The position numbers and the translations under genes were made by a program. From positions 104,344 to 168,343 of the forward strand of contig NZ_MWLK01000022.1 of the NCBI RefSeq assembly GCF_002198715.1: a stretch of 64,000 nt of DNA, in the 5' to 3' direction. The notes below the pieces were generated by a model, which was given only the letters and a program-made list of their open reading frames with translations, made no database searches and had not been told where the DNA came from. The DNA is from Rhodomicrobium sp. R_RK_3 (GTDB taxonomy: Bacteria > Pseudomonadota > Alphaproteobacteria > Rhizobiales > Rhodomicrobiaceae). Positions 1 to 64,000 of the stretch are shown here, piece after piece; positions within the stretch are counted from its first letter, which is position 1; each line of letters begins with the position of its first letter.

Positions 1-270
1 GCCGCCGCCGCTGCGCTGCGGCCGCGCGCCGCCCGGGCGCGGGCCCGATTCGGTCTTGTGCCGGAATACCACGCGCCCCTTTTCCAGATCATAGGGCGTC
101 ATCTCGACCGTCACCCGGTCGCCGGCAATGGTCTTGATCCGGTTCCGCTTCATGCGGCCGGCGGTGTAGGCGACGATCTCATGTCCGTTGTCGAGCTGAA
201 CGCGGAACCGCCCATCCGGCAAAACGTCGGTCACTGCGCCTTCAAATTCCAGCAATTCTTCCTTAGCCAT
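1..270 (-). CDS. infA: Translation initiation factor IF-1 (3' end beyond window)
   Basis: IF-1 binds the A site of the 30S subunit during initiation. The frame opens with [20 protein letters not shown] at 270 and continues through the typical OB-fold core ([22 protein letters not shown]), ending the conserved part at VVFRHK, so the family assignment is secure. The first 72 or so residues match the usual full length, but the frame does not stop there: it runs on with a Gly/Pro/Arg-rich tail ([16 protein letters not shown]) to the window edge, giving at least 90 residues. The stop codon is not visible. The ATG is preceded on its strand by GGAGACGTG, which can serve as ribosome binding site. Confidence 0.95.
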
Positions 271-624
271 CACGTCTCCTGTGTTAGGACCAGCAGGAGG
301 CGCCTCATGGACATGTCCAGGCGACAGGCTCCCGGCGGGCTCGGGCAAAGCGGCCCAACGCTCAACCAGCGTCCGGTCCGCACCCTCTGGCGATCCGCCC
401 GACATTATACGCTGGGCGCCGCCGGCCATGCGCCGACAATACGCGCTCTTTATGCAGATTTCCGCACCGCTAATATGCACAAATAGCCGTGCGCCGCCAT
501 CCTTTCGGCGCCGGAGCAGCAACCGCCCACCGTTTTGGCGGGCGGGCGGCTCCGAATGCGCGAAGCCGCCGGGCTAAATGTCACCCGGAGAATTGGTCGC
601 GGCGGGAGGCGAAGTCAAGCGCGC
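271..624. other. Intergenic region upstream of infA
   Basis: About 350 bases lie between the infA start and the 3' end of the CAP-domain gene. It should contain the infA promoter and leader. I see GC-rich inverted segments (for example around 527-552) but no clear U-tract terminator, no tRNA, and no open frame with convincing codon usage. Confidence 0.4.
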
Positions 625-1605
625 TCAGTTGGCTTTGCCGAGTAAACCGATGCCGACTTTCTTGCCCTCGCCATTGGCCGAGACGGTAAAGCCGAGATGG
701 GTGCTCTCGGCATCGAGCAGCGTCTCCGAATAGCTGGGATTGCGGAACCACTGGGCGGTGAAGCGGCCGACATCGGCCGCCGCCGGGGCGAGGCCGCAGC
801 CGCCGCAGATCGCCGCGACCATGGCCAGCCCATCCCAATTTTCCCGCTCGGAATCCGGCATCAGGTCGAACAAGGGCGGCGGCTTCTGCTGGCCGAAGGT
901 GGAGACGGAAGACGGCGGCGCCAGCGCGCGCGCCGCCTGGGTCAGTGCCTGGCTGAATTTCAGCGGCGCGCGGCCCGCCTTGCCGCGCTCCTTGTTGATC
1001 GCCTCGAGCGCCAATTGCGCCTGCTCCTCCTGCGGGATCGCCTTGCCGCCATCGGCCGGGCCCTTCGCATCATCCGAGGTGCCGGGTCCGGCGAAATTCT
1101 GCACCGCGTACATGCCGCCCTTGGCGTCCATGACGATGCCGTAGCCGAATGTCGTCAGGCCCTTGCGCAGGATATTGGCGCGGTGGCCGGGGCTGTTCAT
1201 CCAGCCGTCCTGGAGCCGGCGCAGCACGGCGTCGGTGACGGGCGGGCGGCAGGTCTCGCAGCGGGCGATGTTTTCCGCCGTCAGCATCCATTTGCTGCCG
1301 CCGACGGCCTGATAGCGGTCGGCGGGCGTCTTGCCCTCCGGCGTGTTATGGGCATAGAAATTACGCTTCAGCATGTCGAGCGCGTGGCGCATAGCGGCCT
1401 GATTGAGCTTGGGCTCCAGCGCCAGCGGCGGCAATTTCTGCGCGCGGCGCGATTCGTTGACCAGTTCGAGCGCGCGCTGGCGGGCGGCGTCGATGCCGAG
1501 CGCGGCGTCCTGGGCGGCGGCGGGGCGCGCGAGAGCGGCGGCCAGGACAAGCGCGCAGCAAAGCCCCGCGATCTCGGTTAGGCTGATCCGGCGCGGCTTC
1601 GGCAT
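625..1605 (-). CDS. Exported CAP (SCP/PR1-like) domain protein, tandem domains
   Basis: A 326-residue secreted protein with a signal peptide (residues 1-31, hydrophobic LCCALVLAAALA, cleavage near AAA-Q). The first CAP domain (about 38-172) has the family landmarks: H74 in AMRHALDM, H86, E111 in AENIA, and H141 in the SPGHRANIL motif. A CETC pair (C116, C119) probably forms a disulfide. A second, degenerate copy follows (about 190-326, starting LALEAINKERGKAG and ending in STHLGFTVSANGEGKKVGIG) that has kept the CAP beginning and end but lost the central histidines. CAP proteins are cell-envelope or secreted proteins whose biochemical role in bacteria is mostly unknown, so no activity is proposed. 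It sits alone, facing infA. Confidence 0.85.
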   Translation of the reverse strand: MPKPRRISLTEIAGLCCALVLAAALARPAAAQDAALGIDAARQRALELVNESRRAQKLPPLALEPKLNQAAMRHALDMLKRNFYAHNTPEGKTPADRYQAVGGSKWMLTAENIARCETCRPPVTDAVLRRLQDGWMNSPGHRANILRKGLTTFGYGIVMDAKGGMYAVQNFAGPGTSDDAKGPADGGKAIPQEEQAQLALEAINKERGKAGRAPLKFSQALTQAARALAPPSSVSTFGQQKPPPLFDLMPDSERENWDGLAMVAAICGGCGLAPAAADVGRFTAQWFRNPSYSETLLDAESTHLGFTVSANGEGKKVGIGLLGKAN

Positions 1606-1704
1606 GCGGGTTCACTCCCAAGGTTGACGGCGCGTCACGGTCTGACAGGTTTTTGCCTCAGCGCAAATAGCGCCAAAGCCGGGAGGCTGCAAAGGAGCCG
1701 CGCG

Positions 1705-2115
1705 ATGAAACCCACCGCAATTTTGGAAACCATCCTCTATGCCGGCGATCTGGACGCGGCGGAGCGGTTTTATGGCGATGTTCTGGGGCTCGAGCGCATC
1801 GCCCGCGCCGGCAGCCGGCATGTGTTCTTCCGCTGCGGCGGCCAGGTGTTGCTGATCTTCAACCCGGCCGAGACGAGCCTTGCCCCGCCACCCGGCGCGC
1901 TGCCCGTGCCGCCGCATGGCGCGACCGGACCGGGGCATCTGTGTTTTCGGGCCAGCGGCGCCGAGATCGAGCGCTGGCGCGAGCGCCTCGGCGCGGCGGG
2001 CGTCGCCATCGAGGCTGATTTCGAATGGCCCCAGGGCGGCCGCTCGATCTATTTCCGCGACCCGGCAGGCAACGCCCTGGAATTCGCCGAGCCCCGCATC
2101 TGGGGGCTGGATTGA
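1705..2115 (+). CDS. VOC-family (glyoxalase/bleomycin-resistance-like) protein
   Basis: A 136-residue single-domain protein with the paired beta-alpha-beta-beta-beta fold of the vicinal oxygen chelate superfamily: TILYAGDLDAAERFYGDVLGL at the start, GPGHLCFR in the middle and FRDPAGNALEFAEP at the end. Candidate metal ligands are H39, H78 and the glutamate of LEFAEP, consistent with a lyase or dioxygenase, but the substrate cannot be read from the sequence. An upstream in-frame start exists at 1624; the ATG at 1705 is preferred because AAAGGAG lies at 1691-1697 and the domain begins right there. It is monocistronic and divergent from the CAP gene. Confidence 0.85.
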   Translation: MKPTAILETILYAGDLDAAERFYGDVLGLERIARAGSRHVFFRCGGQVLLIFNPAETSLAPPPGALPVPPHGATGPGHLCFRASGAEIERWRERLGAAGVAIEADFEWPQGGRSIYFRDPAGNALEFAEPRIWGLD

Positions 2116-2260
2116 TGGGCGAGCCTGCCGCCGGCCGACCAATGCAATGACCCTCCGCCCTCGACGCGCGACGGATCGCTCCCGGCTGGGGGAGGGGGTT
2201 ACAAACAATCGGCAGGGCAGGCCCGCTCATTCGCACCCTCGCGCGGCACACCCTCTCCCC

Positions 2261-2370
2261 GTCGTCCCGGACACCGCGCAGCGGTGAGCCGGGACCCAAT
2301 CATATATCCGCGAGCGCTGCGGCAAGAGGCGAGGCGAGTGGGCTTCGGCTCTTCGGCCGGGGCGACGGAG
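2261..2370. repeat. Dispersed palindromic repeat, family B copy 1
   Basis: Starts with GTCGTCCCGG, contains a CGCGCAGCGG centre and GAGCCGGGACCCAATCAT, and closes with GGCCGGGGCGACGG. Related copies lie at 5447, 7648, 13551, 25215, 36643 and 57629. It is noncoding, with terminal arms that are inverted relative to one another. Confidence 0.75.
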
Positions 2371-2421
2371 TTTGGATGATGCGCTGCGGTGTCTCGGAGT
2401 GCTTGAGAGCCGGCAAAGAAC

Positions 2422-2470
2422 CGATAGGCATTACCCCCTCACCCTAGCCCTCTCCCCATGGGAGAGGGGA
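2422..2470. repeat. Dispersed repeat, family A copy 1
   Basis: Contains ACCGATAGGCATTACCCC followed by CTCACCCTAGCCCTCTCCCC and ATGGGAGAGGGG. The same segment occurs at 13761-13812, where it forms one arm of an inverted repeat, and a related arm occurs at 21580-21602. Confidence 0.7.
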
Positions 2471-2511
2471 CGGTCGTGCCGTGGGTTGGGCGGAGCCTCG
2501 CCGGATGGGCG

Positions 2512-3495
2512 CTAAACCCCAGGCAACCCCCGCAAAAACTCAAGCATCGCGGCGTTCACCTCGGCGGGGCGCTCCTGCTGAGTCCAGTGGCCGCAGCCGG
2601 GCAGCATAATGGTCTCGCGCAATTGCGGCACGAACAGCTTCAGATTCGGGATCAGCCGGTCCATGCCGCGAAACTGCACGACGAGATCGCGCTCGCCGGT
2701 GATGTAGAGCGCGGGCACGCTCACCTTGGCCCCGGCGAAGGGCGCCAGCAGCTCCCAGCTCCGGTCGATATTGCGGTACCAGTTCAGGCCGCCGCGAAAG
2801 CCAGTGCGGGCGAATTCGGCGGCGTAGAAGTCCAGGTCGGCCTCGCTCAGCCATGCGGGCAGGACTTCCGGGTCCTTGGTGCGGGTCAGGAAGCCGCCGT
2901 CGCGCGGCACCATCCCCGACAGGCCGCTCGGCGAGCCGCTCCGGCGCGGAATGTCGCCCGAGCCGGAATAGAGGACGCGCCGCAGCGTGGCGCGCGGGTC
3001 GCGGGAAAATTCCGCCTCGGCGACGCCCGGCGTCTGGAAATAGAGCTGGTAGAACAGCGAGGCCTCGTCCTGCGGCATGGTCGATGTCGGAGGGTTCGGC
3101 CGGCGCGGGATGAACGGCACGCTGAGGCCGATCACCGCGCGGAAGAGGTCCGGCCGGAGCAGCGCGCAGTGCCAGGCGACCGGCGCGCCCCAGTCATGCC
3201 CCACGATCACGGCGGTCTTGGCGCCGAGCGCGTCGGCGAGGCCGACAATGTCGCCGGTCAGATGCAAAAGGGTGTATTTCTCGATCTCGGCGGGCGCTTC
3301 GGTCTGGCCATAGCCGCGCATGTCGGGGGCGACGGCGCGGAAGCCGGCCTCCGCGAGCGCCCGCATCTGATGCCGCCAGGAATACCAGCTCTCGGGAAAG
3401 CCGTGGCAGAGGATGACCAGCGGGCCTTCGCCCTGCTCGGCAATATGCATCCGCAAACCGTTGGTTTCGATCGTGCGGTGCTTGACTTCGCTCAT
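2512..3495 (-). CDS. Alpha/beta hydrolase, epoxide hydrolase-like
   Basis: A 327-residue cytoplasmic alpha/beta-hydrolase. The oxyanion-hole motif HGFPESWYSW is at 31-40, the nucleophile elbow GHDWG puts an aspartate (D101) in the nucleophile position, and the catalytic histidine is H303 in GCGHWTQQE. An Asp rather than Ser nucleophile, together with HGFPE and lid tyrosines (YQLYFQTPG, LNWYRN), is the signature of soluble epoxide hydrolases; haloacetate or haloalkane dehalogenases are the main alternative. A strong GGAGGAGG precedes the ATG. The gene faces the same way as the CoA-transferase upstream, 77 bases away, and may be co-transcribed with it. Confidence 0.85.
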   Translation of the reverse strand: MSEVKHRTIETNGLRMHIAEQGEGPLVILCHGFPESWYSWRHQMRALAEAGFRAVAPDMRGYGQTEAPAEIEKYTLLHLTGDIVGLADALGAKTAVIVGHDWGAPVAWHCALLRPDLFRAVIGLSVPFIPRRPNPPTSTMPQDEASLFYQLYFQTPGVAEAEFSRDPRATLRRVLYSGSGDIPRRSGSPSGLSGMVPRDGGFLTRTKDPEVLPAWLSEADLDFYAAEFARTGFRGGLNWYRNIDRSWELLAPFAGAKVSVPALYITGERDLVVQFRGMDRLIPNLKLFVPQLRETIMLPGCGHWTQQERPAEVNAAMLEFLRGLPGV

Positions 3496-3572
3496 CGGCG
3501 CCTCCTCCCGGTCGACATTTTACCGAGAGTGTGCGGGCGGAGTTCGGCCGTGTCCACCGGATTGGCGCTCGA

Positions 3573-4814
3573 TCACCCGACCGCGCCGCTTTCCCGCAAA
3601 CGCGCGATCTCGCCCGTGTCGAAGCCGAATTCCGCCAGCACCTTATCGGTATCCTCGCCGGTCAGCGGCGCGCGGCGGCGGACGCCGCCCGGCGTCTCGG
3701 ACAGGCGCAAGGGCGTGTTGGCGACGGTCAGCGGGCGATCCGCGCCGGGCATCTCGACCTCGGCCAGCATGGTCCGTGCGGCGAAATGCGGGTCGGCGAA
3801 AATGTCGTCCGCCTGCAGCACCGGGCCGAACGGGATCTTGCCGCCGAACGCCGCCGCCAGCTCGGCCTTGGTCCGTGCCGCCGTCCATGCGCCGATCAGC
3901 GCGTTGACCTCGTCGCGCCTCTCGAGCCGGGCGGCGTTGGTCGCATAGCGCGGATCGCCGGCCAGCTCCGGGCGGTCCATCAGCCGCACGAACGGCGCCC
4001 AGAACTCGTCCTTCGGGATGCCGAGGCTGACGAAGCCGTCCTTGGCCGGGAACAGGCCGAACGGGCAGAGCAGGGGATGGCCGCTCCCCTCCGGCTTCGG
4101 CGCGATGCCGGTCGCGCTGTACTGGAAGACGATCCGCTCGCACACCGCCAGCACGCCGTCGACCATCGCGATGTCGAGAAACTGGCCGCGCCCTGTCCGC
4201 TGCGCCCGCCAGCACGCCGCCGCGATGCCGAAGGCCAAAAACATCGCCGGCATGATGTCGCCGACGCCCGGCCCGATCTTGGTCGGCGGCCCGCCGGCTG
4301 TCGCGCCGGTGATGCCCATGATGCCGCCCATCGCCTGCGAGACCGGATCGTAGGCGGGCCAGGCGGCATAGGGGCTCTCGCCGCTGCGCCTGTCGCCGAA
4401 GCCGCGCAGTGCGGCATAGACAAGGCGCGGATTGGCCTCGGCGAGCGACTCGTATGACAGCCCCAGCCGCTCCATGACGCCGCCGCGATAATTGTCGATC
4501 AGCACATCGGCTTTCGCCGCCAGCCGGCGCAGCACGTCCTTGCCCGCTTCCTGCTTCAGATCGATGACGACCGAGTCCTTGTTGCGGTTGATCGAGGCGA
4601 AATAGGCGCCGTAGCCGCCTTGCTCCGGCGGCAGCGCGCCGCCGAGATACGGCCCGACGCGGCGCGCATCCTCGCCGCCCGGCGGCTCGATCTTGATCAC
4701 GCGCGCGCCCTGATCGGCCAGCATCATGCTGGCGTAAGGACCGGCCAGCATCACGGTAACGTCGATCACGGTGAGGCCGTCGAGCGCGCCGAAGGGCGGT
4801 GTTTTGGCATGCAT
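3573..4814 (-). CDS. Family III CoA-transferase (CaiB/BaiF)
   Basis: About 413 residues, the usual length of the CaiB/BaiF family, which transfers CoA between acyl-CoAs and free carboxylic acids via an aspartyl-CoA thioester. The N-terminus is typical (LDGLTVIDVTVMLAGPYASM, ADQGARVIKIEPPGGEDAR), followed by RNKDSVVIDLK and NYRGGVMERLGL. The likely catalytic aspartate is in GPGVGDIMPA (residue 186), and TGRGQFLDIAM follows as in formyl-CoA transferase. The substrate is unknown. Starts at TTG 4826 and ATG 4814 are both possible; neither has a strong ribosome binding site, and ATG is chosen. It lies upstream of the epoxide hydrolase-like gene on the same strand. Confidence 0.85.
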   Translation of the reverse strand: MHAKTPPFGALDGLTVIDVTVMLAGPYASMMLADQGARVIKIEPPGGEDARRVGPYLGGALPPEQGGYGAYFASINRNKDSVVIDLKQEAGKDVLRRLAAKADVLIDNYRGGVMERLGLSYESLAEANPRLVYAALRGFGDRRSGESPYAAWPAYDPVSQAMGGIMGITGATAGGPPTKIGPGVGDIMPAMFLAFGIAAACWRAQRTGRGQFLDIAMVDGVLAVCERIVFQYSATGIAPKPEGSGHPLLCPFGLFPAKDGFVSLGIPKDEFWAPFVRLMDRPELAGDPRYATNAARLERRDEVNALIGAWTAARTKAELAAAFGGKIPFGPVLQADDIFADPHFAARTMLAEVEMPGADRPLTVANTPLRLSETPGGVRRRAPLTGEDTDKVLAEFGFDTGEIARLRESGAVG

Positions 4815-4948
4815 GAGGAGGCTCAAATCTGCTGGCTTTGGCGAACTCTACGCAAATTCGCGGCCCCGGTCCAAGCGCGGCGCGGCCGCCGGCACGGCGC
4901 TGGCCATTTGGCTGATGATGCCCTAGTAAACGGAAAATCCCCAAAAAC

Positions 4949-5368
4949 ATGAGGCAGATATTGAAATTAGCATCCGCATTCCGAGCGGCGCTGATTGGCG
5001 TGCAGACCCTGATCGCTGCAGGCGCGGCCCTCGCCGCCGAGGTCGAGCTGAGGAACACGCCTTTCGCCTATGGCGACCAGGCGCCCGATTTGACGGCAAC
5101 CTGCGAGACCATCGCGGACTGGTCGAAGAAGGCGCCCTCGGGGGATATCCGCATCGATCTGGCCATCGAGGGGGCCTTGAGCGAGGTGACGTTCGACGGC
5201 GTGCTGGCCTTCCTGGTGATGTGCAGGGCGCCGGGCATGACGGTGACCTGCGTCACCTACAGCACCAACGGCATGGCGGCGGGAGATGTGGTGCGCTTCG
5301 GCGGCGGCATGCAGATCGCCGGGCCGGACCGGATCATCCTCGACCCCTGCCTCGCCTCGCGCGACTAG
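4949..5368 (+). CDS. Hypothetical secreted protein
   Basis: A 139-residue protein with a clear Sec signal peptide (residues 1-30, AALIGVQTLIAAGAALAA, cleavage before EVEL). The mature part of about 109 residues has three or four cysteines and no transmembrane segment, so a small soluble periplasmic protein is likely. I do not recognise a family. It is divergent from the CoA-transferase gene and followed by a family B repeat and recQ. The start codon choice is supported by the signal peptide beginning immediately (MRQILKLASAF). Confidence 0.65.
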   Translation: MRQILKLASAFRAALIGVQTLIAAGAALAAEVELRNTPFAYGDQAPDLTATCETIADWSKKAPSGDIRIDLAIEGALSEVTFDGVLAFLVMCRAPGMTVTCVTYSTNGMAAGDVVRFGGGMQIAGPDRIILDPCLASRD

Positions 5369-5446
5369 GCGCGGTGAGGTGAGACGGAGTTTGGGGCTTG
5401 GCGCAATTCGCGGCCCCTTTCATCCAGCGCCTACGCCTCTCCTCCC

Positions 5447-5553
5447 GTCGTCCCGGGCGGCCGTCAGGCCGGACCGGGACCCAATGGCCCAACAACCAGC
5501 ACCATGCTCGCGGAGAGGCGAGTAGGCCACGGGTCTGACGACCGGGGCGATGG
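5447..5553. repeat. Dispersed palindromic repeat, family B copy 2
   Basis: GTCGTCCCGGGCGGCCGTCA at the left and GGTCTGACGACCGGGGCGAT at the right, with the shared central text GCTCGCGGAGAGGCGAGTAG. Just beyond it (5570-5590) is the short GCAAAGGTCTCCATGG tag that also abuts copies at 13.5-13.7 kb and, as a variant, 25.3 kb. It occupies most of the 415-base gap between the hypothetical secreted protein and recQ. Confidence 0.7.
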
Positions 5554-5783
5554 AATTGGGTTTGGCGGTTTGCAAAGGTCTCCATGGCAAGGGTTGGAAT
5601 GATGCGGCCTGACCGTGACACCGCGCCCGGCTTGCTCCTGCCTCGATCACCTGGCAAGCATCCCGCCGCCCGGTTTGTCCACAGCCCGTAATCACCCGGA
5701 TAGCCTCGCGGCTGGCCCGGCGGCGCGGGCTCGGCTAGACATGATTCTCCTCGCCCCCTCGACTCGGCCAAACCAGCGTGCCA

Positions 5784-7640
<1,857 letters not shown>

Positions 7641-7647
7641 GGCACAG

Positions 7648-7800
7648 CCGTCGTCCCGGACGCCGATTTGCCCGAAATCTTTGATTTCGCCGGCGAAGCG
7701 AGCGAGCCGGGACCCATTGGCCGCTCCTCAACTCAATGCCGAGCCGCAAGGCGATTGGGCCCCGGCTCACCGCTTCGCGGCGTCCGGGGCGAAGGATTCA
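7648..7800. repeat. Dispersed palindromic repeat, family B copy 3
   Basis: Begins with GTCGTCCCGGACGCCGATTT and ends with CGCTTCGCGGCGTCCGGGGC; GAGCCGGGACCCA and GGGCCCCGGCTCACCG form opposed inner arms. It fills most of the gap between recQ and the toxin-antitoxin pair. Confidence 0.7.
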
Positions 7801-7833
7801 TTCTAGGCCGGTGGGCGGGTGAGTGGCCGCAGC

Positions 7834-7870
7834 TTGACGTAATGACGTGAGTTATTACATAGTAGCTCAC
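7834..7870 (+). promoter_or_regulatory. Putative promoter/operator of the AbrB-Doc operon
   Basis: TTGACG at 7834-7839 and a TACATAG-like element about 17 bases downstream resemble a sigma70-type promoter. Overlapping it are two small inverted repeats, GTAAT/ATTAC (7839-7843 and 7854-7858) and GTGAG/CTCAC (7847-7851 and 7866-7870), which is where an autoregulating AbrB-type antitoxin would be expected to bind. This is inference from position and symmetry only. Confidence 0.4.
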
Positions 7871-7892
7871 CGTTTCGACGCGCGAGTTCGCC

Positions 7893-8129
7893 ATGCCCAA
7901 CGCAAAGACCGTCACCAAGCTGACCCGCATCGGCAATTCGACCGGCGTGACGCTGTCGCGCGAGGTGTTGCGCGGTGCCGGACTGGCGCGCGGCGACGAT
8001 GTCACCGTCGAGGCGGATGGTGGCCGCGTCGTCATCGCCAAGGCCGACAGCGACCGTGCGGCGGTGCTGGAAATCGGGCGCCGGTTCATGGCCCGCTATT
8101 CCCGCGCCCTCGCCGCTCTCGCCAAGTGA
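7893..8129 (+). CDS. AbrB/MazE-family antitoxin
   Basis: A 78-residue protein with an N-terminal SpoVT/AbrB swapped-hairpin DNA-binding domain (KLTRIGNSTGVTLSREVLRGAGLARGDDVTVEADGGRVVIAK). Its C-terminal tail (VLEIGRRFMARYSRALAAL) would be the toxin-neutralising segment. The stop codon overlaps the start of the Doc toxin gene (GTGA, four bases), so the two are translationally coupled. In this class of module the antitoxin also represses its own promoter. Doc partners are classically Phd, but AbrB-type antitoxins paired with Doc are found in proteobacteria. Confidence 0.88.
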   Translation: MPNAKTVTKLTRIGNSTGVTLSREVLRGAGLARGDDVTVEADGGRVVIAKADSDRAAVLEIGRRFMARYSRALAALAK

Positions 8130-8509
8130 AGCTGCCCGACGCCGACGCGCTGATCGAATTCCATGCCGAGAGCATCGAAAGCTTTGGCGGCGCCCCCGGC
8201 CTCCGGGATCGCGGCGCGCTCGAGGCCTCGCTGGCGCGGGCGGATCATATCCTGGCCTATGCGGGCGACGATCCCGATGCGGTGGATGTGGCCTGCGCGG
8301 TCTGCGCCAGCCTGTGCCGCAACCACGCCTTCGTCGACGGCAATAAGCGCATCGCGCTGATTGCGCTCGGCGTCGTCTTGGAACTCAACGGCTTCTATCT
8401 CGACGCCAGGGAGCATGACGCGGCCGACATCATGATGCGCCTCGCCTCCGGCACGCTGGCGGAAGACGCATTGAAAAGCTGGGTGCGCGCGAACATCGCG
8501 CCGCAGTAG
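8126..8509 (+). CDS. doc: Death-on-curing (Doc) family toxin
   Basis: A 127-residue Fic-fold protein. The active-site loop reads HAFVDGNKR, the Doc form of the Fic motif with lysine where AMPylating Fic proteins have glycine; the characterised P1 Doc phosphorylates EF-Tu and arrests translation. Upstream elements are also typical: a GGAPGLRDRGALEASLARA segment and a CAVCASLCRNHAF helix. The gene begins at GTG 8126, inside the last codons of the antitoxin, so an upstream extension of the frame is not needed. All Fic-motif residues are present, so the toxin is probably functional. Confidence 0.9.
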   Translation: MKLPDADALIEFHAESIESFGGAPGLRDRGALEASLARADHILAYAGDDPDAVDVACAVCASLCRNHAFVDGNKRIALIALGVVLELNGFYLDAREHDAADIMMRLASGTLAEDALKSWVRANIAPQ

Positions 8510-8523
8510 GCGAAGAGCTTCAC

Positions 8524-8622
8524 CGCGAAGGCGGGGATCCAGTAAAGGGCAAAGTCTGCCCTTGCCCATTGCCCAAAACGCGGTTGCTGCGGCGTACTGA
8601 TTCCGCTTTCGCGGGAATGACA
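8524..8622. repeat. Dispersed palindromic repeat, family C copy 1
   Basis: Left arm GCGAAGGCGGGGATCCAGTA, right arm TGCGGCGTACTGATTCCGCT followed by TTCGCGGGAATGACA. The arms are imperfect inverted copies of each other. Related copies are at 13930, 21329, 21679, 27493, 31317, 31446 and 37703. Confidence 0.75.
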
Positions 8623-8680
8623 TCATTATCGTCTTGCGCGCCTTATCTAAACCCATCCCGCTCGGGAACCGACGCCCCGC

Positions 8681-9385
8681 TCACACTACCCCGAGCGCGA
8701 TCTCCGCGACGCCGTCGACGCCGCCGCGCAGGCGGTCGCCGCGCACCACTGGCCCGACGCCGGCGGGGGTGCCGGAGAAGATCAGATCGCCCGGCTGCAG
8801 GCGGAACAGGCCCGAGAGATAGGCTATCATCTCCGGCACTTTCCAGATCATCTGGGCGAGGTCGCCGTCCTGCTTCACCGCGCCATTGACCTCCAGCCAG
8901 ATGCGCCCCGACGCCGGGTGCCCGATCCGGCTTGCCGGGACGATCGCCGAGGCCGGGGCGGAGGCCTCGAAGGCCTTGCCGACTTCCCAGGGGCGGCCGG
9001 CCTTCTTGGCCTCGCCCTGCAGGTCGCGCCGCGTCATGTCGAGGCCGACGCCATAGCCGAAGACCAGATCGAGCGCCCGATCGACCGGCACGTCGACGCC
9101 GCCGCCGCCGAGCGCCACCACCAGTTCCATCTCGTGATGCACGTCGCGCGTGGCGCTCGGATAGGGGAAATCGTGGCCGGGCGGCAGGATGGAATCGGGA
9201 TTTTTCTGGAAGAAGAATGGCGCCTCGCGCGAGGGGTCGTGGCCCATTTCGATGGCGTGGTCGGCGTAGTTGCGGCCGACGCAATAGATGCGGTGGACCG
9301 GGAACAAGTTTTCCGTACCCGCGACAGGGAGCGCCGCGACGGCGGGCGGATCGAAGACATAACCGGCGGCGGGGGAAAGCGTCAT
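8681..9385 (-). CDS. Fumarylacetoacetate hydrolase family protein (acylpyruvase-like)
   Basis: A 234-residue FAH-fold C-C bond hydrolase. The core begins [20 protein letters not shown]; metal ligands are expected in [12 protein letters not shown] (the E-x-E pair) and in the aspartate of [14 protein letters not shown], all present. [36 protein letters not shown] is the standard C-terminal half. The length and the GRNY start fit the fumarylpyruvate/acylpyruvate hydrolase (NagK/FAHD1) branch rather than true FAH. The ATG has AGGAG seven bases upstream. The gene stands alone, so the pathway is not indicated; aromatic degradation via gentisate, or oxaloacetate/acylpyruvate clean-up, are options. 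Confidence 0.88.
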
Positions 9386-9595
9386 GCGAAAGCTCCTGGC
9401 AGGTGACGGGTCGGCGCGGACTTAAATCACGAGAGTTTTAGCAGAAGCAATGGCGGGATGGCGAGGCCGCGCGGCGATGAGCGCCGCCGCTCACGCTTTA
9501 TTTACGCGCTTGGCCAATCGTGAAAAAGGACTAAGCTAGCAAGCTTGGGAGGACGCCTAGAAATAATCCGGCGTTCAAAAGAACAGGAGGCGACT

Positions 9596-9811
9596 ATGCC
9601 TGGCAGTGTTTATAAAATCGTCGAGATTATCGGCACCAGCACGGAATCCTGGGAAGATGCCGCGAAAGTCGCGGTGGAGCGGGCGGGCCAGTCCTTGCGC
9701 GATCTGCGCGTCGCCGAAGTCGTGGCCAACGACATCGTCATCGAGAACGGCTCGATCACGGCATTCAGGACCAAGTTGAAGCTGTCATTCAAGTATGAGG
9801 GCGGCGAATAG
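9596..9811 (+). CDS. Dodecin family protein
   Basis: A 71-residue protein with the beta-alpha-beta-beta dodecin fold (VYKIVEIIGTSTESWEDAAKVAVERAGQSL, then three strands ending KLKLSFKYEGG). Dodecins assemble as hollow 12-mers that store flavin. Flavin-binding bacterial members usually have a tryptophan in the second strand (LRWFEV type); here that position reads LRVAEVV, so the flavin-stacking residue is missing and the ligand may differ. The start is fixed by an AGGAGG at 9585-9590. Longer upstream readings lack support. Confidence 0.85.
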   Translation: MPGSVYKIVEIIGTSTESWEDAAKVAVERAGQSLRDLRVAEVVANDIVIENGSITAFRTKLKLSFKYEGGE

Positions 9812-9915
9812 TTTTTCCGTGGCCGATATTCCCGCGCGGGCAGGGGCAGGTCTTCGGCGGGAGTGCCGATGGTTACTGCGGCCTTGCTTGCGCGGCAGCG
9901 CTCGGGCAGCGCCGC

Positions 9916-11409
9916 CTATTGCGTGAGGCGAAGCTGGTTGAGGCTGGCGGCGATGGCGGCGAACGCGTTTTCCAATGACTCGGCCGTCGGGGAGTTGAAG
10001 AAGTTCTTCGGCTCGCTGGCGCAATCGCGCATGCGGTTCAAAATGTCTCCCGAGACATTGAAGGCGATGCTGTAGACGACGATGTCCTGGTCGCCGTCAT
10101 CATCATCCCAATTCTTTTTGATGTTGGTGCAGACCTCGTTCATTTTCGCGTCCAGGCCCGCATTCACGCTCGGGCCGATCTGGGCGTTGTCGCGGTTGCC
10201 CTCGCCATATGAGGAGAAAAAGCCGCTGACATTGTTCGCCCCATCCGACAGCACGACGATCGCCTTTACGGTGTCGGGCGCGCTGTAGGGGGCCCCCTCG
10301 GTGAAAGGCGCCGTCGGCGAGATTACGCGCCACCCCCAGGCGAGCCCTTCCGGAATATTGGTGCTGCCCTCGGCGACCATGTTTTTGATCGCGGTCTGAA
10401 TCACGGCTTTATCGCTGGTCAGCGGCTGCACCCGGGCCGCCGGACAATTGAAGTTTTGATCGTCACCCGTGTCGCCCCGGTAAGCGTTTTTGCGGCTGCC
10501 GTCATAGGGGTTGAAATAGGCGGAGAACAGCGTGTCGGCATTGCCCGGGGCGGGCGCCGTGTCGTCGGTGTCATAGGGATTGGCGCGCGATCGCAGGCAG
10601 CCTTTCCAGTAGGTGCCGATCTGGCCGCCCGTTCCCATCGTGCCTAAAACGCTCCAGGTGCTTTCGGGGGGCGTCTTGCCTTTGTCCAGATCCGAGAAGA
10701 GGGCGTAGTTGAGCGCCGCCGGATGAACCCGATCGAGTTGATTGAGGGCAGGCGCAGGGTTGGGAGCGTCCCAGCCGGCGACGGCATAGGCATCCTTCAC
10801 ATTGACCCCGCCGGTAAACGGCACCAGCCCGATCTTGACGCGATCGGAATCTGCTGGAATGCCGGTGAACAGCGTGTCCACCAGCGTATTCGCCGCCGAC
10901 CGCAGGGACTCGATTTTGGCCGGCTCCCCGACGCCGGGACGGTCATTCATCGACCCCGAATTATCCAGCACCATCACCACTTCGAGCTTCGTGTCCCTGC
11001 GCACGACGGTGGAGCTGACATTCACGGTCAGGGAATTGACGCCGGCAAGCCCCATGAAGGCGGTCGGCACGGTGGCGGTCGCGGTGACGGTGACGGAATC
11101 GCCGTTTCGGACGGCGGTCGAGCCGGTGAGGTCGCCGATCGCGGCGGCGGTGTAATTGGCCCGGATATACTCCTCCGCCTTCGCCTTCAGTGGACCCGGC
11201 TCCTTGATCTGCGGCAGCGAGCCGAGGGCAAGGGCGGCGCTGTCGACAGCGGCGGTCAGTTGGCGCTTCACCACCAGCGACTGGCTGAAATCGATCACCA
11301 GCGCGATGATCATCAACAGCGGCAGCACCACCAGCGCGAACAGGATCAAGACCGCGCCGCGTTCGTCACGCCGCCAGCGCCGGATCAACCGGCACAATAT
11401 CCCCACCAT
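9916..11409 (-). CDS. TadG-like pilus assembly protein with VWA domain
   Basis: A 497-residue protein anchored by an N-terminal pilin-like helix (ERGAVLILFALVVLPLLMIIALVIDFSQ, about 16-43) of the TadE/TadG type. Around residue 150 a von Willebrand A domain begins with LEVVMVLDNSGSMNDRPG, a complete D-x-S-x-S MIDAS, and KAIVVLSDGANN follows later. TadG-like proteins belong to Tad (Flp) pilus systems, where they are thought to sit at the cell surface or periplasm. Two TadE-like genes lie divergently about 200 bases away. No TadA ATPase, TadB/C platform or Flp pilin gene is in this window. Confidence 0.87.
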   Translation of the reverse strand: MVGILCRLIRRWRRDERGAVLILFALVVLPLLMIIALVIDFSQSLVVKRQLTAAVDSAALALGSLPQIKEPGPLKAKAEEYIRANYTAAAIGDLTGSTAVRNGDSVTVTATATVPTAFMGLAGVNSLTVNVSSTVVRRDTKLEVVMVLDNSGSMNDRPGVGEPAKIESLRSAANTLVDTLFTGIPADSDRVKIGLVPFTGGVNVKDAYAVAGWDAPNPAPALNQLDRVHPAALNYALFSDLDKGKTPPESTWSVLGTMGTGGQIGTYWKGCLRSRANPYDTDDTAPAPGNADTLFSAYFNPYDGSRKNAYRGDTGDDQNFNCPAARVQPLTSDKAVIQTAIKNMVAEGSTNIPEGLAWGWRVISPTAPFTEGAPYSAPDTVKAIVVLSDGANNVSGFFSSYGEGNRDNAQIGPSVNAGLDAKMNEVCTNIKKNWDDDDGDQDIVVYSIAFNVSGDILNRMRDCASEPKNFFNSPTAESLENAFAAIAASLNQLRLTQ

Positions 11410-11612
11410 CTTTGCCCCGGCGCATGGCGCCGGCCCCTACCCCAATGAGTTTACATAACGCAAAGCGAAGGGGTTTCCAACCCAACTGAAAGGGGGCGGG
11501 TGTACCTCCGATGGCTATTCTGGTATCCGCCCCGTGCATTGCGCCCGACCCGGCTTGCGGCTAAAACAATCCATAATATCGGTGGGCAAGGCGTTGAGAC
11601 GGGGGTCTGACG

Positions 11613-12194
11613 ATGAGCGCAAGCGGATTGGGGTCCGGGCGGAGCGCGGGGAGGGTTGGGCTGTTGCGCCGGCTGCGGCTCCGGCGTCTGCGCGGCGAGC
11701 GCGGGGCCGTGATGGTCGAATTCGCGCTGATCGCGGTGCCGTTCCTTTTGATGCTGTTCGGCACGATCGAGGTCGGGCTGGTATTTTGGGGCAATTACGA
11801 GCTCGAAAACGCCACCGAGCAGGCGGCGCGCGAGATCCGCACCGGGCAGGTCGCCGCCGCCAATATGCGGCGCGGCGCGTTCAAGGCGCTGGTCTGCAGC
11901 CGCGTGTCGCTGCTCGCCCAATGCGAGGCAAGGCTCAAGGTCGACGTCCGCAGCTTCACCAGCTTCGCCGAGATGCAGCGCGCGGTCGTCGAGCCCTCGA
12001 CCGATTCGGATGGCGAGCTGCTGAATGACGGGCCGTGGGGCCCGGGCGGTCCCCGCTCGCTGGTGCTGGTGACCACGTTCTATGAATGGCCGCTGATCAC
12101 GCCGATGACCGCCGCCAGCCTCTCCAACATGGGAAGCGGCAACCGGCTGCTGCGCGCCTCGGCCGCGTTCCAGAACGAACCTTGGCCGGGCTAA
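11613..12194 (+). CDS. TadE-like pseudopilin
   Basis: A 193-residue protein with a basic N-terminus and a single pilin-like hydrophobic helix. The motif ERGAVMVEFALIAVPFLLML is the TadE hallmark: the glutamate five residues into the mature helix and a hydrophobic stretch, with cleavage expected just before it by a TadV-type prepilin peptidase. The C-terminal domain (KVDVRSFTSFAEMQR...) is soluble with two cysteines. It is the first gene of a small operon with a second TadE/TadF-like gene 9 bases downstream, and is divergent from the VWA-containing TadG. Confidence 0.87.
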   Translation: MSASGLGSGRSAGRVGLLRRLRLRRLRGERGAVMVEFALIAVPFLLMLFGTIEVGLVFWGNYELENATEQAAREIRTGQVAAANMRRGAFKALVCSRVSLLAQCEARLKVDVRSFTSFAEMQRAVVEPSTDSDGELLNDGPWGPGGPRSLVLVTTFYEWPLITPMTAASLSNMGSGNRLLRASAAFQNEPWPG

Positions 12195-12203
12195 GCGTCG
12201 CCG

Positions 12204-12764
12204 ATGGGGGTGGGGATGAGGCTCGGGGAACGGTTCAGGCGGGCAGGCCGCGCGCTGCGGGCGGGCGAGGACGGCCTCGCGCTGATCGAGTTTGCGCTGA
12301 TCTTCCCGATCATGATCATCATGTTCATCGGCATGGTGGAATTCGGCGAGGCCTTCTCGATCAAGCGCAAGGTCGACAATGTGGCGGCGACGGTCGCCGA
12401 TCTGGTGTCGCAGCGCGCCTCGGTGACGAGCCAGGATCTCGACGACATCGTGACCATCGCCAACCAGCTCATGCGGCCCTATCCCACGACGGGCTTGCGC
12501 GTGCGGATCATGTCGGTCGTCGCCAACGCCCAAAATACCGCGACCACCGTGCTCTGGAGCAGCGGAGCCGGCGCTCCCGCTGCCGGAAGCGCCTACGCGT
12601 TGCCGAGGGCGGGGCTGACCGAGGCCAATTCGAGCATCATCGCGGTCGAGGCCGAATATGAGAATTTCCGGCCCGCGCTCAGCCATTTCATCGGCACCAT
12701 CGACATTTCCGGCAACGCCTTCTTCCGGCCCCGCCTCGCCCGCGTGGTGACCAAGACGAATTGA
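12204..12764 (+). CDS. TadE/TadF-like pseudopilin
   Basis: A 186-residue paralogue of the preceding protein. EDGLALIEFALIFPIMIIMFIGMVEFGEAFS is the pilin-like helix with the TadE glutamate; a polar domain follows (KVDNVAATVADLVSQRASVTSQDLDDI...). Its 9-base spacing from the upstream gene indicates co-transcription. An alternative start at ATG 12216 would remove four residues. The pair TadE plus TadF is needed for Flp pilus secretion in Aggregatibacter. The second, convergently unrelated neighbour is the DUF2239 gene. Confidence 0.85.
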   Translation: MGVGMRLGERFRRAGRALRAGEDGLALIEFALIFPIMIIMFIGMVEFGEAFSIKRKVDNVAATVADLVSQRASVTSQDLDDIVTIANQLMRPYPTTGLRVRIMSVVANAQNTATTVLWSSGAGAPAAGSAYALPRAGLTEANSSIIAVEAEYENFRPALSHFIGTIDISGNAFFRPRLARVVTKTN

Positions 12765-12847
12765 TCGCGGGAATAATACCCGGGTAATATTGACGGCGCC
12801 ATTTCATCCGGGTAAAACCCTCCGATCCGAGCGAGGAGAGGGCTATC

Positions 12848-13459
12848 ATGACCACGCAGCGAAACTATACCGCCTTTGACGGCACGCGATGCATTGCGTC
12901 GGGCGGCTTGGAGGAGGTCGCCGCCAGCGCGAAGGCGGCGCTCGACGCCGACCAGATGGCGCAAATCCTGATCTTCGACGATCGCTCCGCCGGTATTGTC
13001 GAGCTGGATTTTCGCGGCAGTGTCGCGGCGGTGGTCGCGCGCGCCGGCCAGATTCTGTCCGCCGACGGGCCGGACGGCGGCGCGGCGGAGACGGAGCCGG
13101 GCGCAAAACGGCCCGGCCGCCCAAAACTCGGCGTGACCGGGCGCGAAGTCACCTTGCTGCCGCGCCACTGGGACTGGCTGAACGCTCAGCCGGGCGGCGC
13201 GTCGGTGGCGCTGCGCAAGCTGGTCGACGAGGCCCGCCGCGCCCATGAGGGCCGGGACCGCATCCGCGCCGCGCAGACCGCCGCCTACCGGTTCATGACC
13301 GCGATGGCCGGCAACCAGCCCGGCATGGAGGAGGCCACGCGCGCCCTGTTCGCCGCCGATGCCGGGCGCTTCGCCGCGCAGATCGCGAACTGGCCCCGCG
13401 ACCTGCGCGACTACGCCCAGCGCCTCGCCGCCCCCGCGTTCCAGAGCGGGATCGCATGA
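12848..13459 (+). CDS. DUF2239 family protein
   Basis: A 203-residue cytoplasmic protein matching the uncharacterised DUF2239 family as I remember it: an N-terminal half with YTAFDGTRCIASGGLEEVAA and ILIFDDRSAGIVELDFRGS, a Pro-rich joint (KRPGRPKLGVTGREVTLLPRHWDWLN), and a helical C-terminal half (KLVDEARRAHEG...TAAYRFMTAMAGNQPGMEEATRALFA). The RPGRPKLGV...REVTLLPRHW block resembles a ribbon-helix-helix style DNA contact region, but no function is established. AGGAG precedes the ATG. It is likely transcribed from its own promoter in the 83-base gap after the pseudopilin genes. Confidence 0.75.
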   Translation: MTTQRNYTAFDGTRCIASGGLEEVAASAKAALDADQMAQILIFDDRSAGIVELDFRGSVAAVVARAGQILSADGPDGGAAETEPGAKRPGRPKLGVTGREVTLLPRHWDWLNAQPGGASVALRKLVDEARRAHEGRDRIRAAQTAAYRFMTAMAGNQPGMEEATRALFAADAGRFAAQIANWPRDLRDYAQRLAAPAFQSGIA

Positions 13460-13509
13460 GATGGAAGCGGCAGGCGGCGTTTTCTCGGCCTCGCCCTGCG
13501 CCGCGACTA

Positions 13510-13812
13510 GCCCTCTCCCATGGGAGACCTTTGCAAAACTTCGATTCCTTCGCCCCGGCCGTTAGAGCCGGGGCCCACTCGCCTCTCCACTTGCCGCAGC
13601 AATAGCGGAAATATGATTGGGTCCCGGCTCGGCCTGGCGGCCGTCCGGGACGACGGGGAGAGGACCTTCGATATGCAAAGGTCTCCATGGGGAGAGGGCG
13701 GCGCGCGCCAGCGTGCCGGGTGAGGGGGTAATGCCTATCGGTGAGGCGAGGTTGTGCCCTACCGATAGGGATTACCCCCTCACCCTAACCCTCTCCCCAT
13801 GGGAGAGGGAAC
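13510..13812. repeat. Composite repeat block: family B copy 4 and a long family A inverted repeat
   Basis: From 13551 to 13656 lies a family B copy in inverted orientation, flanked on both sides by the tag with GGAGACCTTTGCA (13521) and TGCAAAGGTCTCC (13675). From 13721 to 13742 and 13761 to 13782 are two 22-base arms that are inverted repeats with one mismatch, extended outward by the CTCTCCCCATGG/CCATGGGGAGAG family A sequence. The enclosed 18 bases are GAGGCGAGGTTGTGCCCT. The block fills most of the 600-base gap between the DUF2239 gene and tarD. Confidence 0.75.
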
Positions 13813-13929
13813 TCGGCTGAGGCTTGGATTTACGGGCTTGGGTTCTCTCTCCGTCTGAACCGGCCCCGCCTTGGAAAAACCGATCGGATCGCAGCGGCGG
13901 CACCACGCCTCACCGGACAAACATGTGCC

Positions 13930-14037
13930 ATCCCTGCGAAAGCGAGGAGCCAGTAAAAGGCCAACCCTTGCGGCGGTCTCTGCGCTAGACACGATTGCTG
14001 CGGCGTAACGGGTTCCCGCTTCCGCCGGGTATGACAG
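13930..14037. repeat. Dispersed palindromic repeat, family C copy 2
   Basis: CATCCCTGCGAAAGCGAGGA at the left and TGCTGCGGCGTAACGGGTTC followed by CGCTTCCGCCGGGTATGACA at the right. It is more diverged than other family C copies. Confidence 0.65.
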
Positions 14038-14062
14038 TATCGTCGCGCGGCAGGCCCGCGCC

Positions 14063-15232
14063 TCAGGTGCCGGTGGCTTCGCGCATGGTCTTGATCAGCG
14101 CGGCCTTTTCCTCGAAGCCGACGCCCGGCGCTTGCGGCAGGCTGACATAGCCGTCCTCGACGCGGATGCCGTCGGCAAAGCCGCCGAAGGGCGCAAAAAC
14201 CCCCGGATAGCTCTCATTGCCGCCCAGATGCAGCCCGGCGGCGATGTTCAGCGACATCTGGTGGCCGCCATGCGGGATGCAGTTGCGCGAGGAAAAGCCG
14301 TAATCGGGCAGCAGCGCCAGCGTACGCAAATATTCGACGAGGCCGTAGGAGAGCGCGCAGTCGAATTGCAGCCAGTCGCGGTCCGGGCGCATGCCGCCAT
14401 AGCGCACCAGATTGCGGGCATCCTGGTGCGAGAAAAGGTTCTCGCCCGTCGCCATCGGGCCGTCATAATGATGGGCGAGCTCGGCCTGGAGCGCGTAGTC
14501 GAGCGGGTCGCCGGCCTCCTCGTACCAGAACAGATCGTAGGGCGCCAAAGCCTTGGCATAGGCGACGGCGGTCTCCTGGTCGAAGCGGCCATTGGCGTCG
14601 ACCGCCAGCTTCTTGCCCGAGCCCGTCACCGCGATCACCGCCTCGATGCGGCGCAGATCGTCGGCCAGACTCTCGCCGCCGATCTTCATCTTCACGACCG
14701 AATAGCCCATGTCGAGATAGCGGCGCATCTCGTCCTGCAGCGCGGTGTCGTCCTTGCCGGGATAGTAATAGCCGCCGGCGGCATAGACGAAGACCTTCTC
14801 GTCCGGCTGGCCGTCGCCATGGCGCTCGGCGAGCAGCCTGTAGAGCGGCACGCCCGCGATCTTGGCCACCGCATCCCATACCGCCATGTCGACCGTGCCG
14901 ACGGCGACCGAGCGCTCGCCGTGACCGCCCGGCTTTTCATTGATCATCATGGTGCGCCAGATCTTATGCGGGTCGAGATTGTCGCCCGCCTCGCTCAAGA
15001 GGCTTTCAGGCGCGGCCTCCTTCAGGCGCGGCAGGAAGCGCTCGCGCAGCAGGCCGCTCGCCGCATAGCGCCCGTTCGAGTTGAAGCCGTAGCCGATCAC
15101 CGGCTTGCCGTCCTTGACCACATCCGTCACCACGGCGACGACGCTCGCCGTCATTTTGCTGAAGTCGATGAAGGCGTTACGGATTTCGGATGCGATCGGC
15201 ACGACGGCCTCGCGGATCTCGACGATTTTCAT
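14063..15232 (-). CDS. tarD: D(-)-tartrate dehydratase, enolase superfamily
   Basis: A 389-residue enolase-superfamily enzyme. It aligns essentially end to end with Bradyrhizobium japonicum D-tartrate dehydratase from memory: the same 20s loop (RNAFIDFSKMTASVVAVVTD), INEKPGGHGERSVAVGT, GGYYYPGK and GGMRPDRDWLQFDCALSYGL. The catalytic and metal residues occur at one position earlier throughout: K183, D212, E238, E264 and H321 correspond to K184, D213, E239, E265 and H322. The reaction is dehydration of D-tartrate to oxaloacetate with Mg2+. A GGAGA precedes the ATG. No transporter or regulator for tartrate is adjacent; the Lrp gene is 1.9 kb away and on the other strand. Confidence 0.92.
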   Translation of the reverse strand: MKIVEIREAVVPIASEIRNAFIDFSKMTASVVAVVTDVVKDGKPVIGYGFNSNGRYAASGLLRERFLPRLKEAAPESLLSEAGDNLDPHKIWRTMMINEKPGGHGERSVAVGTVDMAVWDAVAKIAGVPLYRLLAERHGDGQPDEKVFVYAAGGYYYPGKDDTALQDEMRRYLDMGYSVVKMKIGGESLADDLRRIEAVIAVTGSGKKLAVDANGRFDQETAVAYAKALAPYDLFWYEEAGDPLDYALQAELAHHYDGPMATGENLFSHQDARNLVRYGGMRPDRDWLQFDCALSYGLVEYLRTLALLPDYGFSSRNCIPHGGHQMSLNIAAGLHLGGNESYPGVFAPFGGFADGIRVEDGYVSLPQAPGVGFEEKAALIKTMREATGT

Positions 15233-15584
15233 GCGGCAGTCTCCGTTCGGTTCGCCTTCGACCTTGCCGGGAAAGCTGGCGCGGTCAAGCCCGGTCGGGC
15301 GCGGACTTGCCGCAAGCTAGCACGGCGATCATGCTGGGCGGCCTGCAAATCCCGCAGTTCAGAAATGCCACAAGCGGACGCAATTCGAACCGGCACATAA
15401 TTCAAATGCAAGGTTTCGGATTTACAGCGGCGGGGAAAAAAAATCTAATAATGCCGGTCGTTTGGCCCGTAGCGTCGCTGCGGGCGGGCGGCTGGCGGAC
15501 CGGCACGGCCTGCGGCGGATCGGGGCGAATTTCCGCCATCGGTCCGGCCAGGGTGGTGCCGGCTTGGCAAATCGTGAGAATGTC
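15233..15584. other. Intergenic region between tarD and the MBL hydrolase
   Basis: A 350-base divergent intergenic region that must carry promoters for tarD (left) and the MBL-UDG pair (right). I see no repeat family member and no plausible gene; AAAAAAAATCTAATAATG around 15436-15453 is the only AT-rich patch and may mark a promoter. Confidence 0.4.
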
Positions 15585-16328
15585 ATGCGACTGACTGTCA
15601 TTGGCTCGGGCGATGCGTTCAGCTCGGGCGGCCGCTTTCCGAGCTGCTACATGCTCGAAAGCGGCGGAACACGATTTCTGCTCGATTGCGGTCCGGCGAT
15701 CTTGCCTGCGCTGAAGCGCGCCGGCCTGTCCTCAAATGATTTCCCGCATATTTTCATCAGCCATCTGCACGGCGACCATATTGGCGGGCTGCCGTTCCTG
15801 CTGCTCGACGCGATCTTTCCGGCGGCGCGCCAGGAGCCGCTGACCCTGATCGGGCCGCCCGGCCTCGAAGCCCGCTTCCGGCTTGCCTGCGAAGTGTTCT
15901 ATCCGCGCTCGCTGGACATGAAGCGCGATTTCGAGCTGCGCTTCATTGAAGTCAGCGCCGGGGTGCCGGCCACCATCGGCGGCGTCCAGCTCATGCCCTT
16001 CGAGGTGAACCATTATTCCGGCTCTCCCTCGCACGCGCTGCGCTTCCTGATGGACGGCAAGGTGTTCGCCTTTTCCGGCGATGCGGGCTGGTCGGACAAT
16101 GTGGTCGCGGCGGGCAAGGACGCCGATCTCTACCTGATCGAGTGCTATCAATATGATTTCAAGCTCTCGATGCATCTTGACTATCTGACCATCGCGCAGC
16201 ATTTCGACCGCATCGGCGCCAAGAAGCTGGTGCTCACCCATATGAGCGAGGCGATGCTGGCGCGGCATGGCGATGTGGACGGGCAGCGCTGCCTGATGGC
16301 CGATGATGGCATGGTGATCGACTTTTGA
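15585..16328 (+). CDS. MBL-fold metal-dependent hydrolase (RNase Z-like)
   Basis: A 247-residue metallo-beta-lactamase-fold protein. The dinuclear metal site is complete: SHLHGDHIGG (H60, H62, D64, H65), the histidine in EVNHYSGSPSHAL, the aspartate of FSGDAGWSD, and LTHMSE near the C-terminus. The N-terminus MRLTVIGSGDAFSSGGRFPSCYM is like RNase Z and its relatives that cleave phosphodiesters, but it lacks the long exosite arm of true RNase Z, so the substrate is open. The start at 15585 is chosen because homologues begin MRLTVIGSGD. It shares a TTGA overlap with the following UDG-like gene, which implies translational coupling. Confidence 0.85.
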   Translation: MRLTVIGSGDAFSSGGRFPSCYMLESGGTRFLLDCGPAILPALKRAGLSSNDFPHIFISHLHGDHIGGLPFLLLDAIFPAARQEPLTLIGPPGLEARFRLACEVFYPRSLDMKRDFELRFIEVSAGVPATIGGVQLMPFEVNHYSGSPSHALRFLMDGKVFAFSGDAGWSDNVVAAGKDADLYLIECYQYDFKLSMHLDYLTIAQHFDRIGAKKLVLTHMSEAMLARHGDVDGQRCLMADDGMVIDF

Positions 16329-16984
16329 CGGTCCAGGACGGGTTTTTGGACGAAACCGGGCTCGGCGAGCCGCTGGCGGCGCTTGCCCGGCGCATCCGCG
16401 CCTGCCGGATCTGCCGCGACGCGCCGCGCGGCGCGCCGCTGCCGCATGAGCCGCGCCCGGTCTTCCGCATCAGCCGGACGGCGCGGCTGTGCATTTGCAG
16501 TCAGGCGCCGGGCACGCGCGTGCACGCCTCCGGCACCCCCTTCACCGACGCCTCCGGCGACCGGCTGCGCGACTGGCTGGGCGTGACGTCCGACGAGTTC
16601 TACGACGTCAGCCGCATCGCCATCGTGCCGATGGGCTTCTGCTTCCCAGGGCTCGATGCCAAGGGCGGCGACCTGCCGCCGCGCCGGGAATGCGCGCCCG
16701 CCTGGCGCGCGGGCCTGTTCGAGGCGTTGCCGCAATTCGAGCTGGTGGTGCTGGTCGGCTCCTATGCGCAAAGCTGGCATCTGGGCGGCCGCGTGAAGGG
16801 CTCGCTGACCGAGACCGTGGCGCATTGGCGCGACTATCTCTCCCCCGGGGGCGGCACCAGCTACCTGCCGACGCCGCATCCGTCCTGGCGCAACAATGGC
16901 TGGCTGCGGCGCCAGCCCTGGTTCGCGGCCGAGGTGCTGCCTTACCTGCGCGCGGAAGTCAGACGGCTGCTTCTCCCCGCCTGA
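16325..16984 (+). CDS. Uracil-DNA glycosylase superfamily protein
   Basis: A 219-residue protein of the UDG superfamily. The motif 1 region is LCICSQAPGTRVHASGTPFTDASGDRLRDWLG, and the C-terminal motif 2 loop is LPTPHPSWRNNGW (HPS). Cysteines at CRICR, CIC and REC could bind an iron-sulfur cluster as in family 4 enzymes, though the spacing is not exactly that of family 4. Substrate preference (uracil or other deaminated base) cannot be told. It starts at TTG 16325, overlapping the MBL stop codon by four bases. The combination hints at a shared nucleic-acid role, but this is inference from coupling only. Confidence 0.8.
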   Translation: MTVQDGFLDETGLGEPLAALARRIRACRICRDAPRGAPLPHEPRPVFRISRTARLCICSQAPGTRVHASGTPFTDASGDRLRDWLGVTSDEFYDVSRIAIVPMGFCFPGLDAKGGDLPPRRECAPAWRAGLFEALPQFELVVLVGSYAQSWHLGGRVKGSLTETVAHWRDYLSPGGGTSYLPTPHPSWRNNGWLRRQPWFAAEVLPYLRAEVRRLLLPA

Positions 16985-17089
16985 GTTGCCGTAGCAAAAA
17001 AATCCAAATTCCTTGGAAACTCGCGGCGGACATGCTTATTATTGCCGCGAATGTGGGGCTTCACGCAATTCTATGCTCATAGGGCGCTT

Positions 17090-17584
17090 ATGGTCGATGC
17101 GATCGATATCAACATCCTGCGCATTCTTCAGCGCGACTGCACCGTCTCCGTCGCCGACATCGCCAAGGAGGTCGGGCTGTCGACGACGCCCTGCTGGCGG
17201 CGCATCCAGAAGCTGGAGCAGGAAGGCATCATCGAGTCCCGCGTCGCGCTCCTGAACCCGAAAAAGGTCGATGTCGGCGTCACCGTCTTCGTCGCCATCA
17301 CCACCAGCGCGCATAATATGGAATGGCTGGAGAAATTTCACGCCGTGCTGCGCGATTTCCCCGAAGTCGTCGAGGCCTACCGGATGAGCGGGCAGGTGGA
17401 TTATCTGTTGCGCGTCTGCGTGCCCGACATCGAGAGCTATGACCGCTTCTACAAGCAGTTGATCGAGCGTATCGCGCTGAACGATGTCAGCTCCAGCTTC
17501 GCCATGGAGCAGATCAAATACACGACGGCCTTGCCGCTGGGCTTCGCCGAGAACCGGCTGGAGCCGGTCAGCGCAAAGCAATGA
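17090..17584 (+). CDS. Lrp/AsnC family transcriptional regulator
   Basis: A 164-residue regulator with an N-terminal helix-turn-helix (DAIDINILRILQRDCTVSVADIAKEVGLSTTPCWRRIQKLEQEGII) and a C-terminal RAM domain for amino-acid sensing and oligomerisation (VGVTVFVAITTS...VVEAYRMSGQVDYLLRVCVPDIESYDRFY). Upstream in-frame starts exist, but MVDAIDINIL is the standard family N-terminus. Which amino acid it senses, and its targets, are not evident. It is convergent with the CHAD gene: the two 3' ends overlap by 17 bases. Confidence 0.92.
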   Translation: MVDAIDINILRILQRDCTVSVADIAKEVGLSTTPCWRRIQKLEQEGIIESRVALLNPKKVDVGVTVFVAITTSAHNMEWLEKFHAVLRDFPEVVEAYRMSGQVDYLLRVCVPDIESYDRFYKQLIERIALNDVSSSFAMEQIKYTTALPLGFAENRLEPVSAKQ

Positions 17585-18521
17585 CGTTGTCGGAGGTCTC
17601 GTCGTCGCCGGCCAGATCCTGCTTGTCGATGCGCGAGGCGGTCGCCCAATAGGCGCTCAGCCGCGCCGAGAGCGACGAGGGCTTTTCCGCCAGCAGCCGG
17701 GCGCCCATGTCGCGGGCGACCTCGCGCAGCAGCGATTGCCGCCGGCGGCAAAGCGCCTCGAAGGCCAGGAGGTCGGGCTCCTCGCCAAGCGGCTCGGCTT
17801 CGGCGCGGGCCAGTTCGACCAGCACCGAGAGATCATGGTCGTCGCCGAGGATTTCGGAGAGCGCGCGGGCGAGCGCGATATGCGGGCGGATGGCCTTGGG
17901 CCAGGCGGGGGCGACCAGGATCAATTGCCGCCAATGGCGCTGGACATATTTGCGCCAGTCGTGGAAGGCCTCGTCCTCTTCGAGGCGATAGGCCCGCTCG
18001 AAGGTCCGGCGCGCCTTGCGGTAATCGGTCTCCAGCGTCGCGGCGATCACGGAAAACCCGTCATGCTCGAGCTCGAGCTCGGCAAAGCCTTGCCGCGCCT
18101 CCCGCAACAGCTTGCGGGTCTGGGCGGCGCCGGAGGCGTTGAGGCTTTTCTGGGCGGCGGCGCACCGTGCCTCGAAGCGGGCGCGCAGGGCGGCGCAGAT
18201 CGCGGAACACTCCCCGGCTTCGTCATAGGCTTCCAGCTTGGCGATGGTCTCGAGCGCGGCCTGGATTTCGCGCATGCCCGACAGCAGCTTGGCGATCTGC
18301 TTGATCTGGGCCTCCTGGCGGCGGAAATCCTCTTTGCGCATGGCGGGCTTGACCAGATGCAGCAGCGCCCTCAGCCGCTTCATGGCCTTGCGGGCCTCAT
18401 GCACGGCGTTGCCATTGCGGGCTTTGGGTGAGAATCCCTTCAGGACACGGTCGATTTGATCCGTGCCGACCTGTCTGACACTGTCGGTGACGGGCTGTCC
18501 GGGGTTGAGGCGGTACGCCAT
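17568..18521 (-). CDS. CHAD domain-containing protein
   Basis: A 317-residue all-helical protein. CHAD domains carry conserved histidines and basic residues that bind polyphosphate; here VHEARKAMKRLRALLHLVKPAMRK, FHDWRKYVQRHWRQL and ILGDDHDLSVLVE are recognisable CHAD elements. An earlier in-frame start at 18584 lies in a palindrome and would add an unlikely leader; the ATG at 18521 (MAYRLNPGQPV) is preferred. No CYTH domain is fused or adjacent, so this is a stand-alone CHAD protein, probably associated with polyphosphate granules. Its 3' end overlaps the Lrp gene tail-to-tail. Confidence 0.87.
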   Translation of the reverse strand: MAYRLNPGQPVTDSVRQVGTDQIDRVLKGFSPKARNGNAVHEARKAMKRLRALLHLVKPAMRKEDFRRQEAQIKQIAKLLSGMREIQAALETIAKLEAYDEAGECSAICAALRARFEARCAAAQKSLNASGAAQTRKLLREARQGFAELELEHDGFSVIAATLETDYRKARRTFERAYRLEEDEAFHDWRKYVQRHWRQLILVAPAWPKAIRPHIALARALSEILGDDHDLSVLVELARAEAEPLGEEPDLLAFEALCRRRQSLLREVARDMGARLLAEKPSSLSARLSAYWATASRIDKQDLAGDDETSDNVIALR

Positions 18522-18550
18522 GATACTCGTTATGTTGGAGAACTCGGGGA

Positions 18551-18597
18551 AGCAATGGTACGTGAAATTACTGTCACGTACCATGAGTGGGATTGCT
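18551..18597. promoter_or_regulatory. Palindrome upstream of the CHAD gene
   Basis: A perfect 11-base inverted repeat, ATGGTACGTGA (18555-18565) and TCACGTACCAT (18574-18584), separated by 8 bases, nested within AGCAAT (18551) and ATTGCT (18592). It lies 34 bases upstream of the CHAD start and 30 bases downstream of nothing but the thiE 3' end. It could be an operator for a dimeric regulator of the CHAD gene or a bidirectional terminator stem for thiE; no U-tract follows, which favours the operator reading. Confidence 0.45.
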
Positions 18598-18637
18598 TAG
18601 GGTAAGCGGGGTTGCCTTGGGGCCTTGCGGACTTCGC

Positions 18638-19222
18638 TCACATGGCGAGCCACTGGGCGATCCGGCCCTCCGGATCGGGGCTGGCGACGATGTCGCTGAC
18701 GACGGCGATGCTGTCGGCCCCGGCGGCGAACACGCCGGGCGCGCGCTCGAGGCTGATGCCGCCAATGGCGACCAGCGGGCAGCGGATCAGGCTTTTCCAT
18801 TCGCCGATGCGGGCGAGCCCTTGCGGGTCGTATTTCATGACTTTGAGCGTCGTCTCGTAGATCGGGCCGAGCGCGACATAATCCGGCTCTGCCACGAGCG
18901 CGATGCGTAACTCCTCGTGCGTATGCGTGGAAATGCCGAGTTTCAGGCCGGCCTTGCGGATGGCGGCGAGATCGGCGTCGGCCAGATCCTCCTGGCCGAG
19001 ATGGATGTAATCGGCGCCGAGCGCGATGGCCTCGCGCCAGTAATCATTGACGATGAGCTGGCTGCCATGCGCCTTGCACACGGCAAGCGAGGCCGCGATT
19101 TCCCGCGCGATGGTCGCGGCATCGGCGTCCTTGACGCGCAATTGCACGGTCTTCACGCCGAGCGGCACGATGCGGGCGACCCAGGCGGCATCGGGGACGA
19201 TGGGGTAGAATCTATCGGGCAT
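18638..19222 (-). CDS. thiE: Thiamine phosphate synthase
   Basis: A 194-residue TIM-barrel enzyme joining hydroxymethylpyrimidine diphosphate and thiazole phosphate to thiamine phosphate. Key elements are [63 protein letters not shown] and [10 protein letters not shown]; the ILKKMKW-like variant of the Gly-Pro loop is the rhizobial form. Last gene of the thiO-thiS-thiG-thiE operon; its start ATG at 19222 lies 11 bases inside the thiG 3' end. A longer upstream reading is thiG in another frame and was discarded. Confidence 0.9.
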
Positions 19223-20000
19223 GGCTGAAATCGAAGAACGGCGTGCCGGCGACCGGCGTCGAGGGGGCTGCCATGTCGCGGCGCGGCATAAGCCCGGCCT
19301 CAAAACCCATGCGGCCCGCCTCGACGGCCTTGGCGAAGGCGGCGGCCATTTGCGGCGGGTCGGCGGCCTTGGCGACGGCGGTGTTCAGCAGCACGGCGTC
19401 ATAGCCCATCTCCATCGCCTCCGCCGCATGCGACGGCGCGCCAAGCCCGGCATCCACCACCAGCGGGACGCCCGGGAAATAGGCGCGCAGCGATTTCAGT
19501 CCGCCCGGATTGGCGAGCCCCTGGCCGGAGCCGATCGGCGAGGCCCAGGGCATCAGCACCTCGCATCCGGCGGCGAGCAGCTTTTCGGCCGCGCTCAGAT
19601 CCTCGGTGGTGTAGGGGAAGACTTTGAAACCCTCGGCGCTGAGCGTTCCGGCCGCGTCGACGAGGCCGAACAGGTCGGGCTGCAGCGTGTCGTCATTGGC
19701 GATGACTTCCAGCTTCACCCAGGGCGTCTCGAACAGCTCGCGGGCCATCATAGCCGTGGCGATGGCCTCCTTCGCCGTGCGGCAGCCCGCGGTGTTGGGC
19801 AGCACCCGCACGCCAAGGGCCTGCACCAGGGACCAGAATTGCTGGCCGGTCTTTTCGCGCGCGCCCTCGCGGCGCAGGGACACGGTGACGATCTCGGCGC
19901 CGGCGGTTTTGACGGAACGCTGGAAAATCTCGGGCGAGGGGTAAAGCGCGCTGCCGAGGATGAGCCGCGAGGCAAAGCTCTCGCCGTAAAATGCGACCAT
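19212..20000 (-). CDS. thiG: Thiazole synthase
   Basis: A 262-residue TIM-barrel enzyme that builds the thiazole ring from deoxyxylulose phosphate, dehydroglycine and ThiS thiocarboxylate. Residue K96 ([10 protein letters not shown]) is exactly the Schiff-base lysine position. Other conserved segments are [54 protein letters not shown] and [27 protein letters not shown]. The start at 20000 is two bases beyond the thiS stop. The product acts with ThiS (sulfur donor) and ThiO (glycine oxidation to the imine) encoded directly upstream. Confidence 0.95.
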
Positions 20001-20002
20001 GG

Positions 20003-20209
20003 TCAGCCTCCCTGCCGGGGCGCGACGATTTCGACGCGATCCGCCTGGCTGATCGGCGTTGCGGCACGGCGGCCGGCGGGGACGAAATCGCCGTTGAGGG
20101 CGGTCGCGACCTTCATCTCGCCATAGCCGAGGCTGCTGCACAGCTCCTGCAGCGTCCTGGCGCCGGTCTCGCGCGTCTCACCGTTCACAATAATCCTCAA
20201 GGAAGACAT
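20003..20209 (-). CDS. thiS: Sulfur carrier protein ThiS
   Basis: A 68-residue beta-grasp protein ending in the Gly-Gly that is adenylated and thiocarboxylated ([10 protein letters not shown]). The fold is visible in [23 protein letters not shown] and [19 protein letters not shown]. Its start lies 32 bases inside the thiO 3' end and its stop 2 bases before thiG, so the three are tightly coupled. It is too short to be mistaken for anything else with this context. Confidence 0.93.
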
Positions 20210-21221
20210 CCTGCCGCGTGGTCCCATCCTTTATATAGTGCGCGACCAGCGCCGCAAGAGAGGGCGCCAGCAAAAAGCCGTGGCGGTAGAGGCCGTTCAC
20301 CAGGATTCGCCGGCCCCGCAAGGTGATCCGGGGCATATTGTCGGGGAAGGAGGGGCGGACATCGGCGGCGAAGCGGAGGATGCGCGCCTCGCCGAAAGCC
20401 GGGTGCAGCGTATAGGCAAGGCCCAGCAGGTCGAGGGCGGAGCGGACGGTCGCCGGACCCCGGTCGCCGCTTTCGATGACGGTCGCCCCGATCATGAAAC
20501 GGTTCTCGGCCCAAGGCACGACATAGAGCGGAAAGCGCGGATGCAGCAGCCTGACGGGGCGGCGCAGCGCGATTTCATCGGTTTCGACGACCAGCATTTC
20601 GCCGCGCACGCCGCGCAATTCGGGCAGGTCGGGGCTGGCGGCGATGCCCCGGCAGTCGATGACGTGGTCGTATGAGCCGGGCTCGGCCTCGTCCCAGCGC
20701 GCGCCGAATTCGACACGCGCGCCCGCCTCCTGCGCCAGACGCAGCAGCGCCGGCATGGCGCGGCCCGGCTCGACATGGGCCTCTGACGGGTAGAACAGCG
20801 CTTGCCCGTAGCGCCCGGCGAACGCGGGCTCCAGCGCCGCGACGCCGGCGCCGTCGAGCCGTTCGAAATGCGAGGTCATGCGGGCGAAGCGGGCAAGCTC
20901 GGGCAGGTCGCGCGGGGCGGCGAGGATGAGGCTGCCTTGCTGGCGGGTCTCGGGATAGAGCGCGCGCCACAGCGGCAAGGCCTGCAAGCCCAGCTCGGCG
21001 ATCAGCGGCTCGGCACTCTCTGATTCGCAGTACGGGGCGAGCATGGCGCCGGCAAGGCGGCTCGCGGCGTCGGCGAAAGGCTCGGCCGAGCGCTCGACCA
21101 GCCGTACGCGGTGGCCCGCGCGCGCCAGGGTCAGCGTCTGCCAGAGGCCGGTGATGCCCGCGCCGGCGATGAGGATGTCTGCCAATTTCGCGCCTTTCGG
21201 TTGCTCGCGCGCCGCAACCAT
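20178..21221 (-). CDS. thiO: Glycine oxidase ThiO
   Basis: A 347-residue FAD-dependent oxidoreductase of the DAO family. The dinucleotide motif is ILIAGAGITGLWQTLTLARAGHRVRLVE, followed by ASRLAGAMLAPYCESE typical of glycine oxidase, HVIDCRG, and the C-terminal VNGLYRHGFLLAPSLA. It oxidises glycine to iminoacetate for the thiazole synthase. The frame is open far upstream through a repeat-rich region; the ATG at 21221 (MVAAREQPKGAKLADILIAG) is the nearest methionine, and TTG just before ADILIAG is an alternative. thiC is not upstream here as it is in the rhizobial thiCOSGE operon. Confidence 0.92.
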   Translation of the reverse strand: MVAAREQPKGAKLADILIAGAGITGLWQTLTLARAGHRVRLVERSAEPFADAASRLAGAMLAPYCESESAEPLIAELGLQALPLWRALYPETRQQGSLILAAPRDLPELARFARMTSHFERLDGAGVAALEPAFAGRYGQALFYPSEAHVEPGRAMPALLRLAQEAGARVEFGARWDEAEPGSYDHVIDCRGIAASPDLPELRGVRGEMLVVETDEIALRRPVRLLHPRFPLYVVPWAENRFMIGATVIESGDRGPATVRSALDLLGLAYTLHPAFGEARILRFAADVRPSFPDNMPRITLRGRRILVNGLYRHGFLLAPSLAALVAHYIKDGTTRQDVFLEDYCER

Positions 21222-21328
21222 CAGAGGGCGGCGGTGACGCCGCGTCAACCCCAATGGCTCGCCGTGGTTGCTGGCTTGCGCGGGGTGCATATCGCGAGGG
21301 CTGGGTAGGGGACCCAATCGCCCCGTAT

Positions 21329-21430
21329 GCCTGCGAAATCTCCCGCGAGGGTGGGATCCAGTATTCACGGCCACGAAAGCGGCGCTCTGCCCAACGACTC
21401 GCGCTGCGGCTACGACAAGGAAATTGAGGT
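21329..21430. repeat. Dispersed repeat, family C copy 3 (degenerate)
   Basis: CGAAATCTCCCGCGAGGGTG and GGATCCAGTATTCACGG at the left, CTCGCGCTGCGGCTACGACAA at the right. Same order of elements as the other family C copies but the right arm is worn. Confidence 0.5.
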
Positions 21431-21487
21431 CCTCACGCCGGAGCGGTTTCGTTCTGGTCGGAAGCACCGCGCCTCGCCTCGCCGCAG

Positions 21488-21605
21488 CTAAACCCTTTCC
21501 GAGGGGAGAGGGTGGCACGCGAAGCGTGCCGGGCGAGGGGTTGCGGACTCAACGGCTCGCTCACGAACCCCTCACCCCAGCCCTCTCCCAAGGGAGAGGG
21601 GGTCC
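21488..21605. repeat. Family A inverted repeat
   Basis: CCCTTTCCGAGGGGAGAGGG (21493) on the left and CCCCTCACCCCAGCCCTCTC then CCAAGGGAGAGGG on the right, with GGCACGCGAAGCGTGCC forming a small internal hairpin (21514-21530). The arms GGGCGAGGGGTT and AACCCCTCACCCC are inverted relative to each other. Confidence 0.65.
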
Positions 21606-21678
21606 GGCTGCGGATCGTGGAGAGGTAGACCCTGCCCGTGGCTATCGAAAGCGACCCTGCCTTAGGCCACCCGTTTTT

Positions 21679-21790
21679 GTCATCCCGCGAAGGCGGGGAT
21701 CCAGTAATCCCGGTGCGTAGGGTGGGACCGTGCCTTTGGTTCTGGCGCTGCGGCGTACTGAATCCCCGCCTTCGCGAGGATTTCGAGAAA
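21679..21790. repeat. Dispersed palindromic repeat, family C copy 4
   Basis: GTCATCCCGCGAAGGCGGGG and ATCCAGTAATCCCGG at the left; GCGCTGCGGCGTACTGAATC and CCCGCCTTCGCGAGGAT at the right. Arms are inverted copies. Confidence 0.75.
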
Positions 21791-22203
21791 GCGGAGTGTC
21801 TTCGCCCGGCAGGCTCCGCCGGCGCGTCTCAATGGTCGTCCGCAAAGGAAAAGAGGAGCAGGCAGGGTTGGCTGAACGCCCGGTCATCCGGGGGAAGATG
21901 ACGTTCGGGCTTCGGCTTTGCGGGAGGTGCGCCGCACCAGGTTCCTCGCGCATGAGCCGTTCGGCGGGGACAAGCCTGCCTGCTCTCTTTTAAGGGGCTG
22001 TTCAGCGGATAAGGGGTGTCCGTGACAGCTCTGAACGTTGACCGGAGCGGGGAAACTCACTGCGTCTCTGTTCTGCATCCGTTCTAGAAAATCGCGGCTG
22101 AGTCGTCAAGCGGGAAACGGTACAAAATGAGAACATACGGGGTTGTGCATAGCATTCCCGTTCGCCCGCACTTCGAGACCGCCCGGTCCCTTGGCAGCGC
22201 TCG
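21791..22203. other. Intergenic region without recognised gene
   Basis: About 410 bases between a family C repeat and the porin 3' end. Short open frames exist on both strands but none has a ribosome binding site or a recognisable product. I see no tRNA-like sequence. No TPP riboswitch is visible on the thiO side. Confidence 0.4.
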
Positions 22204-23010
22204 CTAGTAGTTGAACTTCACCGTGCCGACGACCCGGTTGTCGGCCAGCGAATTGTCGAAATCGTCGCTGTCGTCGACGTCGGTGCCCCAATAGCGCACA
22301 TCCACCGTGTAATGTTCGCGGAAGGTCTTCGACAGGCCGACATTCCAGTAGACATATTGGTCGTCGCCATAGAGGTCCGCGAAGGCGCTGTCATTGTCGT
22401 TGCTGATGATGGTGCCGAGCGTGCCGCTGAGGCTCAGGCCCCAGAACGGCAAGGGCATGGTGGCTATGCCTTCGAGCGTCCAGGTGGCGCCGGTCTCGGC
22501 ATAGAAATCCGGGGAGAAGTAGACGGCGCCGGTCACGGCGACCTCGCGCCAGACCTTGGCGCCTGCCAGCGCCTTGATCTCCACATAGTCGAGTTCGACG
22601 TCGAAATTATTGTTCGGGTAATAGTAGTAGATCACCCCGACATCGAGATCGACGCCGTTCCAGGACTTCTTGATGCCGCCATAGAGATCGATCTCGATAT
22701 TGCCGTCGGAGGTCAGCTCGTCGACGCTCGAGGCCCAGACGCCGGCGTAGAACCAGCGATAGGCGAGGTCGGCGCCGGCGAATACGGCGGGGCCTTCATC
22801 GCTTTGCGAGAAGCCGCGGAAGACGTAATCGGTCGTCAGGCCGCCATTGACGGTGAGGGTGTGATCGGGCGCGGGGGCCGGCGCGGCGGGGGCGTCCTTG
22901 GTGCTGCCGCCGGCATCGTCCGCCATGGCGGCGCCGCTCAAAACCACGAGTAGCGCGCCGCCCAAAAAGCTGGCGCGAAGCGTCCCGAATAGGCTGTTCT
23001 GCTCTTCCAT
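22204..23010 (-). CDS. TorF-family putative porin
   Basis: A 268-residue outer-membrane protein with a signal peptide (FGTLRASFLGGALLVVLSGAAMA, cleavage before DDAG), a short Pro/Ala linker (APAAPAPAPDH) and a beta-barrel of alternating strands. LTVNGGLTTDYVFRGFSQSDEGPAVFAGADLAY is the opening signature of the TorF-type porin family, and the protein ends in an aromatic (VGTVKFNY), as outer-membrane proteins do. Substrate is unknown. The ATG at 23010 is preceded by AAGGGGA. It is monocistronic. Confidence 0.85.
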   Translation of the reverse strand: MEEQNSLFGTLRASFLGGALLVVLSGAAMADDAGGSTKDAPAAPAPAPDHTLTVNGGLTTDYVFRGFSQSDEGPAVFAGADLAYRWFYAGVWASSVDELTSDGNIEIDLYGGIKKSWNGVDLDVGVIYYYYPNNNFDVELDYVEIKALAGAKVWREVAVTGAVYFSPDFYAETGATWTLEGIATMPLPFWGLSLSGTLGTIISNDNDSAFADLYGDDQYVYWNVGLSKTFREHYTVDVRYWGTDVDDSDDFDNSLADNRVVGTVKFNY

Positions 23011-23385
23011 TGCGATGGGTCCCCTTGATCTTGCGCGGCTTCCAGTCCGGACGCGAACGCCTGACTTCGAATGGGTCCCTCCGGTTGATTCGCCGGGGCA
23101 ATTCGCCGTCAACAAGGCCGATCATTCATCCGAAGCTTGCGGCAGGCCGCAGCGCGGGCGTTATTCACATGCGGGGCGTGTATTTGTGGCAAAGCCAACA
23201 CAGAGCTTGCGGAAATCCGCTCAATTCGAGCGATCTGCCCAAAATGCAGGCGGCAGCGAAGGATAAAATCGAAGGGGTGACAGGCGCTTATGGCGGCCGG
23301 CGGCGGGCCCGCGACGGGTGATTCGTAAAATTCGACCGGCCGGGTTAACGCTTGGCTCCGCCCCGCGTGCAAGCGGCCCGATGGT
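23011..23385. other. Intergenic region upstream of the porin
   Basis: A 375-base gap between the porin start and the 3' end of the alpha/beta hydrolase gene, both on the minus strand. It must contain the porin promoter. No dispersed repeat or convincing open frame is present. Confidence 0.35.
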
Positions 23386-24360
23386 CTAAAGGCCGATCTG
23401 GCTTTCGCTCATGGTCCGGTTGGAGCCCGGCACATAGGCGTCGAAGGCGGCCCAGAACTGGTCGCGGATTTCGGCCCGCTCCTGCAGGATCTCGTGCCGC
23501 GCGCCGGCGATCACCAGCAGGCGGCAGGTCTTCACCTGACTGGAGAACTGTTCGATGATGCGGGTCGAGACCACGGTGTCATTGCCCGCCGCGACGATCA
23601 GGATCGGCACCCGGATGGCGGAGGCGAAGCCGAAGCTGTTGATATGCATGATGGAGCGGGCGGCGGCGTTCAGCCAGCCGATGGTCGGCGAGCCGAGCGT
23701 CAGCCAGGGCGCGGTTTTCAGGATCTCGCGGACGCGGTCGAGGCGCAGCGGGTCGCTGGTGTGCTGGGCGGCCTCCGGCAGGCGCAGCTCGAACGATTCC
23801 GGCCGGCCGCCCGGCACGTAGAAATCGCCGCCGCCGAACAGCACCAGCGCCTCGATGAAGGCGCGCAGGAACGGGCGCTTGGTCATCTCGGGATTGATGT
23901 CGATCATCGGCGCGCTCAGCATGATGCGGTCGAACCAGCACACTTTGGTGAGGGCCGAGCGGAGCAGGATGTGGGCGCCCATGGAATGGGCGACGCCGTA
24001 GAACGGGGCGGGGCAATCGGGCAGCACGATCTCGGCCATGAACTGGCGGAGATCATTGTCGTAGTCGGCGAAATCCTCGACATGGCCCTTGCGCGGATTG
24101 CGGAGCAGGCGGTCCGAGCCGCCCTGGCCGCGCCAGTCCATCATGGCGACGGCGAAGCCGCGCCGGCGCAGATCGGTGATGGTCTCGAAATATTTCTCGA
24201 TGAACTCGCCGCGCCCGCCGAACAGGCAGACCGTGCCGAGCCGCTTATCCGCCGTGCGCGGCCACAGCGCATAGCGGATCTTGACGCCGTCGCGCGCGAC
24301 GAAACTGCCGGGCACCGCGCCGTTCGGCACCGGATTGCGCGCTATGCCCACGAGTTCCAT
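23386..24360 (-). CDS. Alpha/beta hydrolase, S33/monoacylglycerol lipase-like
   Basis: A 324-residue cytoplasmic hydrolase of the Hydrolase_4 (serine aminopeptidase S33/lysophospholipase) type. LFGGRGEFIEKYFETITDLRRRGFAVAMMDWRGQGGSDR is characteristic; the nucleophile S126 sits in VAHSMGAH, where the elbow starts with alanine instead of the common glycine. The acid and base are expected at VAAGNDTVVS and AGARHEILQE. Family members hydrolyse lysophospholipids or monoacylglycerols; the substrate here is not known. The ATG at 24360 is favoured over a longer frame because MELVGI is directly followed by the family N-terminus. Confidence 0.87.
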   Translation of the reverse strand: MELVGIARNPVPNGAVPGSFVARDGVKIRYALWPRTADKRLGTVCLFGGRGEFIEKYFETITDLRRRGFAVAMMDWRGQGGSDRLLRNPRKGHVEDFADYDNDLRQFMAEIVLPDCPAPFYGVAHSMGAHILLRSALTKVCWFDRIMLSAPMIDINPEMTKRPFLRAFIEALVLFGGGDFYVPGGRPESFELRLPEAAQHTSDPLRLDRVREILKTAPWLTLGSPTIGWLNAAARSIMHINSFGFASAIRVPILIVAAGNDTVVSTRIIEQFSSQVKTCRLLVIAGARHEILQERAEIRDQFWAAFDAYVPGSNRTMSESQIGL

Positions 24361-24485
24361 GGCCCGATCATCCTCAAATTTGCTGGCGGAACCATAGTCC
24401 AATGCCGGGGCGCGGCTCAAGCACCGCGCCTCACATTGCCGGCCCGGGACCGGGAATATGAAGCGCATTTTTTGCATTTCGGGCT

Positions 24486-24512
24486 CTTGAAAGCCGTTTT
24501 GGCCCGACTAAA
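24486..24512 (+). promoter_or_regulatory. Candidate heat-shock (RpoH) promoter of hsp20
   Basis: CTTGAAA at 24486-24492 and CCCGACTAAAT at 24503-24513 resemble the -35 (CTTG) and -10 elements recognised by sigma32 in alphaproteobacteria, with compatible spacing. A transcript from here would have a leader of about 90 bases, the right length for the thermometer described next. Confidence 0.45.
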
Positions 24513-24519
24513 TTTTTGA

Positions 24520-24612
24520 CTGCACGCCGGTATCGGGTGCGCAAATCGTGAGCGAAAGCCTGGCCGTTCCGGCAGGCAGCTCCATGTCGCTTCAACAGGA
24601 GGATGTGTGATG
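24520..24612 (+). ncRNA. ROSE-type RNA thermometer in the hsp20 leader
   Basis: Three successive stems can form in the leader. Stem 1: GCAC/CCG with CGG/GTGC (24522-24540). Stem 2: GCCTGGCCG with CGGCAGGC (24558-24577). Stem 3 encloses the Shine-Dalgarno: TCGCTTC (24587-24593), loop AACA, GGAGGAT (24598-24604), giving C-G, U-G, U-A and C-G pairs and then a G-G opposition. U(U/C)GCU opposite the ribosome binding site, including the G-G pair, is the conserved signature of ROSE elements in rhizobial small heat-shock genes. At low temperature this would hide the ribosome binding site. Predicted by eye only. Confidence 0.65.
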
Positions 24613-25092
24613 AGACGTTTTGATCTGACCCCGCTCTATCGCCAGTCGATCGGCTTCGAGCATCTGGCCAATCTGATCGAGCAGATGGCCTCGAGCGAGG
24701 GCGACAGCGGATTTCCGCCTTATAATATCGAACGGCTCGGCGAGAACGAGTACCGCATCACCCTGGCGGTCGCCGGCTTCTCCACCGAGGACCTGAACAT
24801 CGAGGTGAAGGAGGGCACGCTGTCGGTGCGTGGCGAGAAGCAGGCCGACACCGGCAACCGCGAATATCTGCATCGCGGCATCGCGGCCCGCAATTTCGAG
24901 CGCCGTTTCCGCCTCGCCGACTATGTCGAGGTCGGCAGCGCGACGCTTGAGCACGGCTTCCTGCATGTCGACCTGAAGCGCGAGATCCCCGAGGCGATGA
25001 AGCCCCGGACGATTGCGATTTCCAAGGCCGCGCCGAATGGCGGCGTCCGCAAGGTCGATGCCGAGCGCGAGAAGGTCGCGATCTCGGCGTAA
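24610..25092 (+). CDS. Small heat shock protein, Hsp20/IbpA type
   Basis: A 160-residue alpha-crystallin-domain chaperone. The N-terminus MRRFDLTPLYRQSIGFEHLANLIEQ is the class A rhizobial/IbpA form. The crystallin domain spans about 38-130 (YNIERLGENEYRITLAVAGFSTEDLNIEVKEGTLSVRGEK...FERRFRLADYVEV), and a basic C-terminal extension contains the anchoring motif (PRTIAISK, an I-x-I variant). Such proteins bind unfolding proteins as large oligomers for later refolding. AGGAGG at 24597-24602 gives ideal spacing to ATG 24610. Expression is probably heat-induced via the thermometer and promoter upstream, and ends at the terminator at 25119. Confidence 0.95.
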   Translation: MRRFDLTPLYRQSIGFEHLANLIEQMASSEGDSGFPPYNIERLGENEYRITLAVAGFSTEDLNIEVKEGTLSVRGEKQADTGNREYLHRGIAARNFERRFRLADYVEVGSATLEHGFLHVDLKREIPEAMKPRTIAISKAAPNGGVRKVDAEREKVAISA

Positions 25093-25118
25093 GCATCGCC
25101 GGCAGAGATGAAGATGCG

Positions 25119-25147
25119 CCCCGCCTCGGACCTGAGGCGGGGTTTTT
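25119..25147 (+). terminator. Rho-independent terminator of hsp20
   Basis: A perfect 9-base-pair stem, CCCCGCCTC (25119-25127) and GAGGCGGGG (25134-25142), six-base loop, followed by TTTTT. It lies 27 bases after the hsp20 stop codon. Confidence 0.9.
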
Positions 25148-25214
25148 GTTGGCCGGACGTTAGCAGCCGCCGCGACCGAGGTCCTCGATTGAGATGACAC
25201 CGGAGTCTCCCCTC

Positions 25215-25389
25215 GTCGTCCCGGACGCCCGTCACGGCGAGCCGGCACCCACTGGCAGACCAGCGGGCATGGTGCTCGCGGAGAGGCGATAGCGGAAATA
25301 TGATTGGGTCCCGGCTCGACCTGACGGCCGTCCGGGACGACGAGGAGAGAGTTCATACGATACGCAAATGTCTCCCATGGGAGAGGGAA
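25215..25389. repeat. Dispersed repeat, family B copy 5 with family A tag
   Basis: GTCGTCCCGGACGCCCGTCA opens the unit and GGCCGTCCGGGACGACGAGG closes it at 25344; the centre shares AGCGGAAATATGATTGGGTC with copy 4 at 13.6 kb. The adjoining 25373-25389 is CTCCCATGGGAGAGGG, the family A core. It separates hsp20 from the convergent RlmD-like gene. Confidence 0.7.
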
Positions 25390-25434
25390 TTGGGCCGTGG
25401 AGACGGGCTAGGGCGGCCGCATCGTCACGTCCCA

Positions 25435-26661
25435 CTATTTCCGGCCGAAGACCGCGACCAGCTCGACATGGGCGGAGTAGACGAACTGGTCGATGGGGAC
25501 GAGGCGCTTCAGCTTGAAGCCGCCTCCGATCAGGGCGCGGGCGTCCGCTGCAAAGCTCGCTGGATTGCACGAGACCGCGATCACGGCCGGTACGCGCGAT
25601 TTGGCGAGTGCTGTGGCTTGGGCGAGTGCGCCGGCGCGGGGCGGGTCGAACAGCACGGCGTCGAAGGCGTTCAGCTCGGGCGGCGAGAGCGGCTCGCGCA
25701 TCAGGTCGCGGGCGAGCGTCTTCACCGGCTTTATACCCTGCGCCCGGCGGGTGGCGGCGTCGAGGGCGGCGAGCATGGTGCGGTCGTGCTCGACGGCGGT
25801 GACGGCGGCTTTCCGCGCCAGGGCGAACGTGAAGGCGCCGAGGCCGCAGAACAGGTCGGCGACTTTCTTGGCCTTGCCGATGGACCCGACGGCGATCTCG
25901 GCCATCGCCGCTTCGGCTTCGCGGGAGGCTTGCAGAAAGGCGCCCGGCGGCAGCTCGACGGGGATTCCGGCGAAGCTGATCTGCGGCGTTGCGAGCCGGA
26001 GCAGCAAGTCCTTGCCGGCAACGAGCCGGGCGATGCCGAGCGCTTCGGCCGCCTTGCCCAGCGCCGGGGTGAAGGCGCGGAGCTTGGTCTCGGTCTTCTC
26101 GATCAGCAGATCGAGGCCGTTATCGCAGGCCGTGACGACGATGCGCGCCTCGCCCTCGGGCAGGAGTTGCCGGAGAAAATCCCGCAAACCGGGCAGGGCG
26201 GTTTCGAGGCGCGGCAGCAGGATGGGGCATTCCGCGATGTCGACGAGTTCGTGGCTTTGCGCGCGGCGGTAGCCCAGCGCCAGCGCGCCGCCGGATTTGA
26301 TCGCGGTGAAGGTGGCGCGGCGGCGGGTATGCGGGCCGAAGGCGCGGACGGGTTCGGGCTCGAAGGCGATGCCTTCCAGGCGCAGCGCTTCGGTGACGCG
26401 CTGGCGCTTCCAGTCGAGATAATGCCGCCATTCGAGATGCTGCAAGGCGCAGCCGCCGCAAAGGCCGAAATGGCGGCAGACCGGGGCGATCCGTTCGGGC
26501 GAGGCTTGCAGGATTTCAAGGAGGCGGCCGCGGTTGCCGTCGATCTCCGCGGCGATGCGTTCGCCGGGGAGGGTGAACGGCACGTAGACCGGGCCGGATT
26601 CGGTGTCGGCGATGCCGTCGCCCTGATGGCCGAGGCGCGCGATGGTGAGGTCACGGCGCAT
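25435..26661 (-). CDS. Class I SAM-dependent RNA methyltransferase, RlmD/TrmA family
   Basis: A 408-residue RNA (uracil-5-) methyltransferase. The N-terminal TRAM-like region (IARLGHQGDGIADTESGPVYVPFTLPGERI) is followed by a 4Fe-4S site (C62-x5-C68-x2-C71 in CRHFGLCGGC, and the fourth cysteine in ECPIL) as in RlmD. The SAM domain has LFCGLGAFTFALA and FDPPRAGA; the nucleophilic cysteine that attacks uracil C6 is in VSCNPASFAADA. Probable target is 23S rRNA U1939 or a related uridine. Its start overlaps the tlyA 3' end by 11 bases, so they form a two-gene operon for RNA methylation. Confidence 0.9.
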   Translation of the reverse strand: MRRDLTIARLGHQGDGIADTESGPVYVPFTLPGERIAAEIDGNRGRLLEILQASPERIAPVCRHFGLCGGCALQHLEWRHYLDWKRQRVTEALRLEGIAFEPEPVRAFGPHTRRRATFTAIKSGGALALGYRRAQSHELVDIAECPILLPRLETALPGLRDFLRQLLPEGEARIVVTACDNGLDLLIEKTETKLRAFTPALGKAAEALGIARLVAGKDLLLRLATPQISFAGIPVELPPGAFLQASREAEAAMAEIAVGSIGKAKKVADLFCGLGAFTFALARKAAVTAVEHDRTMLAALDAATRRAQGIKPVKTLARDLMREPLSPPELNAFDAVLFDPPRAGALAQATALAKSRVPAVIAVSCNPASFAADARALIGGGFKLKRLVPIDQFVYSAHVELVAVFGRK

Positions 26662-27400
26662 AGCGGGCGCCCAGCAGATATTCGGCATTGCCGGATTGCC
26701 CGGCGATGGGCGAGGGGATGGTCGCCCCGACGCGCCAGCCCGGTTGCGCGGCGATGAAGGCGATCACATTCTGCAAAGCCGCTTCGCGCGCGGCCTCGCT
26801 ACGGACGATGCCGCCCTTGCCGATATTCTCGCGCCCCGCCTCGAATTGCGGCTTGACCAGTGCGATCAGCCACGCGCCGGGGGCTGCGAGGGCGAGCGCG
26901 GTCGGGAGTGCCTTGCTCAGGGCAATGAAGCTGACATCGGCGGTGATGGCGTCGATGGGGGCGGGGACCAGTTGGGCGTCGAGGCGGCGCGAGTCGGTGG
27001 CTTCGAGGTTCGAGATGCGTGGATCGGCAGCAATGTCGGGGTGAAGCTGGCCGCTTCCGACATCGACGGCATAGACGTGACGCGCGCCGCGCCGCAGCAG
27101 GATCTGCGCAAAGCCGCCGGTCGAGGCGCCGATGTCGAGCGCGATGCGGCCGTCGCATTCGAATGCGAAGGCGTCGAGCGCGGCGGCGAGTTTCAGCGCC
27201 CCGCGCGAGACATAGCCGCTCCAATCCTCGTTCACCGCGATTTCCGCGTCGGGCGGCAGGTCCACCCCGGCGCGCGTCTCGACCTTGCCCGCGACCAGCA
27301 CGGCGCCGCGCTTGATGAGATCCCGCGCGCGCGAGCGCGTCGGGGCGAGGCCGCGCAGCGTCAGCAATTGGTCGAGGCGGGTTTTCGGCGACGTGGTCAT
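26651..27400 (-). CDS. tlyA: TlyA family rRNA (cytidine-2'-O)-methyltransferase
   Basis: A 249-residue protein with an N-terminal S4 RNA-binding domain (RLDQLLTLRGLAPTRSRARDLIKRGAVLVAGKVETRAG) and a Rossmann methyltransferase (YVSRGALKLAAALDAF, IALDIGASTGGFAQILLRRGA, VYAVDVGSGQL, ITADVSFIAL, IALVKPQFEAGRENIGKGGIV). The mycobacterial TlyA 2'-O-methylates 16S C1409 and 23S C1920 and its loss gives capreomycin resistance; homologues were once called haemolysins. It precedes the RlmD-like gene with an 11-base overlap. Confidence 0.92.
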   Translation of the reverse strand: MTTSPKTRLDQLLTLRGLAPTRSRARDLIKRGAVLVAGKVETRAGVDLPPDAEIAVNEDWSGYVSRGALKLAAALDAFAFECDGRIALDIGASTGGFAQILLRRGARHVYAVDVGSGQLHPDIAADPRISNLEATDSRRLDAQLVPAPIDAITADVSFIALSKALPTALALAAPGAWLIALVKPQFEAGRENIGKGGIVRSEAAREAALQNVIAFIAAQPGWRVGATIPSPIAGQSGNAEYLLGARYAP

Positions 27401-27492
27401 GGCATTCCAAACGGAGGCGTGGCGACGGCGACTGCACGCTTCCGATTGAAACCGTACGGTCGAGAGACTGGTCCGGTCAGGTCACCTTTTTC

Positions 27493-27601
27493 GAAATCCC
27501 CGCGAAAGCGGGGATCCAGTATTCACAAACTCAGGATCGACTTTCTGCCTGAACCCTGGCGCTGCGGCGTCCTGGATCCCCGCCCTCGCGGGGATCTCGG
27601 A
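27493..27601. repeat. Dispersed palindromic repeat, family C copy 5
   Basis: GAAATCCCCGCGAAAGCGGG and GATCCAGTATTCACAAACTC at the left; GCGCTGCGGCGTCCTGGATC and CCCGCCCTCGCGGGGATCTC at the right, well preserved. The unit ends two bases from the stop codon of the cupin gene. Confidence 0.8.
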
Positions 27602-27602
27602 T

Positions 27603-27989
27603 TTAGATTGTCGTGACCCCGGATCCGCCGAGCTGATCCTCGAGCGATTTCGTGCGCTCGGTCACGACATCGCCGGTATGGGCGGTGGTGACCGTCTCGA
27701 TCAGCGCGATCCAGCATTCCTCTTCGGCCACCGGATTGTGCATGACCCCCTTGGGCACGACGTGGAAATCGCCCTGGTTCAAGGTCACGGCCTTGTCCTC
27801 GTACTGAATCACGAGCCGGCCCTTGACGATATAGAAGAGTTCGTCCTCGGCATCGTGCTTGTGCCAGACCAGCTCGCCCTTCAGCTTGGCGACTTTGACA
27901 TATTGATCGTTGACGCGCCCGACGACGCGCGGCGACCAATAATCGGTAACCTGCTCCAATTCGCGGGCGAAATTCACGGCCTGTCCCAT
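27603..27989 (-). CDS. Cupin domain-containing protein
   Basis: A 128-residue single-cupin protein. Motif 1 (WHKHDAEDELFYIVKGRLVIQY) carries the H-x-H...E metal ligands and motif 2 (NQGDFHVVPKGVMHNPVAEEEC) the last histidine, so a divalent metal is expected. Mannose-6-phosphate-isomerase-like small cupins of this kind have varied or unknown roles. It lies 21 bases downstream of pheT on the same strand and is probably co-transcribed with it, but no functional link is apparent. Confidence 0.85.
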   Translation of the reverse strand: MGQAVNFARELEQVTDYWSPRVVGRVNDQYVKVAKLKGELVWHKHDAEDELFYIVKGRLVIQYEDKAVTLNQGDFHVVPKGVMHNPVAEEECWIALIETVTTAHTGDVVTERTKSLEDQLGGSGVTTI

Positions 27990-28010
27990 GCCTGTGCTCC
28001 GGTTCTCGCG

Positions 28011-30434
28011 TCAGCCGCGGATCTCGCCGCCCGTCGCCTTCTTCACTTCGGCGACGATGCGCGCCGAGACCGCTTCGATCTCGCCGTCGGTCAGGGTTTT
28101 TTCGCGCGGCTGCAAGGTCACCTCGATGGCGAGCGACTTCTTGCCTTCGCCCAGGCTCGCGCCTTCGAACACGTCGAACACCGACACGCCCGATATCAGC
28201 GCCTTGTCCGCCCCTTGCGCGGCGCGGACGACGTCGCCCGCCAGCACTTCGGAGGCGAGCACGAAGGCGAAGTCGCGCCGGACGGGCTGCAAATCGGCAA
28301 GGTCGAGCGGCGGCTTGGCGCTGGACTTGCGGCGAGAGGCGGGGATGGCTTCGAGGAACAGCTCGAAACCGGCCGCCGGGCCGTCGAGGTCCATCCGCTT
28401 CAGCGCCTGCGGATGCAATTCGCCGAAATGGCCGAGCACGGTCTTCGGCCCGAGCCGGATCACGCCGGAGCGGCCGGGATGGAACCAGTCGGGCGCGCCG
28501 CGCGCGATCTGCAGCTTGGCCGGATCGAGGCCGAGCGCGGAGAGCACCGCCAGCGCGTCGGCCTTGGCGTCGAACAGGTCGACGGGCTTGGCCGCGCCGT
28601 CCCAATGCCGCCCGCCGCCGGTCGGCTTGGCCGTGCCGGAGCGAAGGCCGCCCGCCGCCATGAGCTGATCCTCCGGCTTGTCGCCGCGATAGATCTGGCC
28701 GACTTCGAACAGGGCGATGTCGTCGAAGCCGCGATTGGCGTTCTGCCGCGCCGCCGCGACGAGGCCGGCGAGCAGGCTCGGCCGCATCACCGACATTTCG
28801 CTGGAAATCGGGTTGGCGAGTTCCAGCTCCGGCTGGCCGCCGCCGAACAGTTCCGCATCGGGCCGCGGGACAAAGGACCAGGTCACCGCCTCGACGAGGC
28901 CGCGTCCGGCCAGCACCCGGCGGGCGCGCGCGGTGCGCTTCTGGCCCTCGGTCATAACAGGTTTGGAGACGCCCGGCGCGCGCGGCATCGGCGTCACCGG
29001 CACATTGTCGACGCCGGTGATGCGCACGACTTCCTCGACCAGATCGGCGCCGCCATGCACGTCCGGCCGCCAGCTCGGCGCGGTGACGGTCAGCACATTG
29101 CCGCCGCTTTCGACCGCGAAGCCGAGCTTCTTCAGCGTGTTGGTGATCTCGGCGGGCTTCAGCTTGAGGCCGCTGAGCTTTTCCACCCGCGCCGGATCGA
29201 AGGCGATGACGGTCTTGCCGTCCGGCTCCTTGCCGGCGACCACCATCTCGCTCGGCTCGCCGCCGCAGATGTCCAGGATCAGCTTGGTCGCCAGATTGAT
29301 GCCGAGCCGTTCCGATTGCGGGTCGATGCCGCGCTCGAAGCGGAAGCGGGCGTCGGAATGGATGCCGTGCTTGCGGCCGGTGCGGGCGGTGCGGATGGGG
29401 TCGAAATAGGCGGATTCGACGAAGACGTTGACGGTCTCCTCGCCGCTGCCGCTTTCGGTGCCGCCCATGATGCCGCCGAAGCCGAGCACGCTTTTGTCGT
29501 CGGCGATGACGCAAGCCGCCTCGTCCACCTCGTAGGTCTTGCCGTCGAGCGCCTGGAAGCTCTCGCCCTTCCTGCCGAGCCGGGCCTGGATGCCGCCCTG
29601 GATCTTGTCGGCGTCATAGACATGCAAGGGGCGGCAGCGGTCGAAGGTGAGATAGTTGGTGACGTCGACCAGCGCGTTGATCGGGCGCAGGCCGATGGCG
29701 CGCAGGCGCTGCTGCAGCCAGTCGGGCGACGGGCCGTTTTTCACGCCTTTAATATAGCGTCCGGCGAAGACCGGGCAGGCGTCGATGCTCGCCGCGTCGA
29801 AATTGAGCGCGACCGTGACGGGGCTCGCGAATTTGCCCTTGCCGGCAAAACCCTCATCTTCCTTTTTCAGCTTGCCGAGCCCCAGCGCCGCCAGATCGCG
29901 GGCGATGCCGCGCACGCCGAGGCAGTCCGGCCGGTTCGGCGTGACGGAGATGTCGATGACGGGATCGCCGATGCCCATCACGTCGACATAGCGCTCGCCG
30001 ATATGGCCGGCGGCACTTTCGGGCAGCTCGATGATGCCATTATGCTCGCCGGATAGCTGCAATTCGCGCTCCGAGCACAGCATCCCCACCGACTCGACGC
30101 CCCGGATCTTCGCCTTGCCGAGGGTGAAATCGGAGCCGGGAATATAGACGCCGGGCGCGGCGAATACGCCGATCAGCCCCGCGCGCGCATTGGGCGCCCC
30201 GCAGACCACCTGCACGATGCCCTTGCCGGTATCGACCTTGCAGACCTGCAGCTTGTCGGCATCGGGGTGGCGCGCCGCCTCGAGCACGCGGGCGACGGTA
30301 AAATCCTTCAGCTTGTCGGCCGGGTTTTCGATGCTCTCGACTTCCAGGCCGGCCTGGATCAGCCCGTCATGGATCTCGTCCAGCGTGGCCTTGGTGTCGA
30401 GATGGTCTTTGAGCCAGTTCAGGGTGAATTTCAT
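28011..30434 (-). CDS. pheT: Phenylalanine-tRNA ligase beta subunit
   Basis: An 807-residue subunit of the (alpha-beta)2 synthetase. The N-terminal EMAP-type tRNA-binding domain (FTVARVLEAARHPDADKLQVCKVDTG), the B3/B4 editing region (ISVTPNRPDCLGVRGIARDLAAL, KTYEVDEAACVIADDKSVLGFGGIMGG), B5 (YFDPIRTARTGRKHGIHSDARFRFERGIDP) and the C-terminal anticodon-recognition fold (PPLDLADLQPVRRDFAFVLASEV) are all present at normal length. Unusually it is not directly after pheS: a gene on the opposite strand and two family C repeats lie between them, so pheT must have its own promoter within 30435-30533. Confidence 0.97.
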   Translation of the reverse strand: MKFTLNWLKDHLDTKATLDEIHDGLIQAGLEVESIENPADKLKDFTVARVLEAARHPDADKLQVCKVDTGKGIVQVVCGAPNARAGLIGVFAAPGVYIPGSDFTLGKAKIRGVESVGMLCSERELQLSGEHNGIIELPESAAGHIGERYVDVMGIGDPVIDISVTPNRPDCLGVRGIARDLAALGLGKLKKEDEGFAGKGKFASPVTVALNFDAASIDACPVFAGRYIKGVKNGPSPDWLQQRLRAIGLRPINALVDVTNYLTFDRCRPLHVYDADKIQGGIQARLGRKGESFQALDGKTYEVDEAACVIADDKSVLGFGGIMGGTESGSGEETVNVFVESAYFDPIRTARTGRKHGIHSDARFRFERGIDPQSERLGINLATKLILDICGGEPSEMVVAGKEPDGKTVIAFDPARVEKLSGLKLKPAEITNTLKKLGFAVESGGNVLTVTAPSWRPDVHGGADLVEEVVRITGVDNVPVTPMPRAPGVSKPVMTEGQKRTARARRVLAGRGLVEAVTWSFVPRPDAELFGGGQPELELANPISSEMSVMRPSLLAGLVAAARQNANRGFDDIALFEVGQIYRGDKPEDQLMAAGGLRSGTAKPTGGGRHWDGAAKPVDLFDAKADALAVLSALGLDPAKLQIARGAPDWFHPGRSGVIRLGPKTVLGHFGELHPQALKRMDLDGPAAGFELFLEAIPASRRKSSAKPPLDLADLQPVRRDFAFVLASEVLAGDVVRAAQGADKALISGVSVFDVFEGASLGEGKKSLAIEVTLQPREKTLTDGEIEAVSARIVAEVKKATGGEIRG

Positions 30435-30533
30435 CTTATGTCCTGATAGTCTTCTCTGCCCGGAATGGGAGTTGTCCCATGCCGCTCCTTTTTAGACATT
30501 TGCCAGCGACTGGCAAGCAGGGGGACGGGGTTC

Positions 30534-31289
30534 ATGGCCAACAATCTGGCCCTGGCCGAGCAAGCGGCCGCCTTTGCCAGGGGCCGGCCGGATTACCCTG
30601 AAGCAGCCGAGGACTGGCTGCGCGTTGACCTCGGCATCGGCGAGGGCTCGCGGGCGCTCGACCTGGGCTCGGGTACGGGCAAATTCCTGCCCAGGCTGCT
30701 CGCGACCGGGGCCGATGTGCTCGCGGTCGAGCCGCTGGGGGAGATGCGGCGGCATCTGACCGCGCGTTTCCCTGATGTCGAAGCGGTGGCCGGAACGGCG
30801 CAGGCCATCCCGTTGCCGGACGGGTCGGTCGATGCCGTGATTTGCGCCCAGTGCTTCCATCTCTTCGCGACCTCGCAAGCCTTGTCGGAAATCCGCCGCG
30901 TCCTGAAGCCGGGCGGCGCGCTCGGGCTGATCTGGAATATTCGTGACGCCCGCGTGCCGTGGGTCGCCGAGATTATCGAGATCATGGCGCCTTACGACAC
31001 CTGGCCGCCAGGCTGGGAGGCGATGGCGTGGCGCAAGGCGTTTCCGGCGGTCGGATTCGGGCCTCTCGCGGAGCGGCAATTTCAGAATCTGCATAAGGGA
31101 CCGCCCGAAACTGTCATCGTCGACCGCGTGCTGTCGGTGAGCGCCATCGCGGAACTGCCTCCCGCCGAACGGGAGAGCGTGGTCGCGCAACTCAGGGCGC
31201 TGATCGCCCGCACGCCCGAACTGGCGGGCAGGCCGCAGGTCAGTTTTCCGAATGTCACCTACGCCTATGGCTGCCCGGTCTCCGGCTGA
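30534..31289 (+). CDS. Class I SAM-dependent methyltransferase
   Basis: A 251-residue methyltransferase of the UbiE/Methyltransf_11 type. Motif I is ALDLGSGTGKFLPRLLATGADVLAVEP, then AQAIPLPDGSVDAVICAQCFHLF and IRRVLKPGGALGLIWNIRD. This last phrase is common in proteins that methylate small molecules, but the acceptor is unknown. The start at 30534 is chosen by family length. It lies between pheS and pheT on the other strand and therefore interrupts the usual pheST operon; it is divergent from pheT and convergent with pheS. Confidence 0.87.
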   Translation: MANNLALAEQAAAFARGRPDYPEAAEDWLRVDLGIGEGSRALDLGSGTGKFLPRLLATGADVLAVEPLGEMRRHLTARFPDVEAVAGTAQAIPLPDGSVDAVICAQCFHLFATSQALSEIRRVLKPGGALGLIWNIRDARVPWVAEIIEIMAPYDTWPPGWEAMAWRKAFPAVGFGPLAERQFQNLHKGPPETVIVDRVLSVSAIAELPPAERESVVAQLRALIARTPELAGRPQVSFPNVTYAYGCPVSG

Positions 31290-31316
31290 CGCAATTGCGA
31301 AAGCTTGTTTCGTTTT

Positions 31317-31427
31317 CGAAATCCCCGCAAAGGCGGGGATCCAGTAATCACAAACTCGAAGTGGCTTTGTGCCCAACCACTTGCGCTGCGGCGGAATGGA
31401 TCCCCGCCTTCGCGGGAATTTCGCATT
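31317..31427. repeat. Dispersed palindromic repeat, family C copy 6
   Basis: AAATCCCCGCAAAGGCGGGG and ATCCAGTAATCACAAACTCG at the left, then TTGCGCTGCGGCGGAATGGA and TCCCCGCCTTCGCGGGAATT. Shares the ATCACAAACTC inner sequence with copy 5 (27.5 kb), so the two are recent sisters. Confidence 0.8.
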
Positions 31428-31445
31428 GGGAGACACATTCCTTAT

Positions 31446-31523
31446 CATACTCGCGCAAGCGGCAATCCAGTACTCCGCAGCGTCTCGGTGATGACTGGAT
31501 CCCCGCTTTCGCGAGGATGACAT
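31446..31523. repeat. Dispersed repeat, family C copy 7 (shorter)
   Basis: CATACTCGCGCAAGCGGCAA and TCCAGTACTCCGCAGCG, then TGACTGGATCCCCGCTTTCG and CGAGGATGACATC. It is a shortened, rearranged member placed right after copy 6 and before the pheS 3' end. Confidence 0.65.
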
Positions 31524-31539
31524 CCGTGGGTGATCCGCG

Positions 31540-32628
31540 CTATTGCGACAGGCCGCCCGCGAGGCTCGGCACGTCGAAGGGCAGGAAGCCGTAATGCTTC
31601 AGCCAGCGCAGGTCGGCGCCGAAGAAGGGGCGCAGGTCCGGGATGCCGTATTTCAGCATGGCCATGCGGTCGATGCCGAAGCCGAAGGCAAAGCCCTGAT
31701 ATTTTTCCGGGTCGAGCCCGCAGGCGGTGATGACATTGGGATGCACCATGCCGCTGCCGCCGATTTCGAGCCAGCGGCCGGGCTTGCCGATCGCCTCGGC
31801 GCCGATATCGACTTCCATTGACGGCTCGGTGAACGGGAAATGCGACACGCGCAGCCGCACGCGCAGCTCGTCGACCTCGAAGAACGCCTTGCAGAATTCG
31901 GCGATCAGCCATTTGAGGTGGCCCATATGGGTGGCCTCGTCGATCACCAGCGCTTCGATCTGGTGGAACATCGGCGTGTGCGTCTGGTCGCTGTCGCTGC
32001 GATAGACGCGGCCCGGAGCAATGATGCGGATCGGCGGCTTCTTCGACAGCATGGTGCGGATCTGCACCGGGCTGGTATGGGTGCGCAGCACGAGGCGCGA
32101 GCCGTCGGCTTTCTCGTTGAAATAGAACGTATCGTGCTCCTGCCGGGCGGGGTGCTCCTCCGGCATGTTGAGCTTGGTGAAATTATAGTCCTGGCTCTCG
32201 ATATCCGGCCCTTCGGCGACCGCGAAGCCGAGATCGGCGAAGATCGCGGTGATCTCGTCCCAGGCTTGGCTGAGCGGATGGATACGGCCCTCGAATTGCG
32301 CGCCTGGGCGGACCGGCAGGCTGATATCGGCGCGCTCGGTTTCGAGACGCTTGGCCAGCGCTTCGTCCTGCAGCAGGCTTTTGCGCGCCTCGAGGGCGCC
32401 GCTGACCCGGTCCTTGACGGCATTGACCGCCTGCCCGAATGACCGCCGCTCATCCGGCGGCAGCCGGCCGAGCGTCTTCATCAGCCCGGTGACGCTGCCA
32501 TTCTTGCCGAGCGTGCCGACGCGCAGATCCTCGAGCGCCGCCAGATCGGCCGCGGCTTCGATGCGGACAATCAGCTCCTGCTCGAGCTTCTTCAGATCGC
32601 TCTCCGATGCCGGCGCTACCGCATCCAT
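31540..32628 (-). CDS. pheS: Phenylalanine-tRNA ligase alpha subunit
   Basis: A 362-residue catalytic subunit. The N-terminal coiled coil ([59 protein letters not shown]) is followed by class II motif 2 ([33 protein letters not shown]) and motif 3 ([33 protein letters not shown]). Start ATG 32628 is preferred over TTG 32640 because GGAGAGG sits immediately before it. Same strand and order as infC-rpmI-rplT-pheS. Confidence 0.96.
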
Positions 32629-32747
32629 GAGCCTCTCCAATGGGATGATCGCCCACGGGCGCCGGCGGGGCCGGACGCGCGGGGCGGAAATAAGACGAAG
32701 CGCTCCTCAATCCGGCGCGCCTTGGACGCCCGGAATGAGGAGGAGAC

Positions 32748-33113
32748 TTACGCGGCCTTCGGAAGGGCCGCCTGCGCCTTGTCGGCCAGCGCCTTGAACG
32801 CCTCCGGCTCGCGAACGGCGAGATCGGCGAGGATCTTGCGGTCCACTTCGATGCCGGCCTTGTTCAAGCCGTCGATAAATCGGCCATAGGTGAGGCCAAG
32901 CTCGCGCGCCGCGGCGTTGATGCGCTGGATCCAGAGGGCGCGGAAATTGCGCTTCTTGGTGCGGCGGTCGCGATAGGCATATTGCCCGGCCTTTTCAACG
33001 GCCTGACGGGCAATGCGGATGGTGTTCTTGCGGCGGCCGTAAAACCCTTTGGCCTGCTCCAGAACTTTCTTGTGGCGAGCGTGCGCGGTGACGCCCCGTT
33101 TGACTCTCGACAT
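32748..33113 (-). CDS. rplT: 50S ribosomal protein L20
   Basis: A 121-residue ribosomal protein. [50 protein letters not shown] is the invariant basic N-terminal arm; the C-terminal globular part has [24 protein letters not shown]20 is an early assembly protein of the large subunit and often represses its own operon. It lies 42 bases after rpmI, the usual order. Confidence 0.98.
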
Positions 33114-33155
33114 GGCGGTGCTCCTTTCAGAGGATGGCTAGGCGTACGGGCGCGC

Positions 33156-33359
33156 TTATGCGTTGCCGTAAGGCATGAACTTCTTGACGACCTTGGCATC
33201 CGGCTCGGACAGGACCTGCGTCCCGCGCGCCTGACGGATGAATTTGGGCGTCCGTTTGATCATGCCGTGCCGCTTGCCGGCCTGCGCCGCGAGCACCTTG
33301 CCGGTGCCCGTGATCTTGAAGCGTTTTTTCACACCGCTCTTGGTTTTCAGTTTGGGCAT
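33156..33359 (-). CDS. rpmI: 50S ribosomal protein L35
   Basis: A 67-residue protein starting [32 protein letters not shown] and ending KKFMPYGNA, the standard L35 sequence and length. The ATG is preceded by GAAAGGAAGCAA. A 465-base structured gap separates it from infC upstream, unusually long for this operon. Confidence 0.98.
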
Positions 33360-33579
33360 TTTGCTTCCTTTCAAATATGAACCGGCCCGGCCGTTGACGG
33401 CGGGCTCTGATGCTCTCATCGCGTGGTTGAGAAGCGTTTGCGAGCCGCCACGGCATGCCCTTACGCCGGGCGGCTCATCGGGGCGCAAATTACGTGCAAA
33501 CGGGCTCGTGCGCAAGTGGGCGAATGCTGCGCGTCAATGCACGCTGGCTAACGATTTCCGCCTTACGGAAAGTGAATTT

Positions 33580-33780
33580 TATGCTATGACAGAAAAAGGT
33601 GACTGAGACAGAAAACCTACGACACGCTGGGGTGTCGGATTTCATGTTTGGTCACTGTGTTGCCCTCGCGAGCGCCGCGCGTCGAACGCATTCGGCGACG
33701 CGGGGATTCAACATCGGCAACATTGCAATCTGCGGTCTCAAGCGCCGGGCCCTTTTTTCTGAAGGCTCGGCGCTCTTTTA
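33580..33780 (+). ncRNA. Candidate structured small RNA antisense to the infC-rpmI spacer
   Basis: Reading the plus strand, three consecutive stems appear: CGACAC/GTGTCG (33620-33637), CGCGTCG/CGACGCG (33678-33702), and an 11-base-pair stem at 33741-33774 followed by CTTTT. A TATGCT at 33580-33585 could be a -10 element, though the matching -35 is weak. Alternatively the stems belong to the minus-strand infC-rpmI transcript as a leader or attenuator for rpmI-rplT. No known RNA family is recognised. Confidence 0.4.
33741..33779 (+). terminator. Terminator-like hairpin in the infC-rpmI spacer
   Basis: AGCGCCGGGCC (33741-33751) pairs with GGCTCGGCGCT (33764-33774) over 11 positions with one G-U pair, then CTTTTA. 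The U-tract is only on the plus strand, so it can terminate transcription moving toward infC, i.e. antisense RNA. Confidence 0.55.
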
Positions 33781-33824
33781 GACCTCAATGCCGGTCAAGC
33801 CGCTTGCGGGCTGACCTCGGGCGC

Positions 33825-34358
33825 TCAGCGCGGCGCCAAAATCATGATCATCTGGCGGCCTTCGAGCTTGGGCTCCAATTCCACCTTGGCGAAGGTCTCG
33901 GATTCCTGCTTGACCTTCAGCAGGAGCTGCATGCCGATATCCTGGTGGGCCATCTCGCGGCCGCGAAACCGCAGGGTTACCTTGACCTTGTCGCCCTCAT
34001 CGAAGAAGCGCTTCATCGAACGAAGCTTTACATCATAATCATGCGTATCGATATTCGGACGGAGCTTGACTTCTTTGACCTCGACGGTCTTTTGCTTCTT
34101 GCGGGCTTCGGAAGCCTTCTTTTGCGACTGATATTTATACTTCCCGAAGTCCATGATCTTGCAGACAGGCGGATTCGAATTGCCGACCTCGACGAGATCG
34201 AGCCCAGCCTCCTCAGCGCGCGTCAATGCATCGCGCTTGGGCACGAGCCCCAGATTCTCACCGTTTTCGTCGATAAGCTGAACGTCCCGGGCCACGATTG
34301 CGTCGTTGATCCGGGGGCCGCTGTCCTTGCTCGGCTCGGCTTTAAAGGGTCTACGAAT
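33825..34358 (-). CDS. infC: Translation initiation factor IF-3
   Basis: A 177-residue factor with the usual two domains: N-terminal ([42 protein letters not shown]), linker helix ([29 protein letters not shown]) and C-terminal domain ([31 protein letters not shown]). The start is ATT at 34358, with GGAGAG six bases upstream and IRRPFKA being where alphaproteobacterial IF-3 begins; no ATG fits. A rare ATT/ATA start is how IF-3 represses its own translation in E. coli and is conserved. The upstream frame is open but has no support. Confidence 0.96.
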
Positions 34359-34514
34359 GGTTAACTCTCCTAGATTGTTGAAAGGGTATAAATCACGGCG
34401 ACTCCCGCGCAATTCAAGGGCTGCATGCCTTCGTTGCTTGGGAGAGACTATGAGGAAATAGGATCAATAATCCGTCTTGACAAGTCAAGTGATTTGCTGG
34501 CGGCGGCAAATAAA

Positions 34515-35741
34515 CTAGACCGGAATTCTAGCGCGTGATGGCATAGAATCCTCATTTGCCCACAGTTTTTGGTCGAGCGCTTGCGCCAGACCGGTCGCAA
34601 GCAGGGTGTCATAGACCTCCAGCGTGCGCCGCTGCAATTGCGCCTTCGAGAAATATGTGGCGGCGTGATGGCGTGCGGCGCGGGCGATGGCGGCGCGCTT
34701 CGCGGCCCCGAGCGACAAGGCGGCGGCGATGGCGTCGGCGAGGGCGGTTTCGTCATCGGGGCGGACCGTCCATCCGGTCGGCGCGGCGGCGTCGATGGTT
34801 TCCGGCGGCGCGCCGAGATCGCTGACGATCACCGGGCAGCCCATCGCCTGCGCCTCGACTGAGATGCGCCCGAAGGCTTCCGGCTCGATCGACGTCACCA
34901 GGGCGAGCGAGGCGGTCGCGAAGGCGGCGGGCATGTCGTCGCAATGGCCGGTGAGGCGGACGCCGTGACCGAGTCCGAGCGTTTCGATCCGCGCGGCGAG
35001 TTCCTCGCGATAGGCGGTGCGGCCCTGATCGTCGCCGGCGAGGATGAACACCACGTCGTCGAATCCGGGCCGGGTACGCAATTGCGACGCCGCGCCGATG
35101 GCGACATGCTGGCCTTTCCAGCGCGTCAGCCTTGCCGCCAGCACCACCAGCCGGGCCTTTTCATCCACGCCCCAACGCGCGCGCAGCGCGGCGATGCGCG
35201 CCGCCGTCACGGCGTCGGACGAAAATTGCGCCAGATCGACGCCGCGCTGGATGACGATCAGCCGTTCGTCCGGGGTGCGGTGGCGCTGCCGGACGATGCC
35301 GGCGGTGTAATGCGAATTGGCGATGACCCGGTCGCCACGCGCCATCACGCTATTATACCAGGCCTTGAGCGCGCCCTTCTGATTGTAGACGCCGTGATAG
35401 GTGGTCACGAACGGGACATTCGCCCGGCGCGCCGCCATCAGCGCGCTCCAGGCCGGGGCGCGGCTGCGCGCATGGACGAGCGAGACGCCGCGCTCTGCGA
35501 TCAGCTTTTCAAGCGTCCGCGCATTGGCGAGCAGCGTCAGCGGGTTCTTCGCGGCGGCCGGCAGCCGGATCAACTCGCCGCCGGCCGCCGCCAGCTCGGC
35601 CTCGAGCCGGCCGCCCTCGCTCGCCACCAGCGCTTGCCCGCCGGCCATCCGCACCGCTTCCGCGACTTCGATCACGGTGCGCTCGGCGCCGCCGGTATCG
35701 AGCTTGGGGATGATCTGCAGGATGACGGGCATGGTGGACAT
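34515..35741 (-). CDS. Glycosyltransferase family 4 protein
   Basis: A 408-residue GT-B glycosyltransferase. The acceptor half begins ILQIIPKLDTGGAERTVIEVAEAVRMAGG and has HARSRAPAWSALMAARR and TTYHGVYNQKG; the donor half has LVVLAARLTRWKGQHVAI and the family 4 motif SIEPEAFGRISVEAQAMGCPVIVSDLGAPPE (E-x7-E). It probably acts in lipopolysaccharide core or exopolysaccharide synthesis using a nucleotide sugar at the inner membrane. It is a single gene here, with no polysaccharide cluster around it. An alternative start is the ATG three codons downstream. Confidence 0.92.
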   Translation of the reverse strand: MSTMPVILQIIPKLDTGGAERTVIEVAEAVRMAGGQALVASEGGRLEAELAAAGGELIRLPAAAKNPLTLLANARTLEKLIAERGVSLVHARSRAPAWSALMAARRANVPFVTTYHGVYNQKGALKAWYNSVMARGDRVIANSHYTAGIVRQRHRTPDERLIVIQRGVDLAQFSSDAVTAARIAALRARWGVDEKARLVVLAARLTRWKGQHVAIGAASQLRTRPGFDDVVFILAGDDQGRTAYREELAARIETLGLGHGVRLTGHCDDMPAAFATASLALVTSIEPEAFGRISVEAQAMGCPVIVSDLGAPPETIDAAAPTGWTVRPDDETALADAIAAALSLGAAKRAAIARAARHHAATYFSKAQLQRRTLEVYDTLLATGLAQALDQKLWANEDSMPSRARIPV

Positions 35742-35830
35742 GGGTTCACTTGGGGCGATCAGAGATTGGCAGGCCGGGAGCGGCGTGTCAGATTGCGCGC
35801 ATCGCCCGTTCCAGATGACCTAATAGAGAT

Positions 35831-36613
35831 ATGAGCCCCGCCACGCAATTCCTCGATGTGACCGTCCCCGGGCGGCCGGACCGCAAGATCGCCTACCGGC
35901 AGGCGCCGGGCGCCCGCGCCGATGCGCCTGGGCTGGTCTGGCTGTCGGGTTTCAAGTCCGACATGGCGAGCACCAAGGTCGCGGCGCTGGCGCCCTGGGC
36001 CGAGGCGCGCGGAGCGGCTTTTCTGCGCTTCGATTATTCGGGGCACGGAGAATCGGGCGGCAGGATCGAGGATTTCACCATCGGCGACTGGCTCGCCGAA
36101 TCGCTGGCCGCCTTCGAGGCTCTGAGCCGCGGGCCGCAGATTCTGGTCGGCTCGAGCATGGGCGGCTGGCTGGCGCTTTTGCTGGCGCGGGCGCTGGTCG
36201 CGCGCGGCGAGGGCACCCGGCTGAAGGCGATCGTGCTGATCGCCCCGGCCTGGGACATGACCGAGGAGCTGATGTGGAAGCGCTTTTCGCCCGAAGCGCG
36301 CGCGACTCTCGAGCGCGACGGCGTCTTCCATCGCCCCTCCGAATATGGCGAGCCCTATGCACTGACCCGCACGCTGATCGAGGAGGGCCGCAATCATTTG
36401 CTGCTGGGGAGCGGATTCGATCCGGGGTGCCCGGTGCGGATTCTGCAGGGCCTGCGCGATGCCGATGTGCCCTGGGAGCACGCCGTACGGCTGGTCGACC
36501 AGCTCGGCGGCGATGATGTGCGGCTGACCCTGGTCAAGGACGCCGAGCACCGGCTGTCGCGCGACCAGGATCTCGCCCTGCTGATGACGATAATTGCGGA
36601 GTTTTTGGCCTAA
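35831..36613 (+). CDS. Alpha/beta hydrolase (ABHD10-like)
   Basis: A 260-residue cytoplasmic hydrolase. GLVWLSGFKSDMASTKVAALAPWAEARGAAFLRFDYSGHGESGG is the common beginning in alphaproteobacterial members; the nucleophile serine is in VGSSMGGWLAL, the acid at GLRDADVPWEHA and the histidine in DAEHRLSR. Mitochondrial ABHD10 hydrolyses acyl-thioesters or glucuronides, so an acyl-protein or small-ester hydrolase is plausible but unproven. Divergent from the glycosyltransferase. Confidence 0.87.
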   Translation: MSPATQFLDVTVPGRPDRKIAYRQAPGARADAPGLVWLSGFKSDMASTKVAALAPWAEARGAAFLRFDYSGHGESGGRIEDFTIGDWLAESLAAFEALSRGPQILVGSSMGGWLALLLARALVARGEGTRLKAIVLIAPAWDMTEELMWKRFSPEARATLERDGVFHRPSEYGEPYALTRTLIEEGRNHLLLGSGFDPGCPVRILQGLRDADVPWEHAVRLVDQLGGDDVRLTLVKDAEHRLSRDQDLALLMTIIAEFLA

Positions 36614-36642
36614 CGGCTCTTGGACATCGCGCGGCATCTCCT

Positions 36643-36757
36643 CGTCATCCCGGACGCCGCGCAGCGGCGAGCCGGGACCCAATCATGCATCCGCCAGCAT
36701 TGCGGCAAGAGGTGAGGCGAGTGGGCCCCGGCTCTGACGGCCGGCCGGGGCGACGGG
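36643..36757. repeat. Dispersed palindromic repeat, family B copy 6
   Basis: GTCATCCCGGACGCCGCGCA and GCGGCGAGCCGGGACCCAAT open the unit; GTGGGCCCCGGCTCTGACGG and CCGGCCGGGGCGACGGG close it. Nearly the same as copy 1 (2.3 kb), including GCGGCAAGAGG(T/C)GAGGCGAG. Confidence 0.75.
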
Positions 36758-36799
36758 ATTAGGGATTGTGCAAAGCTTCGATAAGCGGAGCAGGCTGGA

Positions 36800-37675
36800 T
36801 CATCGCTTCAGCTCAGCCGCCAGCGCGCGCAGGCCCTCGCGGTAGGTCGGGTAGGCGAGCGTGACGCCGAGGTCGCGCTTGATGCGGTCGTTGCGGGCGC
36901 GCTTGCTCTCGGCGTAGAAGCTGCGCGCCATGGGGCTGAGTTCGGCTTGGGCGAAGGGGACAAGCGGCGGCGGCGCGACGCCGAGCAGGTCGGCGGCGTA
37001 GGCGACAACATCCTGCGGCGGCGCCGGTTCGTCATCGGTGACATTGAAGACGCCGACCGCATTGCCGCCCGCGCGGATGCCGGCTTCGACAGTCGCGGCA
37101 ATGTCGGTGCGATGGGTCCGGTTGAAGATCAGGCCGGGCTTCTCGATGCGGCGTTCATGCCCGGCGAGCAGGCGCTCCAGCGCGTTTTGCCCGGGCCCAT
37201 AAATGCCGGCGAGGCGGTAGACCTGCAGCGGTACGCCGAGCGAGGACGCAGACGCGGCCCAGGCAATTTCCGCACCGAGCCGCCACCGGCTCCGGTCGGA
37301 GATCGGCTTGGGGACGGTCGTCTCGTCGACCCAGGCCCCGCCATGGTCGCCATAGACGCCGATGGTCGAGAGATAGCCGATCCAGGCAAGGTTCGAGGCA
37401 GCGGCGAGATCGTTCGCATGGTGCCGCAGGACCGGATCGCCATCCGCGCCGGGCGGCGCGGAGAGGAGGAGATGCGTCGCCTGGCGCAGTGCGCCCGCGA
37501 GGGCGGGGGAGGGCGCTTCCCCGTCGAAGGCGATGGCCTCATAGCCCAGCGCCTCGATGGCGCGGACGCCGTCGGCGCCGCGCGCGGTGCCGATGATGCG
37601 CCAGCCCTCGGCCTTCAGATCGGCGGCGATCGCGGTGGCCGAATAGCCGAGACCGATGGCGAGCAGCGTGTTCAT
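36800..37675 (-). CDS. NAD-dependent epimerase/dehydratase-like SDR protein (YeeZ-like)
   Basis: A 291-residue atypical short-chain dehydrogenase with MNTLLAIGLGYSATAIAADLKAEGWRIIGTARG (G-x-G-x-x-A variant of the Rossmann motif), YLSTIGVYGDHGGAWVDETTVPKPISDRSRWRLGAE and GVPLQVYRLAGIYGPGQNALERL. The family includes E. coli YeeZ, whose substrate is unknown. The Tyr-x3-Lys catalytic pair of classical SDRs is not obvious, so it may not be an oxidoreductase. It precedes queG on the same strand but a family C repeat lies in between. Confidence 0.85.
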   Translation of the reverse strand: MNTLLAIGLGYSATAIAADLKAEGWRIIGTARGADGVRAIEALGYEAIAFDGEAPSPALAGALRQATHLLLSAPPGADGDPVLRHHANDLAAASNLAWIGYLSTIGVYGDHGGAWVDETTVPKPISDRSRWRLGAEIAWAASASSLGVPLQVYRLAGIYGPGQNALERLLAGHERRIEKPGLIFNRTHRTDIAATVEAGIRAGGNAVGVFNVTDDEPAPPQDVVAYAADLLGVAPPPLVPFAQAELSPMARSFYAESKRARNDRIKRDLGVTLAYPTYREGLRALAAELKR

Positions 37676-37702
37676 GGGGTGGTCTCCTCAGTCACAATTT
37701 TT

Positions 37703-37812
37703 TTGTCATCCCTGCGACAGCGGGGATCCAGGACGCCGCAGCAATCGCGGTTACGGCAGAGCCCCGCCATTGATGTTGCCCTTTACGGGATCCCCGCTGT
37801 CGCGGGGATGAC
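37703..37812. repeat. Dispersed palindromic repeat, family C copy 8, overlapping queG
   Basis: GTCATCCCTGCGACAGCGGG and GATCCAGGACGCCGCAGCAA at the left; CCCTTTACGGGATCCCCGCT and GTCGCGGGGATGACACC at the right. The right half, 37751-37812, is translated as the last 20 or so residues of QueG. Confidence 0.8.
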
Positions 37813-39013
37813 ACCTGGGTGTAGCGGATCCCGTTGTGAATCGACTCTCATCCCAATCCCATTCGCGGCGGACCTCGGCGTCGGTCTCCGCCGGCAGATG
37901 CCGCTCGCGCAGCGCCGCGGCGGCCAGCGGATCGCCATCCAGCAACCGGCGCGCGGCCCAGACCGCCATCGCCCGCACCAGCGGGCTCGGATCGCCGAGC
38001 AAAGCCGTCACCTTCGGCACCAGCGCGGGCTCGCCGGAATTGCCCGCCGCGATCAGCACATTGCGGATGAAGCGGTCGCGCCCAGTGCGCTTGACCGGGG
38101 AGCCGGAGAAGGCGGCGCGAAAGCTTGCATCGTCGAGCGCCAGCAATTCGGAGAGCGGCGCGCCATCGGTCAGGGGGCGAGCCGCGAACTTGGCTTCGCT
38201 CGCCTTGGCGGCAAACTTGTTCCAGGGGCAGACGGCGAGGCAATCGTCGCAGCCATAGATGCGGTTGCCCATCGCCTCGCGGAATTCGCGGCCGATATGG
38301 CCCTTATGCTCGATGGTCAGATAGGAGATGCAGCGGCGGGCATCGAGCCGGTAGGGCGCGGGGAAGGCGCTCGTCGGGCAGATGTCGAGGCAGTTGCGGC
38401 AGGAGCCGCAATGATCGGATTCGGCGCGGTCGGGCGGCAAATCGGCGGTGGTGAAAATGGCGCCGAGGAAGAGCCAGGAGCCGAGCTCGCGCGAGACCAA
38501 ATTGGTGTGCTTGCCCTGCCAGCCGAGACCCGCCGCCTGCGCCAGCGGCTTTTCCATCACCGGCGCGGTATCGACGAAGACTTTGACCTCGGCGCCGCTG
38601 GCGCGATGCAGCCAGCCGGCCAGGATCTTCAGCTTGCCCTTGACGACATCATGATAGTCGCGGCCGCGCGCATAGGCGGAGACGGCGCCGCGCCAGCGCT
38701 GTTCGAGCAGTTTGAGCGGATCGGTTTCCGGCCCGTAATTCAGGCCGAGCATGATGATCGAGCGCGCCTGCGGCCAGAGCGCGGACGGATGGCGGCGGCG
38801 ATGGCTCTCCGCTTCGAGCCAGCTCATGTCGCCATGCATGCCCTCGGCGAGGAAGGCCGCCAGATGCTCGCCCGCCCGGCCGATGCCGTCCGGCCGCGCA
38901 ATGCCGAGCGCGTCGAAACCTTCAACGCCCGCCCGCGCGATGAGGGCGGCCTTCAGGGCGACGGCGTCGGAACGGTTGACAGGCAATGGAACTGAAGCCG
39001 GCCCAAGACTCAA
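37751..39013 (-). CDS. queG: Epoxyqueuosine reductase QueG
   Basis: A 420-residue cobalamin and iron-sulfur enzyme reducing epoxyqueuosine to queuosine in tRNA. It has [28 protein letters not shown]-type core (here [20 protein letters not shown]) and both 4Fe-4S sites: [16 protein letters not shown] and [16 protein letters not shown]. The N-terminus [24 protein letters not shown] is normal. It starts at TTG 39013, overlapping the GST stop codon (TTGA), so it is coupled to that gene. The C-terminus runs into a family C repeat and ends [20 protein letters not shown] plus three residues, a repeat-derived tail absent in typical homologues. Confidence 0.93.
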
Positions 39014-39708
39014 AAATCAAGCTCCGCATAGATCTCCGGCGGCGGCACGCCGGGGAGACGGTCGGCCAGCAAGGGGCGGAAGGAAGGCCGCGCTTTCAGT
39101 ACCGTATACCAGGTCTTGGCGCGGGGGAACTCCTCCCAGGGCACTTCGCCGAGATAGTCCAGCACCGAAAAATGCCCGGCCGCGGCGAGATCGGCAAAGC
39201 TCAATTCGTCGCCCGCGAGCCATGGCCGCTTCTCCAGGAGATGGCTGACATAGCTCAGATGATAGCGCAGATTGGCCCGGCCCGCCTTGATGATGTCGGT
39301 GTCGGGCGTGTTGCGGCCGAAATCGGAAAAGCGCTGATAGAGGCGCTCTTCCAGGAAATAGCGGCTGGCTTCCTGGTCCATCTTGACGTGGAACCAGTCG
39401 ACCAGCCGGCGCACCTCCGCCCGCTCGATGGCCGTGCCGGGGAACATCAGATTGCGCGGCGGGCCCTCGCCGTTCAGCTTGCCGTGGGTGTCGCCCAGAT
39501 ATTCCGAGATCGCATAGGCGCCGGCGAGGACGAAACCCTGGCGCTGGGCGAGCACCGGCAGCGTGCCGGCCGGGTTGAGCATCAGGAAATCGCGCCGCCA
39601 GGCCCAGGGCCGCTCATCCTCCAGCTCGACCACCAGACCGCATTCGGCCAGCGCCAGACGGATCGAGCGGGAGAAAGGATCGAGCGAATAATGGATCAGT
39701 CTGAGCAT
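39010..39708 (-). CDS. Glutathione S-transferase family protein
   Basis: A 232-residue GST with an N-terminal thioredoxin-like domain ([34 protein letters not shown], then [29 protein letters not shown] with the glutathione-binding Pro and ER-like S/Y motif) and an all-helical C-terminal domain ([49 protein letters not shown]). Glutathione is made in this organism, as gshB is at 43.8 kb. Its stop overlaps the queG start. The alphaproteobacterial GST-queG pair is a recurring arrangement, though the functional link is not known. Confidence 0.92.
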
Positions 39709-39947
39709 TGGTAAAGACGTCCGGCGCCTGGCGCTTGTCGCAATCCGTGAGACTACTTGCTACACTCTATATATTTGAGTCCCGGTTACGGGTCCGTCCT
39801 CATTCCGGCAAAACAAAGGATGTGGTAAACGAACGCATAATCGTTCAGGATTGCGGAAAAATCGCGGTTGTTACGCGAAGACGCTGTTCAACGCAATCGG
39901 ACGGAGACTGTCGAAGGCGCAATTCTACAGTGCGTTGCCGGTCGAGG

Positions 39948-40559
39948 CTACCACATAGTTTTCTTGGCGCGTTCGGGCCAGGCCTTGTCATAGGCCTCGC
40001 CGCCATGCTGGCTGTCGCTCATCGCCGCGATGATCTGACCCATGGTCGGCAGGCTGGACGGGTCGACATGCTTTTCCGGATTCCACAGATTGGAGCGGAT
40101 GATGGCGCGGGCGCATTGGAAATAGACGGCGTCCACGGTGATGACGATCACCGAGCGCGGCGGCTCGCCGTCGACGGCGAAGGAGGCGAGCAGTTCCGGC
40201 TCGATCGCGAGCCGCGCCCGGCCGTTGACGCGCAAGGTCGTGCCCGAGCCGGGGATCAGGAAGAGCAGGCCGACGCGCGGGTCGCGGATGATGTTGCGCA
40301 GCGAATCGACGCGGTTATTGCCGCGCCGGTCCGGCATCATCAGGGTTTTCTCGTCATGGATGCGCAGGAAGCCCGGCAGGTCGCCGCGCGGCGTGCAGTC
40401 GAGCCCCTCGGGGCCGGCCGTCGCCAGCGCGACGAAGGGAGAGGCGGCGATGAAGGCGGCGTAATGCGGCGTGACGCGGTCCGTCTCCTTCACCAGCGAG
40501 GCGGCAACAGGCCGGCCGTAGAGGGCTTCCAGCGCTTCGATCGTGTCGATGGTCTGCAT
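39948..40559 (-). CDS. PPOX-class FMN-dependent flavoprotein
   Basis: A 203-residue split-barrel flavoprotein of the pyridoxamine 5'-phosphate oxidase superfamily. FIAASPFVALATAGPEGLDCTPRGDLPGFLRI, LLMPDRRGNNRVDSLRNIIRDPRVGLLFLIPG (here TLMMPDRRGNNR) and TLRVNGRARL are typical of the MSMEG_1061-type group, where FMN or F420 binds. The substrate is unknown. It lies 35 bases downstream of the ene-reductase gene on the same strand, so the two flavoproteins may be co-transcribed under the ArsR regulator. Confidence 0.85.
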   Translation of the reverse strand: MQTIDTIEALEALYGRPVAASLVKETDRVTPHYAAFIAASPFVALATAGPEGLDCTPRGDLPGFLRIHDEKTLMMPDRRGNNRVDSLRNIIRDPRVGLLFLIPGSGTTLRVNGRARLAIEPELLASFAVDGEPPRSVIVITVDAVYFQCARAIIRSNLWNPEKHVDPSSLPTMGQIIAAMSDSQHGGEAYDKAWPERAKKTMW

Positions 40560-40594
40560 GGGCTCGGCCTGTTGGTTGACGATGACGATCTATC

Positions 40595-41647
40595 TCACGT
40601 CAGGGCAGGATAATCGACATAGCCTTTTTCGCCGCCTGTGTAGAATGTCGCGCTGTCCCATTCGTTGAGCGGGGCGTCCTCGCGCAGGCGGCGGACGAGG
40701 TCGGGATTGGCGATGAAGGCCTTGCCGAAGGCGACGGCATCCGCCTTGCCCGAGGCGATCAGCGCTTCCGCCGCGTCCTTCTTGAAGCGCTCATTGACGA
40801 TATAGACGCCGCCAAAGGCGGATTTCAGGCGGGCGCCGAGACTGTCGTCGGCGAGATGCTCGCGGGCGCAGATGAAGGCCAGCTTGCGCTTGCCGAGCTC
40901 CGTCGCGACGTGGGTGAAGGTGTCCGGCCGGTTGCTGTCGCCCATGGAATGGCTGTCGCCGCGCGGAGCCAGATGCATGCCGACGCGTCCCGCGCCCCAG
41001 ACCGAGATCACCGCGTCGGCCACCTCGAGCATCAGCCGGGCGCGGTTTTCGACCGGGCCGCCATAGCCGTCCTCGCGGTGGTTGGAGATGTCCTGCAGGA
41101 ACTGGTCCAGCAGATAGCCATTGGCGCCGTGGATCTCGACGCCGTCGAAGCCGGCCTCCATGGCGTTCTCGGCGCCGCGCCGGAAGGCCTCGACGATGCC
41201 GGGGATCTCGCCGATCTCGAGCGCGCGCGGCACCGGATAGGGCTGTTCGGGGCGCAGCAGGCTGACATGGCCGTTCGCCGCGATGGCGCTCGGCGCGACC
41301 GGGGGCTCGCCGTTCAGGAAGGTCGGATGCGAAATGCGGCCGACATGCCAGAGCTGCAGCGCGATGCGCCCGCCGCGCGCATGGACGGCGCCGGTGACCA
41401 GCTTCCAGCCCTCCACCTGCTCCTTCGACCAGATGCCCGGCGTGCCGGCATAGCCGACGCCCATCGGCGAGACTGAGGTCGCCTCGGTGAGAATCAGCCC
41501 GGCATCGGCGCGCTGGGCGTAATATTGCGCCATCAGCGCGTTGGGGAGTCTGGCGTCGCCGGCGCGGCTGCGCGTCAGCGGCGCCATGACGATACGGTTG
41601 GGCAGGCGAAACTCGCCCGCCACGATGGGTTCGAATAGAATGCTCAT
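40595..41647 (-). CDS. nemA: Alkene reductase of the Old Yellow Enzyme family
   Basis: A 350-residue FMN-dependent TIM-barrel ene-reductase. LFEPIVAGEFRLPNRIVMAPLTRSRA is the family N-terminus, QLWHVGRISHP the next strand, and EIHGANGYLLDQFLQDISNHREDGYGG the segment with the histidine/asparagine pair that hydrogen-bonds the substrate; RYGGSVENR-like (YGGPVENRARL) follows. It reduces electrophilic alkenes or nitro compounds such as N-ethylmaleimide with NAD(P)H. It is divergent from a small ArsR regulator with a perfect palindrome between them, which suggests induction by reactive electrophiles. Confidence 0.93.
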   Translation of the reverse strand: MSILFEPIVAGEFRLPNRIVMAPLTRSRAGDARLPNALMAQYYAQRADAGLILTEATSVSPMGVGYAGTPGIWSKEQVEGWKLVTGAVHARGGRIALQLWHVGRISHPTFLNGEPPVAPSAIAANGHVSLLRPEQPYPVPRALEIGEIPGIVEAFRRGAENAMEAGFDGVEIHGANGYLLDQFLQDISNHREDGYGGPVENRARLMLEVADAVISVWGAGRVGMHLAPRGDSHSMGDSNRPDTFTHVATELGKRKLAFICAREHLADDSLGARLKSAFGGVYIVNERFKKDAAEALIASGKADAVAFGKAFIANPDLVRRLREDAPLNEWDSATFYTGGEKGYVDYPALT

Positions 41648-41738
41648 GATAGTCGCCCTATATGCGGCCTGCCCGCCGCTGGGATCAAGGAATGGCCGGG
41701 CACTCCATTTGCGATGGCGTCCGGCCGTCCGTTAATCT

Positions 41739-41753
41739 ATGTTCGACGAACAT
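41739..41753. promoter_or_regulatory. Operator between nemA and the ArsR gene
   Basis: A perfect 15-base palindrome, ATGTTCGACGAACAT (7-1-7), sits 23 bases upstream of the regulator start and 92 bases upstream of nemA. Its position and symmetry are what an autoregulating ArsR-family dimer would use to control both genes. Confidence 0.7.
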
Positions 41754-41775
41754 CGAATGAAAGAGGAATTTTCGC

Positions 41776-42111
41776 ATGAAGCAGCTCGAGCATCCCTGTC
41801 AGGAGGCGCTGACTCTGACCGCCGTGCTGGCGGCCCTGAGCGATAGCGTGCGCCTCGACATCGTGCGGGAGCTGGCGGAGTGCGGCGAACGCGGTTCGAG
41901 CGCTTTCGACTGCGACATCGCCAATTCGACGCTCAGCCATCATCTGAAGGTTTTGCGGCTGGCCGGCGTGATCCAGCACCGCAAGGAGGGGACGCGGTGT
42001 TTCGTGTCGCTGCGGCCCTGCATGGAGAGGGCCTTTCCGGGGCTGCTCGCCTCGGTGCTGCGGTTTCATCCGGCGGATGTGCGGGCGGAGGCCGAGGCGC
42101 CGACGGCATAA
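41776..42111 (+). CDS. ArsR family transcriptional regulator
   Basis: A 111-residue winged-helix repressor: LAALSDSVRLDIVRELAECGERG, then the recognition helix region NSTLSHHLKVLRLAGVIQHRKEGTRCFVSLR. There are five cysteines (C8, C36, C46, C75, C82) in a short protein, and no classical arsenic C-V-C motif, so thiol modification by electrophiles or oxidants is a possible sensing mechanism. It is transcribed divergently from nemA across the palindrome at 41739. The effector is inferred from context only. Confidence 0.9.
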   Translation: MKQLEHPCQEALTLTAVLAALSDSVRLDIVRELAECGERGSSAFDCDIANSTLSHHLKVLRLAGVIQHRKEGTRCFVSLRPCMERAFPGLLASVLRFHPADVRAEAEAPTA

Positions 42112-42187
42112 TTAGGCGGCGCCCCGGTATACGGAACCGTTGTCGCGTTCCGTATGCGGCCGCCGGCCGGCTCTCGCGCGCCCAGAC

Positions 42188-43762
42188 TCAGAACGGCGCA
42201 GCCAGAGACGATTCGATCTGCAAGGGCGGCCGGGCATTCTCCCCCAAACCGCCGATGCCGCCGCCGCGATAGGCCAGCGCCTCGGCGACATGCAGATGGC
42301 GCACCCTGGCTTCCCCGTCGAGATCGGCGAGGGTGCGGGCGAGCCGCAAGCTGCGGTGATAGCCGCGCGCGGACATGCCGAATTTCAGCGCCGCCTCCTG
42401 CAGCAGCTTCTGCCCGGCGGCGTCGGGCGTCGCGACCTCGTCCAGCAGGGAGGGCGGGCATTCGGCGTTGGTCCTCGTGCCCGGCGCGATGGCGTCGTAG
42501 CGCTCGAACTGGCGCAGGCGCGCCGCCTCGACGCGGGCGCCGACCTCGCGGCTGCCGTCGCGGGCGGGCGGCTGGGCGAGATCGGCCGCCGTCACCGACG
42601 GCACGGTGATGCGGATGTCGATGCGGTCGAGGATGGGGCCGGAGATGCGGGAGAGATAGCGCTCCTTGCAGTTCTGCCCCTGGCGGCAGGAGAAGCCCGG
42701 CTCGCCGGCATGGCCGCAGCGGCACGGGTTCATGGCGGCGACGAGCTGGATGCGGGTCGGGTAGGAGATGCGGTGATTGGCGCGGGCGATGACGATGGCG
42801 CCGGATTCGAGCGGCTGGCGAAGCGCGTCGATGACCTGCGGGGCGAATTCAGGCAGCTCGTCGAGGAAGAGCACGCCGTGATGGGCGAGGGCGACTTCGC
42901 CGGGCCTCGGTCGTGAGCCGCCGCCGACCAGCGCCGCCATGCTGGCGGAATGGTGCGGAGTGCGGAACGGCCTCACCCTGCTGAGGCGGCCGCCGCCGAG
43001 CTGGCCGGCCATGCTCTGGATCATCGAGATTTCCAGCATCTCCTGCGGCGAGAGCGGCGGCAGCAGGCCGGGCAGGCGCTGGGCGAGCATCGATTTGCCG
43101 GCGCCGGGCGGTCCGGTCATCAGCAGGTGGTGGCCGCCCGCTGCGGCGATCTCGATGGCGCGCTTGGCCATCTCCTGGCCGCGCACATCGCGCAGGTCGA
43201 GCGTTTCCGGCTGGCCGGTGTCGAGTTCGGGGTTCGGCCGGGGCAGGCAGGTCAGGCCCTTGAAATGATTGGCGAGCACCAGGAGATGCGGCGGCGCGAG
43301 GATGGCCATGTCGGGCGAGGCCCAGGCGGCCTCGGGGCCGCAGGCATAGGGACAGATCAAACCCTTGCCCATGGCGTTGGCGCCGATGGCGGCGGGCAGG
43401 CAGCCCGTCACGGCGGCGACCGAGCCGTCGAGGCCCAGCTCGCCGATCACCGCATAATCGGCGACCTCGTCGCCCGGCATGGCGCCGCTCGCCACCATCA
43501 GCCCGACGGCGATCGGCAGGTCGTAATGACTGCCCTCTTTCGGCAGATCGGCGGGCGCGAGATTGACCGTAATGCGCTTGGCCGGCAGCCCGAGACCGAT
43601 GGAGCAGAGCGCGGCCCGCACCCGCTCCCGGCTTTCCGCGACCGCCTTATCCGGCAGGCCGACGATGGAGAAGGAGGGGAGGCCGGGGCCGATCTGCACC
43701 TGCACGTCGACAGGGCGGGCGTCGATCCCCAGAAAGGCCACCGTCGAGACTTGCGCAAACAT
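42188..43762 (-). CDS. YifB/ComM family Mg-chelatase-like AAA ATPase
   Basis: A 524-residue protein with an N-terminal Lon-protease-like domain (FLGIDARPVDVQVQIGPGLPSFSIVGLPDKAVAESRERVRAAL), a Mg-chelatase AAA module with Walker A MTGPPGAGKSMLAQRLPGLLP and Walker B GVLFLDELPEF, and a C-terminal region with a zinc-binding-like cluster (CRCGHAGEPGFSCRQGQNC). In naturally transformable bacteria ComM is a branch-migration helicase that extends heteroduplex during transformation; YifB homologues are otherwise of unknown role. The start may be ATG 43762 or ATG 43777. Upstream and same-strand is gshB. Confidence 0.92.
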   Translation of the reverse strand: MFAQVSTVAFLGIDARPVDVQVQIGPGLPSFSIVGLPDKAVAESRERVRAALCSIGLGLPAKRITVNLAPADLPKEGSHYDLPIAVGLMVASGAMPGDEVADYAVIGELGLDGSVAAVTGCLPAAIGANAMGKGLICPYACGPEAAWASPDMAILAPPHLLVLANHFKGLTCLPRPNPELDTGQPETLDLRDVRGQEMAKRAIEIAAAGGHHLLMTGPPGAGKSMLAQRLPGLLPPLSPQEMLEISMIQSMAGQLGGGRLSRVRPFRTPHHSASMAALVGGGSRPRPGEVALAHHGVLFLDELPEFAPQVIDALRQPLESGAIVIARANHRISYPTRIQLVAAMNPCRCGHAGEPGFSCRQGQNCKERYLSRISGPILDRIDIRITVPSVTAADLAQPPARDGSREVGARVEAARLRQFERYDAIAPGTRTNAECPPSLLDEVATPDAAGQKLLQEAALKFGMSARGYHRSLRLARTLADLDGEARVRHLHVAEALAYRGGGIGGLGENARPPLQIESSLAAPF

Positions 43763-43843
43763 CCGTTCCACCCTCATGCCGGTCGCCGCCGACCAAGATG
43801 GGGCGACCATAGCAGCGGGAACATTGCGCGAACATAAGCAGCA

Positions 43844-44809
43844 TTACGGAGCGGAAGCGGCGGGCCCACCGGCGCGCTTGGCTTCGATCACGTCCCAGAT
43901 CATCGCGGCGATGTCGGGGCCGCCGAACCGTTTCACTTCGCGGATGCCGGTCGGCGAGGTGACGTTGATTTCGGTGAGGAAATCGCCGATCACGTCGATG
44001 CCGGTGAAGATCAGGCCGCGCCGCTTCAGCTCGGGGCCGATGGTGGCGCAGATCACGCGCTCGCGTTCGGTGATGCCGGTCGGCTCGGGGCGGCCGCCGA
44101 CATGCATGTTCGAGCGGGTCTCCTCGGCGGCGGGGATGCGGTTGATGGCCCCGGCGATCTCGCCGTCGACCAGGATGATGCGCTTGTCGCCATTGCGCAC
44201 TTCCGGCTGGTAGCGCTGCACGATGAAGGGTTCGCGGAAGACGCTTTGAAACAGCTCGACCAGCGAGCCGATATTGGTGTCGTCCGGCTGCATCCGGAAG
44301 ACGGCCGCGCCGCCATTGCCGTAAAGCGGCTTCAGGATGATGTCGCGGTGCTCGGCGCGGAAGGCTTTGACGTCCTCGAGCGAGCGGGTGATCAGCGTCG
44401 GCGGCATCAGCTCGGGGAACTGGGTGACGAAGAGCTTTTCCGGCGCGTTGCGGACGCTGGCCGGATCGTTGACCACCAAGACGCCGGGCGAGAGCGCCTC
44501 CAGCAGATGGGTGGTGGTGATGTAGCTCATGTCGAAGGGCGGATCCTGGCGCAGATGCACCACGTCGCAGCCGGCGAGGTCGAGGAGCTGGCGCTCGCCG
44601 AGGCGGTAATGGCTGCCGGCTTCGTCGGCGACCTGGACGGGGCTGGCATGGGCAAGCACGCGCCGGTCGCGCATGAACAGGTCCGGCGGCGTGTAGTAGA
44701 ACTGCTCATGCCCGCGCCGCTGGCCTTCGAGCATCAGGGCAAAAGTGGAATCGCCCTTGATCGCCAGCCTGTCGATCGGGTCCATCTGAAAAGCGACGCG
44801 CAGCGCCAT
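43844..44809 (-). CDS. gshB: Glutathione synthetase
   Basis: A 321-residue ATP-grasp enzyme joining gamma-glutamylcysteine and glycine. It begins [35 protein letters not shown] and contains [60 protein letters not shown] and [19 protein letters not shown], all diagnostic. The ATG at 44809 is preceded by AGGAGACCCCC; an in-frame GTG or ATG further upstream is less likely. It sits in the conserved neighbourhood with yraN, rsmI and the PBP activator. Confidence 0.96.
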
Positions 44810-44937
44810 GGGGGTCTCCTGCTTGAGGGCAGACATGCCGGCTCGCCACTTTGCCGGGTGCCAAGTCGAGCGGAGTTAGCGCCTATTGCGGCCAAGGTCC
44901 AGCCGGATATGCGGCAGCGCCGCTTTGACGCCCTCTG

Positions 44938-45315
44938 TCAGAATCCCGGCCGGAAGGCATCGGAGATATATTCGGCCCCGGCCGCCGGCGCGAACAGCAC
45001 GGCGTCGAAGGAAATATCGCGGTCCTGATATTCCGGAAAGCTTTGCAGCCAGTAGCTGGCGGCATCGGCGATGCGGCGCTGCTGGCGCGGGGTGACGGAC
45101 CAGGCGGCGTCATCGCGGCTCCTCCGCGCCTTGACCTCGACAAAGGCCAGATGCGCGCCCCTGGCGGCGACCAGATCGATCTCCCCGGCCGGAGACCGGT
45201 AGCGGCGGCTGAGGATTTCATAGCCGCGCCCGGCGAGCAGGTTTTCGGCGTCCGCCTCGGCCTTGAGGCCCCGGTGATAGGCCTGGATCTTGCCGGCTTT
45301 ACTCAGACTCGTCAC
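44938..45315 (-). CDS. YraN family protein (UPF0102), endonuclease-like fold
   Basis: A 125-residue protein with the restriction-endonuclease-like UPF0102 fold: GLKAEADAENLLAGRGYEILSRRYRSPAGEIDLVAARGAHLAFVEVKAR, in which E, D and E-x-K form the predicted PD-(D/E)xK site (GEIDLV...FVEVKAR). A Holliday-junction resolvase-like role is often suggested from the fold. Its start lies 17 bases inside the rsmI 3' end, so the pair is coupled. The order rsmI-yraN is conserved in proteobacteria. Confidence 0.9.
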   Translation of the reverse strand: MTSLSKAGKIQAYHRGLKAEADAENLLAGRGYEILSRRYRSPAGEIDLVAARGAHLAFVEVKARRSRDDAAWSVTPRQQRRIADAASYWLQSFPEYQDRDISFDAVLFAPAAGAEYISDAFRPGF

Positions 45316-46198
45316 GGGATGAACCCTTTTGATGCTTCAGGGCCAAATCGTAGACCTGACGGCGCGGTACACGCAATGTTCTTCTTACGTCCTCCACAGC
45401 ATCTCGCAGGCTCGAGTGCTGAAGGGCGTCGATAATGGCGCTGCGAATCTCGTCTTCATCGACGCTTTGCTCGGCGGGCGGGGAGATCAGCAGGACGAAT
45501 TCACCTTTCCAGTCGGCGCCGATGAGCGCGGGGGCGGGCAGGGTGACGCGGATGACTTCCTCGAAGCGCTTGGTCAGTTCGCGGGCGATCACCAGTTCGC
45601 GGGCCGGGAAGAGCTCGCCGAGGGATTTCAGCGTCTTGTCGAGGCGGCTGGCGGTGTCGAAGAGGATCAGCGTGCCGGGGATCCCGGTCAGCTCCTCGAG
45701 CCGGGCGCGGGCGGCGGCCTCGCGCGGAGGCAGGAAGCCGGCGAAGAAGAAGGCGTCGGTCGGCAGGCCGCTCGAGGCGAGGCCCGCCAGCACGGCGGAG
45801 GCGCCGGGGATGCTGAACACCGGCGTGCCCTGCAGGGCGGCTTCGCGGACGAGCTTGTAGCCGGGATCGGAGATCAGCGGCGTGCCCGCATCGGAGATCA
45901 GGGCGACCGAGGCGCCGCCTTCCAGGGCCTTCAGGATCTTGGGCCGCTCCCTTGCGGCATTGTGGTCGTGATAGGCGGCAAGGCGCGAGGGCAGGCCATA
46001 ATGGGAGATCAGCTTCTGGCTGTGGCGGGTGTCCTCGCAGAAGACGCGGTCGGCGCGGGCGAGCACGGCGAGCGCCCGCAGGCTGATATCGGTCAGGTTG
46101 CCGATGGGCGTGGCGACCAGGTAGAGGCCGGGGGCGAGCGGGGCCGCCATTTCCCTGGCCAGCGCCGCCTGCACGGCTTCGTTCAGCATTTCGGCCAT
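45299..46198 (-). CDS. rsmI: 16S rRNA (cytidine(1402)-2'-O)-methyltransferase
   Basis: A 299-residue tetrapyrrole-methylase-fold enzyme: GLYLVATPIGNLTDISLRALAVLARADRVFCEDTRHSQKLISHYGL, HDHNAARERPKIL and LISDAGTPLISDPGYKLVREA are the RsmI signature. It methylates the 2'-O of C1402 in 16S rRNA, tuning decoding. The ATG 46198 is preferred; the upstream frame is unlikely. Divergent from the PBP activator gene (yraM/lpoA-like), as in E. coli. Confidence 0.96.
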   Translation of the reverse strand: MAEMLNEAVQAALAREMAAPLAPGLYLVATPIGNLTDISLRALAVLARADRVFCEDTRHSQKLISHYGLPSRLAAYHDHNAARERPKILKALEGGASVALISDAGTPLISDPGYKLVREAALQGTPVFSIPGASAVLAGLASSGLPTDAFFFAGFLPPREAAARARLEELTGIPGTLILFDTASRLDKTLKSLGELFPARELVIARELTKRFEEVIRVTLPAPALIGADWKGEFVLLISPPAEQSVDEDEIRSAIIDALQHSSLRDAVEDVRRTLRVPRRQVYDLALKHQKGSSRDESE

Positions 46199-46463
46199 GG
46201 CTGGATCCGTCGATGAAGCGTTTTGCGTGCGTTGGCCGCCGGTACACCACTCTATGGCCACACTCACCGCATAGCAAAAGATGGGGTGATAGGCGCGGAA
46301 AAATATGCCACCCTCGGCGTGCGGCCGGTGATTCCCATGATCATACGCTTCGCCCCGACGTCCGACATTGAAGTGGAAGCGGTCAGCCCGGGAATGGGAT
46401 GGGGGACCGCGAGGCTGCGGCGGCGCTTCGGCTCCCTGGCACGGAGAGGATGATAAGAGTTAG

Positions 46464-47696
46464 ATGTTGGCTCACAGCTTTCATGGATCCACCCGGTTCG
46501 GCCTGGCGCTGAAAAGCGCGGCGGCCCTTGTGTTTGGCGCGCTATTCCTGGCCGGCTGCTCGATCGGCGGCGGGCGCAGCCTGATCGGCGGCGGCGGCGA
46601 CGATGCCGCCGGCACCGGCACCACCAAGGTGACGGCGGGCCCCGCCAAGACGGCGGTGAAGGTCGCCTTCCTGCTGCCGATGAGTTCGCCCAATTCGGCG
46701 AAAGTGGCGCAGGCGCTGAAGCAGGCCGGCGAATTGGCGCTGTTCGATTTCGACAATCCCAATGTCGAGCTGGTGCCGAAGGATACGCGCGGTACGCCGG
46801 AAGGCGCCAAGGCCGCGGCCGAAAGCGCCGTCAAGGAAGGCGCCGAGCTGATCATCGGGCCGCTTTTCGCCAATGAGGTCTCCGCCGCCGCGCCCATCGC
46901 GCAGCGCGCCAACATTCCGATGATCGCCTTCTCCAGCGACCGCAAGGTTGCCGGCAATGGCGTGTATCTGCTGTCCTTCCTCGCCGGCAGCGACGTGCCG
47001 CGCATCGTCTCCTATGCGGTGACGCAGGGCAAGACGCGCTTTGCGGCGCTGATCCCGCAGACCGAATATGGCCGTCTCGTCGAGCAGAGCTTCCTCGGCT
47101 CGGTGAAGCAGCTCGGCGGGCAGATCGTCGCCGTGAAGAGCTATCCGCAGGATGCCAATGGCATGCTGGCGCCGGTGCGCGAGATCGCGGAGCTGGCCAA
47201 GAAGGGCCAGCCGGCGCAGTTCGACGTGCTGTTCATCCCGGCGGGGCAGGATTCGCTGCCGGCGCTGGCGCCGCTGCTGCCCTATTCGGAAGTCGACACC
47301 ACGCAGATCAAGGTCGTCGGCACGGCGGGTTGGGACTATACCGGCGTCGGCAAGGAACAGGCGCTGGTCAGCGGCTGGTTCTCGGCCCCCGATCCCAAGG
47401 GCTGGACCGATTTCACCAAGCGTTATGTCGAGACCTATGGCGACGTGCCGCCGCGCCTGTCGACGCTCGCCTATGACGCGGTGAGCCTTGCCATTTCGCT
47501 GTCGAACAACCCGGCGGGCTCGCGCTTCGGTACGGCGACGCTGACCCGGTCGAGCGGCTTTGCCGGCGTCGACGGGCTGTTCCGCCTGCGCCCGGACGGC
47601 ACGTCGGAGCGCGGCTTCGCGGTGCTGGAGGTGCAGCGCTTCGGCAATCAGGTGATCGATGCGGCGCCTGCCGGGTTCACGGCGGCGCAATATTGA
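46464..47696 (+). CDS. Penicillin-binding protein activator (LpoA/YraM-like lipoprotein)
   Basis: A 410-residue lipoprotein with a lipobox LAGC at 29-32 (FGALFLAGCSIGGG), a Gly-rich tether and a periplasmic-binding-protein-like domain (KVAFLLPMSSPNSAKVAQALKQAGELALFDF, IIGPLFANEVSAAAPIAQRANIPMIAFSSD). In gammaproteobacteria LpoA activates PBP1a from the outer membrane. Alphaproteobacterial versions contain just the Peripla_BP-like half. It is divergent from rsmI-yraN-gshB and overlaps the TfoX-like gene downstream by four bases (TTGA). Confidence 0.88.
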   Translation: MLAHSFHGSTRFGLALKSAAALVFGALFLAGCSIGGGRSLIGGGGDDAAGTGTTKVTAGPAKTAVKVAFLLPMSSPNSAKVAQALKQAGELALFDFDNPNVELVPKDTRGTPEGAKAAAESAVKEGAELIIGPLFANEVSAAAPIAQRANIPMIAFSSDRKVAGNGVYLLSFLAGSDVPRIVSYAVTQGKTRFAALIPQTEYGRLVEQSFLGSVKQLGGQIVAVKSYPQDANGMLAPVREIAELAKKGQPAQFDVLFIPAGQDSLPALAPLLPYSEVDTTQIKVVGTAGWDYTGVGKEQALVSGWFSAPDPKGWTDFTKRYVETYGDVPPRLSTLAYDAVSLAISLSNNPAGSRFGTATLTRSSGFAGVDGLFRLRPDGTSERGFAVLEVQRFGNQVIDAAPAGFTAAQY

Positions 47697-48076
47697 CGGC
47701 AAGCCTTCGCATCGCGCCCCGCCGCGGCGTGGCCAACAAGCGCAGGCTCTACGATCCGGGGCTGGCGGCGAGGCTGGAGGACATTCTCGCCGGCTGCCCT
47801 GGGTTCCGGCCCCGGACCATGTTCGGCGGCATTTGCTGGATGCTGAACGGCAATATGTGCGTCGGCATCCATAAGGACTGGCTCATCATCCGGGTCGGCG
47901 AGGCCGCCGCTGCGTCCCTCGCCGCCGAACGGCATGTCAAACCCATGGATGTGACGGGCAAGGTGATGCGGGGCTGGGCCATGGTCTCGGTCGAGGGGCT
48001 CGCCGAGGACGCCGAGCTGAAACGCTTCACCGCATTGGCGATCGGCTTCGTCTCGCTCCTGCCCGCCAAGGGCTAA
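47693..48076 (+). CDS. TfoX/Sxy N-terminal domain protein
   Basis: A 127-residue stand-alone TfoX N-terminal domain: RRLYDPGLAARLEDILAGCPGFRPRTMFGGICWMLNGNMCVGIHKDWLIIRVGE and VTGKVMRGWAMVSVEG. In competent gammaproteobacteria full-length TfoX/Sxy acts with CRP to activate competence genes; the alphaproteobacterial single-domain proteins are uncharacterised. It starts at TTG 47693 within the end of the PBP activator gene, so is translated with it. The nearby YifB/ComM homologue (42.2 kb) is a second competence-linked family, but there is no evidence of a competence system here. Confidence 0.82.
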   Translation: MTASLRIAPRRGVANKRRLYDPGLAARLEDILAGCPGFRPRTMFGGICWMLNGNMCVGIHKDWLIIRVGEAAAASLAAERHVKPMDVTGKVMRGWAMVSVEGLAEDAELKRFTALAIGFVSLLPAKG

Positions 48077-48121
48077 GCACGGCCTCGTCCCGGTCGGCAT
48101 GGACGAGGCCGCGATGGCCGG

Positions 48122-48583
48122 TCAATTGCCGCTGAGCTGCTGTTTCACCAGGGCGCTCGCCCGGCTCATGTCGAGCTGGCCGGCATAGTCCGCCTTCAGC
48201 GCGGCCATCACCTTGCCCATGTCCTTGACGCTCGCCGCGCCGGTCTTGGCGATGACGGCGGCGATCGCCGCCTCCGTCTCCTCGGCGCCGAGCTGGCGCG
48301 GCAGAAACTGCTCGATCAGGCCGATCTCGGCGGTCTCCTTCTGAATCAGATCGTCGCGATTGCCCTGCCTGAACATCTCGATCGCCTCGCGGCGCGACTT
48401 GATCATGGCCTGGAGCAGGCTCAGCACCTCCTCGTCGGCGATGGTCTCGTCGCCGCGCGGCCGGGCGACGTCGATATCCTTCTGCTTGATGGCGGCATTG
48501 ATCATCCGGATGGTCGAGACGCCCGCCTCGTTCTTGCTCTTCATGGCGTCCTTGAGCGCCGCCGAAATCGTCTCGCGGATCAT
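48122..48583 (-). CDS. GatB/YqeY domain-containing protein
   Basis: A 153-residue helical protein with ETISAALKDAMKSKNEAGVSTIRMINAAIKQKDIDVARP and the C-terminal VIAKTGAASVKDMGKVMAALKADYAGQLDMSRASALVKQQLS, resembling the tail domain of the amidotransferase GatB that contacts tRNA. YqeY proteins are stand-alone, widely conserved and of unproven function. Convergent with the TfoX-like gene. Confidence 0.92.
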   Translation of the reverse strand: MIRETISAALKDAMKSKNEAGVSTIRMINAAIKQKDIDVARPRGDETIADEEVLSLLQAMIKSRREAIEMFRQGNRDDLIQKETAEIGLIEQFLPRQLGAEETEAAIAAVIAKTGAASVKDMGKVMAALKADYAGQLDMSRASALVKQQLSGN

Positions 48584-48773
48584 GGCTGAATATCCTCGCG
48601 CGGGGTTGATCGAGCCCCTTCATACGGTGCCGCGCGCCGTCGCGCCACCCCGCATTGTCACGGCGGCCGCGGCGGCGCGGCCGGCAAAGCCTGGCGCGGC
48701 AGGGTCGGGAGCGGCTTTGGTGCTGATTTGAGGGGGAGTGCTACAGCCCGGACGGCCGGGCCGGCGGGATGAT

Positions 48774-48807
48774 CCGGCTTGCGCAAGGCATCCCCCGCGC
48801 AAGCCGG
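48774..48807 (-). terminator. Stem-loop after the outer-membrane barrel gene
   Basis: A perfect 11-base-pair stem, CCGGCTTGCGC (48774-48784) and GCGCAAGCCGG (48797-48807), 12-base loop, 22 bases downstream of the barrel stop codon. There is no U-tract, so it may be a processing or stabilising 3' stem rather than an intrinsic terminator. Confidence 0.45.
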
Positions 48808-48829
48808 CCGCATCATGGAAGGCCGCCGG

Positions 48830-50617
48830 TCAGAACTTCCGGCGGAACTCGGCGCGGAGGCCGAAATTGTCTTCGACCTCGGGATTGTCGACGATCTGAT
48901 AGGTCGCGTCGGCGCGGAACAGCCAGTCGTTGTTGAGCGGGATCTGGTAGCGGACGCCGAAGCCATATTGCGGGTCCGCCGTGCCGATGCCGGCGATGGT
49001 CTCGCCGAAGGGCTGCACCGTGGCCAATTCGAAGACGAGCTGCTGATCCAGATTGAACAGATATTGCAGGCCCACAGCGCCGCCATACGCGTTCGAGCCG
49101 GTGTCGTTGAGCTTGGGGAAGCCCGTCAGCGCGTCGGTCTCGAAGTTGATGCCGACATTCTTCAGGATGCCGGCGCCATTGCCGTCGACCAGCGGCTGCG
49201 GATTGCCGGAGCCGACGAAGAAGTTGGCATAGGGCAGCAGCGTGCTCGGCAGTCCCGAGATCAGGCTGTTTTCCGAGATGATGGCAAAGCCTTCGTCCTC
49301 GTCGCCATTGCCGAAATTGGCGAAGAAGCGCGTCGAGTTCGACAAGGTGTTGGCGTAGCGCCGCGTATAGGAGGCCGTGACGAAATTGGTCAACTGGCCG
49401 TCCACCTGGTCGTCGACGCCTTGGATCAGGCCGTAGCCGGCTTCGATATAGCCGCCGAAGGCGTCGATGAAGGTGGTCACGCCATAAAGGTTGGAGACGT
49501 TGTTGTTGCGGTTGGCGAAGTCGCCGCCATTGACGATGGCGTTGTCGACATTGTCCACCGCGGTGAAGAAGGTGATGTCGTAGTTGGACAGGCCCAGCTT
49601 CTGCGAGTTCTTGGCGGTGAGGCTCACCGCGCCGCCGAGGATGGCGTCGTTGGCCCAGATGCCGTTCTGCAGGAACAGCGGGAACAGACCCACGGTGAAC
49701 GGCAGATCGAAGCCGGCGGCCGAGCCCGACAGGCCGGAATAGATCGAGCCGACGTCGCCCTCGAAGAACAAGGTCTGCGGGTTCAGGTCGAATTCCTCGT
49801 TGAAGTCCTTATTGCCGTCGCCGCCGCCGAACTCGAAGCGGGTGAACTGATTGTTGTCCTGCAGCGGCGTGAAGAAGGCGTGGATGCGCTCGGTGCCGGT
49901 GATCTTGAAGTCGACGTCGATATTCACGCGCGTCGCGATCTGGGCGATGTCCTTGCCGTTATTCTGGTTGTAGGCGATCGCCGTGCGCCAGTCGCCGTAA
50001 ATGGCAAGGCCGGGGATCAGCAGGTTGTTCTGGCCAAGGAGCGAGCTCTCCTGATTGTAGTCGCCGGCCGTATATTGCTCGCGGCCCGCCTCGATCAGCG
50101 GACGCGACGGCTCGACCGCCTTCTTGGCGCCGTAGACGTCGACATTCTTGTCGGCGTTGTAATTGCCGTCATATTGCGGGCCGGGGCGGAAGAGGTCTTC
50201 CTTGCCGGACTTGTTGCTGCTCGTGCCGATCCCGGGATCCGACGTCTGGTCCGCGGTCTTGGCTTCGGAATATTGCTCGACATATTGCGCGTCGGAATCG
50301 CCGCCATCGCCCTGCGGGGCGGCCGCCCCCTGGCTCAACCGGCTTCCCTTGCCGCCGCTATTGATGCTTTCGCCCGGCGCGGCCAGCTTGCCTTCCTTGC
50401 GCGCCTCGTTGGTGCTCTCGCCGGCGGCGATCAACTTGCCGCCCTTGCGGGCCTCGTTGCTCAAACCTGCCTCAGCATTCGCCGCCGTGCCGGACATCGC
50501 AAGGTAGCCGCCGGCCACCAGCGCGGTCGTGGCCAGGACGGTCGTTGTCCTGACGCAATACCGTAGGTTGCCTTTTGCTCTCCAAGTCACGTGGAAACCC
50601 CCATCTGTCTTAGTCAC
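48830..50617 (-). CDS. Outer-membrane beta-barrel protein linked to multiheme cytochromes
   Basis: About 595 residues with a signal peptide (TTTVLATTALVAGGYLAMSGTAANA, cleavage before EAGL), a low-complexity N-terminal region with a tandem repeat (NEARKGGKLIAAGEST then NEARKEGKLAAPGES), and a long beta-rich body of alternating strands ending in phenylalanine (LRAEFRRKF), as beta-barrel outer-membrane proteins do. I do not recognise the family; it is not MtrB/PioB-like because it has no N-terminal C-x-x-C. It follows the pentaheme cytochrome gene on the same strand, separated by a 160-base hairpin-containing spacer, so a porin-cytochrome partnership is plausible. Start GTG 50617 has GGGAGAA upstream; GTG 50587 and ATG 50683 are alternatives. 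Confidence 0.75.
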   Translation of the reverse strand: MTKTDGGFHVTWRAKGNLRYCVRTTTVLATTALVAGGYLAMSGTAANAEAGLSNEARKGGKLIAAGESTNEARKEGKLAAPGESINSGGKGSRLSQGAAAPQGDGGDSDAQYVEQYSEAKTADQTSDPGIGTSSNKSGKEDLFRPGPQYDGNYNADKNVDVYGAKKAVEPSRPLIEAGREQYTAGDYNQESSLLGQNNLLIPGLAIYGDWRTAIAYNQNNGKDIAQIATRVNIDVDFKITGTERIHAFFTPLQDNNQFTRFEFGGGDGNKDFNEEFDLNPQTLFFEGDVGSIYSGLSGSAAGFDLPFTVGLFPLFLQNGIWANDAILGGAVSLTAKNSQKLGLSNYDITFFTAVDNVDNAIVNGGDFANRNNNVSNLYGVTTFIDAFGGYIEAGYGLIQGVDDQVDGQLTNFVTASYTRRYANTLSNSTRFFANFGNGDEDEGFAIISENSLISGLPSTLLPYANFFVGSGNPQPLVDGNGAGILKNVGINFETDALTGFPKLNDTGSNAYGGAVGLQYLFNLDQQLVFELATVQPFGETIAGIGTADPQYGFGVRYQIPLNNDWLFRADATYQIVDNPEVEDNFGLRAEFRRKF

Positions 50618-50777
50618 CCAATTCTCCCTCGTCTCGACGTCAGGCAGGGCCGTCCCTCGGACCCGCCAAGTGGGATTCACCACCCCACTTGGGCCACAGC
50701 AGATCGCTGTCGATGCGGTGATCTTCGTGGCTCTGACCCGCGGGGCTGCCCGCCCCGCAGGATGTCTCGGAAAGGCT

Positions 50778-50813
50778 GGGGACCCGCTTTTTTAGACCCC
50801 AAGGCGGGTCCCC
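50778..50813 (-). promoter_or_regulatory. Intercistronic hairpin between pentaheme and barrel genes
   Basis: GGGGACCCGC (50778-50787) and GCGGGTCCCC (50804-50813) make a perfect 10-base-pair stem around a 16-base loop. There is no U-run outside the stem on the minus strand. It could attenuate or protect the mRNA so that the two products are made in different amounts. Confidence 0.5.
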
Positions 50814-50843
50814 AATCCGAAACCGTCGGCTGCTAGTCGCGCG

Positions 50844-52850
50844 TCACTTCACTTCCACATCCACGGCGAAGGCATGGAAGCTTGCCATCCGCTCATTCAT
50901 GCGCTGCTCCATTTCCTTGGTGGCACCGACGAAGCGCATGAAGTAGATCGGCTCGGCCCGGCTGCGCATGCGGAAGGCGAGGCGGTACTTGCCGGGCTTG
51001 GTAATCAGCCTGCCCGGCACGTTGTAGCTGGCCACCTTCTCGCCGAGCGGCGTCAGCGAGTGGTTCTCCATGCGCACCAGCGGCGGATGGTTGAGAACCG
51101 TGGTCGGGACCTGCGGCGCGCGCAGCTGCGGCAGCTGGTCGATGTCGAAGTTCACCGGCAGGTACATTTCACGGTCCGTGCCCTTGATGTTGGTGGTCAA
51201 GAACTTGGTCTGGAAGTGCACCAGCTGCTGGTCGGTCTTGATGCTGCCAGCCGCCACGTCGAGGCTGTGCAGGTCGGCCATGTCGCCATTGCTGTCGATA
51301 TAGCCGGACTCCCAGACATTCTGGCCGTCAGGATCGACGAGGGCGACGTTCACCCAGAGCTGCGGCTGCGCACCCAGCGAACCGGACGGCAGGTTGTGCC
51401 CTGTATTCATGTTCTTGATCTTGTAGGAGAAGGCCAGATCGCCGCCGACCCTGGGCTTGCTTTCGATATAGGGGCCGTCGACCTTGCTGCTGTTCTCCAT
51501 CACCTCATGCCGGAGCGCGTCGCGTGCGTCGAGCTTCTTGAGGTTCTCTTCGATGATCACGCGGCCGTCTTCACGATCGAGGGCATCGGCCCAGCGCTGC
51601 GGGAAGTTGACCTTGATCTTGCCGTCGGCAACCTTGTCCTCGAAGTCCTTGGTGCCCCAGCCGGCGCGCCAGTCGAACTGGAGCCAATCCTTGATGCTGA
51701 AAGCCTGGGCCTTCTTGTTCTGCGGGAAGATGCCGGGATGGGCGATCGAATAGCCGGGGCCGACGAAGCTGTGATTGGCGTGCTTGCGTCCCGGATTGAT
51801 CTCCTTGCCGCCGACGATGGCGGAGGGAGCGGTCGCGTAACCCTCGGCCTTGCCCGGAACCTGACCCATATGGCAGTCCTGGCAAGTCACGCCGGCTTTC
51901 TTGGCCGGGCTGTCGCGATATTGATCCCACACGATCTCGAGCTTGATGCCGAGGTTCACCGCCACCTGATGGCAACTGACGCAGAACTCCGACGTCTTCA
52001 TCTGGCTGTTGAGGATCATGCCGTCGTGAATGTCGTTACCGCGCCCTTCGGGGCTGGTCTTGACCGAATAGCTGTCCTTGTTGGCAAGAACGTCCTTGAT
52101 CACGCTCTTTTCGCCGCTGCCATAGACCGGCTCGTAGATCTTGCCCGGCTCGACCCGGCGTTCGCCGTTGACCTTGCCGTAGTTCTCCTTGACGCGGTGG
52201 CAGGTGATGCAACTGATGCCCTCGCGCGAGATCTGGCTGCGCGCCCAGAGCGGGGTGTCGCGAGCCTCGCCGAGCTGCGTGCCGACCTGCTGGTGGCAGC
52301 GCACGCAGAAGGTGCCGACCGTGCCGCGCGTGAGCTCCTGGAACTTCTGCTCGAAGGCGTGGAACATCGGCGAGATCGAGGCATAGGCGTGCTGCGAGGA
52401 AGACCATTCCTCATAGATCTGCTTATGGCATTCGCCGCATTGCGCGGCGGTCGGATATAAAGAGAGCGTCTCCTCGTCGACCGCCGGAATCGGCGATTCC
52501 TTGCCTTTGGATTCTCTCGCGGCCGCGGCGAGGAGGGAGGTCTGCCCATAGCCGTCCGCGTCGGCATCGGCGGACAGCTTCTGCTCGCCGCCGACGACTT
52601 GTGACTTGGCGCCTTCGCCCGAGGCTCGTTTCGCCTCGTCCTCCTTGATCAGAGCCTCGAGCGCCGAATGCGCGTCGATGGCTCCGTGCGTTCCGACATT
52701 TTGGGCAAATCTCAGCCCGGGCTGTGCTTGTACGGTTGGCGCCGCCAAGGTCTCGGTGGACCCGGCGACGGCCGTATGGCTCAGGAATGCCGCTTGCAGC
52801 AAAACGGCGCTGGCGAAAGCGCCCATGGATAGTGCGGTTCGTCGTTTCAT
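50844..52850 (-). CDS. Pentaheme c-type cytochrome (c554-like N-terminal region)
   Basis: A 668-residue exported cytochrome with five CxxCH sites: CGECH (138), CVRCH (182), CITCH (214), CVSCH (290) and CQDCH (323). The signal peptide is MKRRTALSMGAFASAVLLQA..AVA, with a twin-arginine-like start. The first heme segment (AAQCGECHKQIYEEWSSSQHAYA) is of the cytochrome c554 type. The C-terminal 330 residues have no heme sites and read as a beta-sandwich (SYKIKNMNTGHNLPSGSLGAQPQLW...) before ending in a charged tail. I know of no characterised orthologue. The ATG at 52850 has AAGGGGCG upstream. It is divergent from ccmF and upstream of the barrel gene. Confidence 0.88.
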   Translation of the reverse strand: MKRRTALSMGAFASAVLLQAAFLSHTAVAGSTETLAAPTVQAQPGLRFAQNVGTHGAIDAHSALEALIKEDEAKRASGEGAKSQVVGGEQKLSADADADGYGQTSLLAAAARESKGKESPIPAVDEETLSLYPTAAQCGECHKQIYEEWSSSQHAYASISPMFHAFEQKFQELTRGTVGTFCVRCHQQVGTQLGEARDTPLWARSQISREGISCITCHRVKENYGKVNGERRVEPGKIYEPVYGSGEKSVIKDVLANKDSYSVKTSPEGRGNDIHDGMILNSQMKTSEFCVSCHQVAVNLGIKLEIVWDQYRDSPAKKAGVTCQDCHMGQVPGKAEGYATAPSAIVGGKEINPGRKHANHSFVGPGYSIAHPGIFPQNKKAQAFSIKDWLQFDWRAGWGTKDFEDKVADGKIKVNFPQRWADALDREDGRVIIEENLKKLDARDALRHEVMENSSKVDGPYIESKPRVGGDLAFSYKIKNMNTGHNLPSGSLGAQPQLWVNVALVDPDGQNVWESGYIDSNGDMADLHSLDVAAGSIKTDQQLVHFQTKFLTTNIKGTDREMYLPVNFDIDQLPQLRAPQVPTTVLNHPPLVRMENHSLTPLGEKVASYNVPGRLITKPGKYRLAFRMRSRAEPIYFMRFVGATKEMEQRMNERMASFHAFAVDVEVK

Positions 52851-53290
52851 CGCCCCTTCTTCCCCCATAGATTTCAGGGTGGCCCCGATTTGATCGCTCA
52901 AGCGAAAACGGCGCTCGACCGCCGTACGGGATTGCTGAACCGGAGATTAATAATCAAAAGGGGCGTTAGATGGCCGCGTCTGAAGCGAAACCATGACAAA
53001 GATGGCAAGTTTGAGATAGATGTTATGAAAATTTCTAATCCATCGAAAAAATGACATTAGATTCAATGGGTTGGAAATATGCCCCGCTGCCACAATGATT
53101 GTGTTATGGCAATTCTGAAGCGAAAAAAATCGAATTATATTGTTCACGGGATGGGGCCGAATTGCCATAGTCCAGACAGCAAGCCGCCCATTCATCGCCT
53201 TATAAAAGCTCTAGGGTAGGCCTCTCCGGAAAGCGCGTGTACCGGCAACGTTCCCGCATGCGCCTTCACTCATCCGCAATAAGGGAAATC
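52851..53290. promoter_or_regulatory. Divergent control region between pentaheme cytochrome and ccmF
   Basis: A 440-base, comparatively AT-rich region. It holds a 13-base palindrome CACAATGATTGTG (53091-53103), flanked by TGCCA/TGGCA (53088 and 53107), and a perfect 10-base inverted repeat TATGGCAATT (53105-53114) with AATTGCCATA (53160-53169), 45 bases apart. Short A-tracts surround these. The layout suggests one or two regulators controlling cytochrome and maturation genes together. I did not find a TTGAT-N4-ATCAA (FNR) box. Confidence 0.55.
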
Positions 53291-55276
53291 GTGGTGGTCG
53301 CTGAAACCGGTCATTTTGCCCTCATCCTGACATTGACGCTCGCGCTGGCGCAATCGGTCGTGCCCTTGATCGGAACCCGCCTCGGCGATCTGCAATTGAT
53401 GCGATTCGCCTCGTCCGCGGCGATCGGGCAGATGGTCTTCCTGACCGCCGCTTTCGCCGCGCTGATCGGCTGCTATGTCATGTCCGATTTTTCGGTGCTG
53501 AATGTCGCCGAAAATTCCAACTCGGCGATGCCGCTAATCTATAAGGTGACGGCCGCCTGGGGCAATCACGAAGGCTCGATGCTGCTCTGGGTGCTGATTC
53601 TGGCGATCTTCGGCGCGGCAGTGGCGATTTTCGGCGGCAACCTGCCGGCGCCGCTGAAAGCGCGCGCGCTTGCGGTGCAGGGCACGGTGGGGACGGGCTT
53701 CCTGGCCTTCATCCTGTTCACCTCCAACCCCTTCATCCGGCTGTTTCCAGCCGCGCCCGACGGCCAGGATCTCAATCCCCTGCTGCAGGATATCGGGCTG
53801 GCGATCCATCCGCCTTTCCTCTATCTCGGCTATGTCGGGTTCTCGATGGCGTTTTCCTTCTCCGTCGCCGCTCTGATCGAGGGCAAGGTCGATGCGAGCT
53901 GGGCGCGCTGGGTGCGGCCCTGGGTGCTCGCCGCCTGGTGTTTCCTGACCATCGGCATCACGCTCGGCAGCTTCTGGGCCTATTACGAGCTCGGCTGGGG
54001 CGGCTGGTGGTTCTGGGACCCGGTCGAGAACGCCTCCTTCATGCCCTGGCTGGCTGGCACCGCCCTGCTGCATTCCGCGCTCGTCGTCGAGCGCCGCCAG
54101 ACGCTGGTCAACTGGACCATCCTGCTCGGCATCTTAACCTTTTCCCTCAGCCTGATCGGCACGTTCGTGGTCCGCTCCGGCGTGCTGACCAGCGTGCATT
54201 CCTTCGCCATGGACCCGGCGCGCGGCGTGTTCATCCTCGGCCTGATCGCGCTGACTTCGGGCGGCGCTCTGGCGCTCTACGCCTATCGCGCGCCGTCCCT
54301 CAAGCAGGGGGCGCCCTTCGCCGGCTTCAGCCGCGAATCGAGCCTCGTCATGAACAACGTGCTGCTGCTCTCGGCCTGCGCCACCGTCTTCCTGGGCACC
54401 TTCTATCCGCTCATCATCGAAGCGACGAGCAACGACAAGATCACCGTCGGCGCGCCCTTCTACAACCTCACCTTCGTCCCGATGATGATTCCGCTGCTCA
54501 TCGTCATGGTGCTCGGGCCGATGCTGAAATGGAAACGCGACAGCATTCGCGCCGGCCTGGCGAAACTGATGCGGCCGGCCGTCATTGCCGGTCTCGTCCT
54601 GGCCGCGATCCTCATCGCCACATTCGGCGCCCATGCGCTCGCTGCCTTCGGCTTCGCCCTGGCGGTCTGGGTGATCGTCGGATCGCTCGCCATCCTGGCG
54701 CACCGCACCCGGCTTGGACAGGTGCCCGTCCCGGCCAGCCTGCATCTGGCGCGGCTCACCCCGCGCTCGGTCTACGGCCTCGTCCTCGCCCATGCCGGCA
54801 TCGGCGTTACGGTCGCCGGGATCACCGCCATGTCGGCCTGGAAGCAGGAGGAGCTGCGCTCGCTGCCGGTCGGCGGCCAGCTCGATGTCGGCGGCTATCA
54901 TGTGACGCTGAAATCGGTCTCGGACGTTGCCGGTCCCAACTATCAGGCCGAGCGGGCGCTGTTCGACATCGGCCGCAATGGCAGCCACGTCTCCACGCTG
55001 CATGCCGAGCGCCGCTATTATTCGGTCCGCCGCACGCAGACCACCGAGGCCGGCATACACACCAATCTGTTCTCGAATGTCTATCTCGCCATCGGCGAGC
55101 GGAACGGCACGAAGGAATGGACGGTGCGGGCCTATTACCATCCGCTCGCGCCCTGGATCTGGTTCGGGCCGATCATCATGGCGCTCGGCGGCTTCGTCTC
55201 GCTTTCGGATCGCCGCTTCCGCCTGGGGGCGCCGCAACGGGCGCGGCGCGCTCCGGCGCTCGCCCCGGCCGAATAG
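53291..55276 (+). CDS. ccmF: Cytochrome c-type biogenesis protein CcmF
   Basis: A heme lyase subunit of about 661 residues with many transmembrane helices. It has the tryptophan-rich heme-handling motif WGGWWFWDPVENASFMPWL, the preceding YYELGWG, and PPFLYLGYVGFSMAFSF. CcmF with CcmH and CcmI attaches heme to CxxCH apocytochromes in the periplasm. GTG 53291/53294 (VVVAETGHFALILTLTLAL) is the likely start, since homologues begin M-A-E-x-GHFAL; the preceding 18 codons are unlikely. First of ccmF-ccmH-ccmI. Confidence 0.95.
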   Translation: MVVAETGHFALILTLTLALAQSVVPLIGTRLGDLQLMRFASSAAIGQMVFLTAAFAALIGCYVMSDFSVLNVAENSNSAMPLIYKVTAAWGNHEGSMLLWVLILAIFGAAVAIFGGNLPAPLKARALAVQGTVGTGFLAFILFTSNPFIRLFPAAPDGQDLNPLLQDIGLAIHPPFLYLGYVGFSMAFSFSVAALIEGKVDASWARWVRPWVLAAWCFLTIGITLGSFWAYYELGWGGWWFWDPVENASFMPWLAGTALLHSALVVERRQTLVNWTILLGILTFSLSLIGTFVVRSGVLTSVHSFAMDPARGVFILGLIALTSGGALALYAYRAPSLKQGAPFAGFSRESSLVMNNVLLLSACATVFLGTFYPLIIEATSNDKITVGAPFYNLTFVPMMIPLLIVMVLGPMLKWKRDSIRAGLAKLMRPAVIAGLVLAAILIATFGAHALAAFGFALAVWVIVGSLAILAHRTRLGQVPVPASLHLARLTPRSVYGLVLAHAGIGVTVAGITAMSAWKQEELRSLPVGGQLDVGGYHVTLKSVSDVAGPNYQAERALFDIGRNGSHVSTLHAERRYYSVRRTQTTEAGIHTNLFSNVYLAIGERNGTKEWTVRAYYHPLAPWIWFGPIIMALGGFVSLSDRRFRLGAPQRARRAPALAPAE

Positions 55277-55288
55277 GAGCACACCTCT

Positions 55289-55774
55289 ATGAAGCACCGC
55301 CTTCTAGTGGCATCCTTTCTACTCTGCGCGCTGGCGGCGTCCAGGCCTTCGCTGGCCGTCGAGCCGAGCGAGGTGCTTGCCGATCCGGCGCTGGAGCTGC
55401 GGGCGCGCAATCTCAGCCAGCATCTGCGCTGCGTCGTCTGCCAGAACCAGTCCATCGACGATTCCAACGCCCCGCTCGCCCGCGATCTGCGCGTTTTGCT
55501 GCGCGAGCGGCTGCAGGCCGGCGATTCGGATGAAGCCGCCAACGCCTATATCGTTGCCCGCTATGGCAATTTCGTCCTGCTGAAGCCGCCCGTGCAGATC
55601 AACACGCTGCTCTTGTGGTTCGGTCCGGCCCTCATATTCATGTTGGCGCTCTTCGCCGGCTGGAGCCTCGTCCGCAGGCGTCCCGGCACTGCCGAGGCCG
55701 ATGCGTCCCCGGCATTGACGGAGGCGGAACGCAAGGCATTGCAATCCATTCTTAAAGAAAGTCCAACGGCATGA
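55289..55774 (+). CDS. ccmH: Cytochrome c maturation protein CcmH
   Basis: A 161-residue membrane-anchored thioredoxin-like protein. The redox pair is in LRCVVCQNQSIDDSNAPLARDLR (C-x-x-C), after a signal sequence (FLLCALAASRPSLA), and a C-terminal transmembrane helix (LLLWFGPALIFMLALFAGWSLV). It reduces the CxxCH thiols before heme attachment. The gene is 12 bases from ccmF and its stop overlaps the ccmI start (ATGA). Confidence 0.95.
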   Translation: MKHRLLVASFLLCALAASRPSLAVEPSEVLADPALELRARNLSQHLRCVVCQNQSIDDSNAPLARDLRVLLRERLQAGDSDEAANAYIVARYGNFVLLKPPVQINTLLLWFGPALIFMLALFAGWSLVRRRPGTAEADASPALTEAERKALQSILKESPTA

Positions 55775-57021
55775 CGCTTTGGTTGATTCTCACCATTCTA
55801 TCGGCGGTCGCTGCCCTGATTGTCGCGGCGCCGTTCCTGTTCCGCGGCGCCAATACGGGCGCTGCGTCCAGCATCGATGTCTATAAGGACCAGCTCGCCG
55901 AAGTTGAACGCGACCGGACGCAGGGGCTGATCGAGGAGGCCGAAGCCGCCTCCATGCGCCTCGAGATCGAAAGGCGGATTCTGTCGGCGGGCAAAGCCGA
56001 GAACGGTCCCGCCGATCGGGTCGCGCCGAACTGGCAATACCGCATGGTGACCGGCGTCACCTCCATCGTCATCCTGGGCTCGGTCGGGCTCTACGCTTCG
56101 CTCGGCCGTCCGGAATTGGCGGCGGTTTCCGCTCCCGCGCAGGATGCATGGGCGCAGCGGGCGGCGGTGGTCGCCGGGCCGCAAGGCCAGACCGCTCAGG
56201 CGGTGGAGGGCCAGCCCGGCGGCGGCGACGTCGAGGCGATGGTGAAGCGGCTCGAGCAGCGGCTGGAGGCCAACCCGAAGGATGCCGATGGCTGGCGCGT
56301 GCTCGGCTGGTCCTACGACACCATCGGGCGCAATCAGGACGCCGTCACCGCCTATGGCAAGGCCGTCGAGCTGCAGAAGGACAACCCGACCCTGCGCGCC
56401 CTTTATGGCGAGGCGCAGGTCAAGGCGGCCGGCATGGTGACGGACGCGGCGTTGGCGACTTTCGACGAGGTGTTGGCGATGAACCCCAATGACGAGCGCG
56501 CCCGCTTCTTCAAGGGGGCCGCCAAGCAGCAGAAGGGCGATACGCAAGGCGCCATCGACGATTGGCTGGCGCTCTACAAGATCGCGCCCGCCGATGCCGA
56601 ATGGACCGGCGATCTGCGCAGCCGCATCGAGGAATCCGCCAAGGCCGCCGGCATCGACGTCAGCGCCAAGCTCGCCGAGGCCAAACCGGCGGGCGCCGCC
56701 GTGGCGCAGGCTCCTGCCATGCCTGCCCACCCTGGCGCCGTAGGCCCGAGCGCGGCCGATATCGAGAGCGCCAAGCAGCTCAGCGACCAGGATCGCCAAT
56801 CGATGGTGTCGGGCATGGTCGACCGGCTCGCGGGCCGTCTGGAGACCTCGCCGAAGGATCCCGATGGCTGGATCATGCTGATCCGCTCGCGCATGGCGAT
56901 GAAGGATGCCGAGAAGGCGCGGGCCGCGCTCGAGAAAGCCAAGACCGTGTTCGCCGACGAGCCCGAGACGCAGCAGCGCATCGTTCAAGCGGCGCAGGCC
57001 ATGGGCGTGGCCGCCAACTAG
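55771..57021 (+). CDS. ccmI: c-type cytochrome biogenesis protein CcmI
   Basis: A 416-residue apocytochrome chaperone with an N-terminal two-helix membrane module (LWLILTILSAVAALIVAAPFLF and MVTGVTSIVILGSVGLYASLG) around a cytoplasmic loop (VYKDQLAEVERDRTQGLIEEAEA). The periplasmic part has TPR repeats (KDADGWRVLGWSYDTIGRNQDAVTAYGKAVELQKDNPTL), followed by an Ala/Pro-rich linker and a second helical domain. It delivers apocytochrome c to CcmF/CcmH. Four-base overlap with ccmH. Confidence 0.93.
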   Translation: MTLWLILTILSAVAALIVAAPFLFRGANTGAASSIDVYKDQLAEVERDRTQGLIEEAEAASMRLEIERRILSAGKAENGPADRVAPNWQYRMVTGVTSIVILGSVGLYASLGRPELAAVSAPAQDAWAQRAAVVAGPQGQTAQAVEGQPGGGDVEAMVKRLEQRLEANPKDADGWRVLGWSYDTIGRNQDAVTAYGKAVELQKDNPTLRALYGEAQVKAAGMVTDAALATFDEVLAMNPNDERARFFKGAAKQQKGDTQGAIDDWLALYKIAPADAEWTGDLRSRIEESAKAAGIDVSAKLAEAKPAGAAVAQAPAMPAHPGAVGPSAADIESAKQLSDQDRQSMVSGMVDRLAGRLETSPKDPDGWIMLIRSRMAMKDAEKARAALEKAKTVFADEPETQQRIVQAAQAMGVAAN

Positions 57022-57055
57022 CAATGACGTTCATAGCACAAGCGAGGGGAATTTC

Positions 57056-57499
57056 ATGAGCAGCCGGAATTTATGCGCATCCATGCTGATGGCTTGCCTG
57101 TTGGGGGGCGGTCTGGGGGGCTTCGCGCCAGCGGCCAATGCGGCGTCGGCCGGGCCGTCCATGGTGAAGCCAGCGGAGAGCGGCGCGGATCATCTCATCG
57201 AGGTGGGGGGCCGCAGCCGCGCCCCGGAGGCCCATCTGTCTGTCGGGCCGAGCTACCGCTATTATGACTATCCCTATTATTACAGCCGCGGCTATTACCC
57301 GACCCATATCGGACCGCACTACGTCTATGACTATCCGGACGGGTCGACCAGCGCCTCTTATTATGACGAGGACGATGAAGGCGGCGCGCCCTATTCGGCG
57401 CAAGAGCGCTGCGCCCGCCGTTTCAAGTCTTTCGACTGGGATACGGGCCGCTACACGACCTATGGCGGCCGCAGCAAGCTTTGCCCTTACCTGCGCTGA
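57056..57499 (+). CDS. BA14K-like secreted protein
   Basis: A 147-residue exported protein. After the signal peptide (LCASMLMACLLGGGLGGFAPAANA) the middle is Tyr/Pro-rich (YRYYDYPYYYSRGYYPTHIG), and the C-terminal ERCARRFKSFDWDTGRYTTYGGRSKLCPYLR is the BA14K signature with two cysteines. BA14K proteins of Brucella are immunoreactive lectin-like envelope proteins restricted largely to Hyphomicrobiales. GAGGGGA precedes the ATG. Same strand as ccmI, 34 bases after it; no functional link to cytochrome maturation is known. Confidence 0.85.
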   Translation: MSSRNLCASMLMACLLGGGLGGFAPAANAASAGPSMVKPAESGADHLIEVGGRSRAPEAHLSVGPSYRYYDYPYYYSRGYYPTHIGPHYVYDYPDGSTSASYYDEDDEGGAPYSAQERCARRFKSFDWDTGRYTTYGGRSKLCPYLR

Positions 57500-57628
57500 T
57501 CGCGTTTTAAGGGATTCCGCCTTGGATGGCTGGCGCAATGCCGGCCATTTTTTATGCGGCAAGCCCGATCGTGGCGCGGGCCGACCCGCCGCCGCTCTCC
57601 TCCGCAAAACGCGAGCGATGCAAAATTC

Positions 57629-57738
57629 CGTCGCCCGGCCGTCAGAGCCGGGGCCTACTCGCCTCTATTCTTGCCGCAGTGCCCGCTGATCCGCGAGTGG
57701 GTCCCGGTCCGGCCTGAGGGTCGCCCGGGACGACGGGA
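57629..57738. repeat. Dispersed palindromic repeat, family B copy 7
   Basis: CGTCGCCCGGCCGTCAGAGC and CGGGGCCTACTCGCCTCTAT open the unit; GAGTGGGTCCCGGTCCGGCC and GGTCGCCCGGGACGACGGGA close it. It fills most of the gap between the convergent BA14K and decaheme genes. Confidence 0.75.
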
Positions 57739-57812
57739 GGAAGCGCGGATGCAATATGCAAAGGTCGCGGAACCCGCGCTCCGGCCCTTATTCCAGCCCG
57801 AGCGATCCCGCG

Positions 57813-60356
57813 CTAAGGCGTCGGGATCCTGGTATTCATGATCGGCGTGACGACGCCGTTCACGTGGTACTTGTGGCAGGTCAGGCAGTCCTGGCGCGCC
57901 ATGGTGCTGGTGTGGCAGGTCTGGCAGAGCTCCTTTTTCACCGCACCGAAATTAGAGACGAAGCTCAGCGGATTGCCCTGCTCATAGCTCTTCAGATAGG
58001 GCCGGCCTTTTTCGAGATTATGGCAGGTGAGGCAGCCGCGATTCTCCAGGATGCCGAAATGCGGCTCATGGATGAAATTGGTGAAGCGCCCCTGCTTGGT
58101 GTCGACCTTGGGCGGGGAGAAATTCACCAGCCGCCCCTTGCCCCGGATATCATCGACGCTGTGACATTTCGTGCAGGAGCCCTGGGCGTCCTTGTCGATC
58201 AGAGAATCGAACACAGCCGCCGCCGGGCCTTTATTGCCCTTGGGCGCCTGCGGTCCCGTCAGGAACAGCCAGGAATAGATGAACTTGTCCTTGTGACCCG
58301 TCGGGCGATAGAAAATGCCGAAATCCTGGTGATACCAGCCGCCATATTCGGCCCAGCTCTCCGCGTCCACGTCGCTTTGTATGCTGACGATGCCGGGCGC
58401 GGCGCGGCCCTGCGGCTCGGCGCCAGCAGGGGCGGCGTCCGCAGGGGCCGCGCTGACTTCGGGCGAGGCGCCGCCGACGGGGCCGTCGCTCGCGCCACCC
58501 GTGGAGTCCGCCGCTCCACCATCGGGGTTCAGCAGATCGTCATTTTGGTCACCCGGCTTGCCCTGCGGAGGCGGATCGGCGGCGGCGACCTGCCTGCCGC
58601 CTCCGGCCGGGGCTTCGGGACGGGCTGCTGCCCTCGGCTGGGGCTGAGCGGCAACCGGCTCGTTTTCCGGGCCTCTTGCCGGGGCCTCGGCCGTTCCGCC
58701 ATCCGGCGAGAGCAGGTCGTCGGTCTGGTCCGCCGCCTTGGCCTGGGGCTGAATGTCCGCGGAGGCCGGTTCCCTCGCCGCGCTTACGGGCGGGGCGGCC
58801 TGGGCGGTCTCGATTCCCTCTTCCGGGGTCTTTGCGACCCGGCCATAGGGATCGATCCGCAGGCTTTTCTCGGCGACCGTGCCGGGCGTGCTCTTGGATT
58901 GGACCAGTTGATTGGCCTGAGCCAGTTGGACCGGCTTGGCCGAGCTGGCGGCGTCGCCGCCTCCGGTCTGCGGGGCTGATCGGGGCGATGCCTGAGGCGA
59001 GCCCGCGCCGAACAGCTCCTCGGGAGAGACCGAGGCCGCCAAACGCGATTCGGTGATCGCAGCGGCCCAGCCGCCCTGGTCCTGATCGCTCGCGGCCTGG
59101 CCGCTGGCCATTTCCGTGGCAAGATTGGGCAGCCACTCCTGGTGCGCGCTGATGACCACGTCGCGCGGCAGGCTCGCCGTCAGGTCGGCGACCAGACTGG
59201 GGCTGAGCTTCGCCCCGCCGCCGATGTTGAGGTCGCCGAGGACGTCGGAGGCTTTGCCCGAGATCAGCGCGTAGAACAGGCCCTTGATCTCCCATACGAG
59301 GCCCGTCACGGCCTTGAGCTGCTCCTCGGTCGCGTTGCCGAGATCCTGGAGATTCACGCCGCTCACGGTCTTGATGATGGCGCGGCCCTTCTCGCTCCGG
59401 CTGATCATCACCTTCATGAACGGGGTGAGCTCGGCCTCGGACCCTTCCGGCCATTCGCCGATCGCGGCGTTCTTCTCCTTCAGCGTCCGCACGTCGAGGC
59501 CGGGCAGCGTCAGGAAGGCGATGCCTTTCGGGCCGGTTGCCCGTTCCTTGCCGACGATCTGGTCCAAATGGCAGTCGGTGCAGGTCTGCTCGAACGGCGC
59601 GACCGCCATGATGCGCTTGTCCGCGCGGCTCGTATGGCAGGTCGAGCAGGTCGCGGGAATGCGCTTTTCCTTGTCCTTCTGCGCCACGTCGGGGAAGTGC
59701 TTGCCGAAATGGCCGGCATGGTCATAGACGATCTGCGTGCGGCTCTTGAACGGGTAATTGTCGAATCGCGGGTGATCGCCATCGAAGCTGTCGAACTTCA
59801 CCACATGGCAGGAGCGGCACTGCTCGTTGGAGATCTTGCTCAGATTGAAATTGGCGCCCTTGTGTTCCTGGTGGCAGGTCGCGCAGTTGAGGCCGCCCGC
59901 AACCGCCGCATCGGTCGGGAAGGCGATGCTCTGGGCGCGGGCCGATTGCGGCGCCGGCGTCACCGCCGCGACTTTCGCCAGCCGTTTGGTGCTCTGCTTC
60001 AAGACGTCCGGCAGAGCGCCATGCGGGTTGAAGGCCGTCTTCGGCATCTTGTGGCAGGTCAGGCAGGCCTTGCTGTCGGCGAGCGGATCGCCGGGAACGA
60101 GGCCCTGCACCCAACTGAAACTGCCGCTGCCGCTCTTGGTGTGGCAGGCGCCGCAATTCTCGATGGCGCCGTGAGCGCTGGCCAATGGCCCCGGCGCCAG
60201 AAACTGCTTTCCGCTGGAGAACAAGAAGGCCGCGCCGAGGCAAATGGCGGTGACGATCGCCAGCAGCACCGCCAAACGGTCGCGCGGGGAGGGCGGCTTC
60301 GACGGCCGCTCGGCCCTCGGAGCCCGTCCCGATCTCATTCGTACTGGTCGCCGCAT
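57813..60356 (-). CDS. Decaheme c-type cytochrome, membrane-anchored
   Basis: An 847-residue protein with an N-terminal cytoplasmic basic tail, one membrane anchor (residues 27-46, LAVLLAIVTAICLGAAFLFS) and ten CxxCH motifs in two groups: CGACH (68), CLTCH (98), CATCH (158), CRSCH (180), CSTCH (237), CTDCH (259), and CTKCH (728), CLTCH (775), CQTCH (811), CLTCH (824). Between them is a heme-free domain (about 270-440) and a Pro/Ala/acidic linker (about 440-655) with a duplicated DQxDDLLxPDGG motif. A second folded segment (WYHQDFGIFYRPTGHKDKFI) precedes the last four hemes. No characterised homologue comes to mind. The ATG shares a base with the cytochrome b stop codon (TGATG), so the two are coupled. 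Confidence 0.88.
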   Translation of the reverse strand: MRRPVRMRSGRAPRAERPSKPPSPRDRLAVLLAIVTAICLGAAFLFSSGKQFLAPGPLASAHGAIENCGACHTKSGSGSFSWVQGLVPGDPLADSKACLTCHKMPKTAFNPHGALPDVLKQSTKRLAKVAAVTPAPQSARAQSIAFPTDAAVAGGLNCATCHQEHKGANFNLSKISNEQCRSCHVVKFDSFDGDHPRFDNYPFKSRTQIVYDHAGHFGKHFPDVAQKDKEKRIPATCSTCHTSRADKRIMAVAPFEQTCTDCHLDQIVGKERATGPKGIAFLTLPGLDVRTLKEKNAAIGEWPEGSEAELTPFMKVMISRSEKGRAIIKTVSGVNLQDLGNATEEQLKAVTGLVWEIKGLFYALISGKASDVLGDLNIGGGAKLSPSLVADLTASLPRDVVISAHQEWLPNLATEMASGQAASDQDQGGWAAAITESRLAASVSPEELFGAGSPQASPRSAPQTGGGDAASSAKPVQLAQANQLVQSKSTPGTVAEKSLRIDPYGRVAKTPEEGIETAQAAPPVSAAREPASADIQPQAKAADQTDDLLSPDGGTAEAPARGPENEPVAAQPQPRAAARPEAPAGGGRQVAAADPPPQGKPGDQNDDLLNPDGGAADSTGGASDGPVGGASPEVSAAPADAAPAGAEPQGRAAPGIVSIQSDVDAESWAEYGGWYHQDFGIFYRPTGHKDKFIYSWLFLTGPQAPKGNKGPAAAVFDSLIDKDAQGSCTKCHSVDDIRGKGRLVNFSPPKVDTKQGRFTNFIHEPHFGILENRGCLTCHNLEKGRPYLKSYEQGNPLSFVSNFGAVKKELCQTCHTSTMARQDCLTCHKYHVNGVVTPIMNTRIPTP

Positions 60357-61210
60357 CACCACGCCCCCGACGAAAAGGCATAGGCGACGATGACGTGCAG
60401 CACCATCAGTACGAATAGCCCATAGGTGACCGGCACATGCACGAAAAGCCAGGCCTTGGTCAAGCCGAGATAGACGCGCGCGAAATCGAGCCGGTCCTTC
60501 TCGATGACCAGCTCCCTGACGATGGCCAGCTTCTCCTGGCTCGGCTTGTCGACATAGCGGGACAGATTGTCGATCTCCACCGTCAGCCGCTTGATGTGCC
60601 GCCGCGAGCCGATCAGATGGGCGGCGAAATTGCGCTGGCCTTCGAAGAAATCGCGCAGGTGGTTGGCGTAGAGGTCCATCACCCAGGCGTCATGCGGCGC
60701 CGCCGGCAAGGCGAATGCCGCCGCGGCCGGGTCGGCCTTGGTGACGGCGGCGTGGACGTCGCGCGCCAGCTCGGCGCGGCGGGCCGGGATGCGATCGAAG
60801 CCGGTGCCCTCCTCGATGCCGCTCTTGGCCTTCAGGCCCCAGGCGAGATAGGTGCCGAAAATGCCGCTCAGCGTCACCAGCACGAAGCCGAGCCAGAGCG
60901 CCCATTCGAAGCCGCTGTCCGGCAGGGAGAAATCCGAATGCGAGACGAAGGCGGCGACCAGCAGATAGCCGAGGAAGATATGGATCTTGCGCCAGCGCAT
61001 GGCGGCTTTCGGCGCCAGCCGCGAGGTCTTGATGGCGATGTGGAAATAGAGCTGGACGGTCATGCCGCTGGCGAGCAGCCAGCCGTCGAGGAAGCGGGGG
61101 TCGCGCAGGCCGTTGCCATAGATCCAGACAAGCCAGAACAGGCCGCCGGAAATGGCGGCGATCAGAACGCCCTGGATTGTCTGGCCGTTGACAAATCTGG
61201 CGAGGCCCAT
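60356..61210 (-). CDS. Five-helix diheme cytochrome b
   Basis: A 284-residue integral membrane protein with helices at about 13-32, 43-60, 75-92, 103-125 and 252-279, and a large cytoplasmic or periplasmic loop of helical character (about 128-250). H77 and H91 in helix 3 and H258 and H272 in helix 5 are each spaced by 14 (H-x13-H), the arrangement that stacks two b hemes in ferric reductases and NADPH oxidases. It has no flavin domain of its own; a separate FAD/2Fe-2S reductase is encoded three genes upstream in the same operon. ATG 61210 is chosen; GTG 61261 is an alternative with a better ribosome binding site. Confidence 0.8.
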   Translation of the reverse strand: MGLARFVNGQTIQGVLIAAISGGLFWLVWIYGNGLRDPRFLDGWLLASGMTVQLYFHIAIKTSRLAPKAAMRWRKIHIFLGYLLVAAFVSHSDFSLPDSGFEWALWLGFVLVTLSGIFGTYLAWGLKAKSGIEEGTGFDRIPARRAELARDVHAAVTKADPAAAAFALPAAPHDAWVMDLYANHLRDFFEGQRNFAAHLIGSRRHIKRLTVEIDNLSRYVDKPSQEKLAIVRELVIEKDRLDFARVYLGLTKAWLFVHVPVTYGLFVLMVLHVIVAYAFSSGAW

Positions 61211-61346
61211 ACCGCGTCCACCGATCGAGGCGTCGCCCGCGCGCCGTCCCGCCGATCTCACGGCAGCCTCACAAAATCACCCATCCGCGGTGGTTCTTTC
61301 CCCATCAAATCCATTCAGCTTGTTGTCGTTGGCCGGCTGGCCGGGA

Positions 61347-62411
61347 TCAATTGGTTGCGCCGGCCTTCGTCGCCGTGCCCTTGAACTTGTCCGGTCCCGG
61401 GATCAGGCTGTCGAGCCCGGCCAAGGTGCTGCCGTCATATTTCTGAGTGACGCTCACGAGCAGCTTGGAGACGCCGTCGGCAGCCGCCGTCAGGTACCGT
61501 TCATTATTTAATTTCAGTCCGGCTGAATAGGCAAATTTGACCATCTCCGCAATTTCCGGCACGCCCGGCGCCGCCTTCGCCGCGGCGGAGAGCTGCTTGC
61601 GCGCGCGGTCGACGCGCTTGGCCATTTCGAAGGCATATTGCTTTCTCGCCGTCGCGCGGGCAACGCCGCGAATGCCGGTCTCGAGCTCGACGCCAAGGCC
61701 GACGAGATAGAGCATCCGCTTGCGCGCGGCGTCCGCCGGCACGTTGTCCTTGCCCTTGGAGAGCCAGGTATTGTGCCGCACCTCGCCCTGCGACCAGGAC
61801 ACGAGTTCAAACGCGCTGCCGGCGGGATGGCCGCCTTTGTTCACCAGGTCCTCTTGCGGCACCACATGGCAGCCCAGGCAGTTCTTCGCCAGCGCATAGA
61901 GCGATTCCGGCCGGATCATGCCCTTGGAATCGGCGAGCTTCCAGCGCGCCTCCTTTTCGGCCTTTGTCTCCGACTGCTCGGTCTTGCCGCTGAACTCGCT
62001 ATGGACCTTGATCCAGTCCTGTCCGGCGCTATGGCAGGATTCGCAGGAGATGCCGGCGACGACCTCCTCCTTGCCGTCCTTCTGCTGCACCGTGTAATGG
62101 CAGTTCAGGCACAGCCCTTCCGACCGGATGCGGCGCACGCCCATCTTGTCGGCGATCTCCTTCGCCTTCTCGTTGCGCGGCAATTCGCGGAAGGTCTTGA
62201 AATGGTGCGAGCCCTTCCAGGCCTCCGTCTCCTGCTTGTGGCATTCGCCGCAGGCATTCGGTCCGAGCGTCTTGGCCGGATCGGACGCGACGGCGCGATC
62301 CGCGGCAAGGCCGAACAGCATCAGCAAGCCGCAGAGGCCAAGCATGGGAGACTGGAGACGGGCCCTTAGGCCAAAGCCGGTCGACCGACGGCTAAGCGCT
62401 CTGAGGAGCAT
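61347..62411 (-). CDS. Tetraheme c-type cytochrome, c554 family
   Basis: A 354-residue periplasmic cytochrome with a signal peptide (LGLCGLLMLFGLAADRAVAS, cut near residue 43) and four CxxCH motifs: CGECH (54), CLNCH (101), CESCH (123), CLGCH (178). The layout (ACGECHKQETEAWKGSHHFKTF, then ISCESCHSAGQDWIKVHSEF) is that of cytochrome c554, the Nitrosomonas electron carrier from hydroxylamine oxidation. The heme-free C-terminal half (about 200-354) is helical and extra. Its start overlaps the reductase stop by 20 bases, so they are co-translated. No HAO gene is present here. Confidence 0.88.
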   Translation of the reverse strand: MLLRALSRRSTGFGLRARLQSPMLGLCGLLMLFGLAADRAVASDPAKTLGPNACGECHKQETEAWKGSHHFKTFRELPRNEKAKEIADKMGVRRIRSEGLCLNCHYTVQQKDGKEEVVAGISCESCHSAGQDWIKVHSEFSGKTEQSETKAEKEARWKLADSKGMIRPESLYALAKNCLGCHVVPQEDLVNKGGHPAGSAFELVSWSQGEVRHNTWLSKGKDNVPADAARKRMLYLVGLGVELETGIRGVARATARKQYAFEMAKRVDRARKQLSAAAKAAPGVPEIAEMVKFAYSAGLKLNNERYLTAAADGVSKLLVSVTQKYDGSTLAGLDSLIPGPDKFKGTATKAGATN

Positions 62412-63552
62412 AACGACTTCTCACCCTTCTTTCCGATTCGGCCATTCTGGAACCCTGCCTCGGCTGATCGCGCCGCTGACTGGGGGCCGGCAGCGCGAGC
62501 TGCCCCTTCTGCCGGCTGGGGATGGCAATGCGGTCGCGCACCGCCGCGGTGGGCAGGGCGAGCCATTCCATGGCGCGGGTCAGAATGCCTTCCTCAACCG
62601 TGTCGTTGTTGTTCGCCACGAACGGGTCGGCGTAGCAGACCGCGCCGAAGCGCGCCGCGATCGCCTTGATCGAGTCGACCATGGCCGGCATGCCGCAGGC
62701 ATAGAGCACATCGGACGGCAGCAGGCGGGGCAGGAAGTCGGTCGGCCGGCCGGCCTTCACCGCCTTGCTCAAAGTCTGCGGGGTGCTGCAGCACGGCACG
62801 ACGCGAACGTTCGGGAAACGCGCCAGCCGCACCAGAGCCGGGCCCATATAGAGCGACTCGACGGTGCGGCCGCCGGCGATGATCATGATCCGGCGATCCG
62901 GATTTTCGCGCAGGGCGGCGACGGCGATCGACCAGATCGGCGCAAAGCCGGTATTGGTCGCGACCAGGATCAGCCGGCCTTCCAGATTGGGGCGGAAATG
63001 CGCCGAGCCATAGGGCCCGCTCACCTGCACCCGGTGGCCGAGCGTGATGCGCCTGCCGATCAGCGGGGTGACGCGCCCCTCCTCCATCTTGCGGATGTGG
63101 AACCACACCGAGCGGCCGTTCGGGCTGCCGCGCAAGGGATGGGTGATGCTGAAGGGGCGGGTCGGATAGCCGCTGAATTTGATCTGCGCATATTGCCCGG
63201 CATGATAGGGCAGGGCGCGCTCGGTCCTGATGCCGACCTCCATCACGTCGCGCGACAAGGGGCGCAGCGAACTCAGCACGCCGTCGACGGTGATGGCGGG
63301 CGAGGACTGGCCGCGCTCGATGACCACATCCCCGACGATCCGGCTTTGACAGGCATGAATCGTGCCTGGAGCCGAGCCTTCGCCGCCATGGACCTGGCCT
63401 TCGAGGAGTTGAACGCAGCAGGTGCCGCAATGTCCGGCGCGGCAGTCATAAGGCAGTTCGATGCCGTTGCTCAGAGCGGCGTCCAGCAGCAACTCGCCGC
63501 GGCGCGCCGAAAAGCTTTCGCCATTGATCGTAATCTGGTGGCTTTTTGCCAT
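62392..63552 (-). CDS. 2Fe-2S/FAD/NAD(P)H oxidoreductase
   Basis: A 386-residue cytoplasmic protein without signal peptide. The N-terminal plant-type ferredoxin domain ligates a 2Fe-2S cluster through C37, C42, C45 and C68 (DCRAGHCGTCC then HACQS). The FAD domain has TRPFSI (131-136) and the NAD(P) domain GPYGSA, ATNTGFAPIWS and YACGMPAMVDS. This is the architecture of phenol-hydroxylase or methane-monooxygenase reductases. Here it heads an operon with a tetraheme cytochrome, a diheme cytochrome b and a decaheme cytochrome, so its likely partner is the cytochrome b. A basic C-terminal tail (about 360-386) is unusual. Confidence 0.9.
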   Translation of the reverse strand: MAKSHQITINGESFSARRGELLLDAALSNGIELPYDCRAGHCGTCCVQLLEGQVHGGEGSAPGTIHACQSRIVGDVVIERGQSSPAITVDGVLSSLRPLSRDVMEVGIRTERALPYHAGQYAQIKFSGYPTRPFSITHPLRGSPNGRSVWFHIRKMEEGRVTPLIGRRITLGHRVQVSGPYGSAHFRPNLEGRLILVATNTGFAPIWSIAVAALRENPDRRIMIIAGGRTVESLYMGPALVRLARFPNVRVVPCCSTPQTLSKAVKAGRPTDFLPRLLPSDVLYACGMPAMVDSIKAIAARFGAVCYADPFVANNNDTVEEGILTRAMEWLALPTAAVRDRIAIPSRQKGQLALPAPSQRRDQPRQGSRMAESERRVRSRYAPQSA

Positions 63553-64000
63553 TGTCTGATCCTGGAAGGCTTCAGTTCCCCATCCACGGCCGGTGCAGCG
63601 AACCGGCCGTCCCCGCGCTTCCTGGTTTGCTCAGCAAAGCAAGCGGTCTGGATCTGGAACACCGACTCTCGTGGTTCGGCAGCGAAAATGCCGTTTTGTA
63701 ACATTGGTCATTTTGGCACCCCGTTGGGGCGCCGGCGCCGACATTGGACACAATCCGAAAATCTCAATTCCAAAGCCTTGATATTCTTGCACGTTTATTC
63801 GTTGCACGATTCGTGCGCCTTACTCGCCAAGGTCTAGCCGTCCATCATGGTCAGACAATGACCGTTTCATGGTTACGGATGTAGCGAAGGACATTTTTCC
63901 GCGATCGCGCCCGAAAACTCCTTGGAAATTGGGGCGCAAAAGGCTCCGGACGGGTGATTTGTCGCGGAGGAAAACCGGGCTGCGGCCGTCCGATTCGGGC
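63553..64000. promoter_or_regulatory. Upstream region of the reductase-cytochrome operon
   Basis: About 450 bases with no gene I can support. It contains direct TTGCACG copies 15 bases apart (63787 and 63802), the second forming a GCACGATTCGTGC palindrome (63804-63816), and GGTCA-GACAA-TGACC (63849-63863). These may be operators for the operon that starts at 63552 and reads leftward. Confidence 0.45.

Follow-up and report, generated by a model that had tools for sequence, protein, structure and literature searches.

A stand-alone flavoreductase gene shares an operon with the predicted diheme cytochrome b gene of a PCC4 cluster in Rhodomicrobium

The reductase operon and the PCC4 cluster

The 64,000-nucleotide stretch of Rhodomicrobium sp. 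R_RK_3 DNA analysed here (the window) carries on its minus strand, in open reading frames at 57813-63552, the genes for a reductase (RED1), a tetraheme cytochrome, a cytochrome b-like protein (the b protein) and a decaheme cytochrome, which form one operon. This anatomy of a separate reductase and a diheme b protein in one operon, proposed in a preliminary description of the DNA, is real and is conserved across relatives. The features of the locus and of the associated genes are listed below.

62392..63552, minus strand: RED1, stand-alone reductase, 386 aa; Fer2, FAD_binding_6 and NAD_binding_1 each exceed the Pfam cut-off
61347..62411, minus strand: tetraheme c554-like cytochrome, 354 aa, 4 CXXCH by count; Cytochrome_C554 at E 8.1e-18
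60356..61261, minus strand: b protein (PCC4 inner-membrane protein), 301 aa from GTG; ligand conservation and AlphaFold2
60980-60982, 60938-60940, 60437-60439 and 60395-60397, minus strand: codons of b protein residues H94, H108, H275 and H289, respectively
60683..60709, minus strand: insert LPAAPHDAW, b protein residues 185-193; found by alignment in the RED1-type clade only
57813..60362, minus strand: decaheme c cytochrome, 849 aa, 10 CXXCH by count; multiheme domain matches
53237..57021, plus strand: ccmF, ccmH and ccmI-type genes for c-type cytochrome maturation; CcmF_C, CcmH and TPR_CcmH_CycH matches
50844..52901, minus strand: pentaheme c cytochrome, 685 aa; Cytochrome_C554 at E 4.3e-9
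48830..50683, minus strand: porin-like outer-membrane protein of the PCC4 cluster, 617 aa; homologues adjoin the pentaheme gene in PCC4 loci

The start of the tetraheme gene overlaps the stop of the RED1 gene by 20 bases, and the start of the decaheme gene overlaps the stop of the b gene by 7 bases; an alternative ATG start of the b protein is possible at 61210. The decaheme cytochrome has a hydrophobic segment at its N-terminus. The closest homologue of the pentaheme protein, at locus L021, has 5 CXXCH, and its gene adjoins both a porin homologue and the RED1 operon. The product of 48830-50683 is porin-like and is a candidate barrel protein. The ccm genes separate the two halves of the cluster and are associated with it, lying outside PCC4 proper.

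The domain order of RED1 is [2Fe-2S] ferredoxin, FAD, NAD(P). An additional 2Fe-2S relay had been suggested for this system; a [2Fe-2S] domain is present, as the ferredoxin domain within RED1 and not as a separate protein. Cys37, 42, 45 and 68 and the motif R132-P-x-S135 are kept in all 23 RED1 rows of the alignment; L022 and L053 being a single contig, these rows stand for 22 different loci. The first Gly of the GxG loop is Asn in 18 rows, Ser in 3 and Gly in 2, both of the latter from one contig, and because this residue is mostly replaced, NAD(P)H binding by RED1 is uncertain. Against the BenC model of FNR-like oxygenase reductases RED1 scored 98.9 bits, far below the cut-off of 430, and the nearest solved structure is 5ogx (E 8.6e-28).

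Together with the genes at 48830-52901, the operon is a PCC4 cluster of Subgroup I, both described by He et al. 2017 (PMC5566968). The window proteins include cytochromes with 4 and 10 CXXCH, homologues of the pentaheme and porin genes lie side by side, and the inner-membrane protein has five TM helices (in the model), an SGxxG and two W-x3-H-x13-H motifs. In keeping with Subgroup I, the PF13247 Fe-S gene is absent and a redox gene with the order Fer2-FAD-NAD lies upstream of the tetraheme gene. The likeness to Subgroup I thus covers the porin, the periplasmic 4-, 5- and 10-heme cytochromes, the five-helix b protein and the redox gene without PF13247; the window differs in having ccmFHI between two same-strand halves. 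Subgroup II shares the b, tetraheme, decaheme, pentaheme and porin families but has a cNMP-binding 4x[4Fe-4S] protein, a reductase of the order FAD-NAD-ferredoxin, and a b protein without the insert. He et al. 2017 (PMC5566968) found Subgroup I solely in Hyphomicrobium, and the window genome and a probable Hyphomicrobium genome (G008) belong to different families (f1 and f2). The literature searched yielded no experimental test of PCC4.

The b protein and its resemblance to NADPH oxidases

Counted from the GTG start, the b protein contains exactly two H-x13-H pairs, H94/H108 and H275/H289. These are the residues first reported as H77/H91 and H258/H272 in a numbering from the ATG at 61210, and both pairs are confirmed. 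In an alignment of 59 homologues with 22-75% identity to the window protein (A3, which leaves out the partial or broken L064, L077, L089 and L090), the sole invariant columns are H94, H108, G133, D259, H275 and H289. Invariance of the ligands over such a range of identity indicates that the H-x13-H pattern is not due to chance. Two H-x13-H motifs occur in 59/59 rows, two W-x3-H-x13-H motifs in 53/59 and SGxxG in 49/59; in the window protein these are W90/H94/H108, W271/H275/H289 and S132-G-I-F-G136. AlphaFold2 modelling with the 59-row alignment (pLDDT 84.3, pTM 0.73; pLDDT 75.5 in an earlier run on 10 rows) produced five long membrane helices and a helical domain. H94 and H108 fall in the predicted helix 84-108, the third long one, and H275 and H289 in 239-297, the fifth membrane helix. 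Two b hemes would be held by the paired histidines in the predicted membrane topology. As had been stated previously, the protein has no flavin domain, none being found in a Pfam profile search.

Paired histidines about 13 residues apart on TM3 and TM5 are a trait of the ferric reductase (FRD)/NOX proteins, and He et al. 2017 (PMC5566968) already remarked on the NOX/FRD-like H-x13-H histidines of PCC4. The NOX trait of a fused protein is absent, as the reductase (62392-63552) and the b protein (60356-61261) are encoded by separate genes. Ferric_reduct (PF01794) gave no match to the window b protein up to E 1, nor to any of the 59 homologues up to E 0.01. Profile-profile comparison of the b family gave probabilities of 18% with Ferric_reduct (18/19 sequences used) and 25% with b561 (18/18 used), against 0.6% for an FRD versus b561 control; these scores are too weak to place the b protein in either family. 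The prokaryotic cytochrome b561/Ni_hydr_CYTB profile (PF01292) matched 15/59 homologues at E <=0.01 and scored the window protein at 26.8 bits, below its curated cut-off of 30.1, so that the b protein may be a distant relative of this family.

Structural searches returned largely generic matches. Foldseek, run with the b model on PDB structures, found 249 matches at E <=10 and none at E 0.001, and VIA structure comparison retrieved chiefly long-helix sensors and coiled coils. Also listed are 4o7g, a plant cytochrome b561, with Z 7.9 and an rmsd of 3.1 across 142 residues, and 5zle, human Dcytb, with Z 7.3 and an rmsd of 3.3 across 140; both lie within the helical-bundle noise band. The 50 VIA entries listed contain no NOX/FRD chain, and we take these structural comparisons to speak neither for nor against any family. 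The profile of the 59 homologues gave four coiled-coil-like noise matches to PDB sequences, the best at E 0.36. None of the sequence tests placed the b protein among the FRD proteins; we favour the view that the system functions like a split NOX, whether or not it is a member of the family.

A split NOX-like pair, MsrQ and Fre of E. coli, is already known. MsrQ-Fre and the NOX/ferric reductases couple a diheme membrane b protein to a flavin reductase that uses NAD(P)H, as the window system would, and in MsrQ-Fre the two are likewise separate proteins. NOX/FRD proteins differ in having six helices and in belonging to PF01794, and unlike in MsrQ-Fre and NOX/FRD the acceptors in the window system would be multiheme c cytochromes. 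To our knowledge, Fre has no ferredoxin domain. The arrangement had at first been thought new, a claim that falls with this pair and with the earlier description of PCC4 Subgroup I (PMC5566968).

Candidate donor genes near the b gene

A decaheme homologue is present at 61/61 named b loci, which bears out the proposal of dedicated multiheme partners. RED1 adjoins the tetraheme-b-decaheme genes at 22/22 named loci of the RED1 type, none of which has polyferredoxin or RED2. At 34/61 loci the neighbour of the b gene encodes a 4x[4Fe-4S] protein that also has cyclic-nucleotide-binding domains (the polyferredoxin), and a different NAD(P)-type [2Fe-2S] reductase, of the order FAD-NAD-ferredoxin (RED2), is found at 26 of these 34. 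The remaining 5/61 (L039, L051, L066, L089 and L090) could not be typed, and all end at a contig edge upstream. L066 has a tetraheme-b gap of about 140 bases without polyferredoxin and a b protein without the insert, and its genome carries RED2 as well as the pentaheme gene on a different contig; at L029 (G038) polyferredoxin is likewise absent between the tetraheme and b genes. Pairing of homologues with a different donor, which had been named in advance as counting against the interpretation, is thus seen at part of the loci, and the preliminary interpretation as a whole is partly supported.

The 25 RED1-clade b proteins form one side of a single branch of the b tree (100/99). An insert of 9-12 residues in the predicted cytoplasmic domain is present in 25/25 of these rows and in 0/34 others. 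The RED1 type is, by sequence, of single origin, its putative donor confined to one derived clade; an insert and a single clade would accord with adaptation of the b protein to a new partner. Full-length polyferredoxin was found in none of 11 RED1-type genomes, the window genome included; six have partial matches, the longest spanning about 112 of 597 residues. RED2 matches occur in 9/11, the best being 34% over residues 60-326 in the L045 genome and that in the window genome 30% over residues 86-426, so that a distant RED2-like protein may be encoded elsewhere in such genomes. In seven planctomycete genomes the best RED2 matches reach merely 27-32%, so that a reductase may be dispensable for some b homologues.

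At three of four places fetched, distant relatives have a related b domain fused to an FAD/NAD(P)-[2Fe-2S] reductase. These Pyr_redox_2 - BFD [2Fe-2S] - cytochrome b proteins (L124, L125 and L127) resemble the window system in their multiheme neighbour and NAD(P)-type flavoreductase, and differ in that a rubredoxin-reductase-type reductase stands in front of the b domain. That domain aligns with positions 31-121 of the PCC4 b profile, at E values per genome of 1.3e-7 to 6e-11, and no porin was recognised in the 4.5-5 kb fetched. The window genome encodes a RuBisCO large subunit. A PCC4 cluster is also carried by Bacterium MnTg02, presumably a Mn oxidiser given its name.

Direction of electron flow

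We slightly favour, at a probability of about 0.55, a path from NAD(P)H through RED1 and the diheme b protein to periplasmic and outer-membrane hemes, running outward and bypassing the quinone pool. Cytoplasmic RED1 would oxidise NAD(P)H, load the electrons on FAD and then on its own [2Fe-2S] cluster, and reduce the inner heme (H94/H275) while docked at the b protein's cytoplasmic domain. Electrons would then cross the membrane to the outer heme (H108/H289) and pass to the anchored decaheme, the tetraheme and the pentaheme-porin pair, reaching a final acceptor on the outer membrane or outside it with the quinone pool unused. We infer the NAD(P)H donor, RED1 docking, cytochrome order, heme loading, topology and outward direction. 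The reading is favoured by the unbroken RED1 linkage, the clade-specific insert, the fused reductase-b relatives and the frequency of RED2 at polyferredoxin-type loci; the donor is assigned from gene linkage, which is not proof of electron transfer. By our own reasoning, outward flow would be downhill in redox potential and along the membrane potential.

The RuBisCO gene fits a lithoautotroph in need of inward electrons and counts against outward flow. FNR-type reductases are reversible in principle, and RED1 could with both facts in view form NAD(P)H from outside electrons for carbon fixation; we consider this improbable, since such transfer would be opposed both by the redox potentials and by the membrane potential, again by our own reasoning, and the operon has no energy-coupling subunit. 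A better but still unlikely alternative is that of He et al. 2017 (PMC5566968), in which Fe(II), Mn(II) or some other donor outside the cell supplies electrons that enter by way of the porin and c cytochromes and reach the quinone pool by a quinone-active b protein, RED1 being accessory. That proposal draws on habitats that fit Fe(II)/Mn(II) oxidation and on a comparison with the cytochromes b of bc1 and of hydrogenases, and its publication and the habitats count against the outward reading, as do RuBisCO, the mostly replaced Gly of the GxG loop of RED1 and the low RED2 matches of the planctomycetes; RuBisCO and the cluster in Bacterium MnTg02 also agree with the inward proposal. It leaves unexplained why three kinds of reductase (RED1, RED2 and fused) accompany the b fold, as well as the cytoplasmic-domain insert and the donor swap. 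Least probable is a genuine NADPH oxidase or ferric reductase in two pieces, with superoxide or Fe(II), made directly at the outer heme, as its physiological product. The shared H-x13-H helices, the flavoreductase chemistry and the parallel drawn in PMC5566968 speak for it, and the decaheme gene beside every named b gene and the unmatched Ferric_reduct profile against it.

Returning to outward flow, we tentatively suggest that PCC4 may be a counterpart of NADPH oxidase that spans the envelope, works independently of quinones and has a swappable cytoplasmic donor, and in which an ancestral cyclic-nucleotide-gated polyferredoxin and membrane-anchored reductase would have been replaced by RED1 with a new docking insert. 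PCC4 is a described, putative kind of bacterial "electron wire" linking the cell interior and the outside; the arrangement was proposed in 2017, and what is new here is the neighbourhood evidence on its electron donor. If the diheme b protein draws on a reductase and not on the quinone pool, NAD(P)H electrons would leave the cell and the published direction would be reversed. The donor swap would then allow a direct comparison of the conduit in two forms, which differ in their donor and, correspondingly, in the presence of the insert in the b protein.

A PCC4 cluster in the window

The genes for RED1 (the stand-alone reductase), a tetraheme cytochrome, the b protein and a decaheme cytochrome form one tight operon on the minus strand. 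A pentaheme cytochrome and a porin-like protein follow further along the same strand.

Features of the cluster
63552-62392, minus: RED1 reductase (Pfam Fer2, FAD_binding_6, NAD_binding_1)
62411-61347, minus: tetraheme c554-like cytochrome (Pfam Cytochrome_C554), overlapping the RED1 stop
61261-60356, minus: b protein, with a b561-like stretch under the Pfam cut-off
60362-57813, minus: decaheme cytochrome (several Pfam multiheme domains), overlapping the b stop
52901-50844, minus: pentaheme cytochrome
50683-48830, minus: porin-like protein
53237-57021, plus: ccmF, ccmH and ccmI-type genes, between the halves of the PCC4 cluster

ORF layout and Pfam thus bear out the preliminary description in placing a reductase, a diheme-type b protein and multiheme genes in one operon. 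Upstream of RED1, outside the window, MerR-like, IHF-like and fatty-acid synthesis genes were named from reading of the sequences.

The cluster had also been put forward as a new arrangement, but its type, PCC4, has already been described (He et al. 2017, PMC5566968) as combining a porin with 4-, 5- and 10-heme periplasmic cytochromes, other redox proteins and an inner-membrane protein. For the last, five helices are reported, together with SGxxG and a pair of W-x3-H-x13-H motifs. The same account distinguishes a Subgroup I, in which the PF13247 Fe-S gene is missing and the redox gene upstream of the tetraheme one carries the same domains in a different order. The window has every PCC4 cluster feature that could be checked and is a new example of this type with a slightly different gene order. 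Elsewhere among RED1-type loci, where both halves can be seen, they are adjacent and divergent; here the ccm genes intervene. He et al. saw Subgroup I only in Hyphomicrobium, while the window's genome belongs to a family other than that of genome G008, taken to be Hyphomicrobium. Among the papers listed in searches for related work, no experimental test of PCC4 was seen.

The b protein and its relation to NOX

Counted from the GTG start, the histidines first described as H77, H91, H258 and H272 are H94, H108, H275 and H289. All four are invariant in an alignment of 59 b homologues, in which G133 and D259 are the only other invariant columns. An AlphaFold2 model built with these 59 rows (pLDDT 84.3, pTM 0.73) has helices at 19-50, 55-78, 84-108 and 117-147, followed by helical segments between residues 155 and 234 and then by one long helix, 239-297. 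From the charges (K/R vs D/E: N-terminus 5 vs 1, TM2-3 loop 4 vs 0, TM3-4 loop 0 vs 3), the N-terminus, the TM2-3 loop and the large domain are predicted to lie inside and the TM3-4 loop outside. TM3 and TM5 would then be parallel, from which we infer that H94/H275 would be the ligand pair of an inner heme and H108/H289 that of an outer one.

He et al. (PMC5566968) point out that the PCC4 inner-membrane protein resembles the ferric reductase domain found in NOX and in ferric reductases. Of the proposed split NOX-like core, the layout holds, being like that of a split NOX; membership of the NOX family is not supported: the b protein has no match to PF01794, its profile-profile similarity to the ferric reductase family is weak, and a Foldseek search of the PDB with its model gave nothing at E 0.001. 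A split pair of this kind is already known in MsrQ and Fre (PMC5676040, PMC11031084), where a ferric reductase domain protein and a flavin reductase are separate, as RED1 and the b protein are in layout.

Candidate electron donors at the b loci of relatives

The b protein was found in 8 of 61 genomes of relatives searched, the window's own included. A profile search of 297 genomes of the order matched 36, of which 17 had full-length strong matches (20 rows) and 19 partial matches only. Scanning named genomes gave 61 b loci, from Hyphomicrobium, other Hyphomicrobiales, Anderseniella, bacterium MnTg02, Tistlia, a gammaproteobacterium, Verrucomicrobia and Planctomycetes, all 61 with a decaheme homologue. 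At one locus, of a Breoghania sp. MAG (L077:3156-12808), five cluster genes are each split into several ORFs, by decay or sequencing error.

RED1 occurs at 22 of the 61 named loci, none of which has the polyferredoxin or RED2, the reductase of polyferredoxin-type loci. The polyferredoxin occurs at 34, with RED2 also in the flank at 26 of these; the remaining 5 could not be typed for donor. RED2 has the domain order FAD-NAD-ferredoxin in all three PCC4 copies scanned and, on reading the sequence, an apparent N-terminal membrane segment. Among 30 full-length polyferredoxins, 16 Cys columns are conserved at ≥90%, as for 4x[4Fe-4S]. Pfam cNMP_binding was found in 4/4 scanned, and an FG..PR motif, presumably like the phosphate-binding cassette of cNMP-binding domains, is present in 21 of the 30 copies (with Glu in 19). 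Together, domains and motif suggest cyclic-nucleotide control of the conduit at Subgroup II loci, among them those with the polyferredoxin at L023:8535-10841, L025:6062-7855, L026:9980-11683 and L024:4977-6878. He et al. (PMC5566968) do not use the term "cyclic nucleotide" in their main text, and a literature search was also empty. Several Subgroup II clusters contain a glutamate dehydrogenase gene (L025:13018-14397, L028:15148-16518, L063, L067, L070, L075, L082); Pfam assigned both scanned copies to the ELFV family.

When the 59 b proteins are placed in a maximum-likelihood tree, a single branch (100/99) sets off the 25 RED1-clade rows from the rest, and with midpoint rooting they fall within the polyferredoxin-type rows; RED1 is not visible for two of the 25 (L039, L051), at contig ends. 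An insert of 9-12 residues in the cytoplasmic domain of the b protein is present in 25/25 RED1-clade rows and 0/34 others, and no full-length polyferredoxin match is left in 11 RED1-type genomes searched. Most simply, a single ancestor would have exchanged the polyferredoxin/RED2 pair for RED1, the docking surface being altered along with it. No polyferredoxin separates the adjoining tetraheme, b and decaheme genes at L066:3-4159 and at L029:6748-10083, and the b proteins there lack the RED1-type insert; these loci are possibly intermediates or split clusters.

Whole-genome searches covered 11 genomes in which parts were absent from the b-locus flank. A RED2 copy (49-63%) was found in four, in three of them on a contig other than that of the examined b locus; in G070 the off-contig copy adjoins a second b locus, L119. 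In seven planctomycete genomes the best RED2 matches reached only 27-32%. A pentaheme match was found in 11/11, weak in one. In the 5 planctomycete genomes fetched, the pentaheme gene and porin lie on another contig, so the b locus there is polyferredoxin-b-decaheme alone, which counts against a reductase as constant neighbour of the b protein.

Partial profile matches were sampled at four loci. Three encode single fused proteins of 664-679 aa (L124:633-2648, L125:1981-4020, L127:2097-4091), with Pyr_redox_2, Rubredoxin_C, a BFD-type [2Fe-2S] domain and a C-terminal cytochrome b-like membrane domain (Pfam), and a CXXCH-rich gene comes after each; at L124 both H-x13-H motifs are readable by eye. 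At the fourth, L126, the protein is unfused and 320 aa long, a multiheme gene lies beside it, and Pfam gave nothing for it at E 0.01. The fusions thus link a related b domain covalently to another NAD(P)-type [2Fe-2S] flavoreductase, the third kind seen, and are the strongest comparative evidence in this analysis for such reductases feeding it.

Proposed direction of electron flow

We favour a route from NAD(P)H to the outside through RED1 and the b protein. NAD(P)H would reduce RED1 (FAD, [2Fe-2S]), and electrons would pass to the inner and then the outer heme b, then via the decaheme, tetraheme and pentaheme/porin to an acceptor outside. By our own reasoning this direction is downhill, from low- to higher-potential carriers and across the membrane from its negative to its positive side; inward flow would require an energy input, and none is visible in the operon. 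He et al. (PMC5566968) proposed the reverse, with electrons entering from outside to a quinone-active diheme b, and the habitats they cite stand against the outward route. So does a RuBisCO large subunit encoded in the window's genome (G000:C19:43507-44430; L122:8042-9502), in which both Pfam domains were recognised and which makes CO2 fixation possible. So too does an unusual Asn in the RED1 nucleotide-binding loop (18/23 rows), which makes NAD(P)H binding uncertain.
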